DNA of 64,000 nucleotides from Kutzneria sp. 744 (GTDB lineage Bacteria > Actinomycetota > Actinomycetes > Mycobacteriales > Pseudonocardiaceae). Below the pieces are notes generated by a model that searched no databases, was not told where the DNA came from, and saw only the letters and a list, made by a program, of their open reading frames with translations. Shown in pieces: positions 1 through 64,000 of this stretch. Both the position numbers and the translations under genes were made by a program. The stretch lies in NCBI RefSeq assembly GCF_000568255.1, contig NZ_KK037166.1:9651547-9715546 (forward strand), written 5' to 3'. Positions within the stretch are counted from its first letter, which is position 1. Each line of letters starts with the position of its first letter.

Positions 1-226
1 TTGGCGCCGCGAACATCCGGGGCATCAGCCCCCACTTGGCGAAGGCCGACACGTTCGAACGCTGCGTGTGCTCGTCCCCCGCCCCGCCGGCGACGTACGA
101 CAGCAGCGACGGCGACAGGGCCTTCGCGGCCCGTGCCTCCAGCTCTTCGAAGACCATCGGCAGCGACGGCTGCACCCCGCGCAGCCCGCCGAAGTAGATC
201 TCGTACTGGAAGTCGCCGAAGGCCAC
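1..226 (-). CDS. Lactate 2-monooxygenase, N-terminal part (runs off window)
   Basis: Partial gene whose 5' end is in the window. The reverse-strand reading from a GTG at 226 gives [14 protein letters not shown], then a [11 protein letters not shown] stretch and [18 protein letters not shown]. This is the conserved N-terminus of the FMN-dependent alpha-hydroxy-acid oxidase family, closest to lactate 2-monooxygenase, which converts L-lactate and O2 to acetate, CO2 and water. A GGGAGGGA ribosome-binding site lies four bases before the GTG. The FMN and substrate-binding residues lie outside the window. It is divergent from a PucR-type regulator that is the obvious candidate controller. Other members of the family (lactate or mandelate dehydrogenase) cannot be fully excluded. 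Confidence 0.8.
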
Positions 227-316
227 GATGTCCCTCCCGGTTGGCAGCTGTCACAATCCTCCGCCAGGTCAGGGCGGCAGCGTACTGCGAATTCACCCAG
301 TTCGCCGGCATGATGC

Positions 317-332
317 TTGTGACGGGTCACAA
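317..332. promoter_or_regulatory. Inverted repeat TTGTGAC-GG-GTCACAA, probable operator
   Basis: A perfect 7+7 bp inverted repeat with a 2-bp centre lies just before the ribosome-binding site of the PucR-type gene. A lone half-site GTCACAA occurs at 250-256, close to the start of the divergent lactate monooxygenase gene. The placement suggests autoregulation and control of the divergent gene. The regulator identity is inferred only from adjacency. Confidence 0.5.
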
Positions 333-345
333 CTGTGGAGGCGCG

Positions 346-1488
346 ATGCTCGACGGTGTGCACGTGCCGGCGCTGGTGGATCGGGTGCTGGCGCGGCTGG
401 TGGAGCGGCTGCCGACGTACGGGTCGATGCCGGTGGAGGCGCTGACGAGCGACGTCCGGCCGATGACCGAGCGCGTGCTGCGAGGCTTTGTCGAGGCGCT
501 GCCCGAAGGGGGAATGCCGGCGGCCGAGCTGGTGGCGCAGGCGAGGGAGTCGGCGATCGCCCGTGGGGAGGAGGGCATCCCGATGGAGGCGATCCTCGAC
601 GCGTATCTGCTCGGCCTGCAGGAGTGCGTCACCCACCTGCGGCCAGAGCTGGAGAAGGGCGCCATGTCGGAGGTGATCGACTTCTTCGGGGCGGCGCTGA
701 CCTTCCAACACGTGGTGCACCAGGCGATCGCGGCCGGCTTCCTGGAGCACCGGGCGAGCACGGTGGGGGAGACGCAGGCGGCGAGGGGCGCCCTGCTGGC
801 GGCGCTGACCGACGGAGGCGACGCGACGGACGCGGCCCTGAGGGCGGGGATCAGGCTGCCGGAGCGGTACGTGGTGGCGGCGCTGGCCATCGATCCGCAC
901 CCGGATGAGCTGCACGAAGGCGTCGACCACGTGATGGCCGGCCGCCGGAAGGTCCTCCGGGTCAGGAAGGAGCTGGAGCGGCAGGGACACGACGTGCTGA
1001 CGGCATTGAGCCCGACCGGAGGCATAGCCCTCCTGGCAATGGCCGGGGACGAGCGGCTGCACGCGCGGATCACCAAGGCGGCCGGCGCGAAGGTCACCGT
1101 GGCGATGGAGGAGGCAACGCCGGCGGAGGTGCCGAGGGCGGTGCGGCTGGCGCGGGAAGTGCTTGAGGTGGCGACGAAAACCCGACAGGAGCCGGGCATC
1201 TACCGGCTCGCCGATGTGCTGCTGGAGTACCAGCTGACCAGGCCGACGGAGGCGACCCCGCGGCTCGGGGCGACCCTCGACCCGGTGGACGAGGACCTCC
1301 TGCACACCCTCGACGCCTACCTGGATGCCGGACTGCGGCGTAATGCGACGGCGAAGGCGTTGGGGGTGCACGCGAACACCGTGGACAACCGGTTGCGCAG
1401 GATCGGCCGGCTCACGGGACTGGACCCGACGCGGCCGACGGATCTGCCGATGCTGAGGGCGGCGGTGGCGGTGCGGAGGATGGCTTGA
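346..1488 (+). CDS. PucR family transcriptional regulator
   Basis: 380-residue DNA-binding regulator. The C-terminus (about residues 320-380) holds the PucR-type helix-turn-helix, with the typical LRRNATAKALGVHANTVDNR sequence followed by LRRIGRLTGLDP. The N-terminal half is an all-helical sensory region and the middle is a GGDEF-like (CdaR-type) region without a catalytic motif. An upstream in-frame extension to position 1 has no coding character. The ATG at 346 was chosen because GGAGG at 337-341 precedes it and an inverted-repeat operator ends at 332. ATGs at 310 and 313 are alternatives. Being divergent from a lactate 2-monooxygenase gene, it probably controls that gene. Confidence 0.8.
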   Translation: MLDGVHVPALVDRVLARLVERLPTYGSMPVEALTSDVRPMTERVLRGFVEALPEGGMPAAELVAQARESAIARGEEGIPMEAILDAYLLGLQECVTHLRPELEKGAMSEVIDFFGAALTFQHVVHQAIAAGFLEHRASTVGETQAARGALLAALTDGGDATDAALRAGIRLPERYVVAALAIDPHPDELHEGVDHVMAGRRKVLRVRKELERQGHDVLTALSPTGGIALLAMAGDERLHARITKAAGAKVTVAMEEATPAEVPRAVRLAREVLEVATKTRQEPGIYRLADVLLEYQLTRPTEATPRLGATLDPVDEDLLHTLDAYLDAGLRRNATAKALGVHANTVDNRLRRIGRLTGLDPTRPTDLPMLRAAVAVRRMA

Positions 1489-1728
1489 GCGGCCGGCGGG
1501 AGGGAAAGAGCGCGAGGGCCCGGTGGGCGCTTGCCGAACGACTGCTCGGATCGACGGCATCGACTGGGCCGATCGGGGTAGCAAGGCCGCGCGCAGCTTG
1601 TTTAAATGTCAACCGTTTGAGCCCAGTCGTTTGATTACAAACGATTCTGACCGAACTCTGAAGTAATACGGCCGGAACATGCGGCATCCTCGGTGCACCC
1701 AGGAGTCCGGAGGAAGAGAAACATCCGC
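1489..1728. promoter_or_regulatory. Intergenic promoter region of the JAB-SnoaL-VOC operon
   Basis: No gene is seen in this 240-bp gap. Its A+T content rises from about 1600. A perfect inverted repeat TCGTTTG-ATTA-CAAACGA lies at 1627-1644, with a further CGTTTGA half-site just upstream, and a -10-like TAATAC follows at 1664-1669. The palindrome would overlap the -35 position, as expected for a TetR- or MarR-type repressor site. The controlling protein is unknown. GTG at 1693 is a possible but weaker start for the downstream gene. Confidence 0.45.
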
Positions 1729-2313
1729 ATGCCCAGTCATCACACCCCTGCCGTGGTGGTCTGCCCGCGGGTCGTCGAGCAGTTCCTGGACACCGCCCTG
1801 CCGGTGTACGAGAGGCTCACGCCCGAACATCCACTGCCGTGTTTTGCCGTGCTGCTGGGGAAGTCCACGCCCGCGGCGATGCACGTCCGCCGACTGGCCT
1901 TCGGCGCGAACGCGAGGACGACGGCCGGAGCGGCGATCGAGGAGTTCGCGACGACCATCGTGCCGAGGTTCGGCAGCGCGTACGAGAACACCGATCGCGG
2001 CTACTGGCTGGATCCGGCCGATCTGCTGCGCATCAACCGCGAGGCGGAGCGGACGGGGATGGACATCCTCGGCTCGATCCACATGCACCCGGACTGGCAC
2101 CGCATCACGCGCAAGGAAGAGGAACAGGCCTGCGCACTGTCCTCGCGGCCGACGGCGATGGACGAGCACGTGTTCGCGGAGGCGGGCTGGCCGGTCAACA
2201 TCATCTGCTACCTGGAACAGGTCAACGGCCTGACCAGCTACAACGTCGAGGCGTGGAACCCGAGCGGCGAACTGCTGCCGATACGCATGAGTGTGAAGGC
2301 GGAGGCGGCATGA
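1729..2313 (+). CDS. JAB/MPN-domain (Mov34-like) protein
   Basis: 194 residues resembling bacterial Mov34/MPN/PAD-1 proteins, which have the fold of JAMM metalloproteases and deubiquitinases. The core metal-binding signature is visible as ILGSIHMHPDWH (His-x-His-Pro), followed by a conserved-looking SSRPTAMDEH that supplies a Ser and an Asp. The spacing to that Asp is longer than in canonical JAMM enzymes, so peptidase activity is uncertain. The ATG at 1729 follows GGAGGAAGAG at 1709-1718. The stop overlaps the next start (ATGA), indicating translational coupling with a SnoaL-like gene. No ubiquitin-like or E1-like partner is nearby, so a role in small-molecule metabolism is as likely as proteolysis. 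Confidence 0.65.
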   Translation: MPSHHTPAVVVCPRVVEQFLDTALPVYERLTPEHPLPCFAVLLGKSTPAAMHVRRLAFGANARTTAGAAIEEFATTIVPRFGSAYENTDRGYWLDPADLLRINREAERTGMDILGSIHMHPDWHRITRKEEEQACALSSRPTAMDEHVFAEAGWPVNIICYLEQVNGLTSYNVEAWNPSGELLPIRMSVKAEAA

Positions 2314-2681
2314 GCGACGAGATCAAGGCGCTGTGGCAACGAATGGCCGAAGGCTGGGCGGCGGGCGACGGCGAGCGGTTCGCCGACGTCTTCGCGCCGG
2401 ACGCGGAGTTCGTGAACGTGCGGGGCGAACAGCAGCACGGCCGGGAGACGGTGGCGGCCAACCACGGGGCCCTGTTCCAGACCCGGTACCGCGACACGAA
2501 GCTCACGGCCGAGGTGCACAACATCCGGTTCATCACCGACGACGCGGCCGTGGTGCACGTGGCGTCCACAGTGCACACGCCGAACGGCGACACCACCGAC
2601 ACACATGCCCAGGCGGTGGTCGAGCGCCGCGACGGCGAATGGCTGATCACGGCCTTCCACAACATGATCCCAGCACGCTAG
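2310..2681 (+). CDS. SnoaL-like / NTF2-fold protein
   Basis: 123-residue single-domain protein of the SnoaL/DUF4440 type (NTF2-like cone fold). The typical opening WQRMAEGWAAGDGERFADVF, a central ADAEFVN-like strand and the closing GEWLITAFHNMI are all visible. Family members are small-molecule enzymes (cyclases, isomerases, hydrolases) or dimerising accessory domains, and no specific substrate can be read. It starts inside the stop of the JAB-domain gene and is followed 13 bp later by a VOC gene, so the three form one transcription unit. Confidence 0.75.
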   Translation: MSDEIKALWQRMAEGWAAGDGERFADVFAPDAEFVNVRGEQQHGRETVAANHGALFQTRYRDTKLTAEVHNIRFITDDAAVVHVASTVHTPNGDTTDTHAQAVVERRDGEWLITAFHNMIPAR

Positions 2682-2694
2682 GAGCAGACAGAAG

Positions 2695-3072
2695 ATGCCC
2701 ACCGCCAAGCTGCGCCACCTCGCCTTCACCGCCCGCGACGCGGTCAAGCTGGCCCACTTCTACCGGGACCAGTTCGGCATGCGGATTTTCCACACCGACC
2801 CGGACGGCAGCCAGTTCCTCACCGACGGCTACATCAACCTGGCGATCATCCAGCAGGCCCTCGACGGCGACGTGCCGACCGGCTTCAACCACTTCGGCTT
2901 CCACGTCGACGACGTCGAAGGCGCGATGACCGGCCTCGTCGAGGCCGGCCTGCCCAAGCCGGCGTCGCGGCACACCACCCGGCCGTTCGCCGAGTACCGG
3001 GCCATCGACCCCGAGGGCAACTGGTTCGACCTGTCGGGCCACGGCTTCCTGCCGCCGACCGAAGAGCGCTGA
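2695..3072 (+). CDS. VOC (glyoxalase/dioxygenase-fold) family protein
   Basis: 125-residue vicinal-oxygen-chelate protein with two beta-alpha-beta-beta-beta modules. Likely metal ligands are His8 in LRHLAF, His66 or His70 in NHFGFHVDD, and Glu100 in AEYRAIDPEGN, which gives the usual His/His/Glu pattern. Family members include dioxygenases, glyoxalases and antibiotic-binding proteins, and the sequence does not pick one. It is the third gene of the JAB-SnoaL-VOC operon, which ends at a strong hairpin terminator. Confidence 0.75.
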   Translation: MPTAKLRHLAFTARDAVKLAHFYRDQFGMRIFHTDPDGSQFLTDGYINLAIIQQALDGDVPTGFNHFGFHVDDVEGAMTGLVEAGLPKPASRHTTRPFAEYRAIDPEGNWFDLSGHGFLPPTEER

Positions 3073-3078
3073 ACGCGA

Positions 3079-3106
3079 ACGGGGGCCGCCCGAAAGCGGC
3101 CCCCGT
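3079..3106. terminator. Bidirectional hairpin terminator
   Basis: A perfect 11-bp stem, ACGGGGGCCGC pairing with GCGGCCCCCGT, closes a CCGAAA loop. It lies between the VOC gene and the convergent glucanase gene and can serve both. There is no long U-tract, as is usual in high-G+C actinomycetes. Confidence 0.8.
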
Positions 3107-3114
3107 CAACGACA

Positions 3115-5313
3115 TCACGCCATGTCGACCTCGAACTCGGATATCTGCCCGGCCGGCCAGCCGGTGTTGCCGGTGATGGTCAGCCGCACGTACCGCTGGC
3201 TCGATGCGCCGAACGACGCCGAAGCGGTGTTGCCGGACGCCGGATCGAACACATAACCCCGTGACGCCACGAGCGTGGACCACGTGTTGCCGTCATTGCT
3301 GCCCTGCACGGCAATTGTCTGCGTGCGGGCGCCCCACGCGGAGGACGGCGGCAGCTTCAGCACGACCTTGTTGATCGAGTACCCCTGGCCGAGGTCGACG
3401 GTCAACGTCTGCGGGAAGGCGTTGTTGGTGCTCTCCCAGTAGGTGCTGGCGTTGCCGTCGTTGGCGTTGCCTGGCGGGAAGCCGCCCTGCGAGCCGCTGG
3501 CCGAGATTGCCTTGCCACGCGCCAGGTTCGTGCCGGACGACGGCGGCGCGGGCGGACCCGAGTTGGGCGGCGGCCAGGAGGCGCACTCGCCCCACGTGCC
3601 GCTGTAGCCGTTGTTGCCGGAGCCGTTGAAGGTCATCTTCGGCGCCGAGGTCGGATACGGGCAGTTGTACGTGCCGACCACGCCGACCCCGCTGGCACTG
3701 ACATTGCTGATGGACACCGAGCCCTGGGTCTGCGACTGGACGACGAAGGTGCCGACGCCCTGCACGGTCGCGCCGTTGACGGTGATGCCCTGGATGGTCT
3801 TGCCGGCGCCGTTGCCGTCGATGAACTGGATCGCCTCGTACGGGCTGTCGATCGCCTTGAACCCGGTGACGTTGATGGCCACGCCGGTGATCGCCTGGTC
3901 ACGGGCGTCGAACCACAGCGCCCCGACCCCGAACTGCCAGTTGGGATCCAGCGCTCCGGCCCGCAGGGTCGTGTTGTTGGACAACGTGATCGTGCCGCCG
4001 AGGGGAACGCTGCTGAACCGGTTGGCGACGAGGATGCCGCCGCCCAGCGCGTTGGTGTCCTGGACCAGGTTGCCGCTGACGGTGTTGTCGGAACCGCCGT
4101 ACAGCGCGATCCCGTTGGCCAGGTTCGGCTGCACGACGGTGTTGTTGGTCAGCGAGTTGCCGGAGTCGGCCTGCCCGTTGGACCACAGTGCCAGGCCGTC
4201 GTCGCCGTTGTTGCGCAGATAGTTGTTGCTGAGTGTGGAATTGGTGACCGCGCCGTCGAAGTTGACGCCGTCGGCCATGGTGTCGATGATCCGGTTGTTG
4301 CTGATGGTCAGGTTGCTGGACGCCCCGTTCATCAGCCACAGGCCGCACTTGGTGTCCTGGATCCACAGGTTCTGCACCACGGATCCGTTGCCCAGCACGC
4401 CGTGGAAGCCGTTGTCGGGGCTGCCGTCGTTGCGCTCGGTGACGTCGCCGAAGATCGCGAAGTCGGAGAGCTTGATGTTGCCGGACGCGCCGCCGTTGTT
4501 GAAGATGTTGTTGCCGTGCAAGGTGGTGTACCACGGTCCGGCGCCGCGGATGGTCACCTGGTCGACCTGGAGGGCCGACGAGATCTCGAACCGGCCGGAG
4601 GGGATCCACACCGTCTTGCCCTGCGACTTCGCGGCCGAGATGGCGTTGCGGAAGGCCTGCGAGTCGTCGGACGAGTCGTCGGCCGTGGCCCCGTAGTCGG
4701 TCACCGACAAGGAGCCGCCGGGCTGCGCCGCCGCGCCGCCGACCTGCTCGAAGTCGGCGAGGTCGATGGTGGCCTGGCCGACGTCGCCGCCGTCGGCCTG
4801 CACCCGGACCTTGGCCCCGGCGCTCAGGTTCTGGCCCAGCAGCAGCCGGGAGTCGTCGTAGAAATGGTGATTCTTGGCGCCCGGGATCCAGCCGGTGTCG
4901 ATGTACATGTACCGGGAGGTCACGGACAGGCCGCTGGCCAGCTTGGATCCGTTGACGTACACGGAAAGCCGGCCGGAGCTGCCGTCGGGCAGGTTGTAGT
5001 GGACGTTGATCGAGTTGGCCGCGGTGGGCAGCGTGAACTCGACGTACTGGCCCTGGCCGATGCGCACGGCCTGCCGGCCGGAGGCCTCGGAGGCCAGGCT
5101 GGCCTGGGTGTAGTCGGGACCGACGGCGGCGCCGTTGGTGGCCGAGCACTCGGCCTCCACCGTGCGGAACGGCACGGACGCGCCGCCGGAGGCGGTGGTC
5201 GGACAGGTGGCCGCGGCGGCCGGCACGGCCCCGGTGAGCAGGGCGGCGCCCGAGGCGATCAGCGTCGCGGCCAGCAATACGGGCATGCCAAAGGCAGGGT
5301 TGGCAGGCTTCAT
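3115..5313 (-). CDS. Secreted beta-helix glycoside hydrolase, probable GH87 alpha-1,3-glucanase
   Basis: 732-residue exported enzyme. Residues 1-35 form a signal peptide ending near AAAA-TCP. Residues of about 36-190 are a CBM6/CBM35-like carbohydrate-binding domain (RTVEAE start, ADFEQVG end). From about 205 to 570 runs a right-handed parallel beta-helix beginning VTDYGATADDSSDDSQAF with repeated N-N ladder turns and acidic clusters (DGVNFDG, NNGDDGLALWS). A Pro/Ser linker (PPPNSGPPAPPSSG) leads to a C-terminal F5/8 type C (discoidin/CBM32) domain. The order CBM6, beta-helix, discoidin matches mycodextranase/alpha-1,3-glucanase (GH87) enzymes that attack fungal wall glucan. A GH28-related pectinase-like activity is the alternative. 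Confidence 0.7.
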   Translation of the reverse strand: MKPANPAFGMPVLLAATLIASGAALLTGAVPAAAATCPTTASGGASVPFRTVEAECSATNGAAVGPDYTQASLASEASGRQAVRIGQGQYVEFTLPTAANSINVHYNLPDGSSGRLSVYVNGSKLASGLSVTSRYMYIDTGWIPGAKNHHFYDDSRLLLGQNLSAGAKVRVQADGGDVGQATIDLADFEQVGGAAAQPGGSLSVTDYGATADDSSDDSQAFRNAISAAKSQGKTVWIPSGRFEISSALQVDQVTIRGAGPWYTTLHGNNIFNNGGASGNIKLSDFAIFGDVTERNDGSPDNGFHGVLGNGSVVQNLWIQDTKCGLWLMNGASSNLTISNNRIIDTMADGVNFDGAVTNSTLSNNYLRNNGDDGLALWSNGQADSGNSLTNNTVVQPNLANGIALYGGSDNTVSGNLVQDTNALGGGILVANRFSSVPLGGTITLSNNTTLRAGALDPNWQFGVGALWFDARDQAITGVAINVTGFKAIDSPYEAIQFIDGNGAGKTIQGITVNGATVQGVGTFVVQSQTQGSVSISNVSASGVGVVGTYNCPYPTSAPKMTFNGSGNNGYSGTWGECASWPPPNSGPPAPPSSGTNLARGKAISASGSQGGFPPGNANDGNASTYWESTNNAFPQTLTVDLGQGYSINKVVLKLPPSSAWGARTQTIAVQGSNDGNTWSTLVASRGYVFDPASGNTASASFGASSQRYVRLTITGNTGWPAGQISEFEVDMA

Positions 5314-5366
5314 CGACTGCTCGCTTCCTGGTCCCGCGAGGCAGGGTGCGAGACCACGTGCAGCGG

Positions 5367-5395
5367 ACTATACGAATTACGACACTTGGCCGCAA
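5367..5395 (-). promoter_or_regulatory. Sigma-70-type promoter of the glucanase gene
   Basis: Reading the minus strand, TTGCGG (5395-5390) and TATAGT (5372-5367) are separated by exactly 17 bp. Transcription would start near 5360 and leave a leader of about 47 nt before the ATG at 5313. Confidence 0.55.
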
Positions 5396-5432
5396 GAGTT
5401 GTACTGAGAAGTGAAAGAAGGCGACAACACGG

Positions 5433-8400
5433 TCACGCGGTGGCCAGGATGATCATTTCCGTCGGTTTCCAGTGCCCGGTCGACCGGTTCTGCAGCAGGG
5501 TGGCGCCGGCCGCGAGGGCCCGGAAACGCCGGCCCAGCTCCACCTCCCGCGGATCGGTCACCTCGCCGGCCAGGCACAGCGCGGCCAGCCGGATCGCGGA
5601 GACGGTGTCGTCGGCCAGCGGCTCGCGGCGCTCGAACACCGGCCCGGCCACCCGCTCAAACGCCACCGCGGCCAGGCACGACCAGGCCGACGGCCCCGAG
5701 TCCGAGTCCTGCTCCTCGTCCTCGTCGTCCCCGTCTGTGGCGTGATACAGCGCGATCATGTCCTTGCGTGCGGCCGTCGCCATCGGAATGAGCAGGTCCG
5801 GCGACGGGATGATCGGCTCCGGCAGCCGGCTGGCCGCGCACAGCCATTCGGCGAACCGCGCCGACCAGTTGTGGGGCGTGGCATCGGAGAACAGCCAGTC
5901 GAAGAGGTTCGACAACATCCGCCCCATCGGACGATCCGGGGTCGCGGTGTTGTCCAGGGCCTTGGGCAACGCGAACACCGCGGCCAGCACCGGCGGGAGC
6001 TCGGCGACCAGCTCACGGGCCAGCGCCGCGCCCCGCTCCAGCACCCGCCGACGCTCGGCCTTCGGGGCCAGGGCGACCGCCCGCACCACCTCGCGGGTCT
6101 GGTCGATCGCCTCGTCCAGCCGGCCGTCCCCGAACACACCCTTGGCCCGCTCCAACGCCGCCGCGATGGCCAGCGGCCGATCTTTGCTGCGCTGGCGAAC
6201 CCGGGCCAGCGCCACGTCAAGGTCCATGCCCCGCACGTGACGGCGCTGTGCCTTGGTGCGCACGTTCTCCAGCGCCCACTCCAGCCGCAGCGTCAGCAGC
6301 CGGGCTTCGACCAACGCCTGCACCAGCAGCAGCCGGGCCAGCGTGATGTTCCAGCGTCCGACGTCGTCGGCGACGGCCCTGGTCAGCGCGGAATCGCTGA
6401 CCAGGTGGGGATTGCGCTGCCGACTCCACAGCTCCTGACCGGACCCGATCCACACCGCGCACGGCGGCAGCGACAGCTCCGCCAGCTGCTCGGCGTCCGG
6501 CAGCCGATAGGCCTGGCTGGCGGAGATCTTGTTGACCCAGTTGGTGAACGCCACCGCGTCGGTGCCGCGAACGCCCAGCACCGGCTTGTCGCGGCTGTAT
6601 CGGACGTCCTTCCGATCCGGTCCGGGCCACCCGGTTTCCTGTCGGTACAGCCAATACAGGCCGTTGGTCACCGGCCGCGCGCAGATCCGGCCGCCGCTGG
6701 CGGTCCGCGCGACATGCCGCAGCTGCCGGGTGACCAGCACGCCGGCCATCAGCCGCCGACGATCGGCCGGAGCCCCTGGGGCGTAGGCGGAATCCAGCAG
6801 CCCGTCGATCCGATCCCGCAGCTCGGGGGCCAGCTCGCTGGCCTCCTCGGCGCAGTCGAAAGCCAGCAGCAGCGCCGTCATGCTGGCCGACTCAAGGCAG
6901 GCGGCGACGATCTGGTCCGCGTCGGCGCCGGCGACGTAGAGCAGCGTCGTCTCCCGCCACCACACGTCGTCCACCCTCTCGGCCAGCACGTGCGCCAATC
7001 GCTTGTCCCTCACGTGACAGGCGGCCAGATACTCCTGGAAAGTGTGGTGGGCGAAGGAGAAGATGCCGCTCTCCCGCTCGATCAGCAGTCCGTTGGAGCT
7101 GACGTCGCTCAGGAAGTCCTCGACACTGACCTCACGGGACATCCGTCGCAGCCCGGCACGGATCGCCGTCGTGACAACATCTTTCGGCACGTCGCGGGTC
7201 TGCCGCTCCATCATCCGGTACGCCAACCCGCGCAGCAGCGCCTCTTTGCGGTCGCCCCGCAGCTCCACCGGCAGCTTCTTGGTCTCCTGCCGTCGCCACA
7301 GCATGACCTCGCAGATCTCACCGTACAGATCGGCTCGACTGCCCGGCAGCACGCCCCGATACCGGTGCACGTTGGCCATCATGGTGAGCAGCAAGGGATT
7401 CACGGTCAGCTGATGCAGAGAGGGCGCCTGGGCCAGGCGGTCCAGCAGGTCGTGGGCGGCCTTGTCGGCCCGCTGCCGCGCGGTGTCGGCCCCGCCGGTG
7501 ATCTTTCGTTCCAGGGCGGAATACCAGCGGTGCACGAACTCCGTGACCTGACCGTCGTTGAAGTTGCACACCTGCAACACGATCGTGCCGGTGACGCGGG
7601 CGGTGCGGTAGCCGTGGGGCCTCGACGTGACAACAAAATCGTTGCGTGGATACTGTCGAACCTGGTGCTCCACCCACGCCGCGACCGTCTCCCGGTCCTG
7701 CTGCCGCGCCACCTCGTCCAGGCCGTCCAACAGCACCACGCAACTGCCGGCCATCAGTCGCCGCTCGAACCAGTTGCCGGGGTCCTCGATGTTGTACCGC
7801 TCCAGTTCGCGGCGCAGCAGCGCGGCGACGCTGATCCGCGGACTGGCCACAATGGACGCCACGTGGTCACGGAGGTAGAGCAGCATCGGCACCTTGCGGC
7901 GACGGCCACGGGGCTGCTTGAGGATCTCACGGCCGGTCTGCCGCAACAGGGTCGTCTTGCCGCTGCCCGGCGCACCGAGCACCGCCAGCACCTGCGGCTG
8001 CGGCCGGTCGAGGAACTCCCACAGCCGCCGCCGCTCCTCCCCACCGACGTTCTCGTCGCCGATCAGCCCCACCTGCGCCTTGTCCGGCGACCGCGGCTCC
8101 AGGCTGACGTCGACGAAGATCTCCTCCAGATCCGGCTGGTAGAAGCCGGTGTTGGCCGGTCCCTGCGCCTCCGAGGCCCGCAGCAGCGGCAGCATGAAGT
8201 CCCGGTACTTGCGGCCGAAGCCGCTCAGCCACCGCACCACCGCCTGGTCCAGACCCTTGACCGCCCGCTCACGCCACTTCGTGGCCACGTCGCCGAGGAT
8301 GTCCCCGATGTACACCAGCACCGCGACGGCGCCCTCGCACAGCACGAGCAGCAAGAACGCGAGCGCCGGTCGGCCCTCCGCCAGCCCGACCGCCGCGGGC

Positions 8401-8453
8401 ACGCCACCGGCGAGCGCCGCCGCCAACCGCGCCCGGTTCGAGGTTCGTCCCAC
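5433..8453 (-). CDS. Membrane-tethered NACHT NTPase with degenerate FGE-like domain
   Basis: 1006-residue STAND-class ATPase. One hydrophobic segment (about 30-52) should anchor it in the membrane. The NACHT domain has Walker A GAPGSGKTT (160-168), Walker B CVVLLDGLDEVA (238-249) and the arginine-sensor-like VVTSRPHGYR. The helical part ends with the typical FAHHTFQEYLAACHV (468-481). Residues of about 592-660 (PVTNGLY, then PVLGVRGTDAVAFTNWVN and YRLPDAEQLAEL) resemble the formylglycine-generating-enzyme/sulfatase-modifying fold but are truncated. The C-terminus is helical with an acidic DDEDEEQDSD patch. Bacterial NACHT proteins are known antiphage and signalling switches. It starts with GTG 124 bp from the divergent DUF4132 operon, which may be functionally linked. 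Confidence 0.8.
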   Translation of the reverse strand: MGRTSNRARLAAALAGGVPAAVGLAEGRPALAFLLLVLCEGAVAVLVYIGDILGDVATKWRERAVKGLDQAVVRWLSGFGRKYRDFMLPLLRASEAQGPANTGFYQPDLEEIFVDVSLEPRSPDKAQVGLIGDENVGGEERRRLWEFLDRPQPQVLAVLGAPGSGKTTLLRQTGREILKQPRGRRRKVPMLLYLRDHVASIVASPRISVAALLRRELERYNIEDPGNWFERRLMAGSCVVLLDGLDEVARQQDRETVAAWVEHQVRQYPRNDFVVTSRPHGYRTARVTGTIVLQVCNFNDGQVTEFVHRWYSALERKITGGADTARQRADKAAHDLLDRLAQAPSLHQLTVNPLLLTMMANVHRYRGVLPGSRADLYGEICEVMLWRRQETKKLPVELRGDRKEALLRGLAYRMMERQTRDVPKDVVTTAIRAGLRRMSREVSVEDFLSDVSSNGLLIERESGIFSFAHHTFQEYLAACHVRDKRLAHVLAERVDDVWWRETTLLYVAGADADQIVAACLESASMTALLLAFDCAEEASELAPELRDRIDGLLDSAYAPGAPADRRRLMAGVLVTRQLRHVARTASGGRICARPVTNGLYWLYRQETGWPGPDRKDVRYSRDKPVLGVRGTDAVAFTNWVNKISASQAYRLPDAEQLAELSLPPCAVWIGSGQELWSRQRNPHLVSDSALTRAVADDVGRWNITLARLLLVQALVEARLLTLRLEWALENVRTKAQRRHVRGMDLDVALARVRQRSKDRPLAIAAALERAKGVFGDGRLDEAIDQTREVVRAVALAPKAERRRVLERGAALARELVAELPPVLAAVFALPKALDNTATPDRPMGRMLSNLFDWLFSDATPHNWSARFAEWLCAASRLPEPIIPSPDLLIPMATAARKDMIALYHATDGDDEDEEQDSDSGPSAWSCLAAVAFERVAGPVFERREPLADDTVSAIRLAALCLAGEVTDPREVELGRRFRALAAGATLLQNRSTGHWKPTEMIILATA

Positions 8454-8577
8454 GGGCTGGCTTATCGCGGCTGCCGCCAGGACGTGACGTCAACTCGCCC
8501 GTTCGGCGCAAACCGGAGATTGTCAGACCTCTCCCGTAGGGTTCGTCCCAGTGCGGGCTCAGGAGGGGAAAACAAGG

Positions 8578-11500
8578 GTGGAGCTGGAAAACACGCTGGT
8601 CATCCCGGACCACGCGCGGCGGTATGTCCGGCTGCGGCGGGACCGGGAGCTGCTGCGGACGTTCGAAGTGGACCACGGGAAGGTCGAGCGGGGTCGGGCG
8701 GACCTGGCCACGTACCGGGCCGAGATCGTCGCAACGCTGGACCACGAGCTCACCGCGCCGGCGTTGGCCGAGGCCGGCCACGCCTATCTGGCCGGCGAGC
8801 GGAATCCCCAGGGGGCGGGGGCCGTGATGGCCGCCCGCAACGTGTGGCGGGCCGACGGGCACGACTGGATCGAGCAGCACGGGCCGGTGTTCGCCGCCGA
8901 GGCGCTGCTGGCCTACAGCCGCCTGGTGGCGTCCAACATAGCCGCGGGCCAGTACGAGTCCCGGCACCATCTGCGGGAACGGGTGCTCCCGGACGACAAC
9001 CTGGAGTGGACCTGGCGGGCCGGCGGGGCCGCCGAGGCCGTGCGGGACGCGTTGGCCTGCGCCGACGACGCCGAGTACGCGGCGGCGATCGCGCTGCTGG
9101 CCCAGCACCGGCACGACGAGCTCGGCCGGCTGCTCGCGGCGTTCCTCGTGCCGAACGAGACGGCCTGGGTGGACGACCTGATCGCCCATCGGGACCAGCA
9201 CGGGCCGGCGCGTGCCCTGTCCGAACTGACCATCGGCGTGCCCGGCACTCCTCAGCAGTGGCGGGCCCTTGGCGTGTCGCTGTGGGCCCTGGATACCCAC
9301 GTCTACACGCTGGTGCACACCCTCGGCCCCGACGCCGCCCCGCTGCTCGCGTCCACACTGGACGGTGACGCGGCCGGTGGCGACACCCGAAAGCAGCTGG
9401 TCGCGGCGCTGGCGTTGCTGCCGACCGATGAGGCGTTCGGAATGCTGCTGTCCCGGGCCGGGCAGAAGCACGTCCAGGGCGGCCTGATCGCCGCGATGCG
9501 GCGGTTCCCGCACCGCGCCGTGCGCATGCTGGCCGTCGCGGCCGGCCGGGACAAGACGGCGCAGCGGCTGCTTTTCGGCCTACTGCAAGCGGATCCGGAC
9601 CTCGTGAACGAGTCGTGGTCGGAGAGCGTGCGAGCCGGGCTGGACGGAGTGCTCGCCGCCATGGAACGTGTGCCGGAGGCGGAAGCCGACAAGCTGCCGC
9701 CGCTGCTGGTCAGTCCACCGTGGACGGTGAAGCGGGCCAAGGGCAGGTCGACCCCGCCGGCCGGGATCGAAGCGCCGACGGGGACCGTCGTCAGCTGGCT
9801 GCCGGGTGAACGCGAGCAGTGGGCGGAGATCCGCGCCGGCTACGGCTCCACGCCGGAGGAGCGGCGCGGCTACCTGCTCAAGCAGATGCCGGTCCTGCCG
9901 GGCAAGGAGCCGGACTGGCAGCACGCCGCCGACCTGATGCGGGACCACCGGGCCAAGCCCGACGTCTCCGCGGGCCTGCTCCTGCTCGGGCCGGAGGACC
10001 TCGCCCGTCCGTTGCTCGACGGCCGGTGCAAGCTGCCGCGGCAGGAAGCCCTGTACCTGGAGCACATCCTGGCCCGGTTCGAGGCCGACGCGGTGCCGAT
10101 GACGCTGACCTGGGTGCAGCAGTCCATGCCCGCCTACGGCCATCTGCTGCTGCCGGTCGTCAACGCGGACATCACGCGGGTCATGGCCAACGCCTACTCG
10201 AAGCTGAAGAGCATGCGGGACCTGGCCGCCGGCTGGTTCGCCCGCCACGGCACGGTTGTCGTCCCGTACCTGCTGCCGGCGGTGTTCTACGGGACCGCCG
10301 CGGAGCGCAAGATCGCGGAGGCGGCGCTGCGGCTGATGGCCACGCAGACCTCCCCCGACGCTGTGCTGGCCGAGGTCGAGCGGTTCGGGCCGGAGGCGCG
10401 CGCGGCGGTGGAAGCGTTGGTCGGCACCGACCCGTTCCAGCAGCTGCCGGCCAAGATGCCGGCGATCGGCGACTGGGCCGACGTCGACCTGCTGCCGCAG
10501 ATCCGACTGCGCGGCGGCGACGGCCTGCCGCGCGAGGCCACCCGGCACCTGCTGACCATGCTGGCCATCTCCCGTGTCGACGAGCCGTACGCGGGCGTGG
10601 CCGTGGTGCGGGAGCTCTGCGACCCGAAGTCGCTGGCCGAATTCGCCTGGGCGCTGTTCGAGGAGTGGCGTGCGGGCGGCGAGGTCACCAAGGACAACTG
10701 GGCGCTGACCGCGGTCGGCCTGCTCGGTGACGACGACTGCGTGCGGCGGCTGGCCCCGATCATCCGGGCCTGGCCGGGCGAAGGCGGCCATGCCAAGGCC
10801 GTGTCCGGGCTGGACGTGCTGGCCGCGATCGGCACCGACGTGGCGTTGATGCACCTCAGCTCCATCGCGCAGAAGGTGAAGTTCAAGGCGCTCAAGCAGC
10901 GGGCCCAGGAGAAGATCGCCGCCGTCGCCGAGGGGATCGGGCTGACCGCCGACCAGTTGGCCGACCGGCTCGTGCCCACCTTCGGCCTGGACGACGCGGC
11001 CACGCTGCGCGTCGACTACGGCTCGCGGTCCTTCACCGTGGGCTTCGACGAGCAGCTCAAGCCGTACGTGATCGACGGGGACGGCAAGCGCCGCAAGGAC
11101 CTGCCCAAGCCCGCGGGCAAGGACGACGCCGAGCTGGCGCCGGCCGAGCACGCGAGGTTCGCCGCGCTGCGCAAGGACGTCCGCACGGTGGCGGCCGACC
11201 AGATCCTGCGGCTGGAGAACGCCATGGTCCACCAGCGCGACTGGTCGGCCGAGGAGTTCACCACCCTGCTGGCCGGGCATCCGCTGCTGTGGCACATCGT
11301 GCGGCGGCTGGTGTGGATCGACGACGCCGGCACGGGGTTCCGGCTGGCCGAGGACCGCACGCTGGCCGACGTCGACGACAACACCTTCGAGCTGCGCCCG
11401 GACGCCCGGGTCCGGCTCGCCCACCCGCTGACCCTCGGCGACGCCGTGACCGCCTGGTCCGAGGTGCTGGCCGACTACGAGATCCTCCAGCCGTTCCCGC

Positions 11501-11883
11501 AGCTCGGGCGGCCCACGTTCACGCTGACCGACGAGGAGCGGGCGGCGACCTGGCTGCACCGGTTCGAGGGCGTCAAGGTGCCGGTCGGCAAGCTGCTGGG
11601 GCTGACCAAGCGGTCCTGGCAGCGGACGCCGCCGCAGGACAACGGCTGCGAGTGGACCATCGTGCGACCCTCGCCCGGGGTCACGGCGGTGCTGCCCCTC
11701 GATCCCGGCATCACCGTAGGCATGATCGACATGGACCCGGAGCAGGTCCTGGGCGCGATCAAGTTGGACGTCGAGGGCGGCGACGGCTGGTGGAACCACC
11801 AGGCGCCGCTGCGCCCGTTCGGCGAGCTGGACCCGATCACGGCCTCCGAGCTGCTGGCCGAGCTGACCGCGCTGACGAGCTGA
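8578..11883 (+). CDS. DUF4132 domain protein (YehI/MolR-like)
   Basis: 1101-residue helical-repeat protein. The last roughly 200 residues, including TFTLTDEERAATWLHRFEG, match the DUF4132 domain of E. coli YehI (formerly MolR). The long N-terminal part consists of Ala/Leu-rich helical, HEAT-like repeats (for example AALALLPTDEAFGMLLSRAG). The GTG at 8578 was chosen because AGGAGGGG lies at 8561-8568. GTG at 8551 is an alternative. No catalytic motif is recognised. It opens a five-gene operon with MoxR ATPase, DUF5682, VWA and SWIM genes, the same combination as the E. coli yehI-L-M-P-Q region. It may be the large scaffold or substrate-binding component of a MoxR/VWA machine. Confidence 0.8.
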   Translation: MELENTLVIPDHARRYVRLRRDRELLRTFEVDHGKVERGRADLATYRAEIVATLDHELTAPALAEAGHAYLAGERNPQGAGAVMAARNVWRADGHDWIEQHGPVFAAEALLAYSRLVASNIAAGQYESRHHLRERVLPDDNLEWTWRAGGAAEAVRDALACADDAEYAAAIALLAQHRHDELGRLLAAFLVPNETAWVDDLIAHRDQHGPARALSELTIGVPGTPQQWRALGVSLWALDTHVYTLVHTLGPDAAPLLASTLDGDAAGGDTRKQLVAALALLPTDEAFGMLLSRAGQKHVQGGLIAAMRRFPHRAVRMLAVAAGRDKTAQRLLFGLLQADPDLVNESWSESVRAGLDGVLAAMERVPEAEADKLPPLLVSPPWTVKRAKGRSTPPAGIEAPTGTVVSWLPGEREQWAEIRAGYGSTPEERRGYLLKQMPVLPGKEPDWQHAADLMRDHRAKPDVSAGLLLLGPEDLARPLLDGRCKLPRQEALYLEHILARFEADAVPMTLTWVQQSMPAYGHLLLPVVNADITRVMANAYSKLKSMRDLAAGWFARHGTVVVPYLLPAVFYGTAAERKIAEAALRLMATQTSPDAVLAEVERFGPEARAAVEALVGTDPFQQLPAKMPAIGDWADVDLLPQIRLRGGDGLPREATRHLLTMLAISRVDEPYAGVAVVRELCDPKSLAEFAWALFEEWRAGGEVTKDNWALTAVGLLGDDDCVRRLAPIIRAWPGEGGHAKAVSGLDVLAAIGTDVALMHLSSIAQKVKFKALKQRAQEKIAAVAEGIGLTADQLADRLVPTFGLDDAATLRVDYGSRSFTVGFDEQLKPYVIDGDGKRRKDLPKPAGKDDAELAPAEHARFAALRKDVRTVAADQILRLENAMVHQRDWSAEEFTTLLAGHPLLWHIVRRLVWIDDAGTGFRLAEDRTLADVDDNTFELRPDARVRLAHPLTLGDAVTAWSEVLADYEILQPFPQLGRPTFTLTDEERAATWLHRFEGVKVPVGKLLGLTKRSWQRTPPQDNGCEWTIVRPSPGVTAVLPLDPGITVGMIDMDPEQVLGAIKLDVEGGDGWWNHQAPLRPFGELDPITASELLAELTALTS

Positions 11884-11890
11884 GGCGACG

Positions 11891-12952
11891 ATGAACCTGC
11901 AACGGCCTCCCACCGAGATCCGCTACGCCGACGAGCTGGCCACGCTCCGGGCCACGGACACCGATCCCCGTCCACCGGGCTGGGCGCTGAGCCTGGCCGC
12001 GGCCCGGCGCTTCATCGTGGGGGACAACGGGATCAGCCGGAAGTTCGTCGGCGATCCGTCCCTGGTCGACCGGGCGCTGGTCACGCTGGCCACCAGCCGC
12101 GGCCTGATGCTGGTCGGCGAGCCCGGCACGGCCAAGTCCCTGCTGTCCGAGCTGATCGCGGCGGCGGTGTCCGGCGAGTCCACGCTGACCGTGCAGGGCG
12201 GGGCGGCGACCACCGAGGACCAGATCAAGTACTCCTGGAACTACGCCCTGCTGGTGGCCGAGGGGCCGACACCGCGGTCGCTGGTGCCGGCGCCGATGCT
12301 GCGGGGCATGGCCGAGGGCAAGCTGGTGCGGTTCGAGGAGATCACCCGCTGCCCGCTGGAGGTCCAGGACTGCATGCTGTCGCTGCTGTCCGAGCGGGTG
12401 CTGGCCATTCCCGAGCTGACCGGCGCCGACGGCATGGTGTTCGCGCAGGCTGGTTTCAACGTGATCGCCACCGCCAACACGCGAGACCGCGGCGTGAACG
12501 AGATGAGCGCGGCCCTGAAACGCCGCTTCAACTTCGAGACGGTGTTCCCCATCCCCGACTTCGACACCGAGCTGGGCCTGGTGGAGCAGGAGGCGGCCCG
12601 GCTGCTGGAGCAGTCCGGGGTCGAGATCGCGCCGCGGCGGGACGTGCTGGAGGTGCTGGTCACCGCGTTCCGGGAGCTGCGCGGCGACGGCGGCCAGGTC
12701 GACCGCCTGTCCACGGTGATGAGCACGGCCGAGGCGGTGTCGGTGGCGCACGCGGTCGGGCTGCGTGGCTGGTACCTGCGCGGGGAGGCTGGGACGGCGG
12801 CGGACATCGTGGAGTGCCTGGCCGGCACGGCGGCCAAGGACAACGCCGACGACCTGGCCCGGCTGCGGCGCTACCTGGAGCAGCAGGCCCCGCGCCGGCA
12901 CGGTCAGCAGTGGCAGGCCCTGCACGCGGCCCGACACCTGCTGCCCGGCTGA
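11891..12952 (+). CDS. MoxR-family AAA+ ATPase (YehL-like)
   Basis: 353-residue AAA+ ATPase. Visible motifs are Walker A GEPGTAKS (76-83), Walker B VRFEEITR (about 145) and the sensor-1 segment IATANTRDRGVNEMS, with ALKRRFNFE as the arginine-finger region. MoxR ATPases remodel or assemble partner proteins and usually act with VWA-domain proteins. A VWA gene follows two genes downstream. It begins 7 bp after the DUF4132 stop, and its TGA overlaps the next ATG (TGATG). The neighbourhood assigns it to the YehL branch of MoxR proteins. Confidence 0.9.
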   Translation: MNLQRPPTEIRYADELATLRATDTDPRPPGWALSLAAARRFIVGDNGISRKFVGDPSLVDRALVTLATSRGLMLVGEPGTAKSLLSELIAAAVSGESTLTVQGGAATTEDQIKYSWNYALLVAEGPTPRSLVPAPMLRGMAEGKLVRFEEITRCPLEVQDCMLSLLSERVLAIPELTGADGMVFAQAGFNVIATANTRDRGVNEMSAALKRRFNFETVFPIPDFDTELGLVEQEAARLLEQSGVEIAPRRDVLEVLVTAFRELRGDGGQVDRLSTVMSTAEAVSVAHAVGLRGWYLRGEAGTAADIVECLAGTAAKDNADDLARLRRYLEQQAPRRHGQQWQALHAARHLLPG

Positions 12953-15167
12953 TGGCCGTCACGTACATCGGGGTCCGTCACCACAGTCCGGCGTGCAGCC
13001 GGCTGGTCGCCGCCAACCATCGAGGCGGTCCGGCCGGCGCACGTGCTGATCGAGGGGCCGTCCGACCTGAATCCGCGCCTCGACGAGCTGCTGCTCGGCC
13101 ACGAGCTGCCGATCGCCGTCTACACCTACTACCGGGACGACCAGCGCGTGCACGGCTCGTGGACGCCGTTCTGCGACTACTCGCCGGAGTGGGTGGCGTT
13201 GACGGTCGGCCGGGACCACGGCGCCCCAGGTGCGGTTCATCGACCTGCCGGCGTGGCATCCGGCCTTCGCCTCGCGCAGCAACCGGTACGCCGACGCCGA
13301 TCACCGGTACGAGGCCGTGACCGAGCGGCTGTGCCGGGACTTCGCCGTCGACAACGCCGACACGCTGTGGGATCACCTGGTCGAGGCGGTGCCGGACGAC
13401 GGCCTGGCCGAGCGGCTGACCACGTACTTCGATGTGGTGCGAGGGGAATCGCCGGCCGGTGAGGACGATCAGGCGCGCGAGGAGTACATGGCCTCGTGGG
13501 TGCGGGCGGCGGCCGCCGAGGGTGACGTTGTTGTTGTCACGGGCGGATTTCACACGCCGGCGATCCGCGCGCTGGCCGTCGGCGTGGGGGAGTGGCCCGA
13601 GGTGCCGGAGCCGCCGCCGGATGCGGTCGGCGACAGCTATCTCGTGCCGTACTCGCACAAACGGCTGGATTCGTTCACCGGCTACCAGTCGGGAATGCCG
13701 TCGCCGGAGTACTACCAGCGGCTGTGGACCGACGGCGTTGCCGGCGCGGCGGATGCCATGGTGGAGGCAGTGGTGGCCCGGCTGCGGGGGCGCAAACAGC
13801 CGGTGTCGACCGCCGACCTGATCGCCGCGCGCACGTTGACGACCGGCCTCGCCCGGCTCCGTGGGCACGAATTCCCTTCGCGCACCGACGTTCTGGACGG
13901 CCTGGTCAGCGCGTTGGTGCACGACGACCTGCCACAGCCGCCGCCGTGGAGCCGGCGCGGGCCGATCGCCGTCGGCACGCATCCCGCCGTCGTGGAGATG
14001 GTGGCGGCGTTCAGCGGCGACCGCGTCGGCCGGCTGCACGAGGCGACGCCGCTGCCGCCGCTGGTCGTGGCCGTGGCCGGCGATCTGGAGCGGCTGAAGC
14101 TGGATCACGAGGGCGGCGTCGGCCTGGACCTGACGGTGCCGCTGGATCTGGAGCGGAGCCGGACCCTGCACCGGCTGCGGGTGCTCGGCGTGCCCGGGTT
14201 CGAGCGGCTGTCCGGGCCGTCGGGCGGGGCCGATCCGGTGCTGGACGAGCGGTGGCAGCTCACGCCGTCCGACCACCGGCTGCCGGCGTTGATCGAGGCC
14301 GGCGCCTACGGCGCGACGCTGCCGGACAGCGCCGCCGCGGCCATGCGGGAGCGGATACCCGGTGCCGGTATCGCGGACCTGGCCTCGCTGCTGTTCGACG
14401 GGGCCCTGTGCGGGATCGACTCGTGGACGCCGGAGATCGCGTCCTCGCTGGCCGCCGGCATCGCCCGGGCCGGTGAGCTGGACGCCCTCGGGCAGGTGTT
14501 GGCCACCGTGCTGGGTTTGTGGCGGCACGACCGCCTTTTCGGCACCGCCGGCAGCCCCGTCTTCGCCCCGATGATCGTCACCGCCGTCCAGCGGTCACTG
14601 TGGATCATGGAGGGCATTCGCGGCGGCCCCGCCCCGGCCGAGCCACGGCGGCTCCGCGCCGTCGCCGCGTGCCGGGATGCCGTCCTGCACGCCGGTCCCG
14701 CCCTCGGCCTCGACCGCCCGTCCGCCTTGGCCGTCGCCGCCCGCGTGGCCGCCAACGCCGATGCGCCGCCCGATCTTCGCGGCGCCGCCTGCGGCTTCGG
14801 CTGGTCCCTCGGCGACGACGTCGACGCCGCCCGGGCCGTTGCCGGCGTCTCCACCCCTCGCACCCTCGGCGACTGGCTGGCCGGGCTCTTTGCCGTCGCC
14901 CGCGACCGCGTGCTGTCCGAGGAGCGGATCGTCACCGTGCTCGACGACATCGTCAGCACCATGACCGAGGAGGACTTCCTGATCGCGCTTCCCGCCCTGC
15001 GTCAGGGTTTCTCCTTCTTCCCGCCGTCCGAACGCGAGACCATCGCCCGCATGCTCGGCGGGTCGCGCGCGTTGCTGCGGGCCGACGTCGATCCGCTGAT
15101 CGTGGCCAGGGCGATGGCCCTGGAGACCACCGTGGACAGTGTCCTGGCCGAACTGGGGTTGCTGTGA
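12952..15167 (+). pseudogene. DUF5682 protein (YehM-like), two frameshifts
   Basis: About 737 residues if repaired. The start MAVTYIGVRHHSPACSRLV and the later GHELPIAVYTYYRDDQ and VRFIDLPAWHPAF blocks are typical of DUF5682 proteins encoded beside MoxR and VWA genes. The frame is lost twice by apparent single-base insertions. One lies in CCAACCATCGAG near 13015-13018, where the extra base is A or C. The other lies in a CCCC run at 13224-13227, where CCC would restore the frame. All other codons look intact to the normal stop, so sequencing error is at least as likely as real inactivation. The function is unknown. Its stop overlaps the start of a 77-bp repeat micro-ORF (GTGA). Confidence 0.75.
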
Positions 15168-15317
15168 CCGAGCTTGCGAGGGCACCATTCTCTACAGAGA
15201 CCCGGGTCGCAGACCCGCCGAGCGCTGGCGAGGCGGGACTGTGACCGAGCTTGCGAGGGCACCATTCTATGCAGAGACCCGGGTCGCAGACCCGCCGAGC
15301 GCTGGCGAGGCGGGACT
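15164..15317 (+). repeat. Two tandem 77-bp repeats, each a coupled 26-codon micro-ORF
   Basis: The copies span 15164-15240 and 15241-15317 and differ at two bases. Each begins GTGACCGAGCTTGCGAGG and reads as a 26-codon ORF (VTELARAPF..., ending SAGEAGL). Its TGA falls inside the GTGA that opens the next unit. DUF5682, copy 1, copy 2 and the VWA gene are therefore chained by three 4-bp GTGA overlaps. Each unit ends with GAGGCGGGACT, which supplies a ribosome-binding site for the following GTG. An internal CCCGCC...GGCGGG pair could form a hairpin. The two differences change Ser-Thr to Tyr-Ala in the peptide. It may be a dispersed element inserted at a stop/start junction or a real small peptide. 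Confidence 0.85.
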
Positions 15318-16460
15318 GTGACCGATCTGGAGCGATGGCGGCTCATCCTCGGCGAGCCGGCCGAGCGGCACTGCGGCGGCCTGTCCGGCAACTCCGGCGA
15401 CGGCGCCGGCGGCGCCGGTGGTCGCGGCGGCAACGCCGGCCGTGACGCGGCGCTGGAATGGCTCTACGGCAGGGATCCCGAGCTCCGGCGCCAAGGCGTG
15501 CGGACCGGGGGCCAGGGCGAATCGGTGCTGCGGACCGTGGACTGGCTCGACGACATCCACCGGCTGTTCCCCAAGGACACCATCGAGCGGCTGGAACGGG
15601 ACGCGGTCGAGCGGTACGGGATCACCGACGTGGTCACCGATCCCGCTGTGCTGTCACGGATCGAGCCCAACGCCGCCCTGCTGCGGGCGGTGCTGCGGAC
15701 CAAGCACCTGATGAACCCCGAGGTGCTGCTGATGGCCCGGCGGATCGTCGCGGCCGTGGTCGAGGAGCTCATGCGCCGGCTGGCCCGTGAGGTCCAGCAG
15801 CCCTTCACCGGCACCCGCAACCGGCGGCCCAGCAACGTCAAGAACTCCCGCAACTTCGACTTCCGCGCCACCATCCGGGCCAATCTCGCGCACTACCAGC
15901 CCGAGCACCGGCGCGTGCTGATCGAGCGGCCCCGGTTCGTCAGCCGCACCCGCCGGCACGTCGACCAGTGGCAGCTCGTGCTCATCGTCGACCAGTCCGG
16001 CTCGATGGTCGACTCGGTGATCCACTCCGCGGTCACCGCCGCCTGCCTCTGGGGCCTGCCTGGCCTGCGCACGCACCTCATCGCCTTCGACACCAACGTC
16101 GTCGACCTCACCTCGGACGTCGTCGACCCGGTCGAGCTGCTGATGAAGGTTCAGCTCGGCGGCGGCACCGACATCGCCCGCGCCGTCGCGTACGGGGCCG
16201 GCCTCATCGACAACCCCCGCCGCGCCATCCTCGCCGTCATCACCGACTTCTACGAGGGCGGCAGCCCGTACCACCTGATCCAGACCGTGCGCGGCCTGGT
16301 CGAGCAGGGCACCCACGTCCTCGGCCTGGCGGCGCTGGACGAGGACGCCAATCCCAGCTATGACCGCGATCTGGCCCAGCGCCTCGCCGACGTCGGCGCC
16401 CATGTCGGCGCGATGACGCCGGGGGAGCTGGCCGAGTTCGTGGCGGAGAAGGTCGGATGA
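15318..16460 (+). CDS. VWA domain protein (YehP-like)
   Basis: 380 residues. After a Gly-rich stretch (about 25-45) and a helical N-terminal half, a von Willebrand A domain starts near residue 220. Its MIDAS metal site is complete: DQSGSM, the Thr in GGGTDIARA, and the Asp in AVITDFYEGG. Such proteins bind partners through a divalent metal and work with MoxR ATPases. The GTG at 15318 matches the coupled stop of the preceding repeat ORF. The in-frame upstream codons are only repeat sequence. Its stop overlaps the start of the SWIM gene (ATGAG). Confidence 0.9.
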   Translation: MTDLERWRLILGEPAERHCGGLSGNSGDGAGGAGGRGGNAGRDAALEWLYGRDPELRRQGVRTGGQGESVLRTVDWLDDIHRLFPKDTIERLERDAVERYGITDVVTDPAVLSRIEPNAALLRAVLRTKHLMNPEVLLMARRIVAAVVEELMRRLAREVQQPFTGTRNRRPSNVKNSRNFDFRATIRANLAHYQPEHRRVLIERPRFVSRTRRHVDQWQLVLIVDQSGSMVDSVIHSAVTAACLWGLPGLRTHLIAFDTNVVDLTSDVVDPVELLMKVQLGGGTDIARAVAYGAGLIDNPRRAILAVITDFYEGGSPYHLIQTVRGLVEQGTHVLGLAALDEDANPSYDRDLAQRLADVGAHVGAMTPGELAEFVAEKVG

Positions 16461-18279
16461 GCCGCGCGGATCTCCTTGCCCTCACTGAGGAATCCCTCAT
16501 CGCCCTGGCCAACCGCGGCCTGGTCAAACGGGCGGCCAAGGAAACCGGCGTGGTCATCGAGACCGATGCCGACGGCACTGTGCGGGCGCAGTTCGCCGAT
16601 GGCGTCTCGGCCGTGCTGCCGCCCGGCGTCGGGTTGGAGGCGGCCACCTGTTCCTGTGGCGCGCCCGGTGTTTGCCGGCACCGGATCGCGGTTGTGCTGG
16701 CGTACCAAAGGGATCACGGCGCAACGGCTGCGGCTTTCGAACCGTGGTCGCCGGGGGAGCTGAGCGACGAGCTGCTGACCGCCGAGTTCGACGAACGGAC
16801 GATGGCGGCGGCCAGGAAGACCCATCGGTCGGGGTATCCGGTGCGGCTGCGGCGGCCGACCGCCGGGGATCCGGTGGCCAGCGCGGAACTGCCGCTGTGC
16901 ACGGTCCGGTTTCCTGATGCTGGGAAGCTCGGCTATGTCACCCGACGTCACGGCGGCCCAAGCGGGACGAGTTCGTGGTGTTGGCGGTGTGGGCGTTCCG
17001 CGAGGCCGACGAACGCGGGGAGCTGGCCTTCGAGGCTGGGGGTGGGGGAGACCGCGAGGGCTTCGCTGAGGCGGTGGCGCTCGTGGATCAGCTGCTCCTG
17101 GACGGGGCGGTCAACGCCAGCCCAGTACAAGAGGCGGGCCTACGGCGTGCGCAAAGGGAGCTGGCGGACCGGAATCTGCACTGGCCGGCGGCCGCGATGG
17201 CGGAGCTGGTGGATCAGCTCGGGGCGTACCGCGGCCGAAACGCGGAGTACGAGACGCGGCGGTTCGCGGCGTTGATCAGCGAGCTGCACGCCCGGCACCG
17301 GTCGACCGGCCCGAAGTCGCAGGTCCTGGGCAGCGACGAGAAGGCCGAGACGCAGCTGAAGCGGGTGCGGCTGACGGCGCTGGGCTGCCGAGTGGTGGAC
17401 GAGCACACCGCAGAGGTCTACTTCGCCGGCCAGACCACGGTTTTTGTACTCCGGCACCGTTCGGAGAAGATCGACGCCGCCCGCCGCGTCGCCGGCAGCA
17501 CCCTGGGGCGGCTGGCCGTGGGCAACGTGGTGTCGGAGTCGGCCGTGCGCAGTGCGAGCCGGGTCGTGCGGCTGACGACGAGCCGGGTGTCCAAGACCTC
17601 GGTCACGGCGGTGGGGGAGGCCTGGACGGAGCTGCCGGACACCGTCCTTGCCGGGGATTTCGCCGCGCTGGAAAGGGAATTGGCCGCGCTGCCGCCGGCC
17701 TTCGTGCGGGCCCGGGTCGAGGCCGAGCTGGTCCGGGTCCTCCCGATCGCCGAGGTCCTGGGCGTCGGCTACGACCCCGGCTCGCAACGCCTCGACGCCG
17801 TGATCGCCGACGCCAACGGCACCACCGCCACCGTCTCCGCCCGGTACAGCCGCTTCCGCCCGGCCGCCCTCGACGCCCTGGCCCAGGCCTTGGCCGCCGA
17901 CCCCCGGATGATCAGCGGCGCGGTCCGACGCGTCAACGGCGCCGTGGTGCTGGACCCCTACGCCGTGCTGACGCCCGACGGCGTCGTCGTGCCGGACCTC
18001 GCCGACGGGGAGCCCGCCGCGCTCGCCGCCATGGCGTGGGCGGAGCCGGACCCCGTGTCCCATGCCGTCGCCACCGCGCTGGAGGTCGCCGCCGAGGCCG
18101 CGCACCGGGGCCTCGGCCACCTCACCGACGGCGTCCGCCGCCGGCTCGACCACGCCGCCGCCACCCTGCGCAGGGTCGGCTTGACCCGGACCGGTGACCT
18201 GCTGTCCGAGGCCCACACCCCGGCTTCCTGGCACGCTGCGCACATTCGCCTGCTCGTGCTGGCCGAGCGGAGCGGCTAG
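16457..18279 (+). pseudogene. SWIM zinc-finger protein (YehQ-like), one frameshift
   Basis: About 607 residues if repaired. The SWIM zinc site Cys-x-Cys...Cys-x-His is complete in CSCGAPGVCRH (Cys65, Cys67, Cys73, His75). SWIM fingers bind nucleic acid or protein. The frame breaks between about 16940 and 16975. The first frame ends its sense reading at LGYVTRRHGG, and the rest continues in another frame from FVVLAVWAFREADERGE to the end. A small net indel explains this, so it could be a sequencing error. It ends the DUF4132-MoxR-DUF5682-VWA-SWIM operon and shares a CTAG with the stop of the convergent DUF1905 gene. Confidence 0.8.
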
Positions 18280-18539
18280 AGGCGCTCGTCGAGGCGGATC
18301 CGGACCTCGTCGCCGACGTCCTTGCCGATGGCCTTGCGGACCGCGGACTTCACGGGGAGCTTGTGCGTGCCGTCGCCCAGCGCCATGAAGGAGCTCTCGA
18401 ACGGCACGCCGTCAACGGTGCCGCGCACCTTGACCAGGCCGTGGGTGCCGAAGAACTCGGCGGACCGCGGCCACACGACATAGGTCCAACCGCCCTTGGC
18501 CGGGCTCTTGACCAGCGTTGCGGTGAATTCAGTCAGCAT
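18276..18539 (-). CDS. DUF1905 domain protein
   Basis: 87-residue small protein. The sequence [18 protein letters not shown]..., ending [18 protein letters not shown], is typical of DUF1905, a small beta-barrel-like domain of unknown function often found alone or fused to YdeI-like proteins. The longer reading upstream of the ATG at 18539 runs into a repeat found elsewhere in the window, so the internal ATG is preferred. It is convergent with the SWIM gene, sharing the 4-bp CTAG of both stop codons. Confidence 0.75.
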
Positions 18540-18580
18540 GCCCCAGTATCGAAGCCGCGAGCCGCTTTTCGACACCCCCC

Positions 18581-18617
18581 GCGAGTCCCGCTCTCCGGCA
18601 CACCGAAATACGGTTTC
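18581..18617. repeat. 37-bp interspersed repeat, copy 1
   Basis: GCGAGTCCCGCTCTCCGGCA followed by CACCGAAATACGGTTTC. It is identical at 36 of 37 positions to 30546-30582. It lies in the short gap between the DUF1905 gene and the acidic-tail membrane protein gene. Confidence 0.8.
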
Positions 18618-18649
18618 CGGCACATCGTCGGTGAGCTGACGCTGGGAAC

Positions 18650-19306
18650 TCAGCGCTGGGGAGTCTCACCCTCCGACGTCTCCGCCGCCGGCTCCTCCGA
18701 CGTCTCCGCCGCCGGCTCCTCCGACTCCTCCGGCTCGTCCAGCCGGTACACGACGGGCGCGTCCACGTCCTCGTCCGGCATGGGCGGCAGCTCGACGACG
18801 ATGGGGTCGCGGCGCACGGGGGAGGCGATGGCGACCAGGGCGCACGCGGAGCCGAGCAGGGCGAGCCAGATGCCGATGCCCAGGCGCGGGGCGACGTCCT
18901 GACCGGACACGCCGGCGATCTCGGCCAGGAAGACGCCGGTGCTGTAGCCGGAGGCGGACAGGAAAAGGCCGGCGGCGACGCCGAGACCGCCGGCGACCAG
19001 GGAGGCGTTGCGGGTCCACCGGAACTCGGCCCGGAGGCTGGCGGCGGCGATCACGATGAGCGCCGCCCCGCAGACCAGGGTGATCACGCCGACGTACTGC
19101 TGGATGGTGTGCCCGATGCCGAGGTCGAGGCCCCAGCCGGTGATGGACGCCAGCGACTCGCCGCCGACCCCGGGCAGCGAGACCAGGTTCACGAAGGTGC
19201 TGACGATCAGCAGCACCCCGGAGACGGCCAGGAACGCGACGGCACGGGTGCCGGGCCGCGCCGCGAGGGAGTGAACGGGAATGGGCGCGGTGTCCTCGTT
19301 GGGCAT
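18650..19306 (-). CDS. Membrane protein with four helices and acidic repeat tail
   Basis: 218 residues. From the preferred ATG at 19306 ([13 protein letters not shown]) there are four hydrophobic segments: [53 protein letters not shown] and [17 protein letters not shown] cytoplasmic-looking acidic tail follows. The tail contains a tandem duplication [16 protein letters not shown], encoded by two perfect 24-bp direct repeats at 18675-18698 and 18699-18722. Four-helix integral membrane proteins of this kind are common in actinomycetes and have no assigned role. It is divergent from the SARP regulator gene. Confidence 0.65.
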
Positions 19307-19350
19307 CCGCCCACGGTAACGGCCGCTCCGGGCGGCCCCGCACCGAGGCT

Positions 19351-19400
19351 GGTGCCGTTCCCGAACGCCACCTCCCCCGAGGAAGCTCGGGAACGGCACC
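19351..19400. promoter_or_regulatory. 14-bp perfect inverted repeat in divergent promoter region
   Basis: GGTGCCGTTCCCGA (19351-19364) and TCGGGAACGGCACC (19387-19400) are perfect inverted arms around 22 bp. They lie between the divergent membrane protein and SARP genes, so termination is unlikely. A dimeric-regulator site or an mRNA leader hairpin is more plausible. Confidence 0.55.
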
Positions 19401-19465
19401 GAGACCACCGTGTCACACGGACCTTCGGGAAACCTTGAATGCGTGGGCCGACCTCTGATACTCCC

Positions 19466-22174
19466 GTGCACGTGGAGTTCCGGGTGCTCGGCGCGGTCGA
19501 GGCGGTCAGCGAGGGCACGACGCTCGACCTAGGCCACGCGAGACAACGTAGCGTGCTTGCGGTGTTACTGGTAGCAGCCAATCAGCCGGTCACGGCCGAC
19601 CAGTTGCTGCACCGGGTCTGGGGCGAGCAACAGCCCCAACGCGGCCGTGACGCGCTGTACGGCTACCTGTCGAGGCTGCGCGGGCTGCTCCCGGACGACG
19701 TCGCCATCGTGAAGCGCCCGGCCGGCTACGTGCTCACGGTCGACGAGAACCGCATCGACCTGCACCGCTTCCGACGTCTCGCCGCGCAGGCGCGGGCGGC
19801 CCGGCAGAACGCCCTCGCGCTGTTCGACGAAGCCCTGGCCCTGTGGCGGGGCGACGCCTTCACCGGCACCGACAGCGAGTGGCTGGCCGACGTCCGAACC
19901 GCGCTGGACGCCGAGCGAAGAGCCGTCCAGCTGGATCGGATCGACGCCGCCCTCAATGCCGGCACGGACGTCCTCGACGAGCTCACGGCCCTGGCCGACG
20001 CCGAGCCGCTGGACGAGCGCGTCGCCGCCCAGCTGCTGACCGCCCTCTACCGGGCGGGCCGGCAGGCGGAGGCGTTGCAGCGCTACGAAAACCTCCGCGA
20101 ACAGCTGGCGGAACGCCTCGGCGCCGACCCCGGTCCGGCGCTGCGCGGCCTGCACCAGCGCATCCTCAGCGGCGACCCGGAACTGGACAGGCCCGGGCCG
20201 AACCTCGTGCCGAGGCAGCTGCCGGCGGCCCCGGTGTGGTTCACCGGCCGCAGCCCCGAGCTGGATCGGATCACGACCACGGCCGGCGCCAACAACACCG
20301 TGGTGATCTCGGCGATCGCCGGCGCGGGCGGCATCGGCAAGACGTGGCTGGCGCTGGAATGGGCCCACCGGCACCTCGATGAGTTCCCCGACGGCCAGCT
20401 GTTCGTCGACCTCCAGGGCTTCTCGCCGACGGAGGAGCCCGTGCCGCCGACGGTGGCGATCCGGGGCTTCCTCGGCGCGCTGGGCGTGGAGGCGAGCAAG
20501 ATCCCGGCCGACCTGGCCGCGCAGTCGGCCCTGTTCCGCAGCACCATCGCCGCCAAGCGGCTGCTGCTCGTGCTGGACAACGCCGCCGACCCCGACCAGG
20601 TCGTGCCGCTGCTGCCCGGCACCTCCTCCAGCGTTGTCGTCGTCACGAGCCGTCGGCACCTGACCCGCCTGACCACCCGCCACGGCGCCGGCCACCTGCG
20701 GCTGGGTGTGCTCACCGACGACGAGGCCCGCCGCCTGCTGGTCAGCTGGCTGGGCGAGGAACGCGTCGCGGCCGAGCCGGCGGCCGTGGGCGAGCTCCTG
20801 GCCTGCTGCGGCGGCTTCCCGTTGGCGCTGGGCATCGTCGCCGGCCGCGCCCACAGCGACCCGGAGGTGACGCTGGCCGAGCTGGCGACCGACCTCCGGG
20901 CCGGCATCGGTGCGCTGGACGACGAGGACCCGGCGACCAGCCTGCCGGCGGTGCTGTCCTGGTCGCTGCGAGGCCTCAGCGCGACGGAGACCGCCATGTT
21001 CGGGCTGCTCGGCGTCGCCCCCGGCCCGGACATCAGCCACGCCGCCGCAGCCAGCCTGGCCGGCCTGTCCGGCGCCGAAACCAGCGCCGTCCTGCACACG
21101 CTGGAGCAGGTGTCCCTGGTCGAACGGGACGCCGCCGGCCGCTACCGCATGCACGACCTGGTCCGCCTGCACGCCCGTGACCACGTCGAGGACGCTGGGC
21201 CGGCCCTGCGCCGGGTGATCGACTTCTACCTGCACACCGCGCACAGCGGCCACGCCGTGCTCGACCCGCATGCGACGCCGATCGCGATGGACGAGCCCGT
21301 GCCGGGCGCGCAGCCGTTGGAGCTGACGGAGAACCGAACGACGCTGGCGTGGTTCGAGGCCGAGGACCCGTGCCTGCTCGCCGCCCAGCAGGAGGCGTTC
21401 GACCGGGGCTGGTACCGGACGGCCTGGCAGCTGGCCGCCGCTTTGTCGACGTACCAATACGTTCAGGGGCATCTGGAGGACACGCGGTCGCTCTGGCAGA
21501 CCGCGCTGGCCGCCACCGAGCACCTCGACGATCCGAACGCGACGGTCGTGGCCCGCCGCAACATCGCCAACGCCCTGATTCGCCTGCACCGCGCGGAAGA
21601 AGCCATCGGCCACCTGAAGGCCGCGCTGGACCTCGCCCGCAGCAGCGGGGACCGCCACCAGGAGGCGGTCACCCTCAGCTCGCTCACGTCCGGTCACGCC
21701 GCCCTCGGCCAGCACGAACTCGCGCTGGGGTACGCCAAGAAATCCCTTGTCGTGTATCGGGAAATGGCCAATCCCGGCCGGGAAGCCATGGCCCTCAACG
21801 CCGTTGGCTGGTGCGCCGCCCAGGTCGGCGACCACGACGGCGCCCGCGAGCACTGCGAAGCCGCGCTGGCACTGTTCCGCCGTCACCACAACGACTTGGG
21901 CGAAGCGGCCACTTTGGACAGTCTTGGCTACGTCGCCGACCACAGCGACCGTCACGCCGAGGCCGTCGGCCACTACCGCGAGGCGTTGGAGATCCGGCGG
22001 AAGCTCGGGCACGCCTACCAGGTCGCCGACACCCTCGACCACATCGGCCACGCCTACGCCGCCCTCGGCGAGTCGACGCAGGCCCGCGAGGCCTGGGCCG
22101 AGGCCCTGGACCTCTACCGCGCCCAGGGCCGCGACGCTGACGTCACCCGCGTGCGGCTAGCCTTGAAGTCGTGA
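19466..22174 (+). CDS. SARP/AfsR-type transcriptional regulator with NB-ARC and TPR domains
   Basis: 902 residues. Domain order: OmpR-like winged-helix DNA-binding domain (about 1-90, FRVLGAVEAVSEG start), bacterial transcriptional activation domain (about 90-240, ending YENLREQLAERLGADPGPAL), NB-ARC ATPase with Walker A GAGGIGKTWLA (about 285) and LLLVLDNAAD, then C-terminal tetratricopeptide repeats. This is the AfsR/SARP large-regulator architecture that controls secondary metabolism in actinomycetes. GTG at 19466 is preferred because a -10-like TGATAC (19456-19461) lies immediately upstream, suggesting a leaderless mRNA. ATG at 19439 is the alternative. It is coupled by GTGA to a GNAT gene. 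The target genes are unknown. Confidence 0.9.
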   Translation: MHVEFRVLGAVEAVSEGTTLDLGHARQRSVLAVLLVAANQPVTADQLLHRVWGEQQPQRGRDALYGYLSRLRGLLPDDVAIVKRPAGYVLTVDENRIDLHRFRRLAAQARAARQNALALFDEALALWRGDAFTGTDSEWLADVRTALDAERRAVQLDRIDAALNAGTDVLDELTALADAEPLDERVAAQLLTALYRAGRQAEALQRYENLREQLAERLGADPGPALRGLHQRILSGDPELDRPGPNLVPRQLPAAPVWFTGRSPELDRITTTAGANNTVVISAIAGAGGIGKTWLALEWAHRHLDEFPDGQLFVDLQGFSPTEEPVPPTVAIRGFLGALGVEASKIPADLAAQSALFRSTIAAKRLLLVLDNAADPDQVVPLLPGTSSSVVVVTSRRHLTRLTTRHGAGHLRLGVLTDDEARRLLVSWLGEERVAAEPAAVGELLACCGGFPLALGIVAGRAHSDPEVTLAELATDLRAGIGALDDEDPATSLPAVLSWSLRGLSATETAMFGLLGVAPGPDISHAAAASLAGLSGAETSAVLHTLEQVSLVERDAAGRYRMHDLVRLHARDHVEDAGPALRRVIDFYLHTAHSGHAVLDPHATPIAMDEPVPGAQPLELTENRTTLAWFEAEDPCLLAAQQEAFDRGWYRTAWQLAAALSTYQYVQGHLEDTRSLWQTALAATEHLDDPNATVVARRNIANALIRLHRAEEAIGHLKAALDLARSSGDRHQEAVTLSSLTSGHAALGQHELALGYAKKSLVVYREMANPGREAMALNAVGWCAAQVGDHDGAREHCEAALALFRRHHNDLGEAATLDSLGYVADHSDRHAEAVGHYREALEIRRKLGHAYQVADTLDHIGHAYAALGESTQAREAWAEALDLYRAQGRDADVTRVRLALKS

Positions 22175-22623
22175 GCGAGGTTCAGATCAGGCGGGCAACC
22201 GAGGCCGACGTGCCGGCGATCGTGGCCCTGCTGGCCGACGACATGCTGGGCGCCACCAGGGAGTCCCCGGACGACATGACCCCGTACTGGCCGGCGTTCA
22301 AGGCCATCGACGCCGACCCGAACCAGTTCCTCGCGGTGGCCGAGCGGGACGGCGAGGTGGTCGGCACCATGCAGCTGACCTACCTGCCCGGCCTGTCCCG
22401 CAAGGGCAGCACCCGGTCCCAGATCGAGGCCGTCCGGGTGCGCGGCACCGAACGCGGCACCGGTCTCGGATCGAAGCTGATGGCGTGGGCCATCGACCAG
22501 GCGCGGCAGCGGGGATGCAGCCTCGTGCAGCTGACGTCCGACACCGCCCGCGCCGACGCGCACCGGTTCTACGAGCAGCTCGGCTTCACCGCCAGCCACC
22601 TCGGGTTCAAGCTCACGCTCTGA
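22171..22623 (+). CDS. GNAT family N-acetyltransferase
   Basis: 150 residues. The acetyl-CoA-binding motif A region is visible as IEAVRVRGTERGTGLGSKLM (R-x-x-G-x-G-like turn), followed by the motif B ending HRFYEQLGFTASHLGFKL. The substrate cannot be read from the sequence. Its GTG lies within the stop of the SARP gene (GTGA). The stop abuts that of the convergent PPOX gene at a TGATCA. Confidence 0.85.
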   Translation: MSEVQIRRATEADVPAIVALLADDMLGATRESPDDMTPYWPAFKAIDADPNQFLAVAERDGEVVGTMQLTYLPGLSRKGSTRSQIEAVRVRGTERGTGLGSKLMAWAIDQARQRGCSLVQLTSDTARADAHRFYEQLGFTASHLGFKLTL

Positions 22624-23115
22624 TCAGTGCTTGCGCACGACCCGTTCCGGCTGGCTCGGCTGCCAGATCGTCACGTCCATGTGGTCGTCGCCGACCTCCA
22701 CCGCCGAGGCGCTGGTGATGTCGGCCGCGTAGAACGGGCTGAACCGCCGCCCGCGCAGGTCGAAGCCGGTCTGCCGGTACAGGTTCTCGGCGTAGCGGGC
22801 GTGCAGCTCCAGGTCCTGCACGTCGTGCACGGTGCCCCAGAGCTTGGCGTCGCCGTCCGCCACGTGAGTGTCCACTGTGGCCGTGTGCAGGCAGAACCGG
22901 GGATCCCGGGCCAGGTCCCGGAACTTGGTGGTGCCCGGCATGCCGCCGATCCACAGCTGGCCCTCGAACATCCGAGGCTCCATCGGACTGATCCGCGGCG
23001 AGCCGTCGGCCCGCAGTGTGGCCAGGAAACACAGGTTGCCGGTGGCGGTGTGCCGCCGCGTGAAGATCGCGGCGATCTTCGGCGCGACCTCGGTGAACTC
23101 CTGCCAGGTTGTCAC
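22624..23115 (-). CDS. Pyridoxamine 5'-phosphate oxidase-like (PPOX) flavin/F420 protein
   Basis: 163 residues forming a split-barrel PPOX-class domain: NLCFLATLRADGSPRISPME, then FEGQLWIGGMPGTTKFRDLA and RDPRFCLHTA. This class binds FMN or F420 and reduces or oxidises small molecules. The actinobacterial subset often uses F420. GTG at 23115 (VTTWQEFTEV) is the first plausible start. It is followed by a convergent GNAT gene and transcribed away from the ECF sigma gene. Confidence 0.75.
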   Translation of the reverse strand: MTTWQEFTEVAPKIAAIFTRRHTATGNLCFLATLRADGSPRISPMEPRMFEGQLWIGGMPGTTKFRDLARDPRFCLHTATVDTHVADGDAKLWGTVHDVQDLELHARYAENLYRQTGFDLRGRRFSPFYAADITSASAVEVGDDHMDVTIWQPSQPERVVRKH

Positions 23116-23209
23116 CCGTCCGAAGGTACGGGAACGCGCGGCGGTCCACTGACCAATATGTTCGGTGAGCAGTGAGACGGCGCCGCTGGCGCGAACAGGA
23201 GGGCCGGGG

Positions 23210-23746
23210 GTGACGGGGCTGCGCGACGCCGACGAGCTGGTCGAGCTGTACGACAACCATGCCCGCACGTTGCACCGGTACCTGGCCATGAGGGTGGATC
23301 CGCAGGTCGCCGACGACCTGGTGTCGGAGGCGTTCCTGACCGTGTGGGAGCGGCGGGCCGACTTCGACCCGAGCCGGGCCAGCCTGCGGGCATGGCTGTA
23401 CGGCATCGCGACGAACATGCTGCGCCAGCACGTGCGCGCCGAGGGCCGCCGACTCCGGGCCCTGGCCCGCGACCACGGGCGTCGTGTCGTCGGCGATCGT
23501 CTGGACGAGCGGACCGCCGCCGTCCTCGACGCCGAGAGCCTCGTCGGGGACCTGGCCGACACGCTGGCCGGGCTGCGGCCCGAGGAGCGGGACGTGCTGC
23601 TCCTGGTGGCCTGGGCCGACCTGGCGCCGGCCGAGGTGGCCGAGGTGACCGACACCCCGGTGGCCACCGTGCGGACCCGGCTGTTCCGGGCCCGGACCAA
23701 ACTTCGTGCGCGGATCAAGGGACAGGAGGGTGAGGACGATGCGTGA
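23210..23746 (+). CDS. ECF RNA polymerase sigma factor
   Basis: 178 residues. Region 2 is recognised in VADDLVSEAFLTVWERR and RAWLYGIATNMLRQHVR. Region 4 is LRPEERDVLLLVAWADLAPAEVAEVTDTPVATVRTRLFRAR, interrupted by no indel. GTG at 23210 follows AGGAGGG (23197-23203) at good spacing. GTG at 23165 would add 15 residues without coding support. It overlaps the following CU044_5270-type gene by 8 bp, an arrangement common for this group of sigma factors, whose partner is probably the membrane-side regulator. Confidence 0.9.
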   Translation: MTGLRDADELVELYDNHARTLHRYLAMRVDPQVADDLVSEAFLTVWERRADFDPSRASLRAWLYGIATNMLRQHVRAEGRRLRALARDHGRRVVGDRLDERTAAVLDAESLVGDLADTLAGLRPEERDVLLLVAWADLAPAEVAEVTDTPVATVRTRLFRARTKLRARIKGQEGEDDA

Positions 23747-24827
23747 CGGACTGCGGCCCGCGGAGGACGGCGTGGTCAAGCGGGCGATGTCGGAACTGCC
23801 CGAGATGTCCGATGAGGCGTTCCGTGCCGGGCGGGCGAAGCTGCTGGCCCGAATGGGCCGAACGGCCGCTGAGCCTGGTGGTGTGCCGGCCGCTGGTGAG
23901 CCGGCGGAGCCGGCCGCGGCCGTCGTCGTGCCGATGCGGCGTCGTCGGGGGCGCCACATCGCCTGGCTGGCGGCGGCCGCGGTCGTGGTCGGCGTGATGG
24001 TGGTCGCCCTGGTCGGCCCATCCGTCGTGCCGAGCGGCGAAGGCTCGGCACCGCGCATCGGCAGCGCTGTGGCGGCGCAGGCCCTGAGCATGGCCGCGAG
24101 CAAGACCGGCGACGTGGTGCTGCGCCCGGGGCAGTTCCTGTACGTGCGCGACCGCACCATGTCGGGAGGTTACGGCTCGGGCAACTACGACGACCTCAAG
24201 TACCTCTACCTGCAGGACGAGACGTACGAGACGTGGGTGCCGGCGGACCAGGCCCAGACCTGGGAGCACCGACGGACGAGCTCGGGCCGCAAGACCTTCC
24301 TGAAGGGCTCGCCCAGCGATCTGCCGAACATCCCGGACCCGATGGTGCTGGGCGACTGGAAGGCCAAGGGCGGCGTGCCGTGGGGCAACGACATCCCGCC
24401 GGCGAGCTTCCTCTACCCGACGCCGGCCTACCTGGCGGCGCTGCCCCGCGACCCGCAGCAGCTGTACGTGAGACTGCGCACGGAGACGGCCGGCGACGAG
24501 GGTGTCAACCTGCTGAACCGGATCGCCTTCGGCCTCGACACCGGCCTGATCCCGGCCGACCTGCGCAAGGCGGTGTTCCAGGCGCTGGCCTACCTGCCGA
24601 ACCTGAAGGTGGCGGACAAAGTCGCGGACTTCGATGGTCGACGGGGCGAGGGGTTCGGCATCGTGACCGACTCGCAGCTGCACGAGCTGGTCATCGACAC
24701 CGCCACCGGCCAGTACCTGGGTTCGCGCGCGGTGCTGGTGAACGACTGGCAGGGGATCAAGGCCGGCACGGTGCTGGGCAGCTCCTCGCTGACAACAAAG
24801 GTTGTCGGCGCTATGGGCCAGCGCTGA
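23739..24827 (+). CDS. CU044_5270 family membrane-anchored protein
   Basis: 362 residues. After about 65 cytoplasmic residues a single transmembrane helix (HIAWLAAAAVVVGVMVVALV) precedes a large extracytoplasmic domain with Tyr-rich segments (FLYVRDRTMSGGYGSGNYDD). This is the pattern of CU044_5270 family proteins encoded directly after ECF sigma genes, where they may act as anti-sigma or sensing partners. No zinc anti-sigma motif is seen. The last 17 bp overlap the convergent hydrolase-like gene. Confidence 0.75.
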   Translation: MRDGLRPAEDGVVKRAMSELPEMSDEAFRAGRAKLLARMGRTAAEPGGVPAAGEPAEPAAAVVVPMRRRRGRHIAWLAAAAVVVGVMVVALVGPSVVPSGEGSAPRIGSAVAAQALSMAASKTGDVVLRPGQFLYVRDRTMSGGYGSGNYDDLKYLYLQDETYETWVPADQAQTWEHRRTSSGRKTFLKGSPSDLPNIPDPMVLGDWKAKGGVPWGNDIPPASFLYPTPAYLAALPRDPQQLYVRLRTETAGDEGVNLLNRIAFGLDTGLIPADLRKAVFQALAYLPNLKVADKVADFDGRRGEGFGIVTDSQLHELVIDTATGQYLGSRAVLVNDWQGIKAGTVLGSSSLTTKVVGAMGQR

Positions 24828-25704
24828 TCGCCTCGGCCAGTGCCTTGACCAGCTGGTCCCGCTGCTGGGGGTCCTCGCGGATGGAGCCGTCCGACTCGAT
24901 GTGCGCGAACACCGTGCCCATCGAGTCGGCGGCCTGTCCCTGCACATTGGTGGTGCCTTCGAGGTGGCCGCAGCTGGCCTGCCAGGCCCGGCAGACCACG
25001 GTGCCGTCGGCCTCGACGCGGTCGGCGATCCGCTCGTGCAGACGCGTGTGCGGGGTGGAGCCGCCGGAGACGACCACGCCGGTGCCGGGCAGGCTGCTGC
25101 TGTCGAAGCCGTGCAGCTGAATCTGGGGCAGGCCCTTGCGGGCCAGCGCGGTGGCGACCAGGTTGAACAGCGAGTTCGCGTTGTGGGCCACGTCCGCCAG
25201 GCCGTTGGCCGCCCTGCGGTGCGCGCCGGCGATCAGCACCGCCGATCCGGGCAGCGCCCGGTACAACTGGACACCGACCTGTTCGGTGTCCAGATCGAAA
25301 TTGGGGTGTGGCACCTCGATGACCTGCCGCGCTTGCGCACCGTAGTCGGCGATGTACATGCCCCAGCCCCGCTCGTCGCCGGGTTCGGTGGCCGCCATCA
25401 CGAACTGCCGGCCGGTGGCGGAATCCTTCCCCGTGGTCAACGCAAATCCCAATGGTGTAAGCGTTTTCACCTCACTCTGAGTGTCCTTTCCACCCGTGAG
25501 CAGGGGAATCAGGCCGGCCAGGGCGGTTTCTCCCTCACGGACGGTGGGCGGCCGATAGGACGCGTCCGAACGGAGCGCGGCCGCGAACTGTGAGGCGCGC
25601 TCGACAAGATCAATCTTGGGGATCCGGTCCGGGATGTTGATCACAGCCAGCACCGCGACGCAGACCAGCCCGAGCGCGGTGACCAGCAAGTTCCGTGCAG
25701 ACAC
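24811..25704 (-). CDS. Exported hydrolase-like protein, possible polyglutamate depolymerase
   Basis: 297 residues. An N-terminal hydrophobic signal or anchor (LLVTALGLVCVAVLAVINI) leads to a domain with several conserved-looking His/acidic motifs: VIEVPHPNFDLDTEQ, LIAGAHRRA, DVAHNANSLF and QLHGFDSS. The pattern suggests a metal-dependent hydrolase, perhaps like poly-gamma-glutamate hydrolases (PghP type) or N-formylglutamate amidohydrolase-like folds. I do not firmly recognise the family. It is divergent from the pgsB-pgsC operon, which supports a role in trimming or releasing polyglutamate. That link is inference. Confidence 0.5.
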   Translation of the reverse strand: MSARNLLVTALGLVCVAVLAVINIPDRIPKIDLVERASQFAAALRSDASYRPPTVREGETALAGLIPLLTGGKDTQSEVKTLTPLGFALTTGKDSATGRQFVMAATEPGDERGWGMYIADYGAQARQVIEVPHPNFDLDTEQVGVQLYRALPGSAVLIAGAHRRAANGLADVAHNANSLFNLVATALARKGLPQIQLHGFDSSSLPGTGVVVSGGSTPHTRLHERIADRVEADGTVVCRAWQASCGHLEGTTNVQGQAADSMGTVFAHIESDGSIREDPQQRDQLVKALAEAISAGP

Positions 25705-25889
25705 AAAAAATTCTCCGAGGTTTCGGGCTGCCCGGCGGTGGCGCTCGCGGTCGTTCGGTGGCGAATAGTGCTTGCCTTGTGACTCGAATCATACTCTAAT
25801 AGGCAATGAAGTAGACAGTACGAGTGGAACGCTGCACCCCGCCGCCGCGTTTGACCGTCCTCTGTGGACCCTGAACATGGAGAGCGCGC
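25705..25889. promoter_or_regulatory. Divergent promoter region of the polyglutamate locus
   Basis: This 185-bp gap separates the two transcription units of the polyglutamate locus. It contains a clear A+T-rich core (about 25780-25830, with AATCATACTCTAATAGGCAA) in an otherwise G+C-rich background. This is where promoters for both units should lie. No convincing operator palindrome was found. Confidence 0.45.
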
Positions 25890-27944
25890 GTGGTGGCGAA
25901 CAAGGCCGGCATCGAGCCGGTGGAGAGTGGATTTCCGGGCGGACTGCGAGCACCGCTCGCGGTTGTCGGAGCCGCATTGTGCCTGCTCGTGGCCTGGTGT
26001 GTGATCCAGTTACCGGCGGCCGCCCGCAGCGGCGGGGCATTGGCCGTCGCCCAATCCCAAGAACTGCTCGTGAACGACCTCGCCCGCGCCACCGCCGACT
26101 CGATCGGCGACGTCGCGGGCGACCTCAGCACGGCCAGCGCCCTGTACACCGTGCACCCCGACCCGACGCCGGCCGGCACCCTGGCGGCGATCACCCGGGG
26201 CACCCCGCAGGCCCTGGGCCTGGCCCTGGTCCAACGGGGCGTGGGCACCCTGCTGGCCGGCACGGGCGAGCCGGTGCCGGTGGAGTCGTTGCCGAACAAG
26301 GACATCGACCGCATCACCGTCGCGCTGGTGCGTGACCAGTCGGGGGCGACGGTCGTGCTGACCGCGGCCCCGCTGACCGGCACCGATTGGCTGATTCTGG
26401 TCACCACGGGCCTGAAAATCCCGGCTCACACCCTGTCCGGTCAACCGGCCGAGGCATTGCTGCTGACCACGGTCGACGGACAGGTGGTGAAATCCCGCGG
26501 CGCGTTCGATCCGAAATACCAACCGATGGTGACCGCGGCCAGTGCGAATTCGACGGCCGTCGGCAGCATTGTCGGCGACGCCGGCAAGGGGCCGGTGGTG
26601 GATGGTGCCCGAACCACGCCCATTGCCGTCTATGCCCCGATTCTGACGGGTGATCCCGCTCGGCCACTTGGGCTCAACCTGGTGCTCGTCGGCTCCGCCC
26701 CGTCGCAGGGCACGGCGCAGACGCCGGTGGAAACGGCCTGGGTGACGGCGGTGCTGGCCGCGGCGGTGCTGGCCTCACTGGCGCTGCTGGGCTTCGGCTT
26801 CGTGGTGCCGCTGCGACGACTGCGGGCCGAGGCGCTCGGCGGTCACCGTCGTCGCAAGTACCGCCTGCGTGAGGCCGCGGTGGTGTCGGCGGCGCTGCGC
26901 GACGAGATCCTTCCGGTCAAGCGTGGCTGGATTTCCGCCCGGCTGTTCGTTGTCCTGGCGGTGGCCCCGCTGTTGCTCTGTTCGGCGGCAGTCGGGGTCA
27001 TCGCCGGGGAAGCGGTGCCGAACGTGCCGGACCTGGTCGTCCAGGGCGAGCGCGGGCTGGCCGAGGTGACCGCCGGCGCGCTGCGTGACCAGATGTCGGC
27101 GAGCCTGAGCGATCTTCGCACCTTCGCCACCCGCGCGACCGGCGACGTCGCCTCGCTGAAACCGGCGCTGGCCAACCTGATGGCGCAGAACAAGCGTTAC
27201 CGCAGCGTCTACGTCACCGACGCCAACGGCGCGGTCCAGGTCGACGCCGGCCGCGCGCCGCTGCGCACCATCGAACGCCCGCCGGGCGGATCCGGGCTGC
27301 ATCAACAGAACACCGCCGGCCGGATTCCCGTGCTCTATGCCAGCACCCCGCTGCCGGACCGCTCGCACGTGCTGATCGGCGAACTGGATGTGACGAGGCT
27401 GTCGTCGATCCTGCGGCGCAGCGCCGGCAACGGCAAACTCGTCGACTCCGGACTGCGCACGCTGGCCTCGGCCGACGGCTACCGTGCCTTCGATGTGTTG
27501 TCCGACCAGGCCTTGCGGCAGAGCGTCACCGACGCGCTCGGCGGCGTCGGCCGGCCGGGCACCGACCAGATCGACGGCCAGTGGTACGTCGTCGCGGCGG
27601 CCACGGTCACCGGTTCGCCCAGCACCGATCCGCTGCGCTGGACCGTGGTGCTGGAACAGCCGTTGACCACGCTTCCCTTGCCGGACAACGTGGTTCGCCG
27701 CTACGCGCTGTTCGCCGCGCTGGCCGTCGGTGCGGCCGGGCTGTTGCTGCTCGGCTGGTACCACCTGTGCTTCGTGCGGCCGCTGCGCCGGCTTGCCGCC
27801 GCCGCGGTCAACCTGGAGCAGGGCGACCTGAAAACCGTGATCTACCCGGAGCGGCTCAACGAGATCGGGACGCTAAGCCAGTGTCTCGACGACGCGCGCA
27901 GACAGCGGACCGCCACGACCGCCCCAGTCCCCCTGCTGGTCTAG
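25890..27944 (+). CDS. Cache/HAMP-like membrane sensor protein of polyglutamate locus
   Basis: 684 residues with about four membrane segments: residues of about 24-46, about 280-305, about 350-375 and about 605-625. They enclose two extracytoplasmic regions that look like Cache-type sensor domains (for example ITRGTPQALGLALVQRGVGT and NKRYRSVYVTDANGAVQVDA). The C-terminus resembles a HAMP linker (RPLRRLAAAAVNLEQGDLKT followed by NEIGTLSQCLDD). No kinase, cyclase or receptor output domain follows, which is unusual. It stops 8 bp before pgsB, so it is probably co-expressed and may sense the envelope or act in polymer export. GTG 25890 and 25893 are both possible starts. Confidence 0.65.
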   Translation: MVANKAGIEPVESGFPGGLRAPLAVVGAALCLLVAWCVIQLPAAARSGGALAVAQSQELLVNDLARATADSIGDVAGDLSTASALYTVHPDPTPAGTLAAITRGTPQALGLALVQRGVGTLLAGTGEPVPVESLPNKDIDRITVALVRDQSGATVVLTAAPLTGTDWLILVTTGLKIPAHTLSGQPAEALLLTTVDGQVVKSRGAFDPKYQPMVTAASANSTAVGSIVGDAGKGPVVDGARTTPIAVYAPILTGDPARPLGLNLVLVGSAPSQGTAQTPVETAWVTAVLAAAVLASLALLGFGFVVPLRRLRAEALGGHRRRKYRLREAAVVSAALRDEILPVKRGWISARLFVVLAVAPLLLCSAAVGVIAGEAVPNVPDLVVQGERGLAEVTAGALRDQMSASLSDLRTFATRATGDVASLKPALANLMAQNKRYRSVYVTDANGAVQVDAGRAPLRTIERPPGGSGLHQQNTAGRIPVLYASTPLPDRSHVLIGELDVTRLSSILRRSAGNGKLVDSGLRTLASADGYRAFDVLSDQALRQSVTDALGGVGRPGTDQIDGQWYVVAAATVTGSPSTDPLRWTVVLEQPLTTLPLPDNVVRRYALFAALAVGAAGLLLLGWYHLCFVRPLRRLAAAAVNLEQGDLKTVIYPERLNEIGTLSQCLDDARRQRTATTAPVPLLV

Positions 27945-27952
27945 GAGCACGG

Positions 27953-29128
27953 ATGCGTTTCCTCTTCACCGTCTATGCCCTGTCCTGCCTGGTGTTGCTG
28001 GTGTGCGGGATCGTGGAACAGCGAAGACACAACAAGAACCTGGGCCGCATCAGGCATCGGGTGCTGGTCAACGGGATCCGGGGCAAGTCGTCGATCACAC
28101 GGCTGTGCGCGGGCGCGTTGCGGGGTGGGGGAATGGTCACCGTGGCCAAGACCACCGGCACCGCCGCGCGCTTCATCCACCCCGACGCGCGAGAGGAGCC
28201 GGTGCACCGGAAGTTCAACATCGCCAACGTGGTGGAGCAGATCGCCATCGTGCGCCGGGCCGCCGGCTACGACCCGGACGCACTGGTGATGGAGTGCATG
28301 GCGGTGGCGCCGGCGTTGCAGGAGATCAACCAGACCAAGCTGATCCGCTCGGACATCGGCGTGCTGTGCAACGTCCGGGAGGACCACCTCGCGGAGATGG
28401 GGCCGACGCTGGACGACGTGGCCCGCTCGCTGTGCCGGTCGATGCCGGTCGGCGGCGTGTGCGTGACGGCCGAGCGCGACCGGCTGCACATCCTGCAGGA
28501 GGAGGCCGACAAGCGTCAGTGCCGGCTGATCGCGGTGGATCCCGAGGAGATCACCGACCAGGAGCTGGCCGCGTTCGACTGGATCACGTTCAAGGAGAAC
28601 GTGGCCATCGCGCTGAAGGTGGCCGAGCTGTTGGACATCGGCCGCGCCGACGCCATGGCGGGCATGTGGGCCGCGCCGCCCGATCCCGGCGTGCTGCGCG
28701 TGGACCGCTACACCGCCGACGGCAAGCGCCTGCACTTCGCGAACGTCTTCGCGGCCAACGATCCCGAGTCGACGGTGATGAACATCGAGCACCTGCTCGA
28801 CCACGGCGCCATCGGCCGCCCCCTGCACATCGTGATCAACTGCCGGCCGGACCGCATCGAGCGCAACGGCCAGATGGGGGCGTTGATCCCCCGCCTGCAA
28901 CCCGATCGTGTGCTGCTGATCGGCGAGCCCACCCGCAGCGCCCTCACCGCCATCCCGTCCTCGTGGCGGCCCCGCGTCGTCGACCTCGGCGGCCGGCGCA
29001 GCGCGCCCGAACTGCTGGACGCGCTCGTCGCCGGCATCGACGGGCAGGCCTCGCTCGCGGCCATCGGCAACATCCACGGCCAGGGCGAAGTGCTGCTCGC
29101 CCAACTGGAAACACTGGAGCGGTTATGA
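27953..29128 (+). CDS. pgsB: Poly-gamma-glutamate synthase PgsB/CapB
   Basis: 391 residues. An N-terminal membrane anchor (FTVYALSCLVLLVCGIV) precedes a Mur-ligase-like ATP-binding site NGIRGKSSITR (from residue 40), the hallmark of PgsB/CapB. The body contains LVMECMAVAPALQEINQ and CNVREDHLAEMGPT, also typical. The enzyme activates the gamma-carboxyl of glutamate with ATP to extend poly-gamma-glutamate at the membrane. ATG follows AGGAG (27943-27947). The stop overlaps pgsC (ATGA), matching the usual pgsB-pgsC order. No pgsA homologue is visible in the window. Confidence 0.92.
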   Translation: MRFLFTVYALSCLVLLVCGIVEQRRHNKNLGRIRHRVLVNGIRGKSSITRLCAGALRGGGMVTVAKTTGTAARFIHPDAREEPVHRKFNIANVVEQIAIVRRAAGYDPDALVMECMAVAPALQEINQTKLIRSDIGVLCNVREDHLAEMGPTLDDVARSLCRSMPVGGVCVTAERDRLHILQEEADKRQCRLIAVDPEEITDQELAAFDWITFKENVAIALKVAELLDIGRADAMAGMWAAPPDPGVLRVDRYTADGKRLHFANVFAANDPESTVMNIEHLLDHGAIGRPLHIVINCRPDRIERNGQMGALIPRLQPDRVLLIGEPTRSALTAIPSSWRPRVVDLGGRRSAPELLDALVAGIDGQASLAAIGNIHGQGEVLLAQLETLERL

Positions 29129-29607
29129 TCAGCCAGGAGCTGTCGCCGGAGGTGGCCACCCTCGGGCTGGCCATCGGTTTGTTGTTCTCCCTGCTGTGTT
29201 ATCTGACGACGAACCTGTCCCCGGGCGGCATGATCACTCCCGGCTGGCTGGCGCTGACCCTGGTCGAGGACTACCGCCGAGCCGCGCTGGTGGTGCTCAC
29301 CACCGTGCTGACCTACCTGGCGACCCTGGGCCTGAGCAAAATCGTGATCCTGTACGGCAAACGCCAGTTCGCGGCGGTGGTGCTGCTCGGCGTTCTGTTG
29401 CAGACCACGGTCTTCGTGCTGATACAGGACCATTATCCGCTGCTGTACGTGCACGAGACCCTGGGCTTCGTGGTGCCGGGCCTGATCGCGTACCAGCTCG
29501 TTCGCCAGCCGCCCGCGGTGACCGTGCTCGCCACGGGGTCCGTTGCCCTTGCCTCGTACGGAGTTCTGGCCAGCGGTGTGCTGGTCGGCCTCATCCCCAC
29601 CTCGTAG
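29125..29607 (+). CDS. pgsC: Poly-gamma-glutamate biosynthesis protein PgsC/CapC
   Basis: 160-residue, highly hydrophobic integral membrane protein with about five helices and the PgsC-type conserved segment NLSPGGMITPGWLALTL near the N-terminus. PgsC forms the synthase complex with PgsB in the membrane. Its ATG lies in the TGA of pgsB. An NlpC/P60-like gene follows after 10 bp with its own AGGAG. Confidence 0.9.
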   Translation: MISQELSPEVATLGLAIGLLFSLLCYLTTNLSPGGMITPGWLALTLVEDYRRAALVVLTTVLTYLATLGLSKIVILYGKRQFAAVVLLGVLLQTTVFVLIQDHYPLLYVHETLGFVVPGLIAYQLVRQPPAVTVLATGSVALASYGVLASGVLVGLIPTS

Positions 29608-29617
29608 GAGCCTTGCC

Positions 29618-30532
29618 GTGAAACACATCAGGGCAGCAGTGTTGCTGACCACGCTGGTCACCTCCGGCGCCGCGGTGGTGCATCTGGCGCAGGCCCAGGA
29701 CGTGCCGACGAGGGCCCGGGACAACGGTGCGGTCGTCGCCTTCGCGCAGGCCCATCCCACCAGCACCAAGTACAGCTTCGTCCGGCTGGACGGTCCCGCC
29801 CGGACCGCGGTGTTGGACGAGCACGCCCGGCTGGTGGCCATGTTCACCGACGGCGCCCGCACCGCCGTCCTCGGTGGACAGAGCCGGACCTTCTCCGATC
29901 CACAGCGCACCAGCGCCGTGGTCACGACGTCCAGCTGGGTCCGGCTGGCTCCCCAGCCGTGGAAGGCCGGGGCGGAGAAGGAGGCCTGGTTCCGGCCCTG
30001 GCTCGACCAGGAGCTCACCGACCGCAGCCCCGACGTCCTCGCCGTCGCCACGCAGTACGTCACCTTCGCCCACTTCGCCGACGGCGCCGACTACAGCGAC
30101 TTCCTCGGCATCACCGTGCGCGGCGTCAAACCCCGCAAGGACCACTTCGGCGACGTCGACTCGGCCGGCTATGTGCGGCTGGTGTACGGCTACCGCCTCG
30201 GCTTTCCCGTCGGCGACGGTGGGCTGCCCCGCACACCCCAGGAGATGCCCAAGGCTCCCCTCGGCGCCGCCATCGCCGACAACGCCGTCGGCTCCCCCCA
30301 GACCCGCTTCCTGGCCCAGCCGGGGGACCTGCTCCTGTTCAGCACCGACGGCTCCAAGGGCGCCGTCGACCACGTGGGGATCTACCTCGGGGTGGACGAC
30401 GCCGGTCAGCAGCGCTTCATCGCCTCCCGCGGCACCCCCGACGGCCCCAGCTTCGGCGACTCCAGCGGCCGCTCAGTGCTGGACGACGACGGCCCCTACG
30501 CCGCCGGCCTCTGGGGCATCCGCCGCCTCTGA
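29618..30532 (+). CDS. NlpC/P60-like exported protein with Cys-to-Ser at the catalytic position
   Basis: 304 residues. An N-terminal signal-like segment (AVLLTTLVTSGAAVVHLAQA) precedes an unassigned domain and then an NlpC/P60-like fold from about 165. The canonical D-C-(S/A)-G-Y/F motif appears as DSAGYVRLVYGYRLG, with Ser182 where the nucleophilic Cys is expected. The catalytic-His segment DHVGIYLG (His252) is kept. GTG at 29618 follows AGGAG (29606-29610). Position at the end of the pgsBC operon suggests a polyglutamate-binding or -processing role. The Ser may make it a non-catalytic binder or a serine variant. Confidence 0.7.
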   Translation: MKHIRAAVLLTTLVTSGAAVVHLAQAQDVPTRARDNGAVVAFAQAHPTSTKYSFVRLDGPARTAVLDEHARLVAMFTDGARTAVLGGQSRTFSDPQRTSAVVTTSSWVRLAPQPWKAGAEKEAWFRPWLDQELTDRSPDVLAVATQYVTFAHFADGADYSDFLGITVRGVKPRKDHFGDVDSAGYVRLVYGYRLGFPVGDGGLPRTPQEMPKAPLGAAIADNAVGSPQTRFLAQPGDLLLFSTDGSKGAVDHVGIYLGVDDAGQQRFIASRGTPDGPSFGDSSGRSVLDDDGPYAAGLWGIRRL

Positions 30533-30545
30533 CAACCGAACCCCG

Positions 30546-30582
30546 GCGAGTCACGCTCTCCGGCACACCGAAATACGGTTTC
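30546..30582. repeat. 37-bp interspersed repeat, copy 2
   Basis: GCGAGTCACGCTCTCCGGCA followed by CACCGAAATACGGTTTC. It differs from 18581-18617 at one base. It sits between the convergent ends of the NlpC/P60-like and methyltransferase genes. The end of the unit can form a short CGAAA/TTTCG stem. Confidence 0.8.
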
Positions 30583-30592
30583 GAGCAGACCG

Positions 30593-31408
30593 CTAGGCCT
30601 TGTGCCCGACCCCGGCGTACGGCAGGGAGTTGATGGCCGGGTCGTCGGAGATGCCGCCCATGCCGTCGGGCCGCCACATGGGGCAGCCGACCAGGCCCGG
30701 CTCGACCAGGTCGAAACCGTCGAAGAAGCGCAGGACCTCGGCGTGGGTGCGGGGGAAAGGCTGGTTGTGGGTGTTCTGGTCGTACACCTTGACGGCGTCG
30801 CCGAGGTTGCGGGCGTCGCCGTCGGCGGCGACGTGGGAGACGGCGATGTAGCTGCCGGAGGGCAACACGTCGCGGTAGCCGGCGACGACGGCGGCGGGAT
30901 CCCAGGCATCGGGCATGAAGTGCAGCAGCAGCAACATGAACAGGCCGACGGGCTCGGAGAAGTCGAGCAGGCGCTTGACCTCGTCGGACTCCAGGATGGT
31001 CGACCGGTCGCGGGCGTCGGCATGGACCACCGCGGCGCGGTCGTTCTTGCTGAGCAGGAGCTCACTGTGTGCGACGGCGATGGGGTCCCGATCGACGTAC
31101 ACGACACGACAGGACGGATCGAGCTGCTGGACGATCTCGTGCAGGTTGCCGGCGGTGGGCAGGCCGGAGCCGATGTCCAGGAACTGCCGCACCCCGGACC
31201 GGACCATGAAGATGGCGGCCCGGCGCAGGAAGGCCCGGTTGAAGCGGGCGGCCTCGCGCACCCCGGGCATGATCTTGTTGATCTTCTCGGCCAGCTCCCG
31301 GTCGGCGGCGAAGTTGGAGGCCCCGTCCAGCCAGTAGTCGTACACCCGCGCCGGGTGCGGAATGGTGGGATCGATCTCCGGCGGCACCCAGCTCAGGTCC
31401 CCGTTCAT
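30593..31408 (-). CDS. SAM-dependent methyltransferase (DUF574/Methyltransf_19)
   Basis: 271 residues of the actinobacterial DUF574 type: PEIDPTIPHPARVYDYWLDG near the N-terminus, the SAM-binding glycine loop FLDIGSGLPTAGN, and VYVDRDPIAVAHSELLL after strand 2. This family is strongly expanded in streptomycetes and relatives. Substrates are mostly unknown. ATG at 31408 follows GAGGTGGG. An upstream in-frame extension lacks coding character. Confidence 0.88.
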   Translation of the reverse strand: MNGDLSWVPPEIDPTIPHPARVYDYWLDGASNFAADRELAEKINKIMPGVREAARFNRAFLRRAAIFMVRSGVRQFLDIGSGLPTAGNLHEIVQQLDPSCRVVYVDRDPIAVAHSELLLSKNDRAAVVHADARDRSTILESDEVKRLLDFSEPVGLFMLLLLHFMPDAWDPAAVVAGYRDVLPSGSYIAVSHVAADGDARNLGDAVKVYDQNTHNQPFPRTHAEVLRFFDGFDLVEPGLVGCPMWRPDGMGGISDDPAINSLPYAGVGHKA

Positions 31409-31554
31409 AACCCACCTCACGTCCGAGCCCGAAAGAGGGAGCCTAGACGCACGGCCCGCGGCGCAGCTACCGGCAACCCGATCGGGTGGTCCTGGGCGCG
31501 GCCACTCGCCGTAGCGGTCATGCACCCCTATCGTGAACCGGCCGCGAACCGATC

Positions 31555-32928
31555 GTGGGGTGGGAAGGCTTGTCCGCCAAGCAGAACGTCACCGAAGACG
31601 CGCCGGTCGTCCCCGGGCGGTGGCCCGTGATCGGTCACACCGCCGCCATGCTGCGACGACCGCTGCGTTTCCTGTCCTCGCTGCCGGCCTACGGCGAGGT
31701 CGTCAAGATCTACCTGGGCCCGCTGCCCGTCTACATGGTGACCGGCCCCGAGCTGGCCATGAAGCTGCTGACGGCCGACAGCTACGACAAGGGCATCGTC
31801 TTCGACAAGATGCGGCCGCTGTTCGGCAACGGCCTGGCCACCTCCAACGGCGACTTCAACAAACGGCAGCGCCGCCTGGTGCTGCCGGCCTTCCACCGCA
31901 CGCGCATCGCCTCGTACGCCGAGACGACCATGACCCGGCTGGCCCAGGAGTCGATCGCCGACTGGAAGGCCGGCCAGGTCGTGGCCCTCGACGAGCACCT
32001 GCAGAACCTGGTGATGAGCATCGCCGGCCGCACGCTGTTCGCCACCGAACTCGGCCAGGACGTGCTCGACGAGATCCAGCGCAGCGTCCCCGATCTCCTG
32101 GACAACGTGCTGGTACGGGCGTTTTCGCCGCGGTTGGTCGAACGCCTGCCCATCCCCGGCAACCGCCGGTTCGACGCGGCGGCGGCCCGGCTGCGTGAGG
32201 TGATCCCACGGGTGGTGCTGGCCGCGCGCGAGGGCGGGACCGATCACGGCGACCTGGTGTCGATGCTGCTCATGGCCCGTGACGAGGACACCGGCGAAGG
32301 CATGACCGACGAGCAGGTGCACGACGAGGTCGTCACCATCCTCACCACCGGCGCGGAGACCACGTCCGTCGCGCTGGCCTGGTTCTTCCACGAGATCGCG
32401 CAGGATCCGGACATCGAGCACCGGTTCCACACCGAGATCGACCAGGTCCTCGCCGGCCGCACGGTCACCTTCGCCGACCTGCCCCGCCTGGAGTACACGC
32501 AGCGTCTGGTCAACGAGATCCTGCGCCGCAACCCGCCGCTGATCCTCATGCGCCGGGCCCGGGCCGACGTCACGCTCGGCGGCGTCGAGATCCCCGCCGG
32601 CACGGAGGTCGCGGTCAGCCAGCACACGCTGCACCGGGATCCCCGCTGGTTCCCCGATCCCGACCGTTTCGACCCGGACCGCTGGCTGCCGGCACGGGCG
32701 GAGAAGCTGCCGCGCGGCGCCTTCATCCCGTTCGGCGCGGGCATGCGGCTGTGCCCGGGCCACCTGTTCGCCCAGACCGAGATCGCGGCCGTCGCCGCCA
32801 CCATCGCCGCCCGCTGGCGGCTCGTGCCCGTGCCCGGCACGAAGGTGAAGCCCCGGCTGGCCGCCACCATGCAGCCCAACCGGCTGCCGATGACAGTTCT
32901 GCCACGTCACTCCAGGGAGATGTTGTGA
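31555..32928 (+). CDS. Cytochrome P450
   Basis: 457 residues. All P450 landmarks are present: I-helix oxygen-binding TGAETTS, K-helix E-x-x-R in NEILRRNPP, the PDRFDPDRWL meander region, and heme-ligand loop FGAGMRLCPGH (Cys about residue 403). The sequence resembles class I actinomycete P450s of the terpenoid-oxidising type (pentalenene oxygenase-like), but the substrate is not determined. GTG at 31555 is the likeliest start. It overlaps the following secreted hydrolase gene by GTGA, so the two are translationally coupled. No ferredoxin gene is adjacent. Confidence 0.9.
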   Translation: MGWEGLSAKQNVTEDAPVVPGRWPVIGHTAAMLRRPLRFLSSLPAYGEVVKIYLGPLPVYMVTGPELAMKLLTADSYDKGIVFDKMRPLFGNGLATSNGDFNKRQRRLVLPAFHRTRIASYAETTMTRLAQESIADWKAGQVVALDEHLQNLVMSIAGRTLFATELGQDVLDEIQRSVPDLLDNVLVRAFSPRLVERLPIPGNRRFDAAAARLREVIPRVVLAAREGGTDHGDLVSMLLMARDEDTGEGMTDEQVHDEVVTILTTGAETTSVALAWFFHEIAQDPDIEHRFHTEIDQVLAGRTVTFADLPRLEYTQRLVNEILRRNPPLILMRRARADVTLGGVEIPAGTEVAVSQHTLHRDPRWFPDPDRFDPDRWLPARAEKLPRGAFIPFGAGMRLCPGHLFAQTEIAAVAATIAARWRLVPVPGTKVKPRLAATMQPNRLPMTVLPRHSREML

Positions 32929-33980
32929 AGCTTGTCCGCAAGCTCGCCGTGCTGGTGCTTGCCTGTGTCGCGGGACTGAGCGGGGCGGTGGCGCCGCCGA
33001 CGGCCGTCGCCTCGGCGGCGAACTGCTCGCAGGCCGAGCTCCCGGTGAGCGCGCCGGCCCTGCTGCCGCTGTTGACCTCCCCGGCCAAGGTGCACGGCCA
33101 GTTGTGCGTGCCGGACGGCGCGTCGCCGTCGGCGGTGCAGCTGTTGGTGCACGGCGGCACCTACAACAGCGCCTACTGGGACCTGCCCTATCAGCCGGAT
33201 CAGTACTCGTACCAACGGGACATGGCCAAGCACGGCTACGCCACCTTCGCGGTGGACGTGTTAGGGGCCGGGCAGAGCAGCCATCCGCTGAGCCTGCCGC
33301 TGACGGTGTGGGCCGAGGCCGAGGCGCTGCACGAGGTCATCGGGCAGCTGCGAAACGGTGCGGTGGGCGGGATTCGCTTCGGCAAGGTGGTGATCGTCGG
33401 GCACTCGGTCGGCTCCGGCATCGTCGCCTCGGAAGCCTCCACCTACAAGGACGTCGACGGCGTGATCCTCACCGGCGTCACGCACATCCCGTCCATTCCC
33501 GCGCTGGGGCTGGGTGCGGCGCTCGGGCTGATCCCGGCATTCCTGTCGTCGGTGCAGAACCCCGGCGATCCCTTGTACTTCACCACAAAGCCCGGCGCTC
33601 GCGCCCCGTTGTTCTACAACACGGCCGACGCCGACCCGCAGGTGATCGCCGCCGACGAGGCGACGAAGGACCAGGTTTCGGTGCCGGGCATGGGAACCGT
33701 GGCGGTGTTCGGCATCGTCGTGCCGGTGACTTTGGGCATCAACGTGCCGGTTTTCCAAGCTGTCGGCTCGCAGGACGTGTTGTTCTGCGGCCTGCTCGCG
33801 CTGCGCGACTGCTCGTCGGCCTCGTCGCTACGGGCCCAGGAGGCCCCGTTCTACTCGTCGGCCGCGAAGTTGTCGGTGTACGTGCTGCCCAGCGCGGGCC
33901 ATTCCCTTGCGCTGCATCGCAATGCCGGCGGCTACCGGGACGCGACCCGCGCTTGGCTCGGCTCCACGCTGGGCATCTGA
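32925..33980 (+). CDS. Secreted alpha/beta hydrolase
   Basis: 351 residues. A signal peptide (KLAVLVLACVAGLSGAVAPPTAVASAA) precedes an alpha/beta-hydrolase domain with oxyanion region LLVHGGTYNSAYWD, nucleophile elbow VGHSVGSG (Ser161) and terminal catalytic His in LPSAGHSLALHRNAGG. The substrate is unknown; an ester- or lactone-cleaving role is plausible. The coupling to a P450 suggests a shared pathway, though one product is exported and the other cytoplasmic. Confidence 0.82.
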   Translation: MKLVRKLAVLVLACVAGLSGAVAPPTAVASAANCSQAELPVSAPALLPLLTSPAKVHGQLCVPDGASPSAVQLLVHGGTYNSAYWDLPYQPDQYSYQRDMAKHGYATFAVDVLGAGQSSHPLSLPLTVWAEAEALHEVIGQLRNGAVGGIRFGKVVIVGHSVGSGIVASEASTYKDVDGVILTGVTHIPSIPALGLGAALGLIPAFLSSVQNPGDPLYFTTKPGARAPLFYNTADADPQVIAADEATKDQVSVPGMGTVAVFGIVVPVTLGINVPVFQAVGSQDVLFCGLLALRDCSSASSLRAQEAPFYSSAAKLSVYVLPSAGHSLALHRNAGGYRDATRAWLGSTLGI

Positions 33981-33990
33981 GGGGCGGTTT

Positions 33991-34251
33991 CTAGTCCGGC
34001 CACTCGCCGGTGACCCGCTCGTACGCCTTGGCGCCCGCGCGGTCGGTGGCCGCCTTGACCAGGCCGAACACCGCGCCTTCGATGGCCGCGGCCGTGAGGA
34101 CGCGGGCCCAGGCCTGGTGACGGTCCGTTGCCGTCGGAGTTTCGTGCTCGCCGGTGGCCACCCGCCAGAGCCGTTTCGACACGGCCCCGGCGGCGGCCCC
34201 GGCGAGCACGCTCAGCAGCATTCCTATTGCCTTGTAACCGAGTTTGCCCAT
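33991..34251 (-). CDS. DUF4235 family membrane protein
   Basis: 86 residues: MGKLGYKAIGMLLSVLAGAA with GAVSKRLWRVATGEHETP and AIEGAVFGLVKAATDRAG. This is the standard DUF4235 pattern of small actinobacterial membrane proteins with two helices and unknown function. The downstream DUF6131 gene is on the same strand but upstream in transcription. Confidence 0.85.
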   Translation of the reverse strand: MGKLGYKAIGMLLSVLAGAAAGAVSKRLWRVATGEHETPTATDRHQAWARVLTAAAIEGAVFGLVKAATDRAGAKAYERVTGEWPD

Positions 34252-34288
34252 GGTGGCCGGGTGCCACCCTGGGTGTCATTCGAAACCG

Positions 34289-34444
34289 TCAGTACCAGTG
34301 GGCGCGGCCGCCGATGCGACGGCCGGTGCCGCCCACGATGGCCAGGATCGCTCCGACCACGGCCAGGATGATGCCGATGGTCCACAGCGTGGGAATGCCG
34401 AAAATGAAGCCGACGATCAACAGGATGACCCCGAGGGTGATCAC
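34289..34444 (-). CDS. DUF6131 family small membrane protein
   Basis: 51 residues reading MITLGVILLIVGFIFGIPTL then WTIGIILAVVGAILAIVGG and a basic tail GRRIGGRAHWY. GTG at 34444 is preceded by AAGGAGGTCGAG, a perfect ribosome-binding site. Such two-helix proteins are widespread in actinomycetes and uncharacterised. It is probably co-transcribed with the DUF4235 gene 37 bp further on. Confidence 0.88.
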   Translation of the reverse strand: MITLGVILLIVGFIFGIPTLWTIGIILAVVGAILAIVGGTGRRIGGRAHWY

Positions 34445-34562
34445 GGCTCGACCTCCTTAGTTCGATGTCGACCACCGGATGCCCGGCGAGCGGGGGCGAA
34501 AACCGGCCATTCGGACCAACATCAGGAGTTTCGGCCGCCGCCGCACGTGGTAATCCCTTGGT

Positions 34563-35216
34563 GTGGACACGGTTGTGCTGGCTGACGTCGACGGCACGCT
34601 CGTCGACAGCAACTATCACCACGCGGTGGCGTGGTTCCGCGCGTTCCGCGATTGTGACGTCACAGTCCCGATCTGGCGGATCCACCGCGCGATCGGCATG
34701 GGCGGCGACCAACTCGTCGAAGCCGTTGCCGGCGAACGCGTCGAGTTGCTGCACGGTGACGACGTGCGAGCGGCGTGGGCGGAACAGGTCAAGCCGTTCC
34801 TGGCCGAGATCACGCCGCTGTCCGGCGCGCGGGACCTGCTGGTCGAGGTGAAGCGCCTGGGCTGCGGGCTGGTGCTGGCCAGTTCCGGCAAGCCGGAGCA
34901 CGTCGAGCACTACCTGGACCTGCTCGGCGCGCGGAACATCGCCGACGGCTGGACGAGCTCGGAGGACGTGGAGGCCACCAAGCCGGCCCCGGACCTGTTG
35001 GGCGTCGCGCTGAACAAGGTCCCGGCCGAGCGCGCGCTCGCCCTTGGCGACTCCGTCTGGGACTGCCAGGCCGCCGGCAAGCTGGGCATTCCCACCGTGG
35101 CGCTGCGCACCGGCGGCTTCGGCGAGGCCGAGCTGCGGGAGGCCGGCGCGGTGCGGGTGTACGACGACCCCTCATCGCTGCGGGCCGAGCTCCGGGACGT
35201 GCTGGAGCTGGTCTGA
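34563..35216 (+). CDS. HAD family hydrolase (phosphatase)
   Basis: 217 residues. Motif I is ADVDGTLVDSN (nucleophile and acid Asp), motif II is LASSGKPEHV, motif III is Lys in EATKPAPDL, and motif IV is LGDSVWDCQAA. These define a phosphoglycolate-phosphatase/beta-phosphoglucomutase-like HAD enzyme with a helical cap. The substrate is unknown. It lies 12 bp upstream of a methyltransferase gene on the same strand. Confidence 0.9.
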   Translation: MDTVVLADVDGTLVDSNYHHAVAWFRAFRDCDVTVPIWRIHRAIGMGGDQLVEAVAGERVELLHGDDVRAAWAEQVKPFLAEITPLSGARDLLVEVKRLGCGLVLASSGKPEHVEHYLDLLGARNIADGWTSSEDVEATKPAPDLLGVALNKVPAERALALGDSVWDCQAAGKLGIPTVALRTGGFGEAELREAGAVRVYDDPSSLRAELRDVLELV

Positions 35217-35228
35217 CATCATCGCCGC

Positions 35229-36014
35229 ATGACGGATGTCGACGTGTTGACCGCGCTCGCCGAGGGCGACCGCCGACGGGCCCGGGATGTGGCCGCCGCC
35301 GGCACATCGCTGCTGGCCCGAGCCCTGACGACGTACCTGGACCACGAGGACGCCGGTTCGGTGTACGACCAGCCGGCGGCATTCGCGGCGTTCATCAGCG
35401 GCGGCGGCAACGTCGGCCTGTACGCGGCGGTCGAGCGCGCCCTGGCTGACCAGTACCGGTCGCTGAACCCGTTGCGGCTGGCCGACATCGGCTGCGGCGA
35501 CGGGCGCGTTATACGCAATGCCCTTGCCGCCAGCGGACATCTGCCCGATTCGCTGACGTTGATCGAGCCGTCGGCGGCGCTGCTCGCGCAGGCCGTCCGG
35601 GATCTGACGCCGACGCGGGCCTACGCCGGCACGGTGCAGTCCTTCCTGTCCGAAGTGGACTCCGGCTTCGACCTGGTCGAGTCCACCTTCGCCATGCACA
35701 CCATCCCGCACGACGAGCGCACGGAAGTCCTGACGCGACTGCGTGATCGCACCGACAGGCTGGTGATCGTCGACTTCGACGTGCCGGACGTCGAGCACGG
35801 CAGCCCCGCGCACCTGAGGTTCCTGGCCGAGACCTACGAGCGCGGATTGTCCGAGTACACCGAGGATCGCGACCTCGTCGCCGGCGGGTTCCTGATGCCG
35901 GTGCTGGTCGGCCAGCTGGCCCCGGGCGCGAGCCGGGTCACCTGGGAGCAGCCGGCCGCCGCCTGGCGGGCACGTCATAAAAAATTAGTCCCAGTGGCGA
36001 TCCACTATGTATAA
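35229..36014 (+). CDS. Class I SAM-dependent methyltransferase, 3' end in atypical DNA
   Basis: 261 residues. The SAM site is visible as LADIGCGDGRVIRNAL, with LTLIEPSAALLAQA following and a post-II region VESTFAMHTIPHDER. The substrate is unknown. The last 12 or so codons (HKKLVPVAIHYV) fall in a stretch whose composition drops sharply to near 50% G+C, so the natural C-terminus may have been altered or replaced at about 35978. Confidence 0.78.
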   Translation: MTDVDVLTALAEGDRRRARDVAAAGTSLLARALTTYLDHEDAGSVYDQPAAFAAFISGGGNVGLYAAVERALADQYRSLNPLRLADIGCGDGRVIRNALAASGHLPDSLTLIEPSAALLAQAVRDLTPTRAYAGTVQSFLSEVDSGFDLVESTFAMHTIPHDERTEVLTRLRDRTDRLVIVDFDVPDVEHGSPAHLRFLAETYERGLSEYTEDRDLVAGGFLMPVLVGQLAPGASRVTWEQPAAAWRARHKKLVPVAIHYV

Positions 36015-36310
36015 TATGAGAGCGTCTCGCGGTCTCCATGGTTTCATACCAGGTGCTCGTCCGGTGCGCTGGCGTAGCTTGCTATAGTACCGCTAAACAG
36101 CTGCTCATGGTCCGCAACCCTCGAGGACTATATAAAGCTAACTACAGGCTGTTTTAGTCTCGTGCGACACATTTGGGGTCAGTGCAGGCGTGAACTCGAA
36201 GCCAATGACAGCCGAGGTGTCTAAGGGAATTCACCTCCGATTAGAATGCTGAACCCGTCGGCACTTACGGTAGTTCTTTAGCGTGGTTATCAGAACACCC
36301 TTACATCGCG
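35978..36310. other. Atypical near-50% G+C intergenic stretch
   Basis: About 330 bp with no convincing ORF, stops in all frames, no tRNA-like fold and a composition far below the surrounding 70% G+C. It begins inside the last codons of the methyltransferase gene and ends at a 22-bp palindrome. It might be decayed horizontally acquired DNA, a natural A+T-rich spacer or an assembly join. Confidence 0.55.
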
Positions 36311-36332
36311 CGGCGGCTGCTAGCAGCCGCCG
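36311..36332. terminator. 22-bp perfect palindrome, probable terminator of the GH2 gene
   Basis: CGGCGGCTGC-TA-GCAGCCGCCG is perfectly self-complementary. It lies 12 bp beyond the stop of the minus-strand glucosaminidase gene and marks the edge of the low-G+C stretch. It would form a very stable hairpin with no U-tract. Confidence 0.65.
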
Positions 36333-36344
36333 GGCCCCGAAAAC

Positions 36345-39104
36345 TCAGCCCTTCACGTCGATCTTGCCGACGTTCCAGCCGCTCAGGCTGACCACGGGGC
36401 TCGCGCCCTTGAGGTCGGCCGACTTCCAGCTGACGGTCAGGGTCTGCGACTCGCCGGGCCACAACGTGATGTCGTTGTCGTCCCACAGGGTCGAGGTCAC
36501 CTGGTTGTCACCCGGCTGCTCGCCGCCGGCCGCCGTGCCGCGCCGCACGTCGGCCCGCAGAAAGAAGCCGACCGTCGGCGTGGTTGAGGTGTTGGTGATC
36601 GTCACCTTGGTCTCGCGGTCCGCCCCGTCCGGCCCGGCCGCCGTGGTCGTGTCGGCGGTGGCCGAGACGGTGGCCGCCTTCAACGACTTCAGGCCGGTCA
36701 GGTCGCCGTAGGTGGTCATCGTGGCCTGCGGGTTGCCCAGCGTGGACGACCAGTTCACCGCGTCCTGCTTGGTGGGCTGCCAGTACACGTTGCGGTCCAC
36801 GACGGTGTTGTTCTGCTTGACCAGCAGCTCGACGAAGTACACGTTGCCCGGGGTGCTGGTCGGCACCTTGGGCTTGATCACCGCGTTGCGAACCTGCTGC
36901 GGCGTCAGCGAAAGACCGTTGACGCCCTGGTCGTCGAGCACCTTTCCGTTGGTGTCGTAGACCTTCGCCTCCACCGACACGTTCGACTGCGTGCCGCCGG
37001 ACAGGTTGTCCAGCGTCACCGTGTTGTTGTCGATCGCGAACAGCGCGTGCAGCGACCGGTTGGCCTTCTTCGCGCCGAAGAAGCTGCCGGCCTGGTCGCC
37101 GTCGTAGTTGTACAGGTCCCACAGCAGCGTCGGCCAGCCCTTGTTGGCCTGCCAGTAGATCGTGCCGGTCGACGGCGCCGCCGCGTTGGTCGAGTGGTCC
37201 AGGAACGCCTCGAACTGGGCGCGGGTGTTCTCGTAGTTCTGCACCTGCGCCTCCTGCACGTACGAGGCGAGGTCGCTCCACTGGCCGTAGCGGTTGGTCA
37301 GCGCCGTGTCGAAGGTGAACAGCGTGCCGAACTTGTAACCGCCGTGCCCGGTCTCGTAGTTGGCGTGGTACTGGTTGAAGCTCGGGTTCTGCCACAGGTT
37401 GGACTGGTCGGACGCCGACAGGAAGCGGTTGATCGAGTCCAGCGTCGGCACCGTGTCGCCGGCGCTCTCCTCGCTGTCGAAGCCCCACGAGCCGCCCGCG
37501 TTGGTGCGGTCGGAGCCGCTGTCGTAGTGGCTGGTGTCGTACCAGTAGTTCGGCGGCACGTAGTCGTACGGGCCTTCCTTCTCACCGGACGCGCCCAGCT
37601 GCGGGCTGCTCTTGTACTCGGCCGAGGAGATGACCGGCTGGCTGAAGTCGGCGGCCTTGAAGCCGTTCAGCTCGGCCGTCTCCACCTTGGCGCTGGGCTC
37701 GTTGTCGCTCCAGCTGTAGGTGAACACGCTGGGGTGGTCGCGCTCGTTCTCGCCGATCGTCTGGGCCGACAGCGTGAGCAGGCTCAGCGTCGCCGCGGCC
37801 GTGCCCGGAGTCTCCCAGAAGTCACAGCACTGCTGGCCGGAGTCGATCAGCATGCCGGCCCGGTCCATCTGCTGGAAGAAGTCGTCCGGCGGAAGGTGGC
37901 CCTCCAGCCGGATCACGTTGAGCCCCATGTTCTTCAGCAGCGCGACCTGCCTCGACACGTCGGACGAGTCGTAGCGCAGGAACAGGTCCGGCGCGAAACC
38001 GCCGCCGCGCACCACGAACGGCACACCGTTGACCGAGTACTGCCGCACACCGTCCGGCGCCGCCGGCGCCTTGCCGATCAGCGCCGTGGTGATGGTGCGG
38101 ATGCCGAACTGCTCGTGCGTGGTGTTGCCGCCGGTGACCGTGGTGTCCAATGTGTACATGGGCTGCGCGCCCATCTGGTACGGCCACCAGACCTGCGGGT
38201 GCGAGATCGTCTGCACCGGGAACGTCACCGTGGCCTTGGAATGCGCGGCCACGGTCACGTTCTGGGTCACCGTGATCGGCGTTCCGCCGGACGGGGGAGT
38301 GATCGTCGCCGTCGCGGTGCCGGTCTGGCTGGAGGATCCGCCGTTGGTGACATCCGCCTTGACCGTCAGCTTGGAACTGCTCAGGTCGGCGTTGTTGTTC
38401 TGCACCACGTGCGCGTTGCCGACCGACAGGGCGTTCTGCACCAGCAGCTGGATCGGGAACTGGATGCCGGTGTTGTTGTCGGGCGGCAGCTGGCTCCAGT
38501 CGACGTCGTCCATCGTCAGCATCTTGGACGGGTCGTTCGGATACATCTCGACGGCCAGCGAGTTGTTGCCGGACTTGAGCGTGCCCGTCACGTCGAACGT
38601 GAACTTGGTGTACGCGCCGGTGACCGTGGTGGAGGTGGCGACCTCCTTGCCGTTCACCCAGACGTCCGCCTTGCCCACCACGCCGTTGACGATCAGCGAG
38701 GCCGACTGGCCCGAGGTCAGCGCGGCGGAGAAGTCGGTGCGGAACCACCAGGGCGTGGCGAACTGGGCCGTCGTCACCGGGCCCGAGTTCTTCTTCTGCG
38801 TGCCGAAGCACTTCTTCATGTTGTCCGCGACGAACACGTCCGGGCACTTGTTGTTCTGCAGCAGCGCCGTGATCTCCGTGCCCGGCGCGCCCCCGTCGTC
38901 CGGCTGCACCTTCAGCCAGCTGGAGGTGTCGAAGCCCGGCGTCGAGATCTTGGCGCCGCCTTGCGTCGCGGTCGCGCTGCTGAGCACCGTCCAGCCCGCG
39001 GTTCCCAGTGTGGTCAGGCCGGGCGGTGCGGCGGCCGCGCTCGTGGGTACGGGACCCACGAGCACTAGCGCGGCGCCGAGCACCGCGCCGATGACTCGCT
39101 TCAT
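36345..39104 (-). CDS. Secreted GH2 exo-beta-D-glucosaminidase-like enzyme
   Basis: 919 residues with a signal peptide (GAVLGAALVLVGPVPTSAAA). The GH2 domains follow in order: sugar-binding jelly roll (WWFRTDFSAALTSGQ, GVVGKADVWVNGKEVA), immunoglobulin-like domain, TIM barrel from about 350 (FVVRGGGFAPDLFLRYD, NMGLNVIRLEGHLPPDDFF), and C-terminal beta domains. Candidate catalytic acids are in YSWSDNEPS and WGFDSEESAGDTVP. The layout and QQCCDFWE-like active-site region match actinomycete exo-beta-D-glucosaminidases (CsxA type) that release glucosamine from chitosan. A palindromic operator upstream fits chitosan-responsive control. Mannosidase is the main alternative within GH2. Confidence 0.8.
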   Translation of the reverse strand: MKRVIGAVLGAALVLVGPVPTSAAAAPPGLTTLGTAGWTVLSSATATQGGAKISTPGFDTSSWLKVQPDDGGAPGTEITALLQNNKCPDVFVADNMKKCFGTQKKNSGPVTTAQFATPWWFRTDFSAALTSGQSASLIVNGVVGKADVWVNGKEVATSTTVTGAYTKFTFDVTGTLKSGNNSLAVEMYPNDPSKMLTMDDVDWSQLPPDNNTGIQFPIQLLVQNALSVGNAHVVQNNNADLSSSKLTVKADVTNGGSSSQTGTATATITPPSGGTPITVTQNVTVAAHSKATVTFPVQTISHPQVWWPYQMGAQPMYTLDTTVTGGNTTHEQFGIRTITTALIGKAPAAPDGVRQYSVNGVPFVVRGGGFAPDLFLRYDSSDVSRQVALLKNMGLNVIRLEGHLPPDDFFQQMDRAGMLIDSGQQCCDFWETPGTAAATLSLLTLSAQTIGENERDHPSVFTYSWSDNEPSAKVETAELNGFKAADFSQPVISSAEYKSSPQLGASGEKEGPYDYVPPNYWYDTSHYDSGSDRTNAGGSWGFDSEESAGDTVPTLDSINRFLSASDQSNLWQNPSFNQYHANYETGHGGYKFGTLFTFDTALTNRYGQWSDLASYVQEAQVQNYENTRAQFEAFLDHSTNAAAPSTGTIYWQANKGWPTLLWDLYNYDGDQAGSFFGAKKANRSLHALFAIDNNTVTLDNLSGGTQSNVSVEAKVYDTNGKVLDDQGVNGLSLTPQQVRNAVIKPKVPTSTPGNVYFVELLVKQNNTVVDRNVYWQPTKQDAVNWSSTLGNPQATMTTYGDLTGLKSLKAATVSATADTTTAAGPDGADRETKVTITNTSTTPTVGFFLRADVRRGTAAGGEQPGDNQVTSTLWDDNDITLWPGESQTLTVSWKSADLKGASPVVSLSGWNVGKIDVKG

Positions 39105-39175
39105 GGTCAGCTCCTTGCGGACGACGTGACACGGGCGAGCGGCGGTGGCGGCGTTCCGCTGCTTGGACCAGTATT

Positions 39176-39188
39176 AGGAAAGTTTCCT
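39176..39188. promoter_or_regulatory. Palindrome AGGAAA-G-TTTCCT upstream of the glucosaminidase gene
   Basis: Perfect 6+6 bp palindrome 72 bp before the start of the GH2 gene. From memory it resembles the AGGAAA/TTTCCT boxes described for the ROK-family repressor CsnR on streptomycete chitosanase promoters, which would fit the enzyme's predicted substrate. No ROK regulator gene is in the window. Confidence 0.55.
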
Positions 39189-39314
39189 TCCTATAGCCGC
39201 ACAGCCTCCCGGCAATCGTCGACGGCTGTCAATAGCCCCGCCGCGTTCGCCCATTTCGCCCGTTTTGCGCGATGTTTTTCCGGTTCCCCGACCGGATCAC
39301 GCCGTCACTCCATT

Positions 39315-40130
39315 GTGGACGTGGTCGCCTTCGTCAAGGATCCGCGCTGGGGTCTGGACGTTCTCGACTCGGCGAGGCCGTTCTTCCCGGCCGACCCGCC
39401 GGCCTGGACGTTGGCCGGCTTCACCGGGGCGCCGACGTCGCCCGACGCGCTGGTGATGATCCGCGTGGTGGCCCACGTCGGATCGGAGGCCAAGCGCTGT
39501 CTCACGCCGGCGGCGCAGGCCTGGCGGTCGTCGTATCCGATGTCGGCCGCCGTGGCCAAGGGGTCGCTGCTGTTCGTCAGCGGCCACGTCGCCACCGGGC
39601 CCGACGGCACGGTCGAGCCCCCGTACGACCACGTCGCCCAGTCCCGCGAGTGCTACGCCGGCATGCTCGACTGCCTGAAGTAGGTCGGGGCCGGCTTTGC
39701 CGACGTCCTCGACTTCACGTCCTTCCACGAGGACATCCGCGGCGCCCTGCCGACCATGGACGAGGTCTACATCCCGGAGATCATGGCCGGCGTGGACACC
39801 GAACTGTCGGCCACCACCAGCCACCTCGGCTCCACCGGGCTGTTCCGGGCCGGGGTGCTCGGCTCATCCACGCCCTGGCCGACCTGTCCGACGGCGGCCG
39901 GGTCGGCTGCACGCCGGACAGCATCTGGTGGAAAGGCGTGCTTCCCGTCGCCGGCGCCGCCCGCAGGCGTCGTGGCCGCCTGGTCACCGTGGCCGGCCAG
40001 GTGGCGTGCAATCCCGACGCCGGCATTCACGCGCCCGGCGATCCCGACGGCCAGGCCGTGTACGTCTTCGCGAGCATGCGGGAGGCGCTGCTCGGCGTCG
40101 TGGAGATCGCCCGGCGCTGTCTCGGGACAA
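39315..40130 (+). pseudogene. Rid (YjgF/RidA-like) double-domain gene, disrupted
   Basis: Two successive Rid-like domains are recognisable: SAAVAKGSLLFVSGHVATGP in the first half and RGRLVTVAGQVACNPDAGIH, then YVFASMREALLGVVEIARR in the second. The first frame is closed by a TAG at 39681-39683 where the flanking reading (CLK*VGAGFADVLDFTSF) implies a Gln codon. A frameshift near 39865 moves the reading from FRAGVLGS to IHALADLSDGGRVG. Rid proteins clear reactive enamine/imine metabolites. With a nonsense change and a frameshift this looks more like a true pseudogene than the single-indel cases. The 3' end abuts the convergent GNAT gene. Confidence 0.65.
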
Positions 40131-40658
40131 TCAGGCGGGCTCGGCGAAGCGGGCCATGAGGACGATGTCGATGTACCGGCCGTTGTTCCACACGTGCCGG
40201 GCTCGGCGGCCCTCCTCGACGAAGCCGGCGGCGGCATAGGCGCGGATGGCGCGCTGATTGGAGGCGTTGACGGTGAGACAGACCTTGCGGAGGTTGCGAA
40301 TGCGGAATGCGTAGTCGACCAGCAGCGACACCGCCTCACGGCCGTAATGGCGGCCCCAGTACTCGCGGTGGCCGATCGAGATGCCCAGCTCCGCCGTCCG
40401 GCTGACCACGTCGTGACGGAACAGGCCGCACTGGCCGATGAGCCGTGCGCCGGCATCGGTGGCGGTGATGGCGAAGTTGATCTCGTCGGAGCTCTCGCGG
40501 CGGCGCTCGTGCAGCGCGGTCACCGAGGCCACCGGCATGGGGACCGGGGCGGACCCGCCGACCAGGAGGGAAACCTCCAGATCGTTGAGGAAACTCGCCA
40601 GCGTCGCGATGTCGTCGGGTTCGATCGGCCTGAGGGTGACAAGATCACCAGCCAGCAT
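40131..40658 (-). CDS. RimJ/RimL-type GNAT acetyltransferase
   Basis: 175 residues: LVTLRPIEPDDIATLASFLN at the N-terminus, ELGISIGHREYWGRHYGREA as acetyl-CoA-binding motif A, and KVCLTVNASNQRAIRAYAAAGF as motif B. This is the RimJ/RimL branch, which acetylates protein N-termini or small amines. The target is not predictable. It is divergent from the TetR gene. Confidence 0.88.
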   Translation of the reverse strand: MLAGDLVTLRPIEPDDIATLASFLNDLEVSLLVGGSAPVPMPVASVTALHERRRESSDEINFAITATDAGARLIGQCGLFRHDVVSRTAELGISIGHREYWGRHYGREAVSLLVDYAFRIRNLRKVCLTVNASNQRAIRAYAAAGFVEEGRRARHVWNNGRYIDIVLMARFAEPA

Positions 40659-40714
40659 GGCGCCGACTATAGCCAGGCCTAAACGGAGACTGGAGGCTCA
40701 GTTAGGCTGCCGGC

Positions 40715-41302
40715 ATGACGGACGCGATGGGCCTGCGCGAGCGCAAGAAGCGGGCGGCGATGGCCGTGCTGCGGGAGGCGGCGTTCGAGCTGTTCGCCCG
40801 CCAGGGCTTCGAGCAGACCTCGGTGGACGACATCGCCGCCCGGGCCGAGGTCTCCAGGGCCAGCTTCTTCCGGTACTTCAACGCCAAGGAGGACGTGCTC
40901 ACCTTCGACGACGCGCAGCGGCGCGAGGCCTTCGCGGCGGAGCTGAGCCGTCGCGGGGGAGAGCCGGTGCTGGCGGCGTTGCGGGCGGCGGTGAAGGCGC
41001 ACGTCAACGGCATGGACGAGGCGACGAAGGCCAGGACTGTCGAGTACGCGAAGCTGGTGATGATGGGGTCGCGGACCCTGCTCGGGCAGGCCTACGAGAT
41101 CCGGATCGAGTGGCTCCGGCTGGTGGAGACCCACCTGCGGACCCGCCTGGCCGACCGGGCCGAGACGGACCTGACCGTGCCGCTGCTGGCCGACCTGGCC
41201 GTGAGCGTGCTGGAGACGGCCATGCGGCTGGTCAGTGTGCACCCGGGGCAGGACTTCGACCGCGTCGTCGACCACGGCTTCGACCTGATTGACTACGCCT
41301 AG
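40715..41302 (+). CDS. TetR family transcriptional regulator
   Basis: 195 residues. The N-terminal HTH is typical (FEQTSVDDIAARAEVSRASFFRYFNAKEDVL), with an all-helical ligand domain after it. A -10-like TAGGCT (40703-40708) ends 6 bp before the ATG, so the mRNA may be leaderless. GCCTAA (40677-40682) and TTAGGC (40702-40707) form a spaced inverted repeat that could be its own operator and overlaps this -10. The divergent GNAT gene would share that control region. The downstream SDR gene has a different, MerR-like promoter. Confidence 0.85.
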   Translation: MTDAMGLRERKKRAAMAVLREAAFELFARQGFEQTSVDDIAARAEVSRASFFRYFNAKEDVLTFDDAQRREAFAAELSRRGGEPVLAALRAAVKAHVNGMDEATKARTVEYAKLVMMGSRTLLGQAYEIRIEWLRLVETHLRTRLADRAETDLTVPLLADLAVSVLETAMRLVSVHPGQDFDRVVDHGFDLIDYA

Positions 41303-41305
41303 CGT

Positions 41306-41336
41306 TTGCGCTGGAGCGCGCTCCACCTTTTAGCGT
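41306..41336 (+). promoter_or_regulatory. MerR-type promoter with 19-bp spacer and palindromic operator
   Basis: -35-like TTGCGC (41306-41311) and -10-like TAGCGT (41331-41336) are separated by 19 bp. The spacer begins with a perfect palindrome TGGAGCGCGCTCCA (41312-41325). A stretched spacer with a dyad between the boxes is the hallmark of MerR-controlled promoters. The -10 ends 7 bp before the ATG, implying a leaderless SDR transcript. Confidence 0.75.
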
Positions 41337-41343
41337 CGTAGGC

Positions 41344-42309
41344 ATGACGACGACCGCACAGCACAAGATCGGCACGGGCTTCGGGGCCACCAGCACCGCG
41401 GCCGAGGTCCTGGCCGGCATCGATCTGACCGGCAAGCTGGCGCTGGTCACCGGCGGCTACTCCGGCATCGGCCTCGAGACCACGCGGGCGCTGGTCGACG
41501 CCGGCGCGCGGGTGATCGTGCCGGCCCGCCGGCCCGCCACCGCCGAGCAGGCCCTCGCCGGCATCGACAACGTGGAGATCGACGAGCTGGACCTGGGCGA
41601 CCTGGACAGCGTGCGGGCCTTCGCCGAGCGCTTCGTGGCCGGTGGCCGCCGGCTCGACCTGGTGGTCAACAACGCCGGCGTCATGGCCTGCCCGGAGACC
41701 CGCGTCGGCGACGGCTGGGAGGCGCAGTTCGCCACCAACCACCTGGGCCACTTCGCGCTGGTCAACCGGCTCTGGCCGGCGATCGCCGAGGGCGCGCGGG
41801 TGGTCGCCCTGTCCTCCCGCGGGCACTTCTTCTCGCCGATCCGCTGGGACGACCTCCAGTTCGAGCGCGGCTACGACAAGTGGCAGGCCTACGGCCAGGC
41901 CAAAACGGCCAATGTGTTGTTCGCCGTGAAGCTCGACGAGTTGGGGGCGGCCAAGAACGTGCACGCGTTCGCGGTGCACCCGGGCGGCATCTGGACGCCG
42001 TTGCAGCGCCACCTGTCCAAGGAGGAGATGGTCCAGCGCGGCTGGATCGACGAGGCCGGCAACCAGCTGGTGGGGTTCAAGACGCCGGAGCAGGGTGCGG
42101 CGACCTCCCTGTTCGCCGCCACCTCGCCGCAGCTGGACGGCATGGGCGGCGTCTACCTGGAGGACTGCGACCTCGCCGACTCGGTCCCGGCCGACGCCGA
42201 TCCGGCGACGACCTGGGCCGGCGTCAAGGCGTACGCGCTCGACCCGGAGCAGGCCGATCGCCTGTGGACGCTGTCGGCGGAGATGACCGGCGTCAACGCC
42301 TTCGCCTGA
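41344..42309 (+). CDS. Short-chain dehydrogenase/reductase
   Basis: 321 residues. NADP-binding TGGYSGIGLE, the NNAG motif (VVNNAGVMA), Ser in ALSSRGHFF, and the catalytic pair Tyr-x-x-x-Lys in YGQAKTANV define an SDR of the retinol-dehydrogenase-like/WW-oxidoreductase branch. The substrate is unknown. In actinomycetes such SDRs are often switched by MerR proteins, in line with the promoter upstream. Confidence 0.9.
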   Translation: MTTTAQHKIGTGFGATSTAAEVLAGIDLTGKLALVTGGYSGIGLETTRALVDAGARVIVPARRPATAEQALAGIDNVEIDELDLGDLDSVRAFAERFVAGGRRLDLVVNNAGVMACPETRVGDGWEAQFATNHLGHFALVNRLWPAIAEGARVVALSSRGHFFSPIRWDDLQFERGYDKWQAYGQAKTANVLFAVKLDELGAAKNVHAFAVHPGGIWTPLQRHLSKEEMVQRGWIDEAGNQLVGFKTPEQGAATSLFAATSPQLDGMGGVYLEDCDLADSVPADADPATTWAGVKAYALDPEQADRLWTLSAEMTGVNAFA

Positions 42310-42352
42310 AAACGCCGGAGCCGCGATGACCCCGCGGTGAGATGATCTCGGC

Positions 42353-42850
42353 GTGGACGATCTCTGCGCCGAGTGCGGCTTCCGCTACGACCTCGCCGAC
42401 GCGCCGACCGCCGCGACCGACATCCGGCGGTTGGCCGGCGAGGTCGCGGCGGTGCTCAGGACGCCGGCCTTCGAGCTGGCCCAGCGGCGCGAGCCGGCGC
42501 TCTGGTCGCCGCTGGAGTACGGCAGCCATCTCAGGGACATGTTGCTGGTGCAGCGTGAGCGGGTGTTGCAGTCCCGCCGGGACAACGGCTTCACCTGCGT
42601 GAGCATGGGCCGCGACATTCGGGTCGAGCACGAGGGCTATGCCGATCAGAAACCGGCCGATGTGGCCCGCCAACTGGTCGATGCCGCGATGCTGTTCACC
42701 AATGCGCTCGACCGGTTGGGCGAGGACTGGGACAACGAGATGGTCTATTCCTGGCCGGAGCCGCATCGGGCGTCGCTGCGATGGGTGGCCGTGCACACCG
42801 TGCACGAGGTGCGGCACCATTTGCGGGACATTCGCGGACAACTGGCCTGA
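42353..42850 (+). CDS. DinB-family metal-binding protein
   Basis: 165 residues forming a four-helix DinB/YfiT-like bundle. Likely metal ligands are His in SPLEYGSHLRDML and two His in HTVHEVRHHLRDIRGQL. An N-terminal CAEC pair (MDDLCAECGFRYDL) is an addition seen in the actinobacterial subset. Family members include thiol-transferases using mycothiol or bacillithiol. The exact reaction is unknown. Confidence 0.82.
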   Translation: MDDLCAECGFRYDLADAPTAATDIRRLAGEVAAVLRTPAFELAQRREPALWSPLEYGSHLRDMLLVQRERVLQSRRDNGFTCVSMGRDIRVEHEGYADQKPADVARQLVDAAMLFTNALDRLGEDWDNEMVYSWPEPHRASLRWVAVHTVHEVRHHLRDIRGQLA

Positions 42851-43170
42851 CCGAAACCGGCCCGGTTGACCGGAAAACCGGGTGATTCGGAGCCGGTCGG
42901 GCACACGTGCGCGTGTTCGGGCAGCGTCATTGCTCGATTCGCCCGCGCGTGTTGTCCGATTTGGCCGCGCCGTTCTACGGTCGTGGTGAATTCGCTGAGC
43001 GCGATCACGAGACCTGCTCCCTCACGCGGCCGGTACCCCAGTCTGCCGCGCGGGGGAGCTTCCCGTCTCCTGGACGATCACTGGGCGGAAGGAGTGACTT
43101 CCGGCCACTGTTCGCCACAAAACCCGCCCGCGTGCCGGACACTGTGCGGACCGCCGCCGCGACCATCGTT
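42851..43170. other. Intergenic region with no recognised gene
   Basis: About 320 bp between the DinB gene and the LacI-type operator. An open frame through it (about 42866-43240) has no coding-like composition or family resemblance. No terminator hairpin of note was found. Confidence 0.5.
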
Positions 43171-43184
43171 TGAGAGCGCTTCCA
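43171..43184. promoter_or_regulatory. LacI-family operator TGAGAGCGCTTCCA
   Basis: The 14-mer fits the LacI-family pattern TGnnAnCGnTnnCA at every fixed position. It lies about 32 bp before the MFS start, where it would overlap the -35 region of a promoter with a -10-like TAGAAA (43203-43208). It probably makes the MFS-GH3 operon sugar-inducible. No LacI gene is in the window. Confidence 0.75.
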
Positions 43185-43215
43185 CGAATCTTGACCATAT
43201 GGTAGAAATTGCTCC

Positions 43216-44472
43216 GTGCCCGGGCGACGCGCCGCCATGACCGAAGCGGAACCGGCCGCGCGGCGGCCGGTGGATGTGCGCGCCGCCACCACGGCCACCT
43301 ACCTCGCCTTCGCCGGCTGCGGAGCGCTGCTGTCGAGCGGGCTGGCCCGCATCCCGCAGATCCGCGACGACCTGCACCTGGACACCGGTCAACTGGGTGC
43401 GATCCTGCTGGCCGGCGCGGCCGGCGCCCTGGTCTCCCGCCCGTTCTCCGGACGGGTCGTGACCCGGCTCGGACAGCGCCGCACCGTCGCCTGGATGTCA
43501 ATCGGCTCCAGCGTCGCGCTGGCCCTGGTCGGCCTGTCCGACGTGGGCGGCGTCGCGTTCCTGATCACCGGCATGCTGCTGTTCGGCTTCTTCAGCTCGT
43601 CCTGGGACGTCGCGATGAACATCCAGGGCACGGTGGTGGAGCGCCGCCTCGGCCGGTCGATCATGCCCCGGTTCCACGCCGGCTACAGCATCGGCACCGT
43701 GTTCGGCGCCCTGCTCGGCGCCGCGATGATCCTGCTGGCCGTGCCGGTGGCCCTGCACCTGATCATCATCGCCGTCGCGGTGGCGGCGGCGCTGCCCTAT
43801 GGGGTGCGCGGATTCCTGCCCGACGAGCGTCCGTCCACAACGGACAGTGCCGGCGTCGCGCGCAGGCCGCACAGCACCCTGCGCTACTGGCGCGAGCCCC
43901 GCACGCTGATGATCGGCGTGTTCGTGCTGGCCGCCGGCTTCAGCGAGGGCGCCGGCAACGACTGGACCGGCGTCAGCCTCATCGACGGCTACCACGTCTC
44001 GCCCGCGCTCGGCACGCTGGCCTACGCGACCTTCCTGACCGCGATGACCGCCACCCGGTGGTTCGGGTCGCGGCTGCTGGACGCCTTCGGCCGCGTGAAC
44101 GTGCTGAGAATCCAGGGCGCGGTCGCCGTGCTCGGCCTCCTGTTCTTCATATTCGCCCCGGCCGTTCCGCTAGCCTTCGTCGGAGCCGCCTTGTGGGGCG
44201 TCGGCGTGGCGTTCGGCTATCCGGTGGGCATGAGCGCGGCCGCGGACGATCCGGCGCACGCCGCCGGCCGGGTCACCGTGGCGTCCTCCGTCGCGAAGAT
44301 CGCCAGCTTCGCCGGGCCGCCGCTCCTGGGCCTGCTGGGTGATCACGTGTCGATCCTGCGGGCCCTGCTCGCGGTGGCCGCACTACAGGTGGTCGCGCTG
44401 TGCCTGGCGCAGGCCACCCGTCCGCTCACGTCCGTAGCCCCGGGCCGCCACCGGGCACTCGACAACCAGTGA
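43216..44472 (+). CDS. MFS transporter
   Basis: About 418 residues with 12 hydrophobic segments and the MFS signature loops (GRVVTRLGQRR after helix 2; GSRLLDAFGRVN between helices 8 and 9). It resembles sugar or fucose-type permeases and drug exporters alike. It is transcribed directly ahead of a GH3 beta-glycosidase gene under a LacI-type operator, which favours uptake of a glycoside or its product. GTG at 43216 suits a leaderless message; ATG at 43237 is the alternative. Confidence 0.85.
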   Translation: MPGRRAAMTEAEPAARRPVDVRAATTATYLAFAGCGALLSSGLARIPQIRDDLHLDTGQLGAILLAGAAGALVSRPFSGRVVTRLGQRRTVAWMSIGSSVALALVGLSDVGGVAFLITGMLLFGFFSSSWDVAMNIQGTVVERRLGRSIMPRFHAGYSIGTVFGALLGAAMILLAVPVALHLIIIAVAVAAALPYGVRGFLPDERPSTTDSAGVARRPHSTLRYWREPRTLMIGVFVLAAGFSEGAGNDWTGVSLIDGYHVSPALGTLAYATFLTAMTATRWFGSRLLDAFGRVNVLRIQGAVAVLGLLFFIFAPAVPLAFVGAALWGVGVAFGYPVGMSAAADDPAHAAGRVTVASSVAKIASFAGPPLLGLLGDHVSILRALLAVAALQVVALCLAQATRPLTSVAPGRHRALDNQ

Positions 44473-44489
44473 AGACAGGAGCAACGCAG

Positions 44490-46727
44490 GTGGTCGACCA
44501 GCCTTACCGTGATCCGGCCCTCCCCGTCGCCGAGCGCATCGACGACCTGCTGGCCCGGATGACGCTGCCCGAGAAGATCGGTCAGATGCTCCACCTCGAC
44601 GCCCGGGGCGGCGTCCGCGAGCTGATCGACGACTTCCATGTCGGCGCGATCCTGCACACCTCGCCGGAGAACCTGGTGCTGGCGATGGACCTGGCCGGCA
44701 AAACCCGGCTGGGCATCCCGCTGCTGACCGGCGAGGACTGCATCCACGGCCATTCGTTCTGGCCCGGCGCCACGATCTTCCCGACGCAGCTGGGCATGGC
44801 CTGCTCCTGGGACCCGGAGCTGGTGGAGCGGGTCGCGCGGGTGACGGCGGTCGAGGTGTCGACCACCGGCGTGCACTGGACCTTCTCCCCGGTGCTGTGC
44901 ATCGCGCGGGACCTGCGGTGGGGCCGGGTCGACGAGACCTTCGGCGAGGACCCGTTCCTGATCGGCGAGTACGCGTCGGCGATGGTCAAGGGCTACCAGG
45001 GCGACGGGCTTTCCGACCCGACCGCGATCCTGGCCTGCGCCAAGCACTTCGCCGGCTACTCGGAGACGCAGGGCGGCCGGGACGCCACCGAGGCCGACAT
45101 CTCGCGGCGCAAGCTGCGCTCGTGGTTCCTGCCGCCGTTCGAGCGGGTGGCCCGCGAGGGCTGCCGCACGTTCATGATCGGCTACCAGTCCATCGACGGT
45201 GTGCCGATCACCGCGAACCAGTGGCTGCTCAAGGAAGTCCTGCGCGACGAGTGGAAGTACTCCGGCACGCTGGTGACCGACTGGGACAACGTCGGCCGCA
45301 TGGTGTGGGAGCAGCAGATCTGCGCCGACCACGCCGAGGCGGCCGCGCTGGCGGTGCGCTCCGGCAACGACCTGGTGCTGACCACGCCGCAGTTCTTCGA
45401 GGGCGCGCGGGAAGCCGTCGAGCGCGGCATTCTGTCCGAAGAGGACATCGACGCGGCGGTGCGCCGGATCCTGACGCTGAAGTTCGAGCTGGGCCTGTTC
45501 GAGAACCCGCGGGTGCCCGACCAGGAGCGGCAGAAGCTGTTCGTGGGCAGCGCCGAGCACACGGCCGTAAACCTGGAGATGGCGCGGCGCAGCCTGGTGC
45601 TGCTGACCAACGACGGCACGCTTCCGTTGGCCGGCGCCAAGGTCCGGGTCGCCGTGGTCGGCCCGAACGCGGACGACGTCGACGCGCAGCTGGGCGACTG
45701 GGCCGGCGCCTCCGGCCAGGTCGACTGGCTGCCGGACGGCCACCCCCGGCACCTGACCGAGACCGTCGTGGACGGTCTGCGGGCGGTCGTCCCTCCCGAG
45801 TGGACGGTCGACTACGCCCTCGGCGCTCGGATCGCCTCCTTCGGCCCGGACCCGGACGGTCCGGTGCTGCCGGACGGCCAGCCCGCGCCCGAGGTCGTGC
45901 GCCCCGAGCCGGCCGATCCGGCGTTGATCGCCGAGGCGGTCGCCGCCGCCGAGGCCTCCGATGTGGTCGTCGCGGTCGTCGGTGACACGATCGGCCTGGT
46001 CGGCGAGGCCCGCTCCACGGCCACGCTGGATCTGGTCGGCGGTCAGATCGCGCTGCTGGACGCGTTGGCGCAGACCGGAAAGCCGGTCGTCGTGGTGGTC
46101 ATCAGCTCGAAGCCGCTTGTGCTGCCGCCGTCGGCCGAGAACGCCGCCGCCGTCGTGCAGGCGTTCAACCCCGGCATGAAGGGCGGCCGGGCCATCGCCG
46201 AGCTGCTGCTCGGTCTGGTCGAGCCCAGCGGTCGGCTGCCGATCACCGTGCCGCGGCACGTCGGCCAGCAGCCCGTGTTCTACAACCAGATCCGCGGCCA
46301 GCACGGTCACCGCTACGCCGACCTGACCCAGGACCCGCTGTTCGCCTTCGGCGAGGGCCTGAGCTACACCACGCTGGAGTACTCGGACCTGGCGATCGCC
46401 ACGCCGACCGTCGGCCCCGCCGATGTCGTGCGGGCCGAGGTCACCATCACCAACACCGGCTCGCGGCCGGCGCGGGAGACCGTGCAGGTGTACCTGCGCG
46501 ACCTGATCACCTCGGTGACCTGGGCCGACCGGGAACTCAAGGCGTACACGCAGGTTGACGTGCCGGCCGGAGAGTCCGTGCGGGTGACCGTCGAGCTGCC
46601 GGCGGCCGACTGCACGCTCGTGACCGCCGACGGCCGCCGCATCGTCGAGCCCGGCGACTTCGAGCTGCTGGTCGGTCACTCCTCGCGGCCGCGTGACCTG
46701 CTGGCCGCCAAGTTCACGATCTCCTGA
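44490..46727 (+). CDS. GH3 beta-glycosidase
   Basis: 745 residues, cytoplasmic (no signal peptide). The GH3 (alpha/beta)8 domain carries the nucleophile Asp in TLVTDWDNV, substrate-binding CAKHFAGYSETQGGRD and LDLAGKTRLGIP-like motifs. The (alpha/beta)6 sandwich has GDTIGLVGEARST (probable acid/base Glu) and the C-terminal fibronectin III-like domain starts near VRAEVTITNTGSRPA. GTG at 44490 follows AGGAG (44477-44481). It likely hydrolyses beta-glucosides or beta-xylosides imported by the coupled MFS permease. Confidence 0.9.
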   Translation: MVDQPYRDPALPVAERIDDLLARMTLPEKIGQMLHLDARGGVRELIDDFHVGAILHTSPENLVLAMDLAGKTRLGIPLLTGEDCIHGHSFWPGATIFPTQLGMACSWDPELVERVARVTAVEVSTTGVHWTFSPVLCIARDLRWGRVDETFGEDPFLIGEYASAMVKGYQGDGLSDPTAILACAKHFAGYSETQGGRDATEADISRRKLRSWFLPPFERVAREGCRTFMIGYQSIDGVPITANQWLLKEVLRDEWKYSGTLVTDWDNVGRMVWEQQICADHAEAAALAVRSGNDLVLTTPQFFEGAREAVERGILSEEDIDAAVRRILTLKFELGLFENPRVPDQERQKLFVGSAEHTAVNLEMARRSLVLLTNDGTLPLAGAKVRVAVVGPNADDVDAQLGDWAGASGQVDWLPDGHPRHLTETVVDGLRAVVPPEWTVDYALGARIASFGPDPDGPVLPDGQPAPEVVRPEPADPALIAEAVAAAEASDVVVAVVGDTIGLVGEARSTATLDLVGGQIALLDALAQTGKPVVVVVISSKPLVLPPSAENAAAVVQAFNPGMKGGRAIAELLLGLVEPSGRLPITVPRHVGQQPVFYNQIRGQHGHRYADLTQDPLFAFGEGLSYTTLEYSDLAIATPTVGPADVVRAEVTITNTGSRPARETVQVYLRDLITSVTWADRELKAYTQVDVPAGESVRVTVELPAADCTLVTADGRRIVEPGDFELLVGHSSRPRDLLAAKFTIS

Positions 46728-46737
46728 TCTCCCAGTT

Positions 46738-46770
46738 GAAAGGGGGCCCGGCGCTGCCGGGCCCCCTTTC
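46738..46770. terminator. Strong bidirectional hairpin terminator
   Basis: A perfect 15-bp stem (GAAAGGGGGCCCGGC pairing with GCCGGGCCCCCTTTC) closes a GCT loop. The flanking AAA/TTT give short U-runs in both directions. It serves the GH3 gene and the convergent substrate-binding-like gene. Confidence 0.9.
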
Positions 46771-47663
46771 TACTGTCCGGGCAGCAGCGAGGTGTCGATC
46801 AGGCCGTGGGCCAACACCGCTCGCCCGTCGAGATCGGCCTTGGTGTGCCGGTTCCGCAGTTCGAGCACGGTCTTCAGCTCGGCGTCGCGGAACCGGCCGG
46901 TCGGCGTCAGACCGGTGGCAGGGCTGGTGAGCACGGCGATGTGCCGCCGGGCCAGGTACTCGTCGAACTCCAGGCGGTCCTGCACGGCCGCCATCAGCAG
47001 CTCGGGCCGGCGGCGGCCGGTGACGATGTCCCGGGCCGTCCGCAGCAGCACACCGACCAGGCTGCGCAGGTCGAAACCGTTGCGTTGCAGGGAATCTCCG
47101 GTGGACGCCAGCACGGCGCCGACGTAGGGCCCGATGTCGGTCACGGTGGCCAGCCGGCGGGCGCCGCGGTGCTCGGCCCGCAGCTCGTTGCCGGCGTTGA
47201 GCACGGTCATGGTGCAGGCGCCGGTCAGGAGAGCGGTGGCCCGGCGCGGCGTGGAGCCCAGCGCGGTGATGCCGTAGCTGATGCCGAGGCGCTGCAACAG
47301 CTCGTAGCCCACGAAGGCGAAGCCCGAGCCGGGCACGTCGACGCCGAGCGTGCCGCCCTGGAGCTCGGTGATGCCGGGCGCGGCGAACAGCGACAGGCCG
47401 AGGCCGCGATCGAGCGCGGCGAGAATGCGCACGTCCACCTGCCGCCCGAGCGGATTGTCGGGCACGCACCGATAGGCGACGACGTTGTCCGGATTTGTCA
47501 TGACGGCGTCAAGCTCGCCGTCGATCAGCGCGGCGAACTGCTCCCGCGACGAGCTGGCCGGGACCTCCACCACCCGCAGACCGGCGTTGGCCAGCGCGCC
47601 GGTCCTGGCCGCGACCTCGACCAGCACCGACGGACTGAACGTGCCCAGCCTGAGCTCCCGCAC
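46770..47663 (-). CDS. ABC-transporter substrate-binding-like protein (NMT1/THI5-like), no signal peptide
   Basis: 297 residues with the two-lobe periplasmic-binding-like fold: LRLGTFSPSVLVEVAARTGAL and SREQFAALIDGELDAVMTNPDN in lobe 1, GVDVPGSGFAFVGYELLQRLG in lobe 2. It resembles NMT1/THI5 or SsuA-type binding proteins but has no signal peptide or lipobox and no ABC permease or ATPase genes nearby. GTG at 47663 is preferred since a GAGG lies 8 bases before it; GTG at 47672 overlaps that GAGG. It follows a GntR gene on the same strand and may act as an intracellular sensor or enzyme. Confidence 0.6.
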   Translation of the reverse strand: MRELRLGTFSPSVLVEVAARTGALANAGLRVVEVPASSSREQFAALIDGELDAVMTNPDNVVAYRCVPDNPLGRQVDVRILAALDRGLGLSLFAAPGITELQGGTLGVDVPGSGFAFVGYELLQRLGISYGITALGSTPRRATALLTGACTMTVLNAGNELRAEHRGARRLATVTDIGPYVGAVLASTGDSLQRNGFDLRSLVGVLLRTARDIVTGRRRPELLMAAVQDRLEFDEYLARRHIAVLTSPATGLTPTGRFRDAELKTVLELRNRHTKADLDGRAVLAHGLIDTSLLPGQ

Positions 47664-47739
47664 CGATCGCACCTCATAACAATCGATCTGGCTCGATGAC
47701 AGCCTATTGCCGCCCTGGTCGCTGGAGCAATCGCCCGCA

Positions 47740-48393
47740 TCAGGGCACGAACAGTTCTGGGTGTTTGACCAGCTCCACGCGCGTCCGGCGAATGTGCAGC
47801 TCCAGAATGTGCTCGGCCGAGGTGTGGTCGCGGTCCCGCAGCGCCTGGATGAGCAGCCGGTGCTCGCCGTTGATGATCCAGCGCCTGCGCTCCCCGGCCA
47901 GCCGGGTGAACGCCCGCCGGTAGTGCTGGGTGGTGTCCCACAGCCGGTTCACGGTGGCCGCCAGGTCTCCGGCGTCGTCGTGCTGGTACACCGCCCAGTG
48001 CAGCCGGCGGTCCAGCACCAGGAACTCCTCGACGTCCTCGGTCGCCTCGATCCGCTCCTGCACGGCCGTCATCGCGTCGATGTCCTCATCGGACAGTCGC
48101 GGCGCGGACTCGGCCAGCAGCAACGGCTCCAGCCGTTCGCGGATCTTGTAGCTGAGCTCGCACTCGCGCACGTCCATCGACGTCACCCGGGCGCCCTGGT
48201 TGGCCCGCAGCGTGACCAGGCCGCGCGACTCCAGGATGCGCAGCGCCTCCCGGACCGGCAGCCGGCTGGTGTTGAGCTCGTCGGCCAGCTCGTCCTGGAT
48301 GATCCGGGTGCCGGGGGCCAGCCGCCCGGCCAGGATCCGCTCGCGCAGCTCGTCGGCGACGCGCTGGCTGGCCACGCCGGCGGGTACGGCCAC
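47740..48393 (-). CDS. GntR family (FCD domain) transcriptional regulator
   Basis: 217 residues. Winged-helix HTH with LRERILAGRLAPGTRIIQDE and LNTSRLPVREALRILESRGL, followed by a helical FCD effector domain carrying likely metal/ligand His residues (DRRLHWAVYQH, EHRLLIQAL, ELHIRR). FCD GntR proteins usually respond to organic acids. It stands 14 bp after a frameshifted VOC gene and probably binds the paired ATTGGATCCAAT sites upstream, controlling both that unit and the divergent dehydrogenase remnants. Confidence 0.88.
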   Translation of the reverse strand: MAVPAGVASQRVADELRERILAGRLAPGTRIIQDELADELNTSRLPVREALRILESRGLVTLRANQGARVTSMDVRECELSYKIRERLEPLLLAESAPRLSDEDIDAMTAVQERIEATEDVEEFLVLDRRLHWAVYQHDDAGDLAATVNRLWDTTQHYRRAFTRLAGERRRWIINGEHRLLIQALRDRDHTSAEHILELHIRRTRVELVKHPELFVP

Positions 48394-48407
48394 GGCTGGG
48401 GATCCCT

Positions 48408-48866
48408 TCAGTCGAAGGCCTCCGGGTGGTGCTCGAAGGCCTTTCCGTTGGGATAGGACACTAGCTCACACTGCATCCCCCACGGCGACAGGAAGCACAC
48501 CCACCGCCGGCTCCCGCTCGGCCCCCGGCTGGCGGTCGGGTCGCCGAGCACGGTCGGCGACGGCGTCCATGTCCTCGACGTAGCGGGCGATGTGGTGGCC
48601 GCCGACGTCGGCGTTGCGCGGCGGGCGGGTCGCCTGCTCGGGCGCCTCGTACTGGAAGACCTCGAAGATCGCCCGCCGAGCCGGTAGAAGCGCAGCTGGC
48701 GCATCACGGTCCGGTCGTCGACGGCCATGTGCTCGCTCATCCAGCTGCCGTCGTCGCGATACGGGCCGAGCCGGTACATGTACTCGCAGCCCAGCACGTC
48801 GACGAAGAACTCGTGGGCCTGGTCGAGGTCCGGCACGGTGACGCCGATGTAATCGACGCCGGTCAC
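48408..48866 (-). pseudogene. VOC (extradiol-dioxygenase/glyoxalase-like) gene, two frameshifts
   Basis: About 150 residues if repaired: VTGVDYIGVTVPDLDQAHEF, then CEYMYRLGPYRDDGSWM and VMRQLRFYRLG, a shift near 48680 to AIFEVFQYEAPEQATRPPR, and a second shift near 48560 back to WVCFLSPWGMQCELVSYP. The His and Glu ligands expected of a VOC dioxygenase are plausible (VGGHHIARYVED, MQCELVSYP). The shifts are single-base. The gene is in a row with GntR and the binding-protein-like gene and lies next to the double operator. Confidence 0.6.
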
Positions 48867-48886
48867 TCCCGGGATGGGCGCTCCGA

Positions 48887-48972
48887 CCTCTATTGGATCC
48901 AATCGGGCTGACAATGCTCGTGTGGACCTCGCACAGTGTACGGCAAGTGAGGCCGATTGGATCCAATAGAGG
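48887..48972. promoter_or_regulatory. Pair of inverted 20-bp operators containing ATTGGATCCAAT
   Basis: CCTCTATTGGATCCAATCGG (48887-48906) and its exact reverse complement at 48953-48972 flank a 46-bp core. Each contains the perfect 12-bp palindrome ATTGGATCCAAT. They lie between divergent units and suit a dimeric GntR/FCD repressor. The regulator gene is two genes away on the minus strand. Confidence 0.8.
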
Positions 48973-48977
48973 CGAGA

Positions 48978-49524
48978 ATGCCCGTCCATGAGGACCTGGC
49001 CGCCGGCGGGCCCTGGGTGGAGCTGCGCGCCACCGGGCAGGACTGGGACGAGGCCGACGGCGACCTGCTGCTCCGATGCTCGGGCACGCGCAGTGGATCC
49101 GATCCTTCGAGGAACACGTGCTGGAGCTGGCCGGCCAGGGGCTCGTGCACGGGCCGGCCCTCCAGCATCGGGCAGGAGGGCGGCGCGGTCGGCTCGGGGG
49201 CGCCGCTGCGCAGCGACGACTACGTCAACGGCTCGCACCGCGGCCACCACCACCTCCTGGCCAAGGCGTTCGCGCACGTCAGCACGCCCAAGCCGGGGCA
49301 GCTGCCGGCGTTGGATGACGACTGCGCACGGTGCTGCGGCGCACCCTGGCCGAGATCTGCGGCCTGGCCGAGGGCTACAGCAGCGGCCGGGGCGGCTCGA
49401 CGCCCCCGTCGACCGGGTCACCGGCGGCGAGGCGTCGCCCAGCATCAGCAAGGTGTTGGAGCGGGCTGCCGTCGCCCGCACCGAAGAGGTCGTTGCCGCC
49501 CTGCACCGCATCAGGAGGGGCTGA
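48978..49524 (+). pseudogene. Alpha-keto-acid dehydrogenase E1 remnant: E1-alpha start fused to E1-beta end
   Basis: The first about 140 residues read as ThDP-dependent E1-alpha (MPVHEDLAAGGPWVELRATG, MLGHAQWIRSFEEHVLELAG, SIGQEGGAVGS, RSDDYVNGSHRGHHHLLAKA, LAEICGLAEGYSSGRGGS). They pass through three reading-frame changes (near 49075, 49162 and 49325). At about 49390 the sequence jumps to an E1-beta C-terminus (LDAPVDRVTGGEASPSISKV, RTEEVVAALHRI). The ThDP-binding part of E1-alpha and most of E1-beta are missing. The junction GGCGGCTCGA would be shared microhomology, suggesting deletion of roughly 1.5-1.8 kb, real or from misassembly. Confidence 0.75.
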
Positions 49525-50387
49525 TGGCCAGCTTGTTGCGGGTGCCCGAGATCGCCGCCGGTTCCCCCGAGGCCGTGCTGACCGAGTGGCTGGTGCCGGA
49601 ACACCGCCTTCGAGGCCGGCGCGGCCCTGGCCGTGCTGGAGACCGACAAGGCCGCAGTGGAGGCCGAGGCGTCTGCGGTGCTGTTGCGGCGTCTGGTCGA
49701 CGGCGGGTCCACTGTGGAGGCCGGCGCGCCCATCGCCGTGCTGGGGGCGGTGGGGGAGGACGTTTCCTCGGTGTTGGCCGAGCTCGGCGGCGATGCTGTC
49801 GCGGAGCAGCCTCAGCCCAAGGAGCCGCCGCAGGCCGCGGATCAGCCACGCGCCGAGCGGATCTTCGCCGGTCCGCTGGCCCGGAAGCTGTTGAAGAAAG
49901 CCGGAATCCCGCGGGACCAGGTGGGCGGCACCGGCCCCAACGGCCGAATCGTGCGCAAGGACGTGGCAGCCGCCGTCGCCCAGGGCAAGATCGCTGCCCA
50001 GCCAGCCGCTGCCGTGGCTCCGCCTCGCGTTGCAACGTCTCCGGCCTGACACTGAGCGCGATCGCCGACCAGGTCAAGGCCTTCGCCCGGCAGGCCGGCG
50101 AAGGCCGCCTGACGCAACGGGATCTCGAAGGCGGCACGATCGTCGTGAGCAATCCCGGCCTGTACGGCGTGGACGAGTTCGCGGCGATCATCAACCCGCC
50201 GCAGTCGGCCATCGCCGTCGGCGCGGGCAAACCCGGGCCCGCCGTCGTCGACGGCGAGCTCCGGGTCGCCACGCAGCTGACGCTGGTGCTGTCCGTCGAC
50301 CACCGCGCCACCGAAGGAGCCCTTGCGGCCCAATGGATGGCGGCGCTGGTCACGGCCCTGGAGGAGCCGTTGCGGCTGGTGGCCTAG
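49524..50387 (+). pseudogene. Dihydrolipoamide acyltransferase (E2) with internal deletion
   Basis: The start MASLLRVPEIAAGSPEAVL lies in the stop of the E1 remnant. After a one-base loss near 49602 the lipoyl domain is complete (ALAVLETDKAAVEAEA, lipoyl-Lys in ETDKA). An E3/E1-binding domain follows (AGPLARKLLKKAGIPRDQV, GPNGRIVRKDVAAAV). The frame ends at TGA 50047-50049, and the catalytic domain resumes at LTLSAIADQVKAFARQ with the active-site motif SVDHRATEGA. About 110-120 residues of the acyltransferase domain are absent between about 50035 and 50052. The protein cannot be functional as written. Confidence 0.8.
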
Positions 50388-52046
50388 AGCGGGTCGGTGA
50401 GCGCGCCCAGGTGGTCGGTGAGGTTGATGTTCTCCGCGTAGTCGACGGGCGCGACGATGATGGACACGCCGTCGTCGTCGAGGGCCTTGCGCAGCGTGGG
50501 CAGCAGGTCGTCGGCCTGGGTGATGTGGTAGCCGGTGGCGCCGAAGCTGGCCGCGTACTGGGTGATCTCCGGGTTGGTGAACCGCACGTTGGACACCGTG
50601 CCGGTCTCCAGCCGCATCTTCCACTCGATCAGGCCGTACCCGCTGTCCTCCCACACCAGCACGGTCAGCGGGATGCGCTCCCGCACGGCGGTCTCGATCT
50701 CCTGCGAGTGCATGAGGAACGAGCCGTCGCCGGTCACCGCCAGCACCCGTCGGTCGGGCCGGGCCAGGCTCACGCCCAGCGCGCCCGGCAGCGAGAAACC
50801 CATGGTGGACAGGCCGTTGGAGACCAGGCAGGTGTTGGCGGCGTAGGTCGGGTACAGCCGGGCCATCCACATCTTCACCGCGCCGGTGTCGACCAGCACG
50901 ATGTCGTCACGGCCGAGCGCTGCCCGGGTGTCGGCCACGATCCGTTGCGGCGACAGGGGAAACCGGTCGTCCTGCTGGCCGCGGAACAGCTCGTCCGCCA
51001 CCAGCTCACGGATCTTGGCCGCCCCCGTGTGCGGCGGACGGGCCGGCACGGCCTCGCGCAGAGCGTCGAGGGAGCCGCTGATGTCGCCCTCGATGCCCAC
51101 CGCCACCGAGTAGTGGGCGTCCACCTCGGCCGGGAACCGGTGGATGTGGATGATCTGCTTGTCGCCGTCCGGGTTGATCTTGACCGGGTCGAACTCCTGG
51201 AGCTCGTAGCCGACGGCCACGATCACATCGGCCTGGTCGAAGCCGAAGTTGGCGTAGTCGCGGCGCATGAAACCGATGGCGCCCATGGAGTTCGGGTGAT
51301 CGTCGGCCAGCACCCCCTTGCCGTGGAACGTCGTCGCGACGGCCACGCCCGTGTGCTCCGCGAACCGGGCCAGCGCCGCGCCGGCGTGGTTGCGCGCCGC
51401 GCCGTGCCCGGCGAGCAGCACCGGATTCCGCGCTTCGCGCAGGATCGCCGCCGCCCGCTCCACCTGGCTCGCCGACGGAGCCTCCGGGTACACCACGTTG
51501 CGCGGCAACGGCTTCAGCCCCGGCCGGCGCAGCCTCGATCTCCACGTCCTCCGGCACCGCCAGGTACACCGCCCCCGGCCGCTCGCTCTGCGCCGTCTTG
51601 AACGCCCGCCGCAGCATCTCCGGCACCGCACCCGCCGACGGCACGCTGCCCGAGAACTGCGTGATCGGCGCGAACAGGCTCACCAGATCCACGAACTGGT
51701 GCGACTCCTTGTACTCGCGGTACTGCCCCACCTGCGCCGACAGCGCCACCAGCGGCGTCGAGTTCGTCGTCGCGTCGGCCACGCCCAGTTGCAGGTTGAT
51801 CGCCCCCGGGCCCAGCGTCGCCGACACCACCCCGGCCTTGCCCGTCACGCGGCCGTACATCTCCGCCATGAACGACGCCGCCTGCTCGTGCCGGGTCAGC
51901 ACGTACCGGATCGGCGAGGCGTCCAGCGCGTTGGTCAGCCGGATGTTCTCCTCGCCCGGTATGCCGAACACCACCTCGACACCCTCGGCCAGCAGGCACT
52001 CCACGATCAGATCGGCGGCCGTCCGGCCGTCACGCTCTTCGGACAT
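50384..52046 (-). pseudogene. ThDP-dependent acetolactate-synthase-like enzyme, one frameshift
   Basis: About 553 residues if repaired. The N-terminal Pyr domain is complete: ADLIVECLLAEGVEVVFGIP with the catalytic Glu in VLTRHEQAASFMAEMYGRV. The frame breaks near 51520-51535 (VPEDVEIEAA, then GLKPLPRNVVYPEAP in another frame). The central domain and PP domain follow, including the ThDP/Mg site GDGSFLMHSQEIETA and VWEDSGYGLIEWKM. It resembles catabolic acetolactate synthases. Its 3' end shares CTAG with E2, facing it. A single-base indel may be a sequencing error. Confidence 0.78.
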
Positions 52047-52137
52047 ACCCCAGGCTTACCACCACGCCCGGCCGAGAACCCACCGGTGAGCCTCCTTTCA
52101 CACTTCGGTAAGCCTGTCCCGCGCCTACCATGGGCGG

Positions 52138-53034
52138 ATGGACGACGAGGGGGACCCGGGGCTGCTGCCGCCGGGGTTGGCGCTGGTCAACGTGGTGCTG
52201 GACGAACTGATCGGCGTCACCGTGGTGGAGATCGACGAGGACGCCGTGGCGCGGGTTCTCGGCCCGGTCGACGGCGGGTTGTACGTCTTCCCGAGCCGCG
52301 AGGGCATCGCCAACTTCCTGGCCTCGGGGGAGCCGCACAGCCTGGCCGGGCGGCTGGACGAGTTCGACGCGGCGACCGAGGAGCCGGCCTACGAGGCGGA
52401 CTTCGCCCGCATGCTGGAGTCCGACGCGGACGACGACGCGGCGGCGATGCTGTGGATGGAATGCCTGCTCGTGGTGGACGGTTGCGGTGTTGTCGACCCG
52501 TCGTCGGTAGAGGACGCCATGAAGCAGGTCGAGGCGGTGACGACGCTGCGCGAGGACTTCGAGCCCGGCTACCAGGATCGCGACTACTGGCAGGACCGGG
52601 ACACCCTGCCGGTCCAGATCACGCTTCCGGGTGGCACCGGGGTCACCATCGTCGCGCTGGACCAGTTCGGAGAGCGCTCTCCGGCGTTCCTGGGGGATCA
52701 GGGCGAGGTGGCGTTGTTCCACGATCCGGCCGACCTGGTGACCTACATCCACGCGGAGGGCACGGACGCGATGCGCGCGGAGCGGTACTGGCCTCGGAAC
52801 CCGCCGGAGTGCGAGCCGCGGATGACTGTGGACGTGCGGCAGGCCGACCCGGGCGACCTGCGTTCGGACGCCTACGTCTTCCTCCGCGCCCTCGCCACGG
52901 TGCTCACCAAGCGGGAGGGCGACCTGAGCGTCCACAAGATGAGCAAGCTGACCAACGAACGCCGGATGCGCAGGGCCGTCGACACCGTCGCCGAAGTGCT
53001 GCGCGAGGTGAACGGCCGGGTCACTTGGCGTTAG
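52138..53034 (+). CDS. Protein of unknown function
   Basis: 298 residues, acidic, soluble, no signal peptide or membrane segment. I do not recognise the family. Strong codon structure and conserved-looking blocks (PLSREGIANFLASGEPHSL-like and VHKMSKLTNERRMRRAVD) argue for a real gene. It contains a perfect GGAGAGCGCTCTCC palindrome (encoding GERSP). It converges with the GT2 gene, whose stop overlaps by 4 bp (TTAG). Confidence 0.7.
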   Translation: MDDEGDPGLLPPGLALVNVVLDELIGVTVVEIDEDAVARVLGPVDGGLYVFPSREGIANFLASGEPHSLAGRLDEFDAATEEPAYEADFARMLESDADDDAAAMLWMECLLVVDGCGVVDPSSVEDAMKQVEAVTTLREDFEPGYQDRDYWQDRDTLPVQITLPGGTGVTIVALDQFGERSPAFLGDQGEVALFHDPADLVTYIHAEGTDAMRAERYWPRNPPECEPRMTVDVRQADPGDLRSDAYVFLRALATVLTKREGDLSVHKMSKLTNERRMRRAVDTVAEVLREVNGRVTWR

Positions 53035-54149
53035 CGGATGTCGCGGCCCTTCCACAGGTCGCCGCCGCGCAGCGAGCGCCAGGCGGCGTCGAGCAGTAGG
53101 ACGCCGAAGGTGGCGTTGGCGGCGGGGGCGAACACCGATGTGGCGGTGGACATGTGGCAGGCCCGCATGTACGAGCGGTGCGCGGCGGACTGGGCAGCCC
53201 AGGCGGCGAGGCCGGCGAGGCGGGGGAAACCGCGGCCACGCAAGGACATGAGCACGGGGGCGAGACCGTAGCCGACGTGCGCGAGGCCGGCGAGGCCCAG
53301 GACAGCGGCGCCGACGGCGGGGCCGCCGACCATGGCGCCACCGGCGACGGCGCTCTTGCGCTGGGAGCGCCAGACGTCGGCGAAGGAGTCGAGGCCGGAC
53401 GAGGTGAGGGAGTCCATGCCGTCGACGAGCCGGGTGCGGCCGCCGGCGTCGCGCACGGCGGTGGCGAAGGCGACGTCATCGGCCCGCTCACCGGAGAGCG
53501 CTCTCCAGCCCCCGGCCTTGTCGTACGCGGTCCGTCGCACCAGGATGCAGTGCCCGATGCCGACGGCCTTGCCCCGGCTGCCGTTGGGGCTGGCGCTTTC
53601 GAACAGCAGCACGTTGGTCGGAGCCAGCAGCAGCCACCAGCCGCTGTTGGCGAGGGTGGGCCGGCCAGGGGTGGTGATCAGGTCGGCGTCGTCGCGGGCG
53701 GCGGCGGCCAGCAGCTTGCCGACGAGGTCGGGGGCGGATTCCGTGTCGGAGTCGACGAAGAGCAGCCAGTCGCCGCTGGTCTCGGCCACGCCCTGGAACA
53801 TCGCGTGCACCTTGCCGGCCCAGCCGGTCGGAGGCCCGTCGGTGCGGATCAGGCGCACCCGAGGATCGGCGTCCACGTGCTCCTGGACGATCTCCACGGT
53901 CCGATCGGTCGACGCGTCGTCGACCACCACGATCTCCAGGTCGGCGTGCCGCTGCGTGCGCAGCGACGCGAGACAGCCGTCGATGGTCTTTTCCTCGTCC
54001 CGCACCGGGATGACCACGCTGACCTTGCCGCCGTCGACTGCCGTGTCCGGCAGCGGCTCGACCGTCCGCCAGGTCGCGATCGTGCGCGTGGCACGGACCG
54101 CGGACACTGCGGCCAAGGCCGCCGAACCGAGAATCGCCCCCTTGCTCAT
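53031..54149 (-). CDS. GT2 family glycosyltransferase, membrane-associated
   Basis: 372 residues. GT-A fold with VSVVIPVRDEEKTIDGCLAS, the nucleotide-sugar site VVVDDASTDRT, the metal-binding DxD in LLFVDSDTES, and an ED-like acceptor motif in GERADDVAFA. Several hydrophobic segments at the C-terminus (AVLGLAGLAHVGYGLAPVLM, FGVLLLDAAWRSL) suggest membrane association. It is related to the hopanoid/carotenoid-associated and processive GT2 enzymes; acceptor unknown. The SDR gene upstream is 21 bp away on the same strand. Confidence 0.8.
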   Translation of the reverse strand: MSKGAILGSAALAAVSAVRATRTIATWRTVEPLPDTAVDGGKVSVVIPVRDEEKTIDGCLASLRTQRHADLEIVVVDDASTDRTVEIVQEHVDADPRVRLIRTDGPPTGWAGKVHAMFQGVAETSGDWLLFVDSDTESAPDLVGKLLAAAARDDADLITTPGRPTLANSGWWLLLAPTNVLLFESASPNGSRGKAVGIGHCILVRRTAYDKAGGWRALSGERADDVAFATAVRDAGGRTRLVDGMDSLTSSGLDSFADVWRSQRKSAVAGGAMVGGPAVGAAVLGLAGLAHVGYGLAPVLMSLRGRGFPRLAGLAAWAAQSAAHRSYMRACHMSTATSVFAPAANATFGVLLLDAAWRSLRGGDLWKGRDIR

Positions 54150-54170
54150 GCTCCCAGGCTGCCACAGCCC

Positions 54171-54866
54171 TCAGAGTTGGGTGAGGCCGCCGTCCACCGC
54201 GATCTCCGAGCCCGTCATGTACGTCGATCCGGCGCCGGCCAGGAACAGCGCCGGCGCGGCGGCCTCGGCGGGATCGGCCACCCGCCCCATCGGCACGGTC
54301 GACGCTGCCCATTCATGCAGCAGGGGATGGTCGGTCATGGGCGTGGCGACCGCCCCGTAGCTGATGGTGTTGACGCGGATGCGGCGGCGCAGGAACTCCG
54401 GCTGCGCGGCGAAACCCCGGCCGAGCGTCCGGACCCCGGCCTTGGCCGCGCTGTAGAGGGGATCGCTGTTGAAGCCGCGGTGGAAGCCGACCGACGACGT
54501 GAGGATCACCGACGCGCCGTCGGCCAGCAGGTCGAAGCATTCGGTGACCGTGAAGAACACGCTCTTCAGGTTCACGTCGATGACGGCGTCGAAGGACTTC
54601 TCGTTGGTGTCGAACACTTCTGGCGCGTTCGACGCACCCGCGTTGCAGAACAGCACATCGATCGTGCGGCCGCTCAGCCCGGCGGCCAGCCCGGCCGCGC
54701 CATGGGAGAGGTCGGCGACGACGTAGTCGAAACCGGTGCGGCGCAAGCGGTCCTCGTCGCGGCCGACGACCACGACCGTGGCGCCCTCCTCGGCGAACAG
54801 CCGCGCTGTGGCCAGCCCGATGCCGCTGGAGCCGCCGGTGATCACCGCTGTCTTCCCGGCGAGCAT
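54171..54866 (-). CDS. Short-chain dehydrogenase/reductase
   Basis: 231 residues with cofactor motif TGGSSGIGLATA, NAG in LFCNAGASN, Ser in ILTSSVGFHRG, and the catalytic Tyr/Lys in LYSAAKAGVR, followed by the C-terminal GSEIAVDGGLTQL typical of classical SDRs. It starts 1 bp after the stop of the FAD monooxygenase gene, forming a two- or three-gene unit with it and possibly the GT2 gene. Confidence 0.9.
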   Translation of the reverse strand: MLAGKTAVITGGSSGIGLATARLFAEEGATVVVVGRDEDRLRRTGFDYVVADLSHGAAGLAAGLSGRTIDVLFCNAGASNAPEVFDTNEKSFDAVIDVNLKSVFFTVTECFDLLADGASVILTSSVGFHRGFNSDPLYSAAKAGVRTLGRGFAAQPEFLRRRIRVNTISYGAVATPMTDHPLLHEWAASTVPMGRVADPAEAAAPALFLAGAGSTYMTGSEIAVDGGLTQL

Positions 54867-54867
54867 G

Positions 54868-55995
54868 TCAGCGACCTCCCGTCCGAGCGAGGTCCAGCAG
54901 GGCCTGCGGGCCGTCGGGGTTCAGCACGAGGTTCTCGTACGCCGTCGTGGCGCCGATGATCGGTTCCATCCGGGCCAGCATGGACTTCTCGTACGCGGCA
55001 ACGGCGGCGTCCACATCGGGGTGCTCGGAGAGCGCTCCATCGAGCTCCAACGCGTCCAGCAGCCCCATGTTGACGCCCTGTCCGGAGTACGGCGGCATCA
55101 CGTGGGCGGCGTCGCCGATCAACGTGACGCCGGAGTGCTCACGCCAGCTCTGCCGGGCCGGCATGACATAGAGCGGCCACCAGACGAACGGCGCCTCGAC
55201 CTCGTCGAGGACTCCTCGCATCCGCGGCGACCAGTCGGCCAGTTCCCGGTCCAGCTCGGCCCGGATGAACGCGGGATCGTGCAGCACGGTGCCGACCGCC
55301 CGGCGCGGGTCCTCGGCCCGGCGCTGGGTGTAGTACACCTGGATCGAGCCGTCCCCGTTGCGCTGCAACAGAAACGCCTGATCGGCGGCGAAGGCCAGGC
55401 CGGCGCCCTCGCCGACCAGCGAAGCGGCGTACGAGTCGGGCCTCGGCTCGGCGATCACGCCGGCGATCAACGTGACGCCGGTGTAGGCCGGGACCACGTC
55501 GGTGACCAGCCGGCGGGTCCGCGAGTTGATGCCGTCCGCGCCGATCACCAGGTCGGCGTCGACGTGACCGCCGTCGGAGAGCGCTATCCGCCAGCGATCC
55601 CCGATCCGTGACACGTCAGCGGCCTCGCAACCCCACCGCACGGTGCCGGCGGGCAACGAGTCCAGCAGCATGGATCGCAGTTCGAGCCGGTCGATCTCCG
55701 GCCGCGCCTCGTCGTCGTCCTCGGCGTCGGTCGCCAGCAGCAGCGTGCCGTGCCGGTCGAAGTAGTTGGTGTGCTGGCCCTGCGGCCGCGCATAGCGCTC
55801 GAACTGCTCGGCCAGCCCGCACGCGGTGATCGCTCGGAGACCGCTCTCCGTGCCCAGATCCAGCGATCCGCCCTGGGTGCGGGCGTGCCGGTCGGCGTCT
55901 CGCTCGTAGACGGCGCAGTCGATACCCCGCAGGTGCAGCAGCCGCGCGGCGGCCAGGCCGGCCGGGCCGGCGCCGAGGATGGCGATGTCGCTCAT
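54868..55995 (-). CDS. FAD-dependent monooxygenase (TetX/PHBH-like)
   Basis: 375 residues. FAD-binding GxGxxG in AILGAGPAGLAAARLLHLRG, the DG motif in LVIGADGINSRTRRLV, and the GD motif in TLIGDAAHVMPPYSGQGVNMG identify a group A flavoprotein monooxygenase of the type that hydroxylates aromatics or inactivates tetracyclines and rifamycins. ATG at 55995 follows AAGGAGG. It is divergent from a TetR gene through a compact operator region, so substrate-induced expression is likely. Confidence 0.9.
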   Translation of the reverse strand: MSDIAILGAGPAGLAAARLLHLRGIDCAVYERDADRHARTQGGSLDLGTESGLRAITACGLAEQFERYARPQGQHTNYFDRHGTLLLATDAEDDDEARPEIDRLELRSMLLDSLPAGTVRWGCEAADVSRIGDRWRIALSDGGHVDADLVIGADGINSRTRRLVTDVVPAYTGVTLIAGVIAEPRPDSYAASLVGEGAGLAFAADQAFLLQRNGDGSIQVYYTQRRAEDPRRAVGTVLHDPAFIRAELDRELADWSPRMRGVLDEVEAPFVWWPLYVMPARQSWREHSGVTLIGDAAHVMPPYSGQGVNMGLLDALELDGALSEHPDVDAAVAAYEKSMLARMEPIIGATTAYENLVLNPDGPQALLDLARTGGR

Positions 55996-56010
55996 AGCGT
56001 CCTCCTTAGG

Positions 56011-56051
56011 TGACTCGCTATAAAACGTAAGTGACTTACCTTAGTGAGTCA
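56011..56051. promoter_or_regulatory. TetR operator region: GTAAGT-G-ACTTAC with flanking TGACTC/GAGTCA
   Basis: The perfect palindrome GTAAGTGACTTAC (56027-56039) is nested in outer arms TGACTC (56011-56016) and GAGTCA (56046-56051). It occupies almost the whole gap between the divergent FAD monooxygenase and TetR genes, where both promoters must lie. Binding would repress both. Confidence 0.8.
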
Positions 56052-56061
56052 AGGAGGTATG

Positions 56062-56625
56062 ATGTCGGTCATGGAGTCGCTGCGCGAACGCAAGAAGGCG
56101 ATCACCCGGCGCGCCATCCGGGAGGCCGCCGAGCGGCTGTTCGCCGAGCGCGGCTACGACGAGGTCACCGTCGCCGAGATCGCCGACGCGGCGAACGTCT
56201 CGGTCAAGACGCTGTTCGTCTACTACCGGTCCAAGGAGGACCTGGTCTTCGCGGACACCGAGCTGCTGGACCGCCTGGTCGCCGGCCTCGCCGCCCGGGC
56301 CGACGGCGTCTCGCCCGCCCGGGCCGTCGCCGATGTGCTGGCCGAGGCCGCGGCCGAGACCGGGGGAGGCCTGGAGAGCTATCACCGCGCCTACGGCGAG
56401 TCGCCGGCGCTGCGTTCCGGCCTGCTGCGGATGTGGGCGGAGTTCGAGGACCGGATCGTCGAACAGCTCGCGGCCGAGGGCGGCGGCCCGGCGACCCCGG
56501 CCATGCGGCTGCGGGCGATCCAGCTCGTCGGCATCGTCCGCACGACGACGTCGCCGGAACTGCGCGACAACCCGGGCGGGCTCGCCGACTGGCTGGAACA
56601 GGCGCCAGGTCTCGTCGAAGGTTAG
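56062..56625 (+). CDS. TetR family transcriptional regulator
   Basis: 187 residues with the HTH VTVAEIADAANVSVKTLFVY then YRSKEDLVFADTELLDRL. The ligand domain is helical and of normal length. Several ATGs crowd the start (56059, 56062, 56071). 56062 is preferred, four bases after GGAGG. It is divergent from the FAD monooxygenase gene and shares the palindromic operator. Confidence 0.88.
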   Translation: MSVMESLRERKKAITRRAIREAAERLFAERGYDEVTVAEIADAANVSVKTLFVYYRSKEDLVFADTELLDRLVAGLAARADGVSPARAVADVLAEAAAETGGGLESYHRAYGESPALRSGLLRMWAEFEDRIVEQLAAEGGGPATPAMRLRAIQLVGIVRTTTSPELRDNPGGLADWLEQAPGLVEG

Positions 56626-56643
56626 GGGTTTCACCGATGTTAG

Positions 56644-56661
56644 GGGGTGGCCCGCCACCCC
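56644..56661. terminator. Hairpin GGGGTGG-CCCG-CCACCCC
   Basis: A 7-bp perfect stem with a 4-base loop lies 18 bp after the TetR stop and before the HSP90-like start. It may terminate the TetR transcript or sit in the HSP90 leader. Confidence 0.4.
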
Positions 56662-56693
56662 AGAATCGCCGCGTGCGTTCCCCGTACCCCACC

Positions 56694-58448
56694 ATGCCCG
56701 GAACCTTCCAGGTCGACCTGCGCGGCCTGGTCGACCTGCTGTCCCGGCACCTCTACCGCAGCCCGGACGTCTACGTCCGCGAGCTGCTCCAGAACGCGAC
56801 GGACGCGGTCGCCGCCCGGCGGCGGTTCGAGCCGGGAGTCACCGGCGCCGTCGAGATCGAGGTGGTGGAGCCGGCCGACGGGCCGCCGGAGGTGATCGTC
56901 ACCGACAACGGCATCGGCCTGACCGGCACCGAGCTGGTGGAGCTGCTGGCCACCATCGGCCGCAGCTCCAAGCGGGGCGACCTGTCGTCCCACCGGGACT
57001 ACATCGGCCAGTTCGGCATCGGCCTGCTGGCCTGCTTCCTGGTCGCCGACGAGATCACCGTGGTGACGCGGTCGGCCAAGGACCCCGACGCCCGGGCGCT
57101 GCGCTGGCAGGGGCGGGCCGACGGCTCGTACGACATCACGCCCGTGGAGAGCGCTCTCCCAACGGTAGGGACGCGGGTCCATATCCGCGCCCGGCCGGGC
57201 TCCGAACACCGCCTCACCCGCGGCCACGTGCTGCGACTGACTCATCGCTACGGAGGCCTGCTGCCGCTGCCGATCCGGCTCGGCTCGACCGTCGTCAACG
57301 ACGACCCGCCGCCGTGGGAACTGCCGGCGCTGACCATGGACCAGCAGCGGGAGAACGCTCTCTCGTACGCCCGTCGAGTGCTGGATCTCGATCCCCTGGA
57401 CGCGATCCCGCTGCACGCCGACGGCGTCCGCGGCCTCGCCTTCGTGCTGCCCTACGAGCCGAGCCCCGCCGCGCGCCAGGACCACCGCGTCTACCTGCGA
57501 CGCATGCTCCTGTCCGACTCGGCCGACCGCCTGCTGCCGGACTGGGCGTTCTTCGTCCGCTGTGTGATCGACGCCGACAACCTGCGCCCCAACGCCGCGC
57601 GGGACGGGTTCGCCGAGGACGCCCGCCTGGACGAGATTCGCGAGCAGCTGGGCCGGTGCATTCGGGACCACCTCACCGACCTGGCCCGGATGTGGCCGTC
57701 GCGGCTGGCCGGCATTGTCGCCATGCACCACGCCGGCATCTCGGCGCTGGCCGTGCACGACGAGCAGTGCCTGCTGCTGTTCGCGGACTGGCTGCCGGTC
57801 GACACCTCGCTGGGGCGGATGACGCTGGGGGAGCACGCCCGTCGGTTCGGGGAGCTGCGTTTCGTGCGCCGCTGCGACGATTTCCGCCAGGTGGCGCCGA
57901 TCGCCGCCGCCCAGGGCCGCTGCGTGGTCAACGGCGGCCCGGCCAACGTCTCGGCCCTGCTGGACCGCCTGGCCGCGCTGCGGCCGGAGCGGAAGATCGC
58001 CGAGCTGGACCCGACCGAGGTCGTCGACTCGTTCGCCGACCTGACCGACGGAGAGCGGGCCGAGGTGGCCGACCTGGTCCGGCTGGCGGAGAGTGTTCTC
58101 CGGCAGCACGACGTCGGCGTGCAGGTGCGGGCGTTCGCGCCGACCCAGATGCACGCCACCTTCATCGCCGGCGAGGACTGCCGGGTTCGCCGCCAGTTCC
58201 TGGGCTCTCCTTCCACCGTGGACGGTCCGGTGGCCGCCGGCCCGCCCTCCCAGCTGTGCCTGAACTTCGCCAACGCGGCCGTGCGGGAGCTCGCCCGGCA
58301 GGCGCGGCAGGGTCTGATCATGCGGGTCCGGCGTGCGGTGGAGTTGTTGTACGTGCAAGCGTTGCTGCTGGGCCATCACCCGCTGCGCGACCGGGAGCTC
58401 ACCCTGCTCGACGACGTCGTGCTCGGCTTCGTCGAGGATCGGGACTGA
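56694..58448 (+). CDS. HSP90-like GHKL ATPase protein
   Basis: 584 residues. The N-terminal GHKL ATPase domain is complete: ELLQNATDAVAARRR (Glu/Asn/Asp), VTDNGIGLT, SSHRDYIGQFGIGLLACFLV. A middle domain with DNLRPNAARDGFAEDA and a shortened C-terminal region follow. It is the actinobacterial HSP90-family branch, shorter than E. coli HtpG (624 residues) and lacking an obvious dimerisation extension. ATG at 56694 starts MPGTFQVDLRG, as in relatives; GTG at 56673 is an alternative with a -10-like CAGAAT before it. Client proteins are unknown. Confidence 0.85.
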   Translation: MPGTFQVDLRGLVDLLSRHLYRSPDVYVRELLQNATDAVAARRRFEPGVTGAVEIEVVEPADGPPEVIVTDNGIGLTGTELVELLATIGRSSKRGDLSSHRDYIGQFGIGLLACFLVADEITVVTRSAKDPDARALRWQGRADGSYDITPVESALPTVGTRVHIRARPGSEHRLTRGHVLRLTHRYGGLLPLPIRLGSTVVNDDPPPWELPALTMDQQRENALSYARRVLDLDPLDAIPLHADGVRGLAFVLPYEPSPAARQDHRVYLRRMLLSDSADRLLPDWAFFVRCVIDADNLRPNAARDGFAEDARLDEIREQLGRCIRDHLTDLARMWPSRLAGIVAMHHAGISALAVHDEQCLLLFADWLPVDTSLGRMTLGEHARRFGELRFVRRCDDFRQVAPIAAAQGRCVVNGGPANVSALLDRLAALRPERKIAELDPTEVVDSFADLTDGERAEVADLVRLAESVLRQHDVGVQVRAFAPTQMHATFIAGEDCRVRRQFLGSPSTVDGPVAAGPPSQLCLNFANAAVRELARQARQGLIMRVRRAVELLYVQALLLGHHPLRDRELTLLDDVVLGFVEDRD

Positions 58449-58845
58449 CGCCGTTAGTCGGATGATGGGAGCATCTCCGTCGCGTCCCTTGCTCCATTGG
58501 TGCGACAGAGCGATTTCCCTTGCCCGGCAACACACTGATCGGACCAGTCCTCGATGGACATGGGCTTTCCCTTTCGGGGCAACGGTCATGGAAGCCAGCA
58601 CGTCCGGGTTACGCGCCATCACCCGCACGGAGCAACGGGTTCTACGCAGCGCGCGCCCACTCCGGAGCGGCGGCACACCACCCTGTTGAGGGACTGTGGA
58701 GGCCCGGAAACCCGGTGCTAGCCTCGGCTGGGCCGGCCGGCCACCGCACTGCCCCGCAGACGTCGACCACAGACCCGACGCCGGGATGTCCTCTCCTGCC
58801 ACCGATTCATCGATGGCGCACGTCCGCACGGTTGAAGGAGCTCGC
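58449..58845. other. Intergenic region upstream of the GPP methyltransferase gene
   Basis: Nearly 400 bp without a convincing gene. A frame open from about 58520 has no coding character. The last third has a possible -10 (TAGCCT at 58719-58724) but no good -35 partner. It presumably carries the promoter of the 2-MIB methyltransferase gene. Confidence 0.5.
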
Positions 58846-59694
58846 ATGACGACAATCCACCGCGCACGCCCGGTTCTCCGCAGCGACTACCAGCGTTCCG
58901 TCGCTGACTACTGGAACAACGAGAAGGACCCGGTCAACCTGCGGCTCGGTGACGTCGACGGCCTCTACCACCACCACTACGGGCTCGGGGCCTACGACCC
59001 GGCCGTGCTCGACGGGCCCGACGAGGCCGTGATCGCGGAGATGCACCGACTAGAGACCGCGCAGGCCAACGTGCTGCTCGACCACCTCGGGGACGTCGGC
59101 CCGGACGACGCGGTGCTGGACGCCGGCTGCGGGCGCGGCGGCAGCAGCATCATGGCCAACCAGCGCTTCGGCTGCTACGCCGACGGGGTGACGATCTCCG
59201 AGACCCAGATGGAGTTCGCCAACGAGCAGGCCCGCCGCCGCGGTGTCTCGGACAAGGTGCGCTACCACTTCCGCAACATGCTCGACACCGGCTTCCCCGA
59301 CGCCAGCCGCAAGGCCATCTGGAACAACGAGAGCACCATGTACGTCGACCTGCACCAGCTGTTCGCGGAACACTCGCGGCAGCTGGAGATCGGCGGCCGC
59401 TACGTGACGATCACCGGGTGCTACAACGACGTGACCGGCGGGCGCTCCAAGGCCGTCAGCCAGATCGACCAGCACTACACGTGCAACATCCACCCGCGCA
59501 GCGAGTACTTCAAGGCCATGGCGGCCAACAAGCTCGTGCCCATCTCCGTCATCGACCTGACCGCGGACACCATTCCGTACTGGGAGCTGCGCGAGCGGTC
59601 CTCGGTGGCCACCGGCGTCGAGGCCCCGTTCCTGAAGGCGTACCGGGAGGGCAGCTTCCACTACCTGCTGATCGCCGCGGACCGCATCGCCTGA
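58846..59694 (+). CDS. Geranyl diphosphate 2-C-methyltransferase (2-MIB pathway)
   Basis: 282 residues. SAM-binding motif VLDAGCGRGGSSIMANQRFG, followed by ISETQMEFANEQARRRG and WNNESTMYVDLHQLFAEHSR, matches the GPP C-methyltransferase of 2-methylisoborneol synthesis (SCO7701-like). It makes 2-methyl-GPP, which the synthase cyclises to the earthy odorant 2-MIB. ATG at 58846 follows AAGGAG. The synthase gene faces it from the other side of a terminator, rather than preceding it in one operon as in streptomycetes. Confidence 0.92.
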   Translation: MTTIHRARPVLRSDYQRSVADYWNNEKDPVNLRLGDVDGLYHHHYGLGAYDPAVLDGPDEAVIAEMHRLETAQANVLLDHLGDVGPDDAVLDAGCGRGGSSIMANQRFGCYADGVTISETQMEFANEQARRRGVSDKVRYHFRNMLDTGFPDASRKAIWNNESTMYVDLHQLFAEHSRQLEIGGRYVTITGCYNDVTGGRSKAVSQIDQHYTCNIHPRSEYFKAMAANKLVPISVIDLTADTIPYWELRERSSVATGVEAPFLKAYREGSFHYLLIAADRIA

Positions 59695-59707
59695 CCCGAA
59701 AGGCAAT

Positions 59708-59739
59708 CGAGGCCCGTGCCCCTGGGGGCATGGGCCTCG
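59708..59739. terminator. Bidirectional hairpin between the 2-MIB genes
   Basis: A 15-bp stem CGAGGCCCGTGCCCC / GGGGCATGGGCCTCG with one G-T (G-U) pair and a 2-base loop lies between the converging GPP methyltransferase and 2-MIB synthase genes. Confidence 0.8.
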
Positions 59740-59759
59740 TCCGTCCTAATGAGACATTC

Positions 59760-59789
59760 CTACTGGGACTCTTCCTACTGGGACTCTTC
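59760..59789. repeat. 15-bp tandem duplication carrying the stop codon of 2-MIB synthase
   Basis: CTACTGGGACTCTTC is present twice in tandem. Read on the minus strand it encodes EESQ-stop, so the gene has two identical in-phase stops 15 bp apart. The duplication adds no length to the protein. Confidence 0.75.
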
Positions 59790-61010
59790 GCTGTGGTAGC
59801 GCCGGCTGGTGGCGTGCCACTCACGGCTGCCTCCGCACCAGGCCCACGTGTCGGCCAGGAACCGTTGCAGCATCGGGGTTCCCTCCAGGTACATGGCCGC
59901 CGACTCGGTCACGAAGCCGTGCATCAGCTCGTTGTGGATCTCGACCGTGCGCTTGACCGCCTGCTGCCGGGACAGGCCTTCCTCCTCCATCAGCGCGATC
60001 GGCAGGCTGATGTCGTCGTCGGCTTCCTTGTCCATCGAGTGCAGGTCGTTGAGCAGCACCGAGGCCATGCCGGCCATGCAGAACGCGCGGCGCAGGCGCG
60101 GGTGGTAGAACTCCTGCGCGGGCAGCTCGTAGCCGGCGACCGCGTCGACCAGGATCATCGGCGGCAGATAGCTGTTGTGGTAGCGGTGCATGTAGTACTC
60201 CCACACCGCGGGCCGCCGCCCGGTGTGCCGCCAGCTGGCGTTCTGGTCCAGCGCCTGGAACAGGATGGCCATCTGGTGCTGGAAACGGGCCATCTGCGCG
60301 ACCGAGGTGTACTGGGACAGGTGCTCCATGCCGGTGCGGAAGGCCAGCGCGATCGGCTCCTCCTTGATGAAGCGCTCCAGCTCGTGCCGGTAGCGCCGCG
60401 GCATCGACACCGGATCGACCACGCCGTACAGGACGCCGAAACGGGCTGCGGCCATGGCCGGATCCGCTCCCATCTCCTCCTCGTCCAGGTAGTAGTCGTC
60501 CGAGGCCCACTCCGCGACCACCACCTTGGCCGCCGCCAGCAACCGATCCGCGTCGTCGGTGCCGGGATGGGTGAGCATGATCAGCCGGCCGAAGCCGCAG
60601 GAGCGCAAGTGGTCCAGGCGGCCCTCGTAGATGCCGACCTCGCCGGCCCACTCCACCATGCGCTCGTTGACCTCCTCGCCGAGCGCCGGGTTGTCGCGCA
60701 CCGGTCCGGGGCAGAACAGCTCCGGCACCTCGTCGGAGTCGTCGTCCACGGCCGGCTCGGGCGGCAGCGGCGCCGGCTCACGCGGCCGGTCGGCCAGCAG
60801 CAGCGGCAGCCGCGCCGCCGACATGCCCAGCGTGGACGGTTGCTCGGTGGGGAAAACCAGGCTCAGCGGCGGCGCTTCCGTCCGGTCGGCGGCGAGCAGC
60901 GCCGCCAGCTCCCCGGACGGCGCGGATCGCATGTCGGCCAACACCGCCGCAGCCAGCTCGGCCGGGTCTCCGGACACACTCGGGGCAAGAAGCCGAGACA
61001 TCAGGGACAT
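59775..61010 (-). CDS. 2-methylisoborneol synthase (terpene synthase family)
   Basis: 411 residues. The Mg-binding acidic motif is DDYYLDEEE (171-179) and the NSE motif is NDLHSMDKE (321-329). RY...HELERFIKEEP and WEYYMHRYHNSYLPP surround the active site. These match actinomycete 2-MIB synthases, including the Pro-rich N-terminal extension (PREPAPLPPEPA). It cyclises 2-methyl-GPP and adds water to give 2-MIB. ATG at 61010 is the likely start; 61001 and GTG 61055 are alternatives. The cyclic-nucleotide-binding/encapsulin gene usually upstream is absent here. Confidence 0.9.
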   Translation of the reverse strand: MSLMSRLLAPSVSGDPAELAAAVLADMRSAPSGELAALLAADRTEAPPLSLVFPTEQPSTLGMSAARLPLLLADRPREPAPLPPEPAVDDDSDEVPELFCPGPVRDNPALGEEVNERMVEWAGEVGIYEGRLDHLRSCGFGRLIMLTHPGTDDADRLLAAAKVVVAEWASDDYYLDEEEMGADPAMAAARFGVLYGVVDPVSMPRRYRHELERFIKEEPIALAFRTGMEHLSQYTSVAQMARFQHQMAILFQALDQNASWRHTGRRPAVWEYYMHRYHNSYLPPMILVDAVAGYELPAQEFYHPRLRRAFCMAGMASVLLNDLHSMDKEADDDISLPIALMEEEGLSRQQAVKRTVEIHNELMHGFVTESAAMYLEGTPMLQRFLADTWAWCGGSREWHATSRRYHSEESQ

Positions 61011-61294
61011 GCTGCCAGTAAGCCACAACCCGTGCCCGCGCACGGGGAAGTCCACTCGGACGTGCTACGGGTGCGAGGCGTGGATACCGCCAGAAGTGCG
61101 GTGCTCCAAGGAAATTCCTGTCACCACGCGCGTCAAGGAGCGCGGCGCCGAGCGGCGTCAGGGCGTGCAGCTCGTTTCAACTGTGTTCTAGTCTAACTTG
61201 CGAGGCGGTACCCTTATGGTGGGCCCATCACTTGTACCACTGCATACTTTACACAGTTCCAGTTCGTTCCTGGATAACGGGTAGCCACGGGCCA
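61011..61294. other. Intergenic region including a low-G+C stretch
   Basis: The first part (to about 61180) is G+C-rich and should hold the 2-MIB synthase promoter. From about 61180 composition falls to roughly 50% G+C with stops in all frames, continuing to about 61405 inside the 3' end of the ArsR-like gene. No gene or RNA was recognised. Confidence 0.5.
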
Positions 61295-62158
61295 TCACTT
61301 TGGCTCCGGGCACGCTGGTAACCTACGAGAACGATCTGACAGGGTGTCCCGCAAATGCAACTCCCAACCCGGGTGCCCGTAGACCGGCAATTCAATGTGT
61401 GGTAGCAGCAGCGCGACCACCCGCCCGGGCGCGGCCGGCCGGCTCACCTCCGGCTGCCGTGCCGGGTAGACCAGCACCGGCGGCAGGCTCGGATCGACCA
61501 GCGCCAGCGGCGTGCGCCGGCAGAAGTAGGACGGCACCAGCAGCACACCGCGGCCGTCCAGGTGCAGGTCCCGGTCCACCGGGTAGGGCGCGACGAGCGC
61601 GTCGCCGTCCCAGCGCATGAACGGTTGGAAGCCGGCCAGCATCGCCTCGGTGCCGCCGTCCAGCACGGTGCGGGCCCGTAGTCCGCGGTCGGCCTCCACC
61701 TGCCGGCCGACCTCGGTCCACCGGGGTGCGATGGCCATGCGGTGATACTGGCGCAGGGTGTCGCCGAGCATATCCAGTTCGCCGTCACGGCCATCGGCGA
61801 TGTCGATTGCCCACGGCGGCAGGGTGGCCAATTTCGTGAGCGCTTCCAGATCGGCGCGACGTCGTTTGCGTGGCGTGCCGAGCACCGTTTCGATGCCGTC
61901 GTCGACATCGGTCGAATCGGGCGTCATGAAATCGGGGAAATAACCGAGCGGTGGCACCAGTCGAGCCAATGGCCGGGGCAGTCGCCCGGCCGCCCGCAGC
62001 GCCTGTCTGGTCGCCGCCTGCCAGTCGGCCAGGTCGCTGTCCACGTGCCGGCTGCGCAGTTGATGCAGGCTGAGCACCAGTTCCCACATCGCCAGCGGCC
62101 CTGCCGCCACTCTGGTCCGCGCCAGGTCCGCGCCGGTGAAGAACACACGCAGCGTCAA
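61295..62158 (-). CDS. ArsR-like winged-helix regulator lacking its normal C-terminal HTH
   Basis: 287 residues. The first about 240 match the actinobacterial ArsR-type family with a long N-terminal DUF5937-like domain (FFTGADLARTRVAAGPLAMW, RGVLLVPSYFCRRTPLALVD, PPVLVYPAR). The family's HTH, usually starting with LLGRTRAAVL after the VALL strand, is missing. At VVALL the sequence switches to LPHIELPVYGHPGWELHLRD..., encoded by the atypical low-G+C DNA. The protein probably cannot bind DNA. This looks like a 3' truncation by insertion, deletion or assembly join at about 61405. Confidence 0.6.
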   Translation of the reverse strand: MTLRVFFTGADLARTRVAAGPLAMWELVLSLHQLRSRHVDSDLADWQAATRQALRAAGRLPRPLARLVPPLGYFPDFMTPDSTDVDDGIETVLGTPRKRRRADLEALTKLATLPPWAIDIADGRDGELDMLGDTLRQYHRMAIAPRWTEVGRQVEADRGLRARTVLDGGTEAMLAGFQPFMRWDGDALVAPYPVDRDLHLDGRGVLLVPSYFCRRTPLALVDPSLPPVLVYPARQPEVSRPAAPGRVVALLLPHIELPVYGHPGWELHLRDTLSDRSRRLPACPEPK

Positions 62159-62409
62159 TTCAGCCCCCTATGACGGCCACGGCGATCGCTCCCCAGCATC
62201 GGGCCGCGGTTCAGCTCCCCAAAACCCCGAAAAGGATAGAACAACACCGCTCGGAGGGGGAAGCGCTGCCTCGTGACTGCTCTCACGGCGGTTCCGGGCC
62301 ACCGCCACCTGCCGTTTTCGGCACCGGCCGAAATCGCGTGCGTCGCGGGCCGGTCACTACCGAGGCTATGGCCACCGCAGTACGACGAGGGCGGCGTGGG
62401 AGAGGGAGT

Positions 62410-63801
62410 ATGAGCGGATCCAGACGACTGTCGAGATGGGTGCGGGCGGCCGGGATGGCGGTGGCCGTCGTCCTCGGCGCGACCGGTATCGCCGCGCTGC
62501 CGGCCCAGGCGGCGACCACCACCGACGTGGTCAACCTGGCGCTGGCCAACGTGGGCGGCATGGCCTGTGGCACCAACAGCGCGGCGGCCACGGCTTCTAC
62601 GGCAGCTGCACCCGGCAACGGCGGCCAGCCCGAGTACTGGTGCGCCGACTTCGTGAAGTGGTTGTGGGCCAACAGCGGCGTCGCCGACCTCAACGGCCTG
62701 ACCGCCGCCGCCCGCAGCTTCTACGTGTACGGCGCGAACCGCGGCATCCTGTCCGGCACGCCGACGGTCGGCGCGGCGGTGGTGTTCTCCAACAACCGCG
62801 GGGACACCAGCGCCGGTGGTGGCGGCATCCACCACGTCGCCGTGGTCAGCAAGGTCAACGGCGACGGCACCATCGAGACGATCAGCGGCGACTGGGGCGG
62901 CCAGTCCGGCACCGAGGCGCACTTCGCCAGCACCTCGCACGTCATCCACAACACGCCGGCCTTCGCCGGCGGCGTCGGCTCGTACTCGTCGACGATGAAG
63001 ATGTACGTGGAGGGCTACATCCCGCCGCCCGGCGTCGGCACCGGCTCCACCCGCTCCGCCTTCTCCGAGGGGCGCGGGATCCTGTACTACCCGCAGGGCG
63101 ACGGTCGTCTGCTGTGGTACGACCACACCGGTTATCTGAGTGGTACTCAGGATTGGACCGGCAACTCCGGGACTCAGGTGAGCCAGGGCTGGAACGAGTA
63201 CAGCACGGTCTTCTCGGGTGGCAACGGGGTCGTCTACGGGATCAGCCCGAACGGTGATCTCCACTGGTACAAGAACACCGGCTACCTGTCCGGCACGACC
63301 GACTGGGCGGCCAACTCCGGCGTGGTGGTCAGCCACGGCTGGAACGAGTTCCGCGAGGTGTTCGCCGAGGGCGACGGCATCCTGTACGGCATCACCCAGG
63401 ACGGCCGGATGATCTGGTACCACCACACCGGCTACCTGACCGGAACCGCCGACTGGACAAGCAATTCCGGCGCCCAGGTGAGCCAGGGCTGGGACGAGTT
63501 CAGCCACGTCGTCGGCGGCAGCGACGGCATCATCTACGGCGTCGACGCCGACGGCCACCTGCTCTGGTACGACCATACCGGCTACAAGTCCGGCACGCCC
63601 GACTGGACCGCGAACTCGGCGGCGCAGGTCAGCCAGGGCTGGGACGCGTTCGCGCACATCTTCTCCGGCGGCAACGGAATTCTCTACGCGGTCAGCCAGA
63701 ACGGCGACCTGCACTGGTACGACCACACCGGCTACCACGCCGGCACCCCCGCCTGGACCGGCAACTCCAGCGCCTTGGTCAGCCACGGCTGGAACAACTG
63801 A
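62410..63801 (+). CDS. Secreted CHAP-domain peptidoglycan hydrolase fused to tachylectin-2-like propeller
   Basis: 463 residues. Signal peptide (to about ALPAQAA), then a CHAP/NlpC-like amidase domain with Cys78 in EYWCADFVKWLW and His in GGIHHVAVV. Residues of about 215-463 hold five similar ~47-residue units (LLWYDHTGYLSGTQDWTGNS, then QVSQGWNEF) forming a five-bladed tachylectin-2-like propeller that should bind GlcNAc/GalNAc sugars. It may bind cell walls or fungal surfaces and cut peptidoglycan. ATG at 62410 is preceded by GGGAGAGGGAG. A second tachylectin-like gene follows 13 bp later. Confidence 0.9.
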   Translation: MSGSRRLSRWVRAAGMAVAVVLGATGIAALPAQAATTTDVVNLALANVGGMACGTNSAAATASTAAAPGNGGQPEYWCADFVKWLWANSGVADLNGLTAAARSFYVYGANRGILSGTPTVGAAVVFSNNRGDTSAGGGGIHHVAVVSKVNGDGTIETISGDWGGQSGTEAHFASTSHVIHNTPAFAGGVGSYSSTMKMYVEGYIPPPGVGTGSTRSAFSEGRGILYYPQGDGRLLWYDHTGYLSGTQDWTGNSGTQVSQGWNEYSTVFSGGNGVVYGISPNGDLHWYKNTGYLSGTTDWAANSGVVVSHGWNEFREVFAEGDGILYGITQDGRMIWYHHTGYLTGTADWTSNSGAQVSQGWDEFSHVVGGSDGIIYGVDADGHLLWYDHTGYKSGTPDWTANSAAQVSQGWDAFAHIFSGGNGILYAVSQNGDLHWYDHTGYHAGTPAWTGNSSALVSHGWNN

Positions 63802-63814
63802 CGAGGAAACGATC

Positions 63815-64000
63815 ATGACTATCAAAGCCTTGGCCAGACGTGGCCTCACCACGGCCGGCGCTTTCCTGCTGGCCGCCCTCATCGCCGTGCTGCCGATCGT
63901 CGCCAGTGGACGGGCCTTCGCGGCCGGCGGCGCGGACCGAACCAATGTGATCGCGGCCGGCGATGGCGTGCTCTACAGCGTGCAGTCCGACGGGGATCTG
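63815..64000 (+). CDS. Secreted tachylectin-like protein, N-terminal part
   Basis: The window ends after 62 residues. A signal peptide (FLLAALIAVLPIVASGRAFA) precedes RTNVIAAGDGVLYSVQSDGD, the beginning of a tachylectin-type blade. It lies 13 bp after the CHAP-tachylectin gene with GAGGAAA before its ATG and is probably the second gene of a lectin operon. Confidence 0.7.
   Translation, partial: MTIKALARRGLTTAGAFLLAALIAVLPIVASGRAFAAGGADRTNVIAAGDGVLYSVQSDGDL

Follow-up and report, generated by a model that had tools for sequence, protein, structure and literature searches.

Mycobacterial interspersed repetitive units (MIRUs) reportedly go back to Supply et al. (1997), and to our knowledge how they move is still open. 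According to excerpts of PMC12548453, MIRUs are short, apparently mobile repeats at start codons, and they contain an internal ORF that is coupled to the next gene in a -4 nt arrangement; in the same excerpts, short upstream ORFs can deliver ribosomes to a coupled gene. The MIRU units in the senX3-regX3 intergenic region are 77 and 53 bp in length, as given in excerpts of PMC4213456. IS608 is inserted 3′ to a tetranucleotide that is kept in the left flank, and its GL and GR guides pair with the cleavage sites (excerpts of PMC5934647).

We analyzed one 64,000-nucleotide stretch of the Kutzneria sp. 744 genome, hereafter the window. Two 77-bp units are located between the DUF5682 and VWA genes of the window (Table 1). 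The tandem repeats proposed for 15164–15321 by the first-pass annotation were recovered by TRF, with a period of 77, 2.1 copies and 97% matches over 15162–15325. The proposed chain of GTGA-coupled micro-ORFs leading from DUF5682 to VWA is also present as an arrangement: the left GTGA (15164–15167) contains the TGA stop of the DUF5682 ORF, and each 26-codon micro-ORF stops inside the next GTGA. Each unit was further suggested to carry its own ribosome-binding site. One GAGG does lie 7 nt before the next GTG in each unit; its role in ribosome binding is putative. Searching positions 14000–16500 against Rfam (E ≤ 1) gave a single match, mir-9168, which scored 23 bits where the cut-off is 100 and which we took as chance.

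Table 1. Features of the DUF5682–VWA junction, in window coordinates.
Feature	Position	Strand	Evidence	Details
Upstream gene, DUF5682 family protein	13230–15167	+	PF18934, E 1.5e-80	
77-bp element, unit 1	15164–15240	+	repeat detection, unit alignment	
Micro-ORF 1	15164–15244	+	-4 overlap on both sides	26 codons + stop; start GTG 15164, stop TGA 15242–15244
Left hairpin, unit 1	15164–15185	+	folding	GTGACC against left guide GGGCAC (15180–15185), one A.G mismatch
Right hairpin, unit 1	15205–15246	+	-31.8 kcal/mol, z -5.83	right guide GGTCGC (15205–15210) pairs with GTGACC (15241–15246)
SD-like GAGG before micro-ORF 2	15230–15233	+	sequence	putative role
77-bp element, unit 2	15241–15317	+	75/77 positions identical to unit 1	
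Micro-ORF 2	15241–15321	+	ORF reading	start GTG 15241, stop TGA 15319–15321 within the GTGA that opens VWA
Left hairpin, unit 2	15241–15262	+	folding/alignment	left guide 15257–15262
Right hairpin, unit 2	15282–15323	+	-31.8 kcal/mol, z -5.83	
SD-like GAGG before VWA	15307–15310	+	sequence	putative role
Downstream gene, VWA (CoxE-like) protein	15318–16460	+	PF05762, E 2.5e-55	start codon in the right GTGA

The 77-bp unit belongs to one dispersed family. In its own genome we found 50 matches to the unit at E ≤ 1 and 66 exact left ends, compared to 0 for the reversed control pattern; the repeat is beyond chance. Copies lie at further GTGA or ATGA gene starts of this genome as well as in relatives, and among the matches listed the family also occurs in actinobacterial genera other than Kutzneria. 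ATGA-type left ends number 25 in genome G006, 12 in the genome of the window, 8 in G004, 2 each in G001 and G002, and 0 in G005. The strict family pattern matched 0/9 genomes of one further genus (g26), which we take to be Mycobacterium. Since dispersed copies at unrelated loci are up to 76/77 identical, their movement appears to be recent. No inserted gene, as expected of a longer, gene-carrying copy, was found in the 150 bases after the 61 left ends recovered of the 66; 15 of these 61 have no standard right-end pattern and by eye are variants or decayed copies. Among these 15, the left end of L422 runs into coding sequence and that of L044 into masked sequence. A literature search for the family motifs or the mobile repeat, in which few subscription journals were covered, found no paper on this family; in the Kutzneria albida genome paper, ‘miru’ occurs only as the first letters of the species epithet mirum.

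The reading phase is kept across the family. We collected 187 units using a pattern that itself fixes the right-end TGA and parts of both hairpin loops; the named loci, Kutzneria contigs included, had been pre-selected by an earlier pattern, and loci L421–L431 were fetched later and stand outside the set. The length is 2 mod 3 in 173/187 units, and the micro-ORF terminates at the right TGA in 168/187. Of the six frames, the sense-direction one that starts at the right DTGA has the best coding signal at 135 of 149 junctions. As judged by codon-position GC, the right DTGA opens the downstream frame in 138/149 cases, and the left TGA closes the upstream frame in 124/152. Subfamilies keep the frame despite their different sequence. 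Together with empty sites in orthologs, the dispersed copies and the length rule support the earlier suggestion of a coupling-preserving mobile repeat, in which the coupling itself is putative. Absence of the repeat from the rest of the genome and from relatives, named by the first-pass annotation as refuting its reading, is not what we observed.

In other Kutzneria genomes the orthologous site frequently lacks the element and shows DTGA where the junction would be. The window locus is empty in G001, which has GTGA at the junction, and in another genus, which has ATGA. Of the 160 ortholog rows from the other loci, 123 were classed as empty, and 98 of these 123 have DTGA exactly at the aligned start; rows below 78% identity and same-genome rows were dropped, and the 160 rows include L319, L322 and L325, three loci that repeat a gene. 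To see which DTGA is the old one, we compared the starts in 93 rows from 33 loci; here we additionally removed filled rows, rows in which the aligned start is not A/GTGA, one remnant in G006 (L358), and L319, L322 and L325. Where the left end is A and the right end is G, the empty relatives have A in 38 rows and G in 11; where both ends are G, they have A in 8 and G in 33 (Fisher p 5e-8). The rows of L240 and L383, both G, were counted as empty though they carry a diverged or variant element. Exceptions are the left-A loci L045, L296 and L320, with G in relatives, and the left-G loci L042 and L052, with A. As a rule, the original start codon survives as the left DTGA, and the right DTGA arrives with the element, turning ATG starts into GTG. 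With these exceptions, the footprint consists of a constant tetranucleotide that stays on the left, without long duplication. Taking bases 5 and 6 together, 13 of 31 relative rows agree with the right junction, 11 with the left one and 7 with neither junction.

Covariation shows that the sense strand can form two predicted hairpins, each of which pairs DTGANC with one 6-nt guide inside the element. In an alignment of 59 sequences taken from a list of 89 diverse units, the covariation score is 0.325, compared to 0.162 for shuffled and at most 0.076 for slid alignments, and RNAalifold recovers the same two hairpins. The invariant positions of the unit sit in the hairpin loops and stems. Folded alone, the 77-mer is unremarkable (z -1.28), and the right hairpin forms once the next DTGANC is included. 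In unit 2, both the SD-like GAGG and the VWA start (GTGACC, with two bases from the second VWA codon) fall inside the right hairpin. The left hairpin, folded alone in the window, is unstable (-3.3 kcal/mol, z 0.28). G.T combinations outnumber A.C combinations over 16 chosen pairs (54 vs 15 cells), which identifies the sense strand as the folding strand.

By permutation within three broad groups, rather than within a tree, left base 1 is complementary to the left guide in 176/187 units (permuted mean 114), as is host-side right base 1 to the right guide in 137/160 (permuted mean 101); in neither case were any of the 2000 permutations as high. Host-side right base 5 pairs in 122/160, compared to 69 permuted. 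At left pairing positions 2–4 the covariation is no higher than in permutation. Across the 59 sequences, the left helix lacks its third pair in 20 cases and its fourth in 31; for the right helix the corresponding figures are 38 and 19. Pairing between the right end and the left guide likewise exceeds permutation (base 1, 128/160; base 5, 122/160). Among units with two different guides, right base 1 is complementary to the right one in 23/43 and to the left one in 14/43, and right base 5 to each of them in 17/41.

The left guide also follows the start codons of empty relatives, which we used as targets. With T as the last guide base, the target is A at 14 loci and G at 3; with C, it is A at 2 and G at 12 (p 2e-4, 2 ties left out). 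Guide base 2 is likewise associated with target base 5 (p 0.003), with misfits at 2/9 guide-G and 5/21 guide-C loci. For ATGA-type loci the left guide was entered as one 6-mer supported by the matched letters. Two subfamilies contribute most of this guide/target association, which leaves the loci non-independent.

On these sequence comparisons, we consider it quite probable that the pair represents tandem copies of a small, non-autonomous mobile element of the MIRU type, sitting at DTGA gene starts, with guided targeting and coupling as its putative properties. The second unit is most likely the product of tandem duplication. While the element is single-stranded, its guide would pick a start codon by base pairing, and the joining would be done by an enzyme supplied in trans. 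By the comparisons above, the old DTGA as a rule becomes the left junction, and the host gene now starts at the right DTGA brought by the element. Because the length of 77 is 2 mod 3 and the frame is open, the -4 stop/start overlap is kept. The right hairpin may hide the SD-like sequence and the next start until a ribosome on the micro-ORF opens it; in this way, VWA translation would stay tied to that of DUF5682.

Other explanations bear on whether the unit is an element at all and on how it is joined. Two units that are 97% identical could reflect an assembly artefact or local slippage only. However, the assembly is a single contig, dispersed copies and both filled and empty orthologs occur in other genomes, and for the family the dispersed copies already refute such an origin; we regard it as scarcely credible. 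It is also highly improbable that selection acts on the 26-residue peptide of a duplicated short gene, the other option named by the first-pass annotation. The frame is open up to the right TGA in most units, and the entropy of the unpaired linker is slightly higher at third positions; the excess, however, is small (1.04, 1.03 and 1.20 bits at positions 1, 2 and 3, 17 columns), conservation tracks the hairpins, and the frame outlasts the sequence differences between subfamilies. As for the joining step, TGA is common to both junctions, so the footprint is explained just as well by duplication of the 3-bp TGA or by recombination at a TGA core. A circle might recombine at this short core through a site-specific recombinase or IS110-type enzyme acting in trans; the order would be target D, shared TGA, element R and, on the right, host base 5 (13/16 rows vs 3). 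IS110 transposases (PF01548) occur in 5/7 genomes, but they were not found in G004 and G005, which both carry elements, so that IS110 was rejected as the mobiliser; with no direct link either, we regard such recombination as unlikely.

Guide-directed single-strand transposition in trans, like that of IS200/IS605, would insert the element 3′ of DTGA with guides pairing to both DTGAs. The footprint and the guide pairing agree with IS608 as described in excerpts of PMC5934647, and it is the sense strand that folds. The pairing and its covariation are strong, but the arrangement departs from that of IS608: the left guide lies 3′ of a small hairpin instead of 5′ of a hairpin foot, and the complementarity is 6 nt rather than 4. 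Exclusivity is also lower for the right guide than for the left. The Y1 (IS200/RAYT) transposase PF01797 (E ≤ 1e-5) was found in 5 of the 41 genomes searched and in 0/7 Kutzneria genomes, and was therefore rejected as the mobiliser; this route is possible, at somewhat less than an even chance. Alternatively, the hairpins may serve the mRNA and not mobility, by hiding the start and the SD so that the gene is read only when coupled, with the complementarity kept by selection after insertion. The stable right hairpin over the SD-like sequence and start, the G.T excess and the pairing that reaches host codon 2 (right base 5) all suit such a role, and we rate it at only a little below even. Selection after insertion alone, however, does not predict that the guide tracks the start codon of element-free relatives. 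The mRNA role and guide-directed transposition are compatible and can both be true.

Returning to the mobile element of the MIRU type, we would tentatively go further and picture a widespread 77-nt class that has no transposase gene, searches for start codons (DTGANN) by base pairing, turns ATG into GTG, enforces coupling by its hairpin, is joined by an unrecognised enzyme in trans, and stands to MIRUs as a parallel or distant lineage; we think this doubtful as a whole. The element would be one fitted to the reading phase of operons that changes host start codons, and its units may shift the relative expression of coupled genes, among them a senX3-regX3-like pair that some Kutzneria carry. Young copies, many filled and empty pairs and the guide-target rule together make base-pairing target choice directly testable.

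Different from MIRUs, the 77-bp family has no detectable sequence similarity to them: a 59-unit profile matched 0/12 mycobacterial-type loci at E ≤ 10 (positive controls 5/5), loci that were located with a core sequence and come from one genus, presumably Mycobacterium. Different from IS200/IS605, the family has no gene of its own except the micro-ORF, and it keeps the reading phase; IS608 differs further in the guide order at the left end, and no Y1 transposase was found in the genus (7 genomes). Like the upstream ORFs that deliver ribosomes, the micro-ORF has a stop that overlaps the next start, but here it is the mobile element itself. Like IS608 of IS200/IS605, and REP with TnpA_REP, the family has a left-kept tetranucleotide, guide-like sequences that would pair with putative left and right cleavage sites, and terminal hairpins on one strand, as far as excerpts of PMC5934647 and PMC6006769 describe them. 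Like MIRUs, it is a short dispersed repeat with many copies per genome, and insertion at start codons and the -4 nt ORF arrangement also appear in it; the MIRU lengths of 77 and 53 are both 2 mod 3, as in this family, and the senX3-regX3-like junction of the same genome (L029, gene names assigned by eye) carries one unit. By analogy, the design is of the MIRU type without detectable sequence similarity, to which an IS608-like guide logic appears to be added.

In the window, two 77-bp units stand in tandem between the DUF5682 and VWA genes. They are identical at 75 of 77 positions; each begins with GTG and encodes 26 codons, its stop is the TGA of the following GTGA, and the VWA gene starts at the last GTGA. 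This is exactly the layout described in the first-pass annotation, whose main interpretation, a coupling-preserving mobile repeat, also holds; the finding is real, and it is of a kind already known from mycobacteria. The junction tetranucleotide (GTGA/ATGA-type start) is called DTGA here, a term reportedly used by Supply et al. 1997.

Features of the tandem pair in the window
Feature	Position
Unit 1, 77 bp	15164-15240
Unit 2, 77 bp	15241-15317
DUF5682 gene end	TGA within GTGA 15164-15167

The two genes lie in a row (8551-17275) coding for DUF4132, MoxR-like AAA_5, DUF5682, VWA_CoxE and SWIM proteins, which resembles a MoxR-VWA type system. A Gly-rich insert near the N terminus of the VWA protein (15380-15440) is not in the orthologs of G001, which we take as K. 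buriramensis, or of G013, a genome of another genus. The window also contains a tandem repeat at 63109-63795 (period 150, 4.6 copies, 72% matches).

The search that the first-pass annotation proposed found copies elsewhere in the own genome and in relatives. The 77-mer gave 50 hits in the own genome (E<=1), where the left-end motif DTGANCGAGCTTGCGAG was counted 66 times and its reversed control 0 times. At E<=0.001, 8 of the 41 genomes searched had hits: 6 of 7 of the own genus (own counted) and 2 of 34 others. A two-motif pattern recovered at least 108 stretches from named genomes; among the matches listed (80) are Kutzneria, Pseudonocardia, Blastococcus, Geodermatophilus, Modestobacter, Nocardia, Sciscionella, Amycolatopsis, Saccharothrix and others. 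In a phylum-drawn sample, the strict pattern matched 1 of 396 genomes, the own genome only; the distribution of the family is patchy. At five loci (L040, L044, L421 and L428 in the own genome, L288 in G006) the unit is a shorter variant: its left end is unchanged, but its right end differs, with a CCGACGAAGGAGG-type motif preceding GTGA. At L292 and L304 (G004) and L422 and L050 (own), left ends apparently enter coding sequence, with no standard right end; by eye, these seem as if elements had turned into new protein N-termini.

Comparison of orthologous sites indicates that the family moves. In G001 the own locus holds no unit: DUF5682 ends in ...GLL and a stop, followed by GTGA and then VWA. 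It is likewise empty in G013, where the junction is ATGA. Orthologs in other Kutzneria genomes were sought for 19 more own loci and 26 loci of an ATGA-type subfamily. For 41 filled loci this gave 160 ortholog rows, of which 123 were classed as empty, with DTGA precisely at the aligned start in 98. Copies at unrelated loci reach 76/77 identity, which indicates that movement is recent. At L358 (G006:C1:159290-159709), what precedes the start codon looks like no more than the final seven bases of an element, which may have decayed or been lost imprecisely.

We assembled 187 distinct units (111 from named-genome loci, Kutzneria contigs among them, 74 from Kutzneria loci and 2 others). In the left helix, the first six bases, DTGANC, lie opposite bases 17-22, the left guide. 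Base 1 is paired in 176/187 (permuted mean 114) and base 5 in 174/187 (permuted mean 92), values that 0/2000 permutations reached; for bases 2-4, covariation in the 187 units was not above permutation. The right DTGANC is faced by a second 6-mer, the right guide, eight bases ahead of the CGAGCG of the right hairpin. This test was limited to the 160 right ends adjoining a host gene: base 1 is paired in 137 (permuted 101), base 5 in 122 (69) and base 6 in 115 (99), each with 0/2000 as high. Bases 5 and 6 lie in the second codon of the host gene. Set against the same 160 right ends as a control, the left guide also paired above permutation (base 1, 128; base 5, 122), because both guides are alike in most units. 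Where the guides differ, the left junction fits the left guide in 43/47 vs 2; the right junction fits the right guide only moderately better (23/43 vs 14 for the left guide), and at right base 5 neither is favoured (17/41 for each).

In 59 diverse units, the covariation score of the named pairs is 0.325; shuffling gives 0.162 (sd 0.009) and sliding <=0.076. Pairing is present in 80.5% of cells, and the unpaired ones fall mostly in the middle two pairs of either helix. With the alignment as sole input, RNAalifold predicted one hairpin in columns 1-22 and another in 43-85, and 11 of the 16 pairs show double changes. Over the 16 pairs there are 54 G.T cells vs 15 A.C cells, which identifies the sense strand as the folding one. 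The right hairpins in the window (42 nt each) have -31.8 kcal/mol (z -5.83), and each contains the next start codon together with an SD-like GAGG. Alone, the left hairpin is weak (-3.3, z 0.28).

At loci with left ATGA and right GTGA, 38 rows of empty relatives show A and 11 show G; at loci where both junctions are GTGA, the figures are 8 rows with A and 33 with G (Fisher p 5e-8, by rows). Counted by locus, the values are 14 A, 3 G and 1 tie vs 2 A, 11 G and 1 tie. As a rule, therefore, the left DTGA is the start codon of the site before insertion, whereas the right DTGA is supplied by the element, which thereby rewrites the host start, here from ATG to GTG. Exceptions are L045, L296 and L320 (left ATGA, G in relatives) and L042 and L052 (left GTGA, A in relatives). 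Where base 5 differs between the two sides, relatives fit the right in 13/16 rows and the left in 3/16; taken jointly, bases 5 and 6 give no clear result, as 13 of 31 rows fit the right, 11 the left and 7 neither. From the base-1 and base-5 comparisons, the footprint thus runs target D, shared TGA, element, element R, shared TGA, and the host sequence from base 5. Duplication-free insertion 3' of DTGA would produce such a footprint, but so would duplication of 3 bp or recombination at TGA.

If the guides were fitted to their site only after insertion, no link to element-free relatives would be expected; however, guide bases are associated with the start bases of those relatives, which counts against later fitting alone. 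With T at the left-guide end the target is A at 14/17 loci, and with C it is G at 12/14 (p 2e-4, two ties excluded); for guide base 2 and target base 5 (p 0.003), guide G goes with target C at 7/9 loci and guide C with target G at 16/21, the loci of both comparisons coming mostly from two subfamilies, so that the events are not independent.

Unit length is 77 in 151/187 and 2 mod 3 in 173/187. The micro-ORF stop is the right TGA in 168/187; the others have an internal stop (4), read past (6), have no stop within 600 bases (4) or lack a start codon (5). By codon-position GC, the downstream frame starts at the right DTGA in 138/149. The left TGA closes the upstream frame in 124/152 (98/152 being stop-free for 100 codons as well), so a minority of units may be located at first genes rather than junctions. 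In the unpaired linker, third codon positions vary only slightly more than the others, which argues that phase is preserved rather than the peptide, and disfavours the duplicated peptide that the first-pass annotation had offered as an alternative. An element landing on start codons would persist only if ribosomes are handed on, and the right hairpin would make de novo starts at the next gene improbable.

In the literature searched, we found no description of the spread of such repeats over other actinobacteria, of two covarying guide hairpins in them, of a link between guide and original start codon, or of start-codon rewriting. The guide logic is similar to that of IS608, as treated in passages of PMC5934647 and PMC6006769; the Y1 enzyme family, however, was found in 0 of the 7 Kutzneria genomes searched. 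A mycobacterial core sequence had matches in 16 of 397 genomes of the order, which all belong to one genus. In 12 loci from these genomes, 6 of 15 core occurrences could be bracketed by DTGA, 5 of the 6 being 2 mod 3, and none of the 12 matched the 59-unit profile of the Kutzneria-type family.

Mycobacterial interspersed repetitive units (MIRUs) are described, in a passage of PMC12548453 citing Supply et al. 1997, as apparently mobile and inserted at start codons, with an ORF coupled at -4 nt. Passages of PMC4213456 place MIRUs of 77 bp and 53 bp in the senX3-regX3 intergenic region and confine the MIRUs found there to M. leprae and the M. tuberculosis complex. L029 of the own genome (41-2258; within G000:C1:6449218-6452294) has a unit at a SenX3-like/RegX3-like junction (named by eye), the SenX3-like ORF ending in the left GTGA and the RegX3-like ORF beginning at the right GTGA; for a junction of this kind, 77-bp MIRUs are reported in M. 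tuberculosis. A unit is present there in 3 of 6 Kutzneria genomes (own, G001 and G004, the last taken as K. viridogrisea) and absent from G002, G005 and G006. The Kutzneria family thus appears MIRU-like in its working, but kinship with MIRUs is not supported by the profile comparison.
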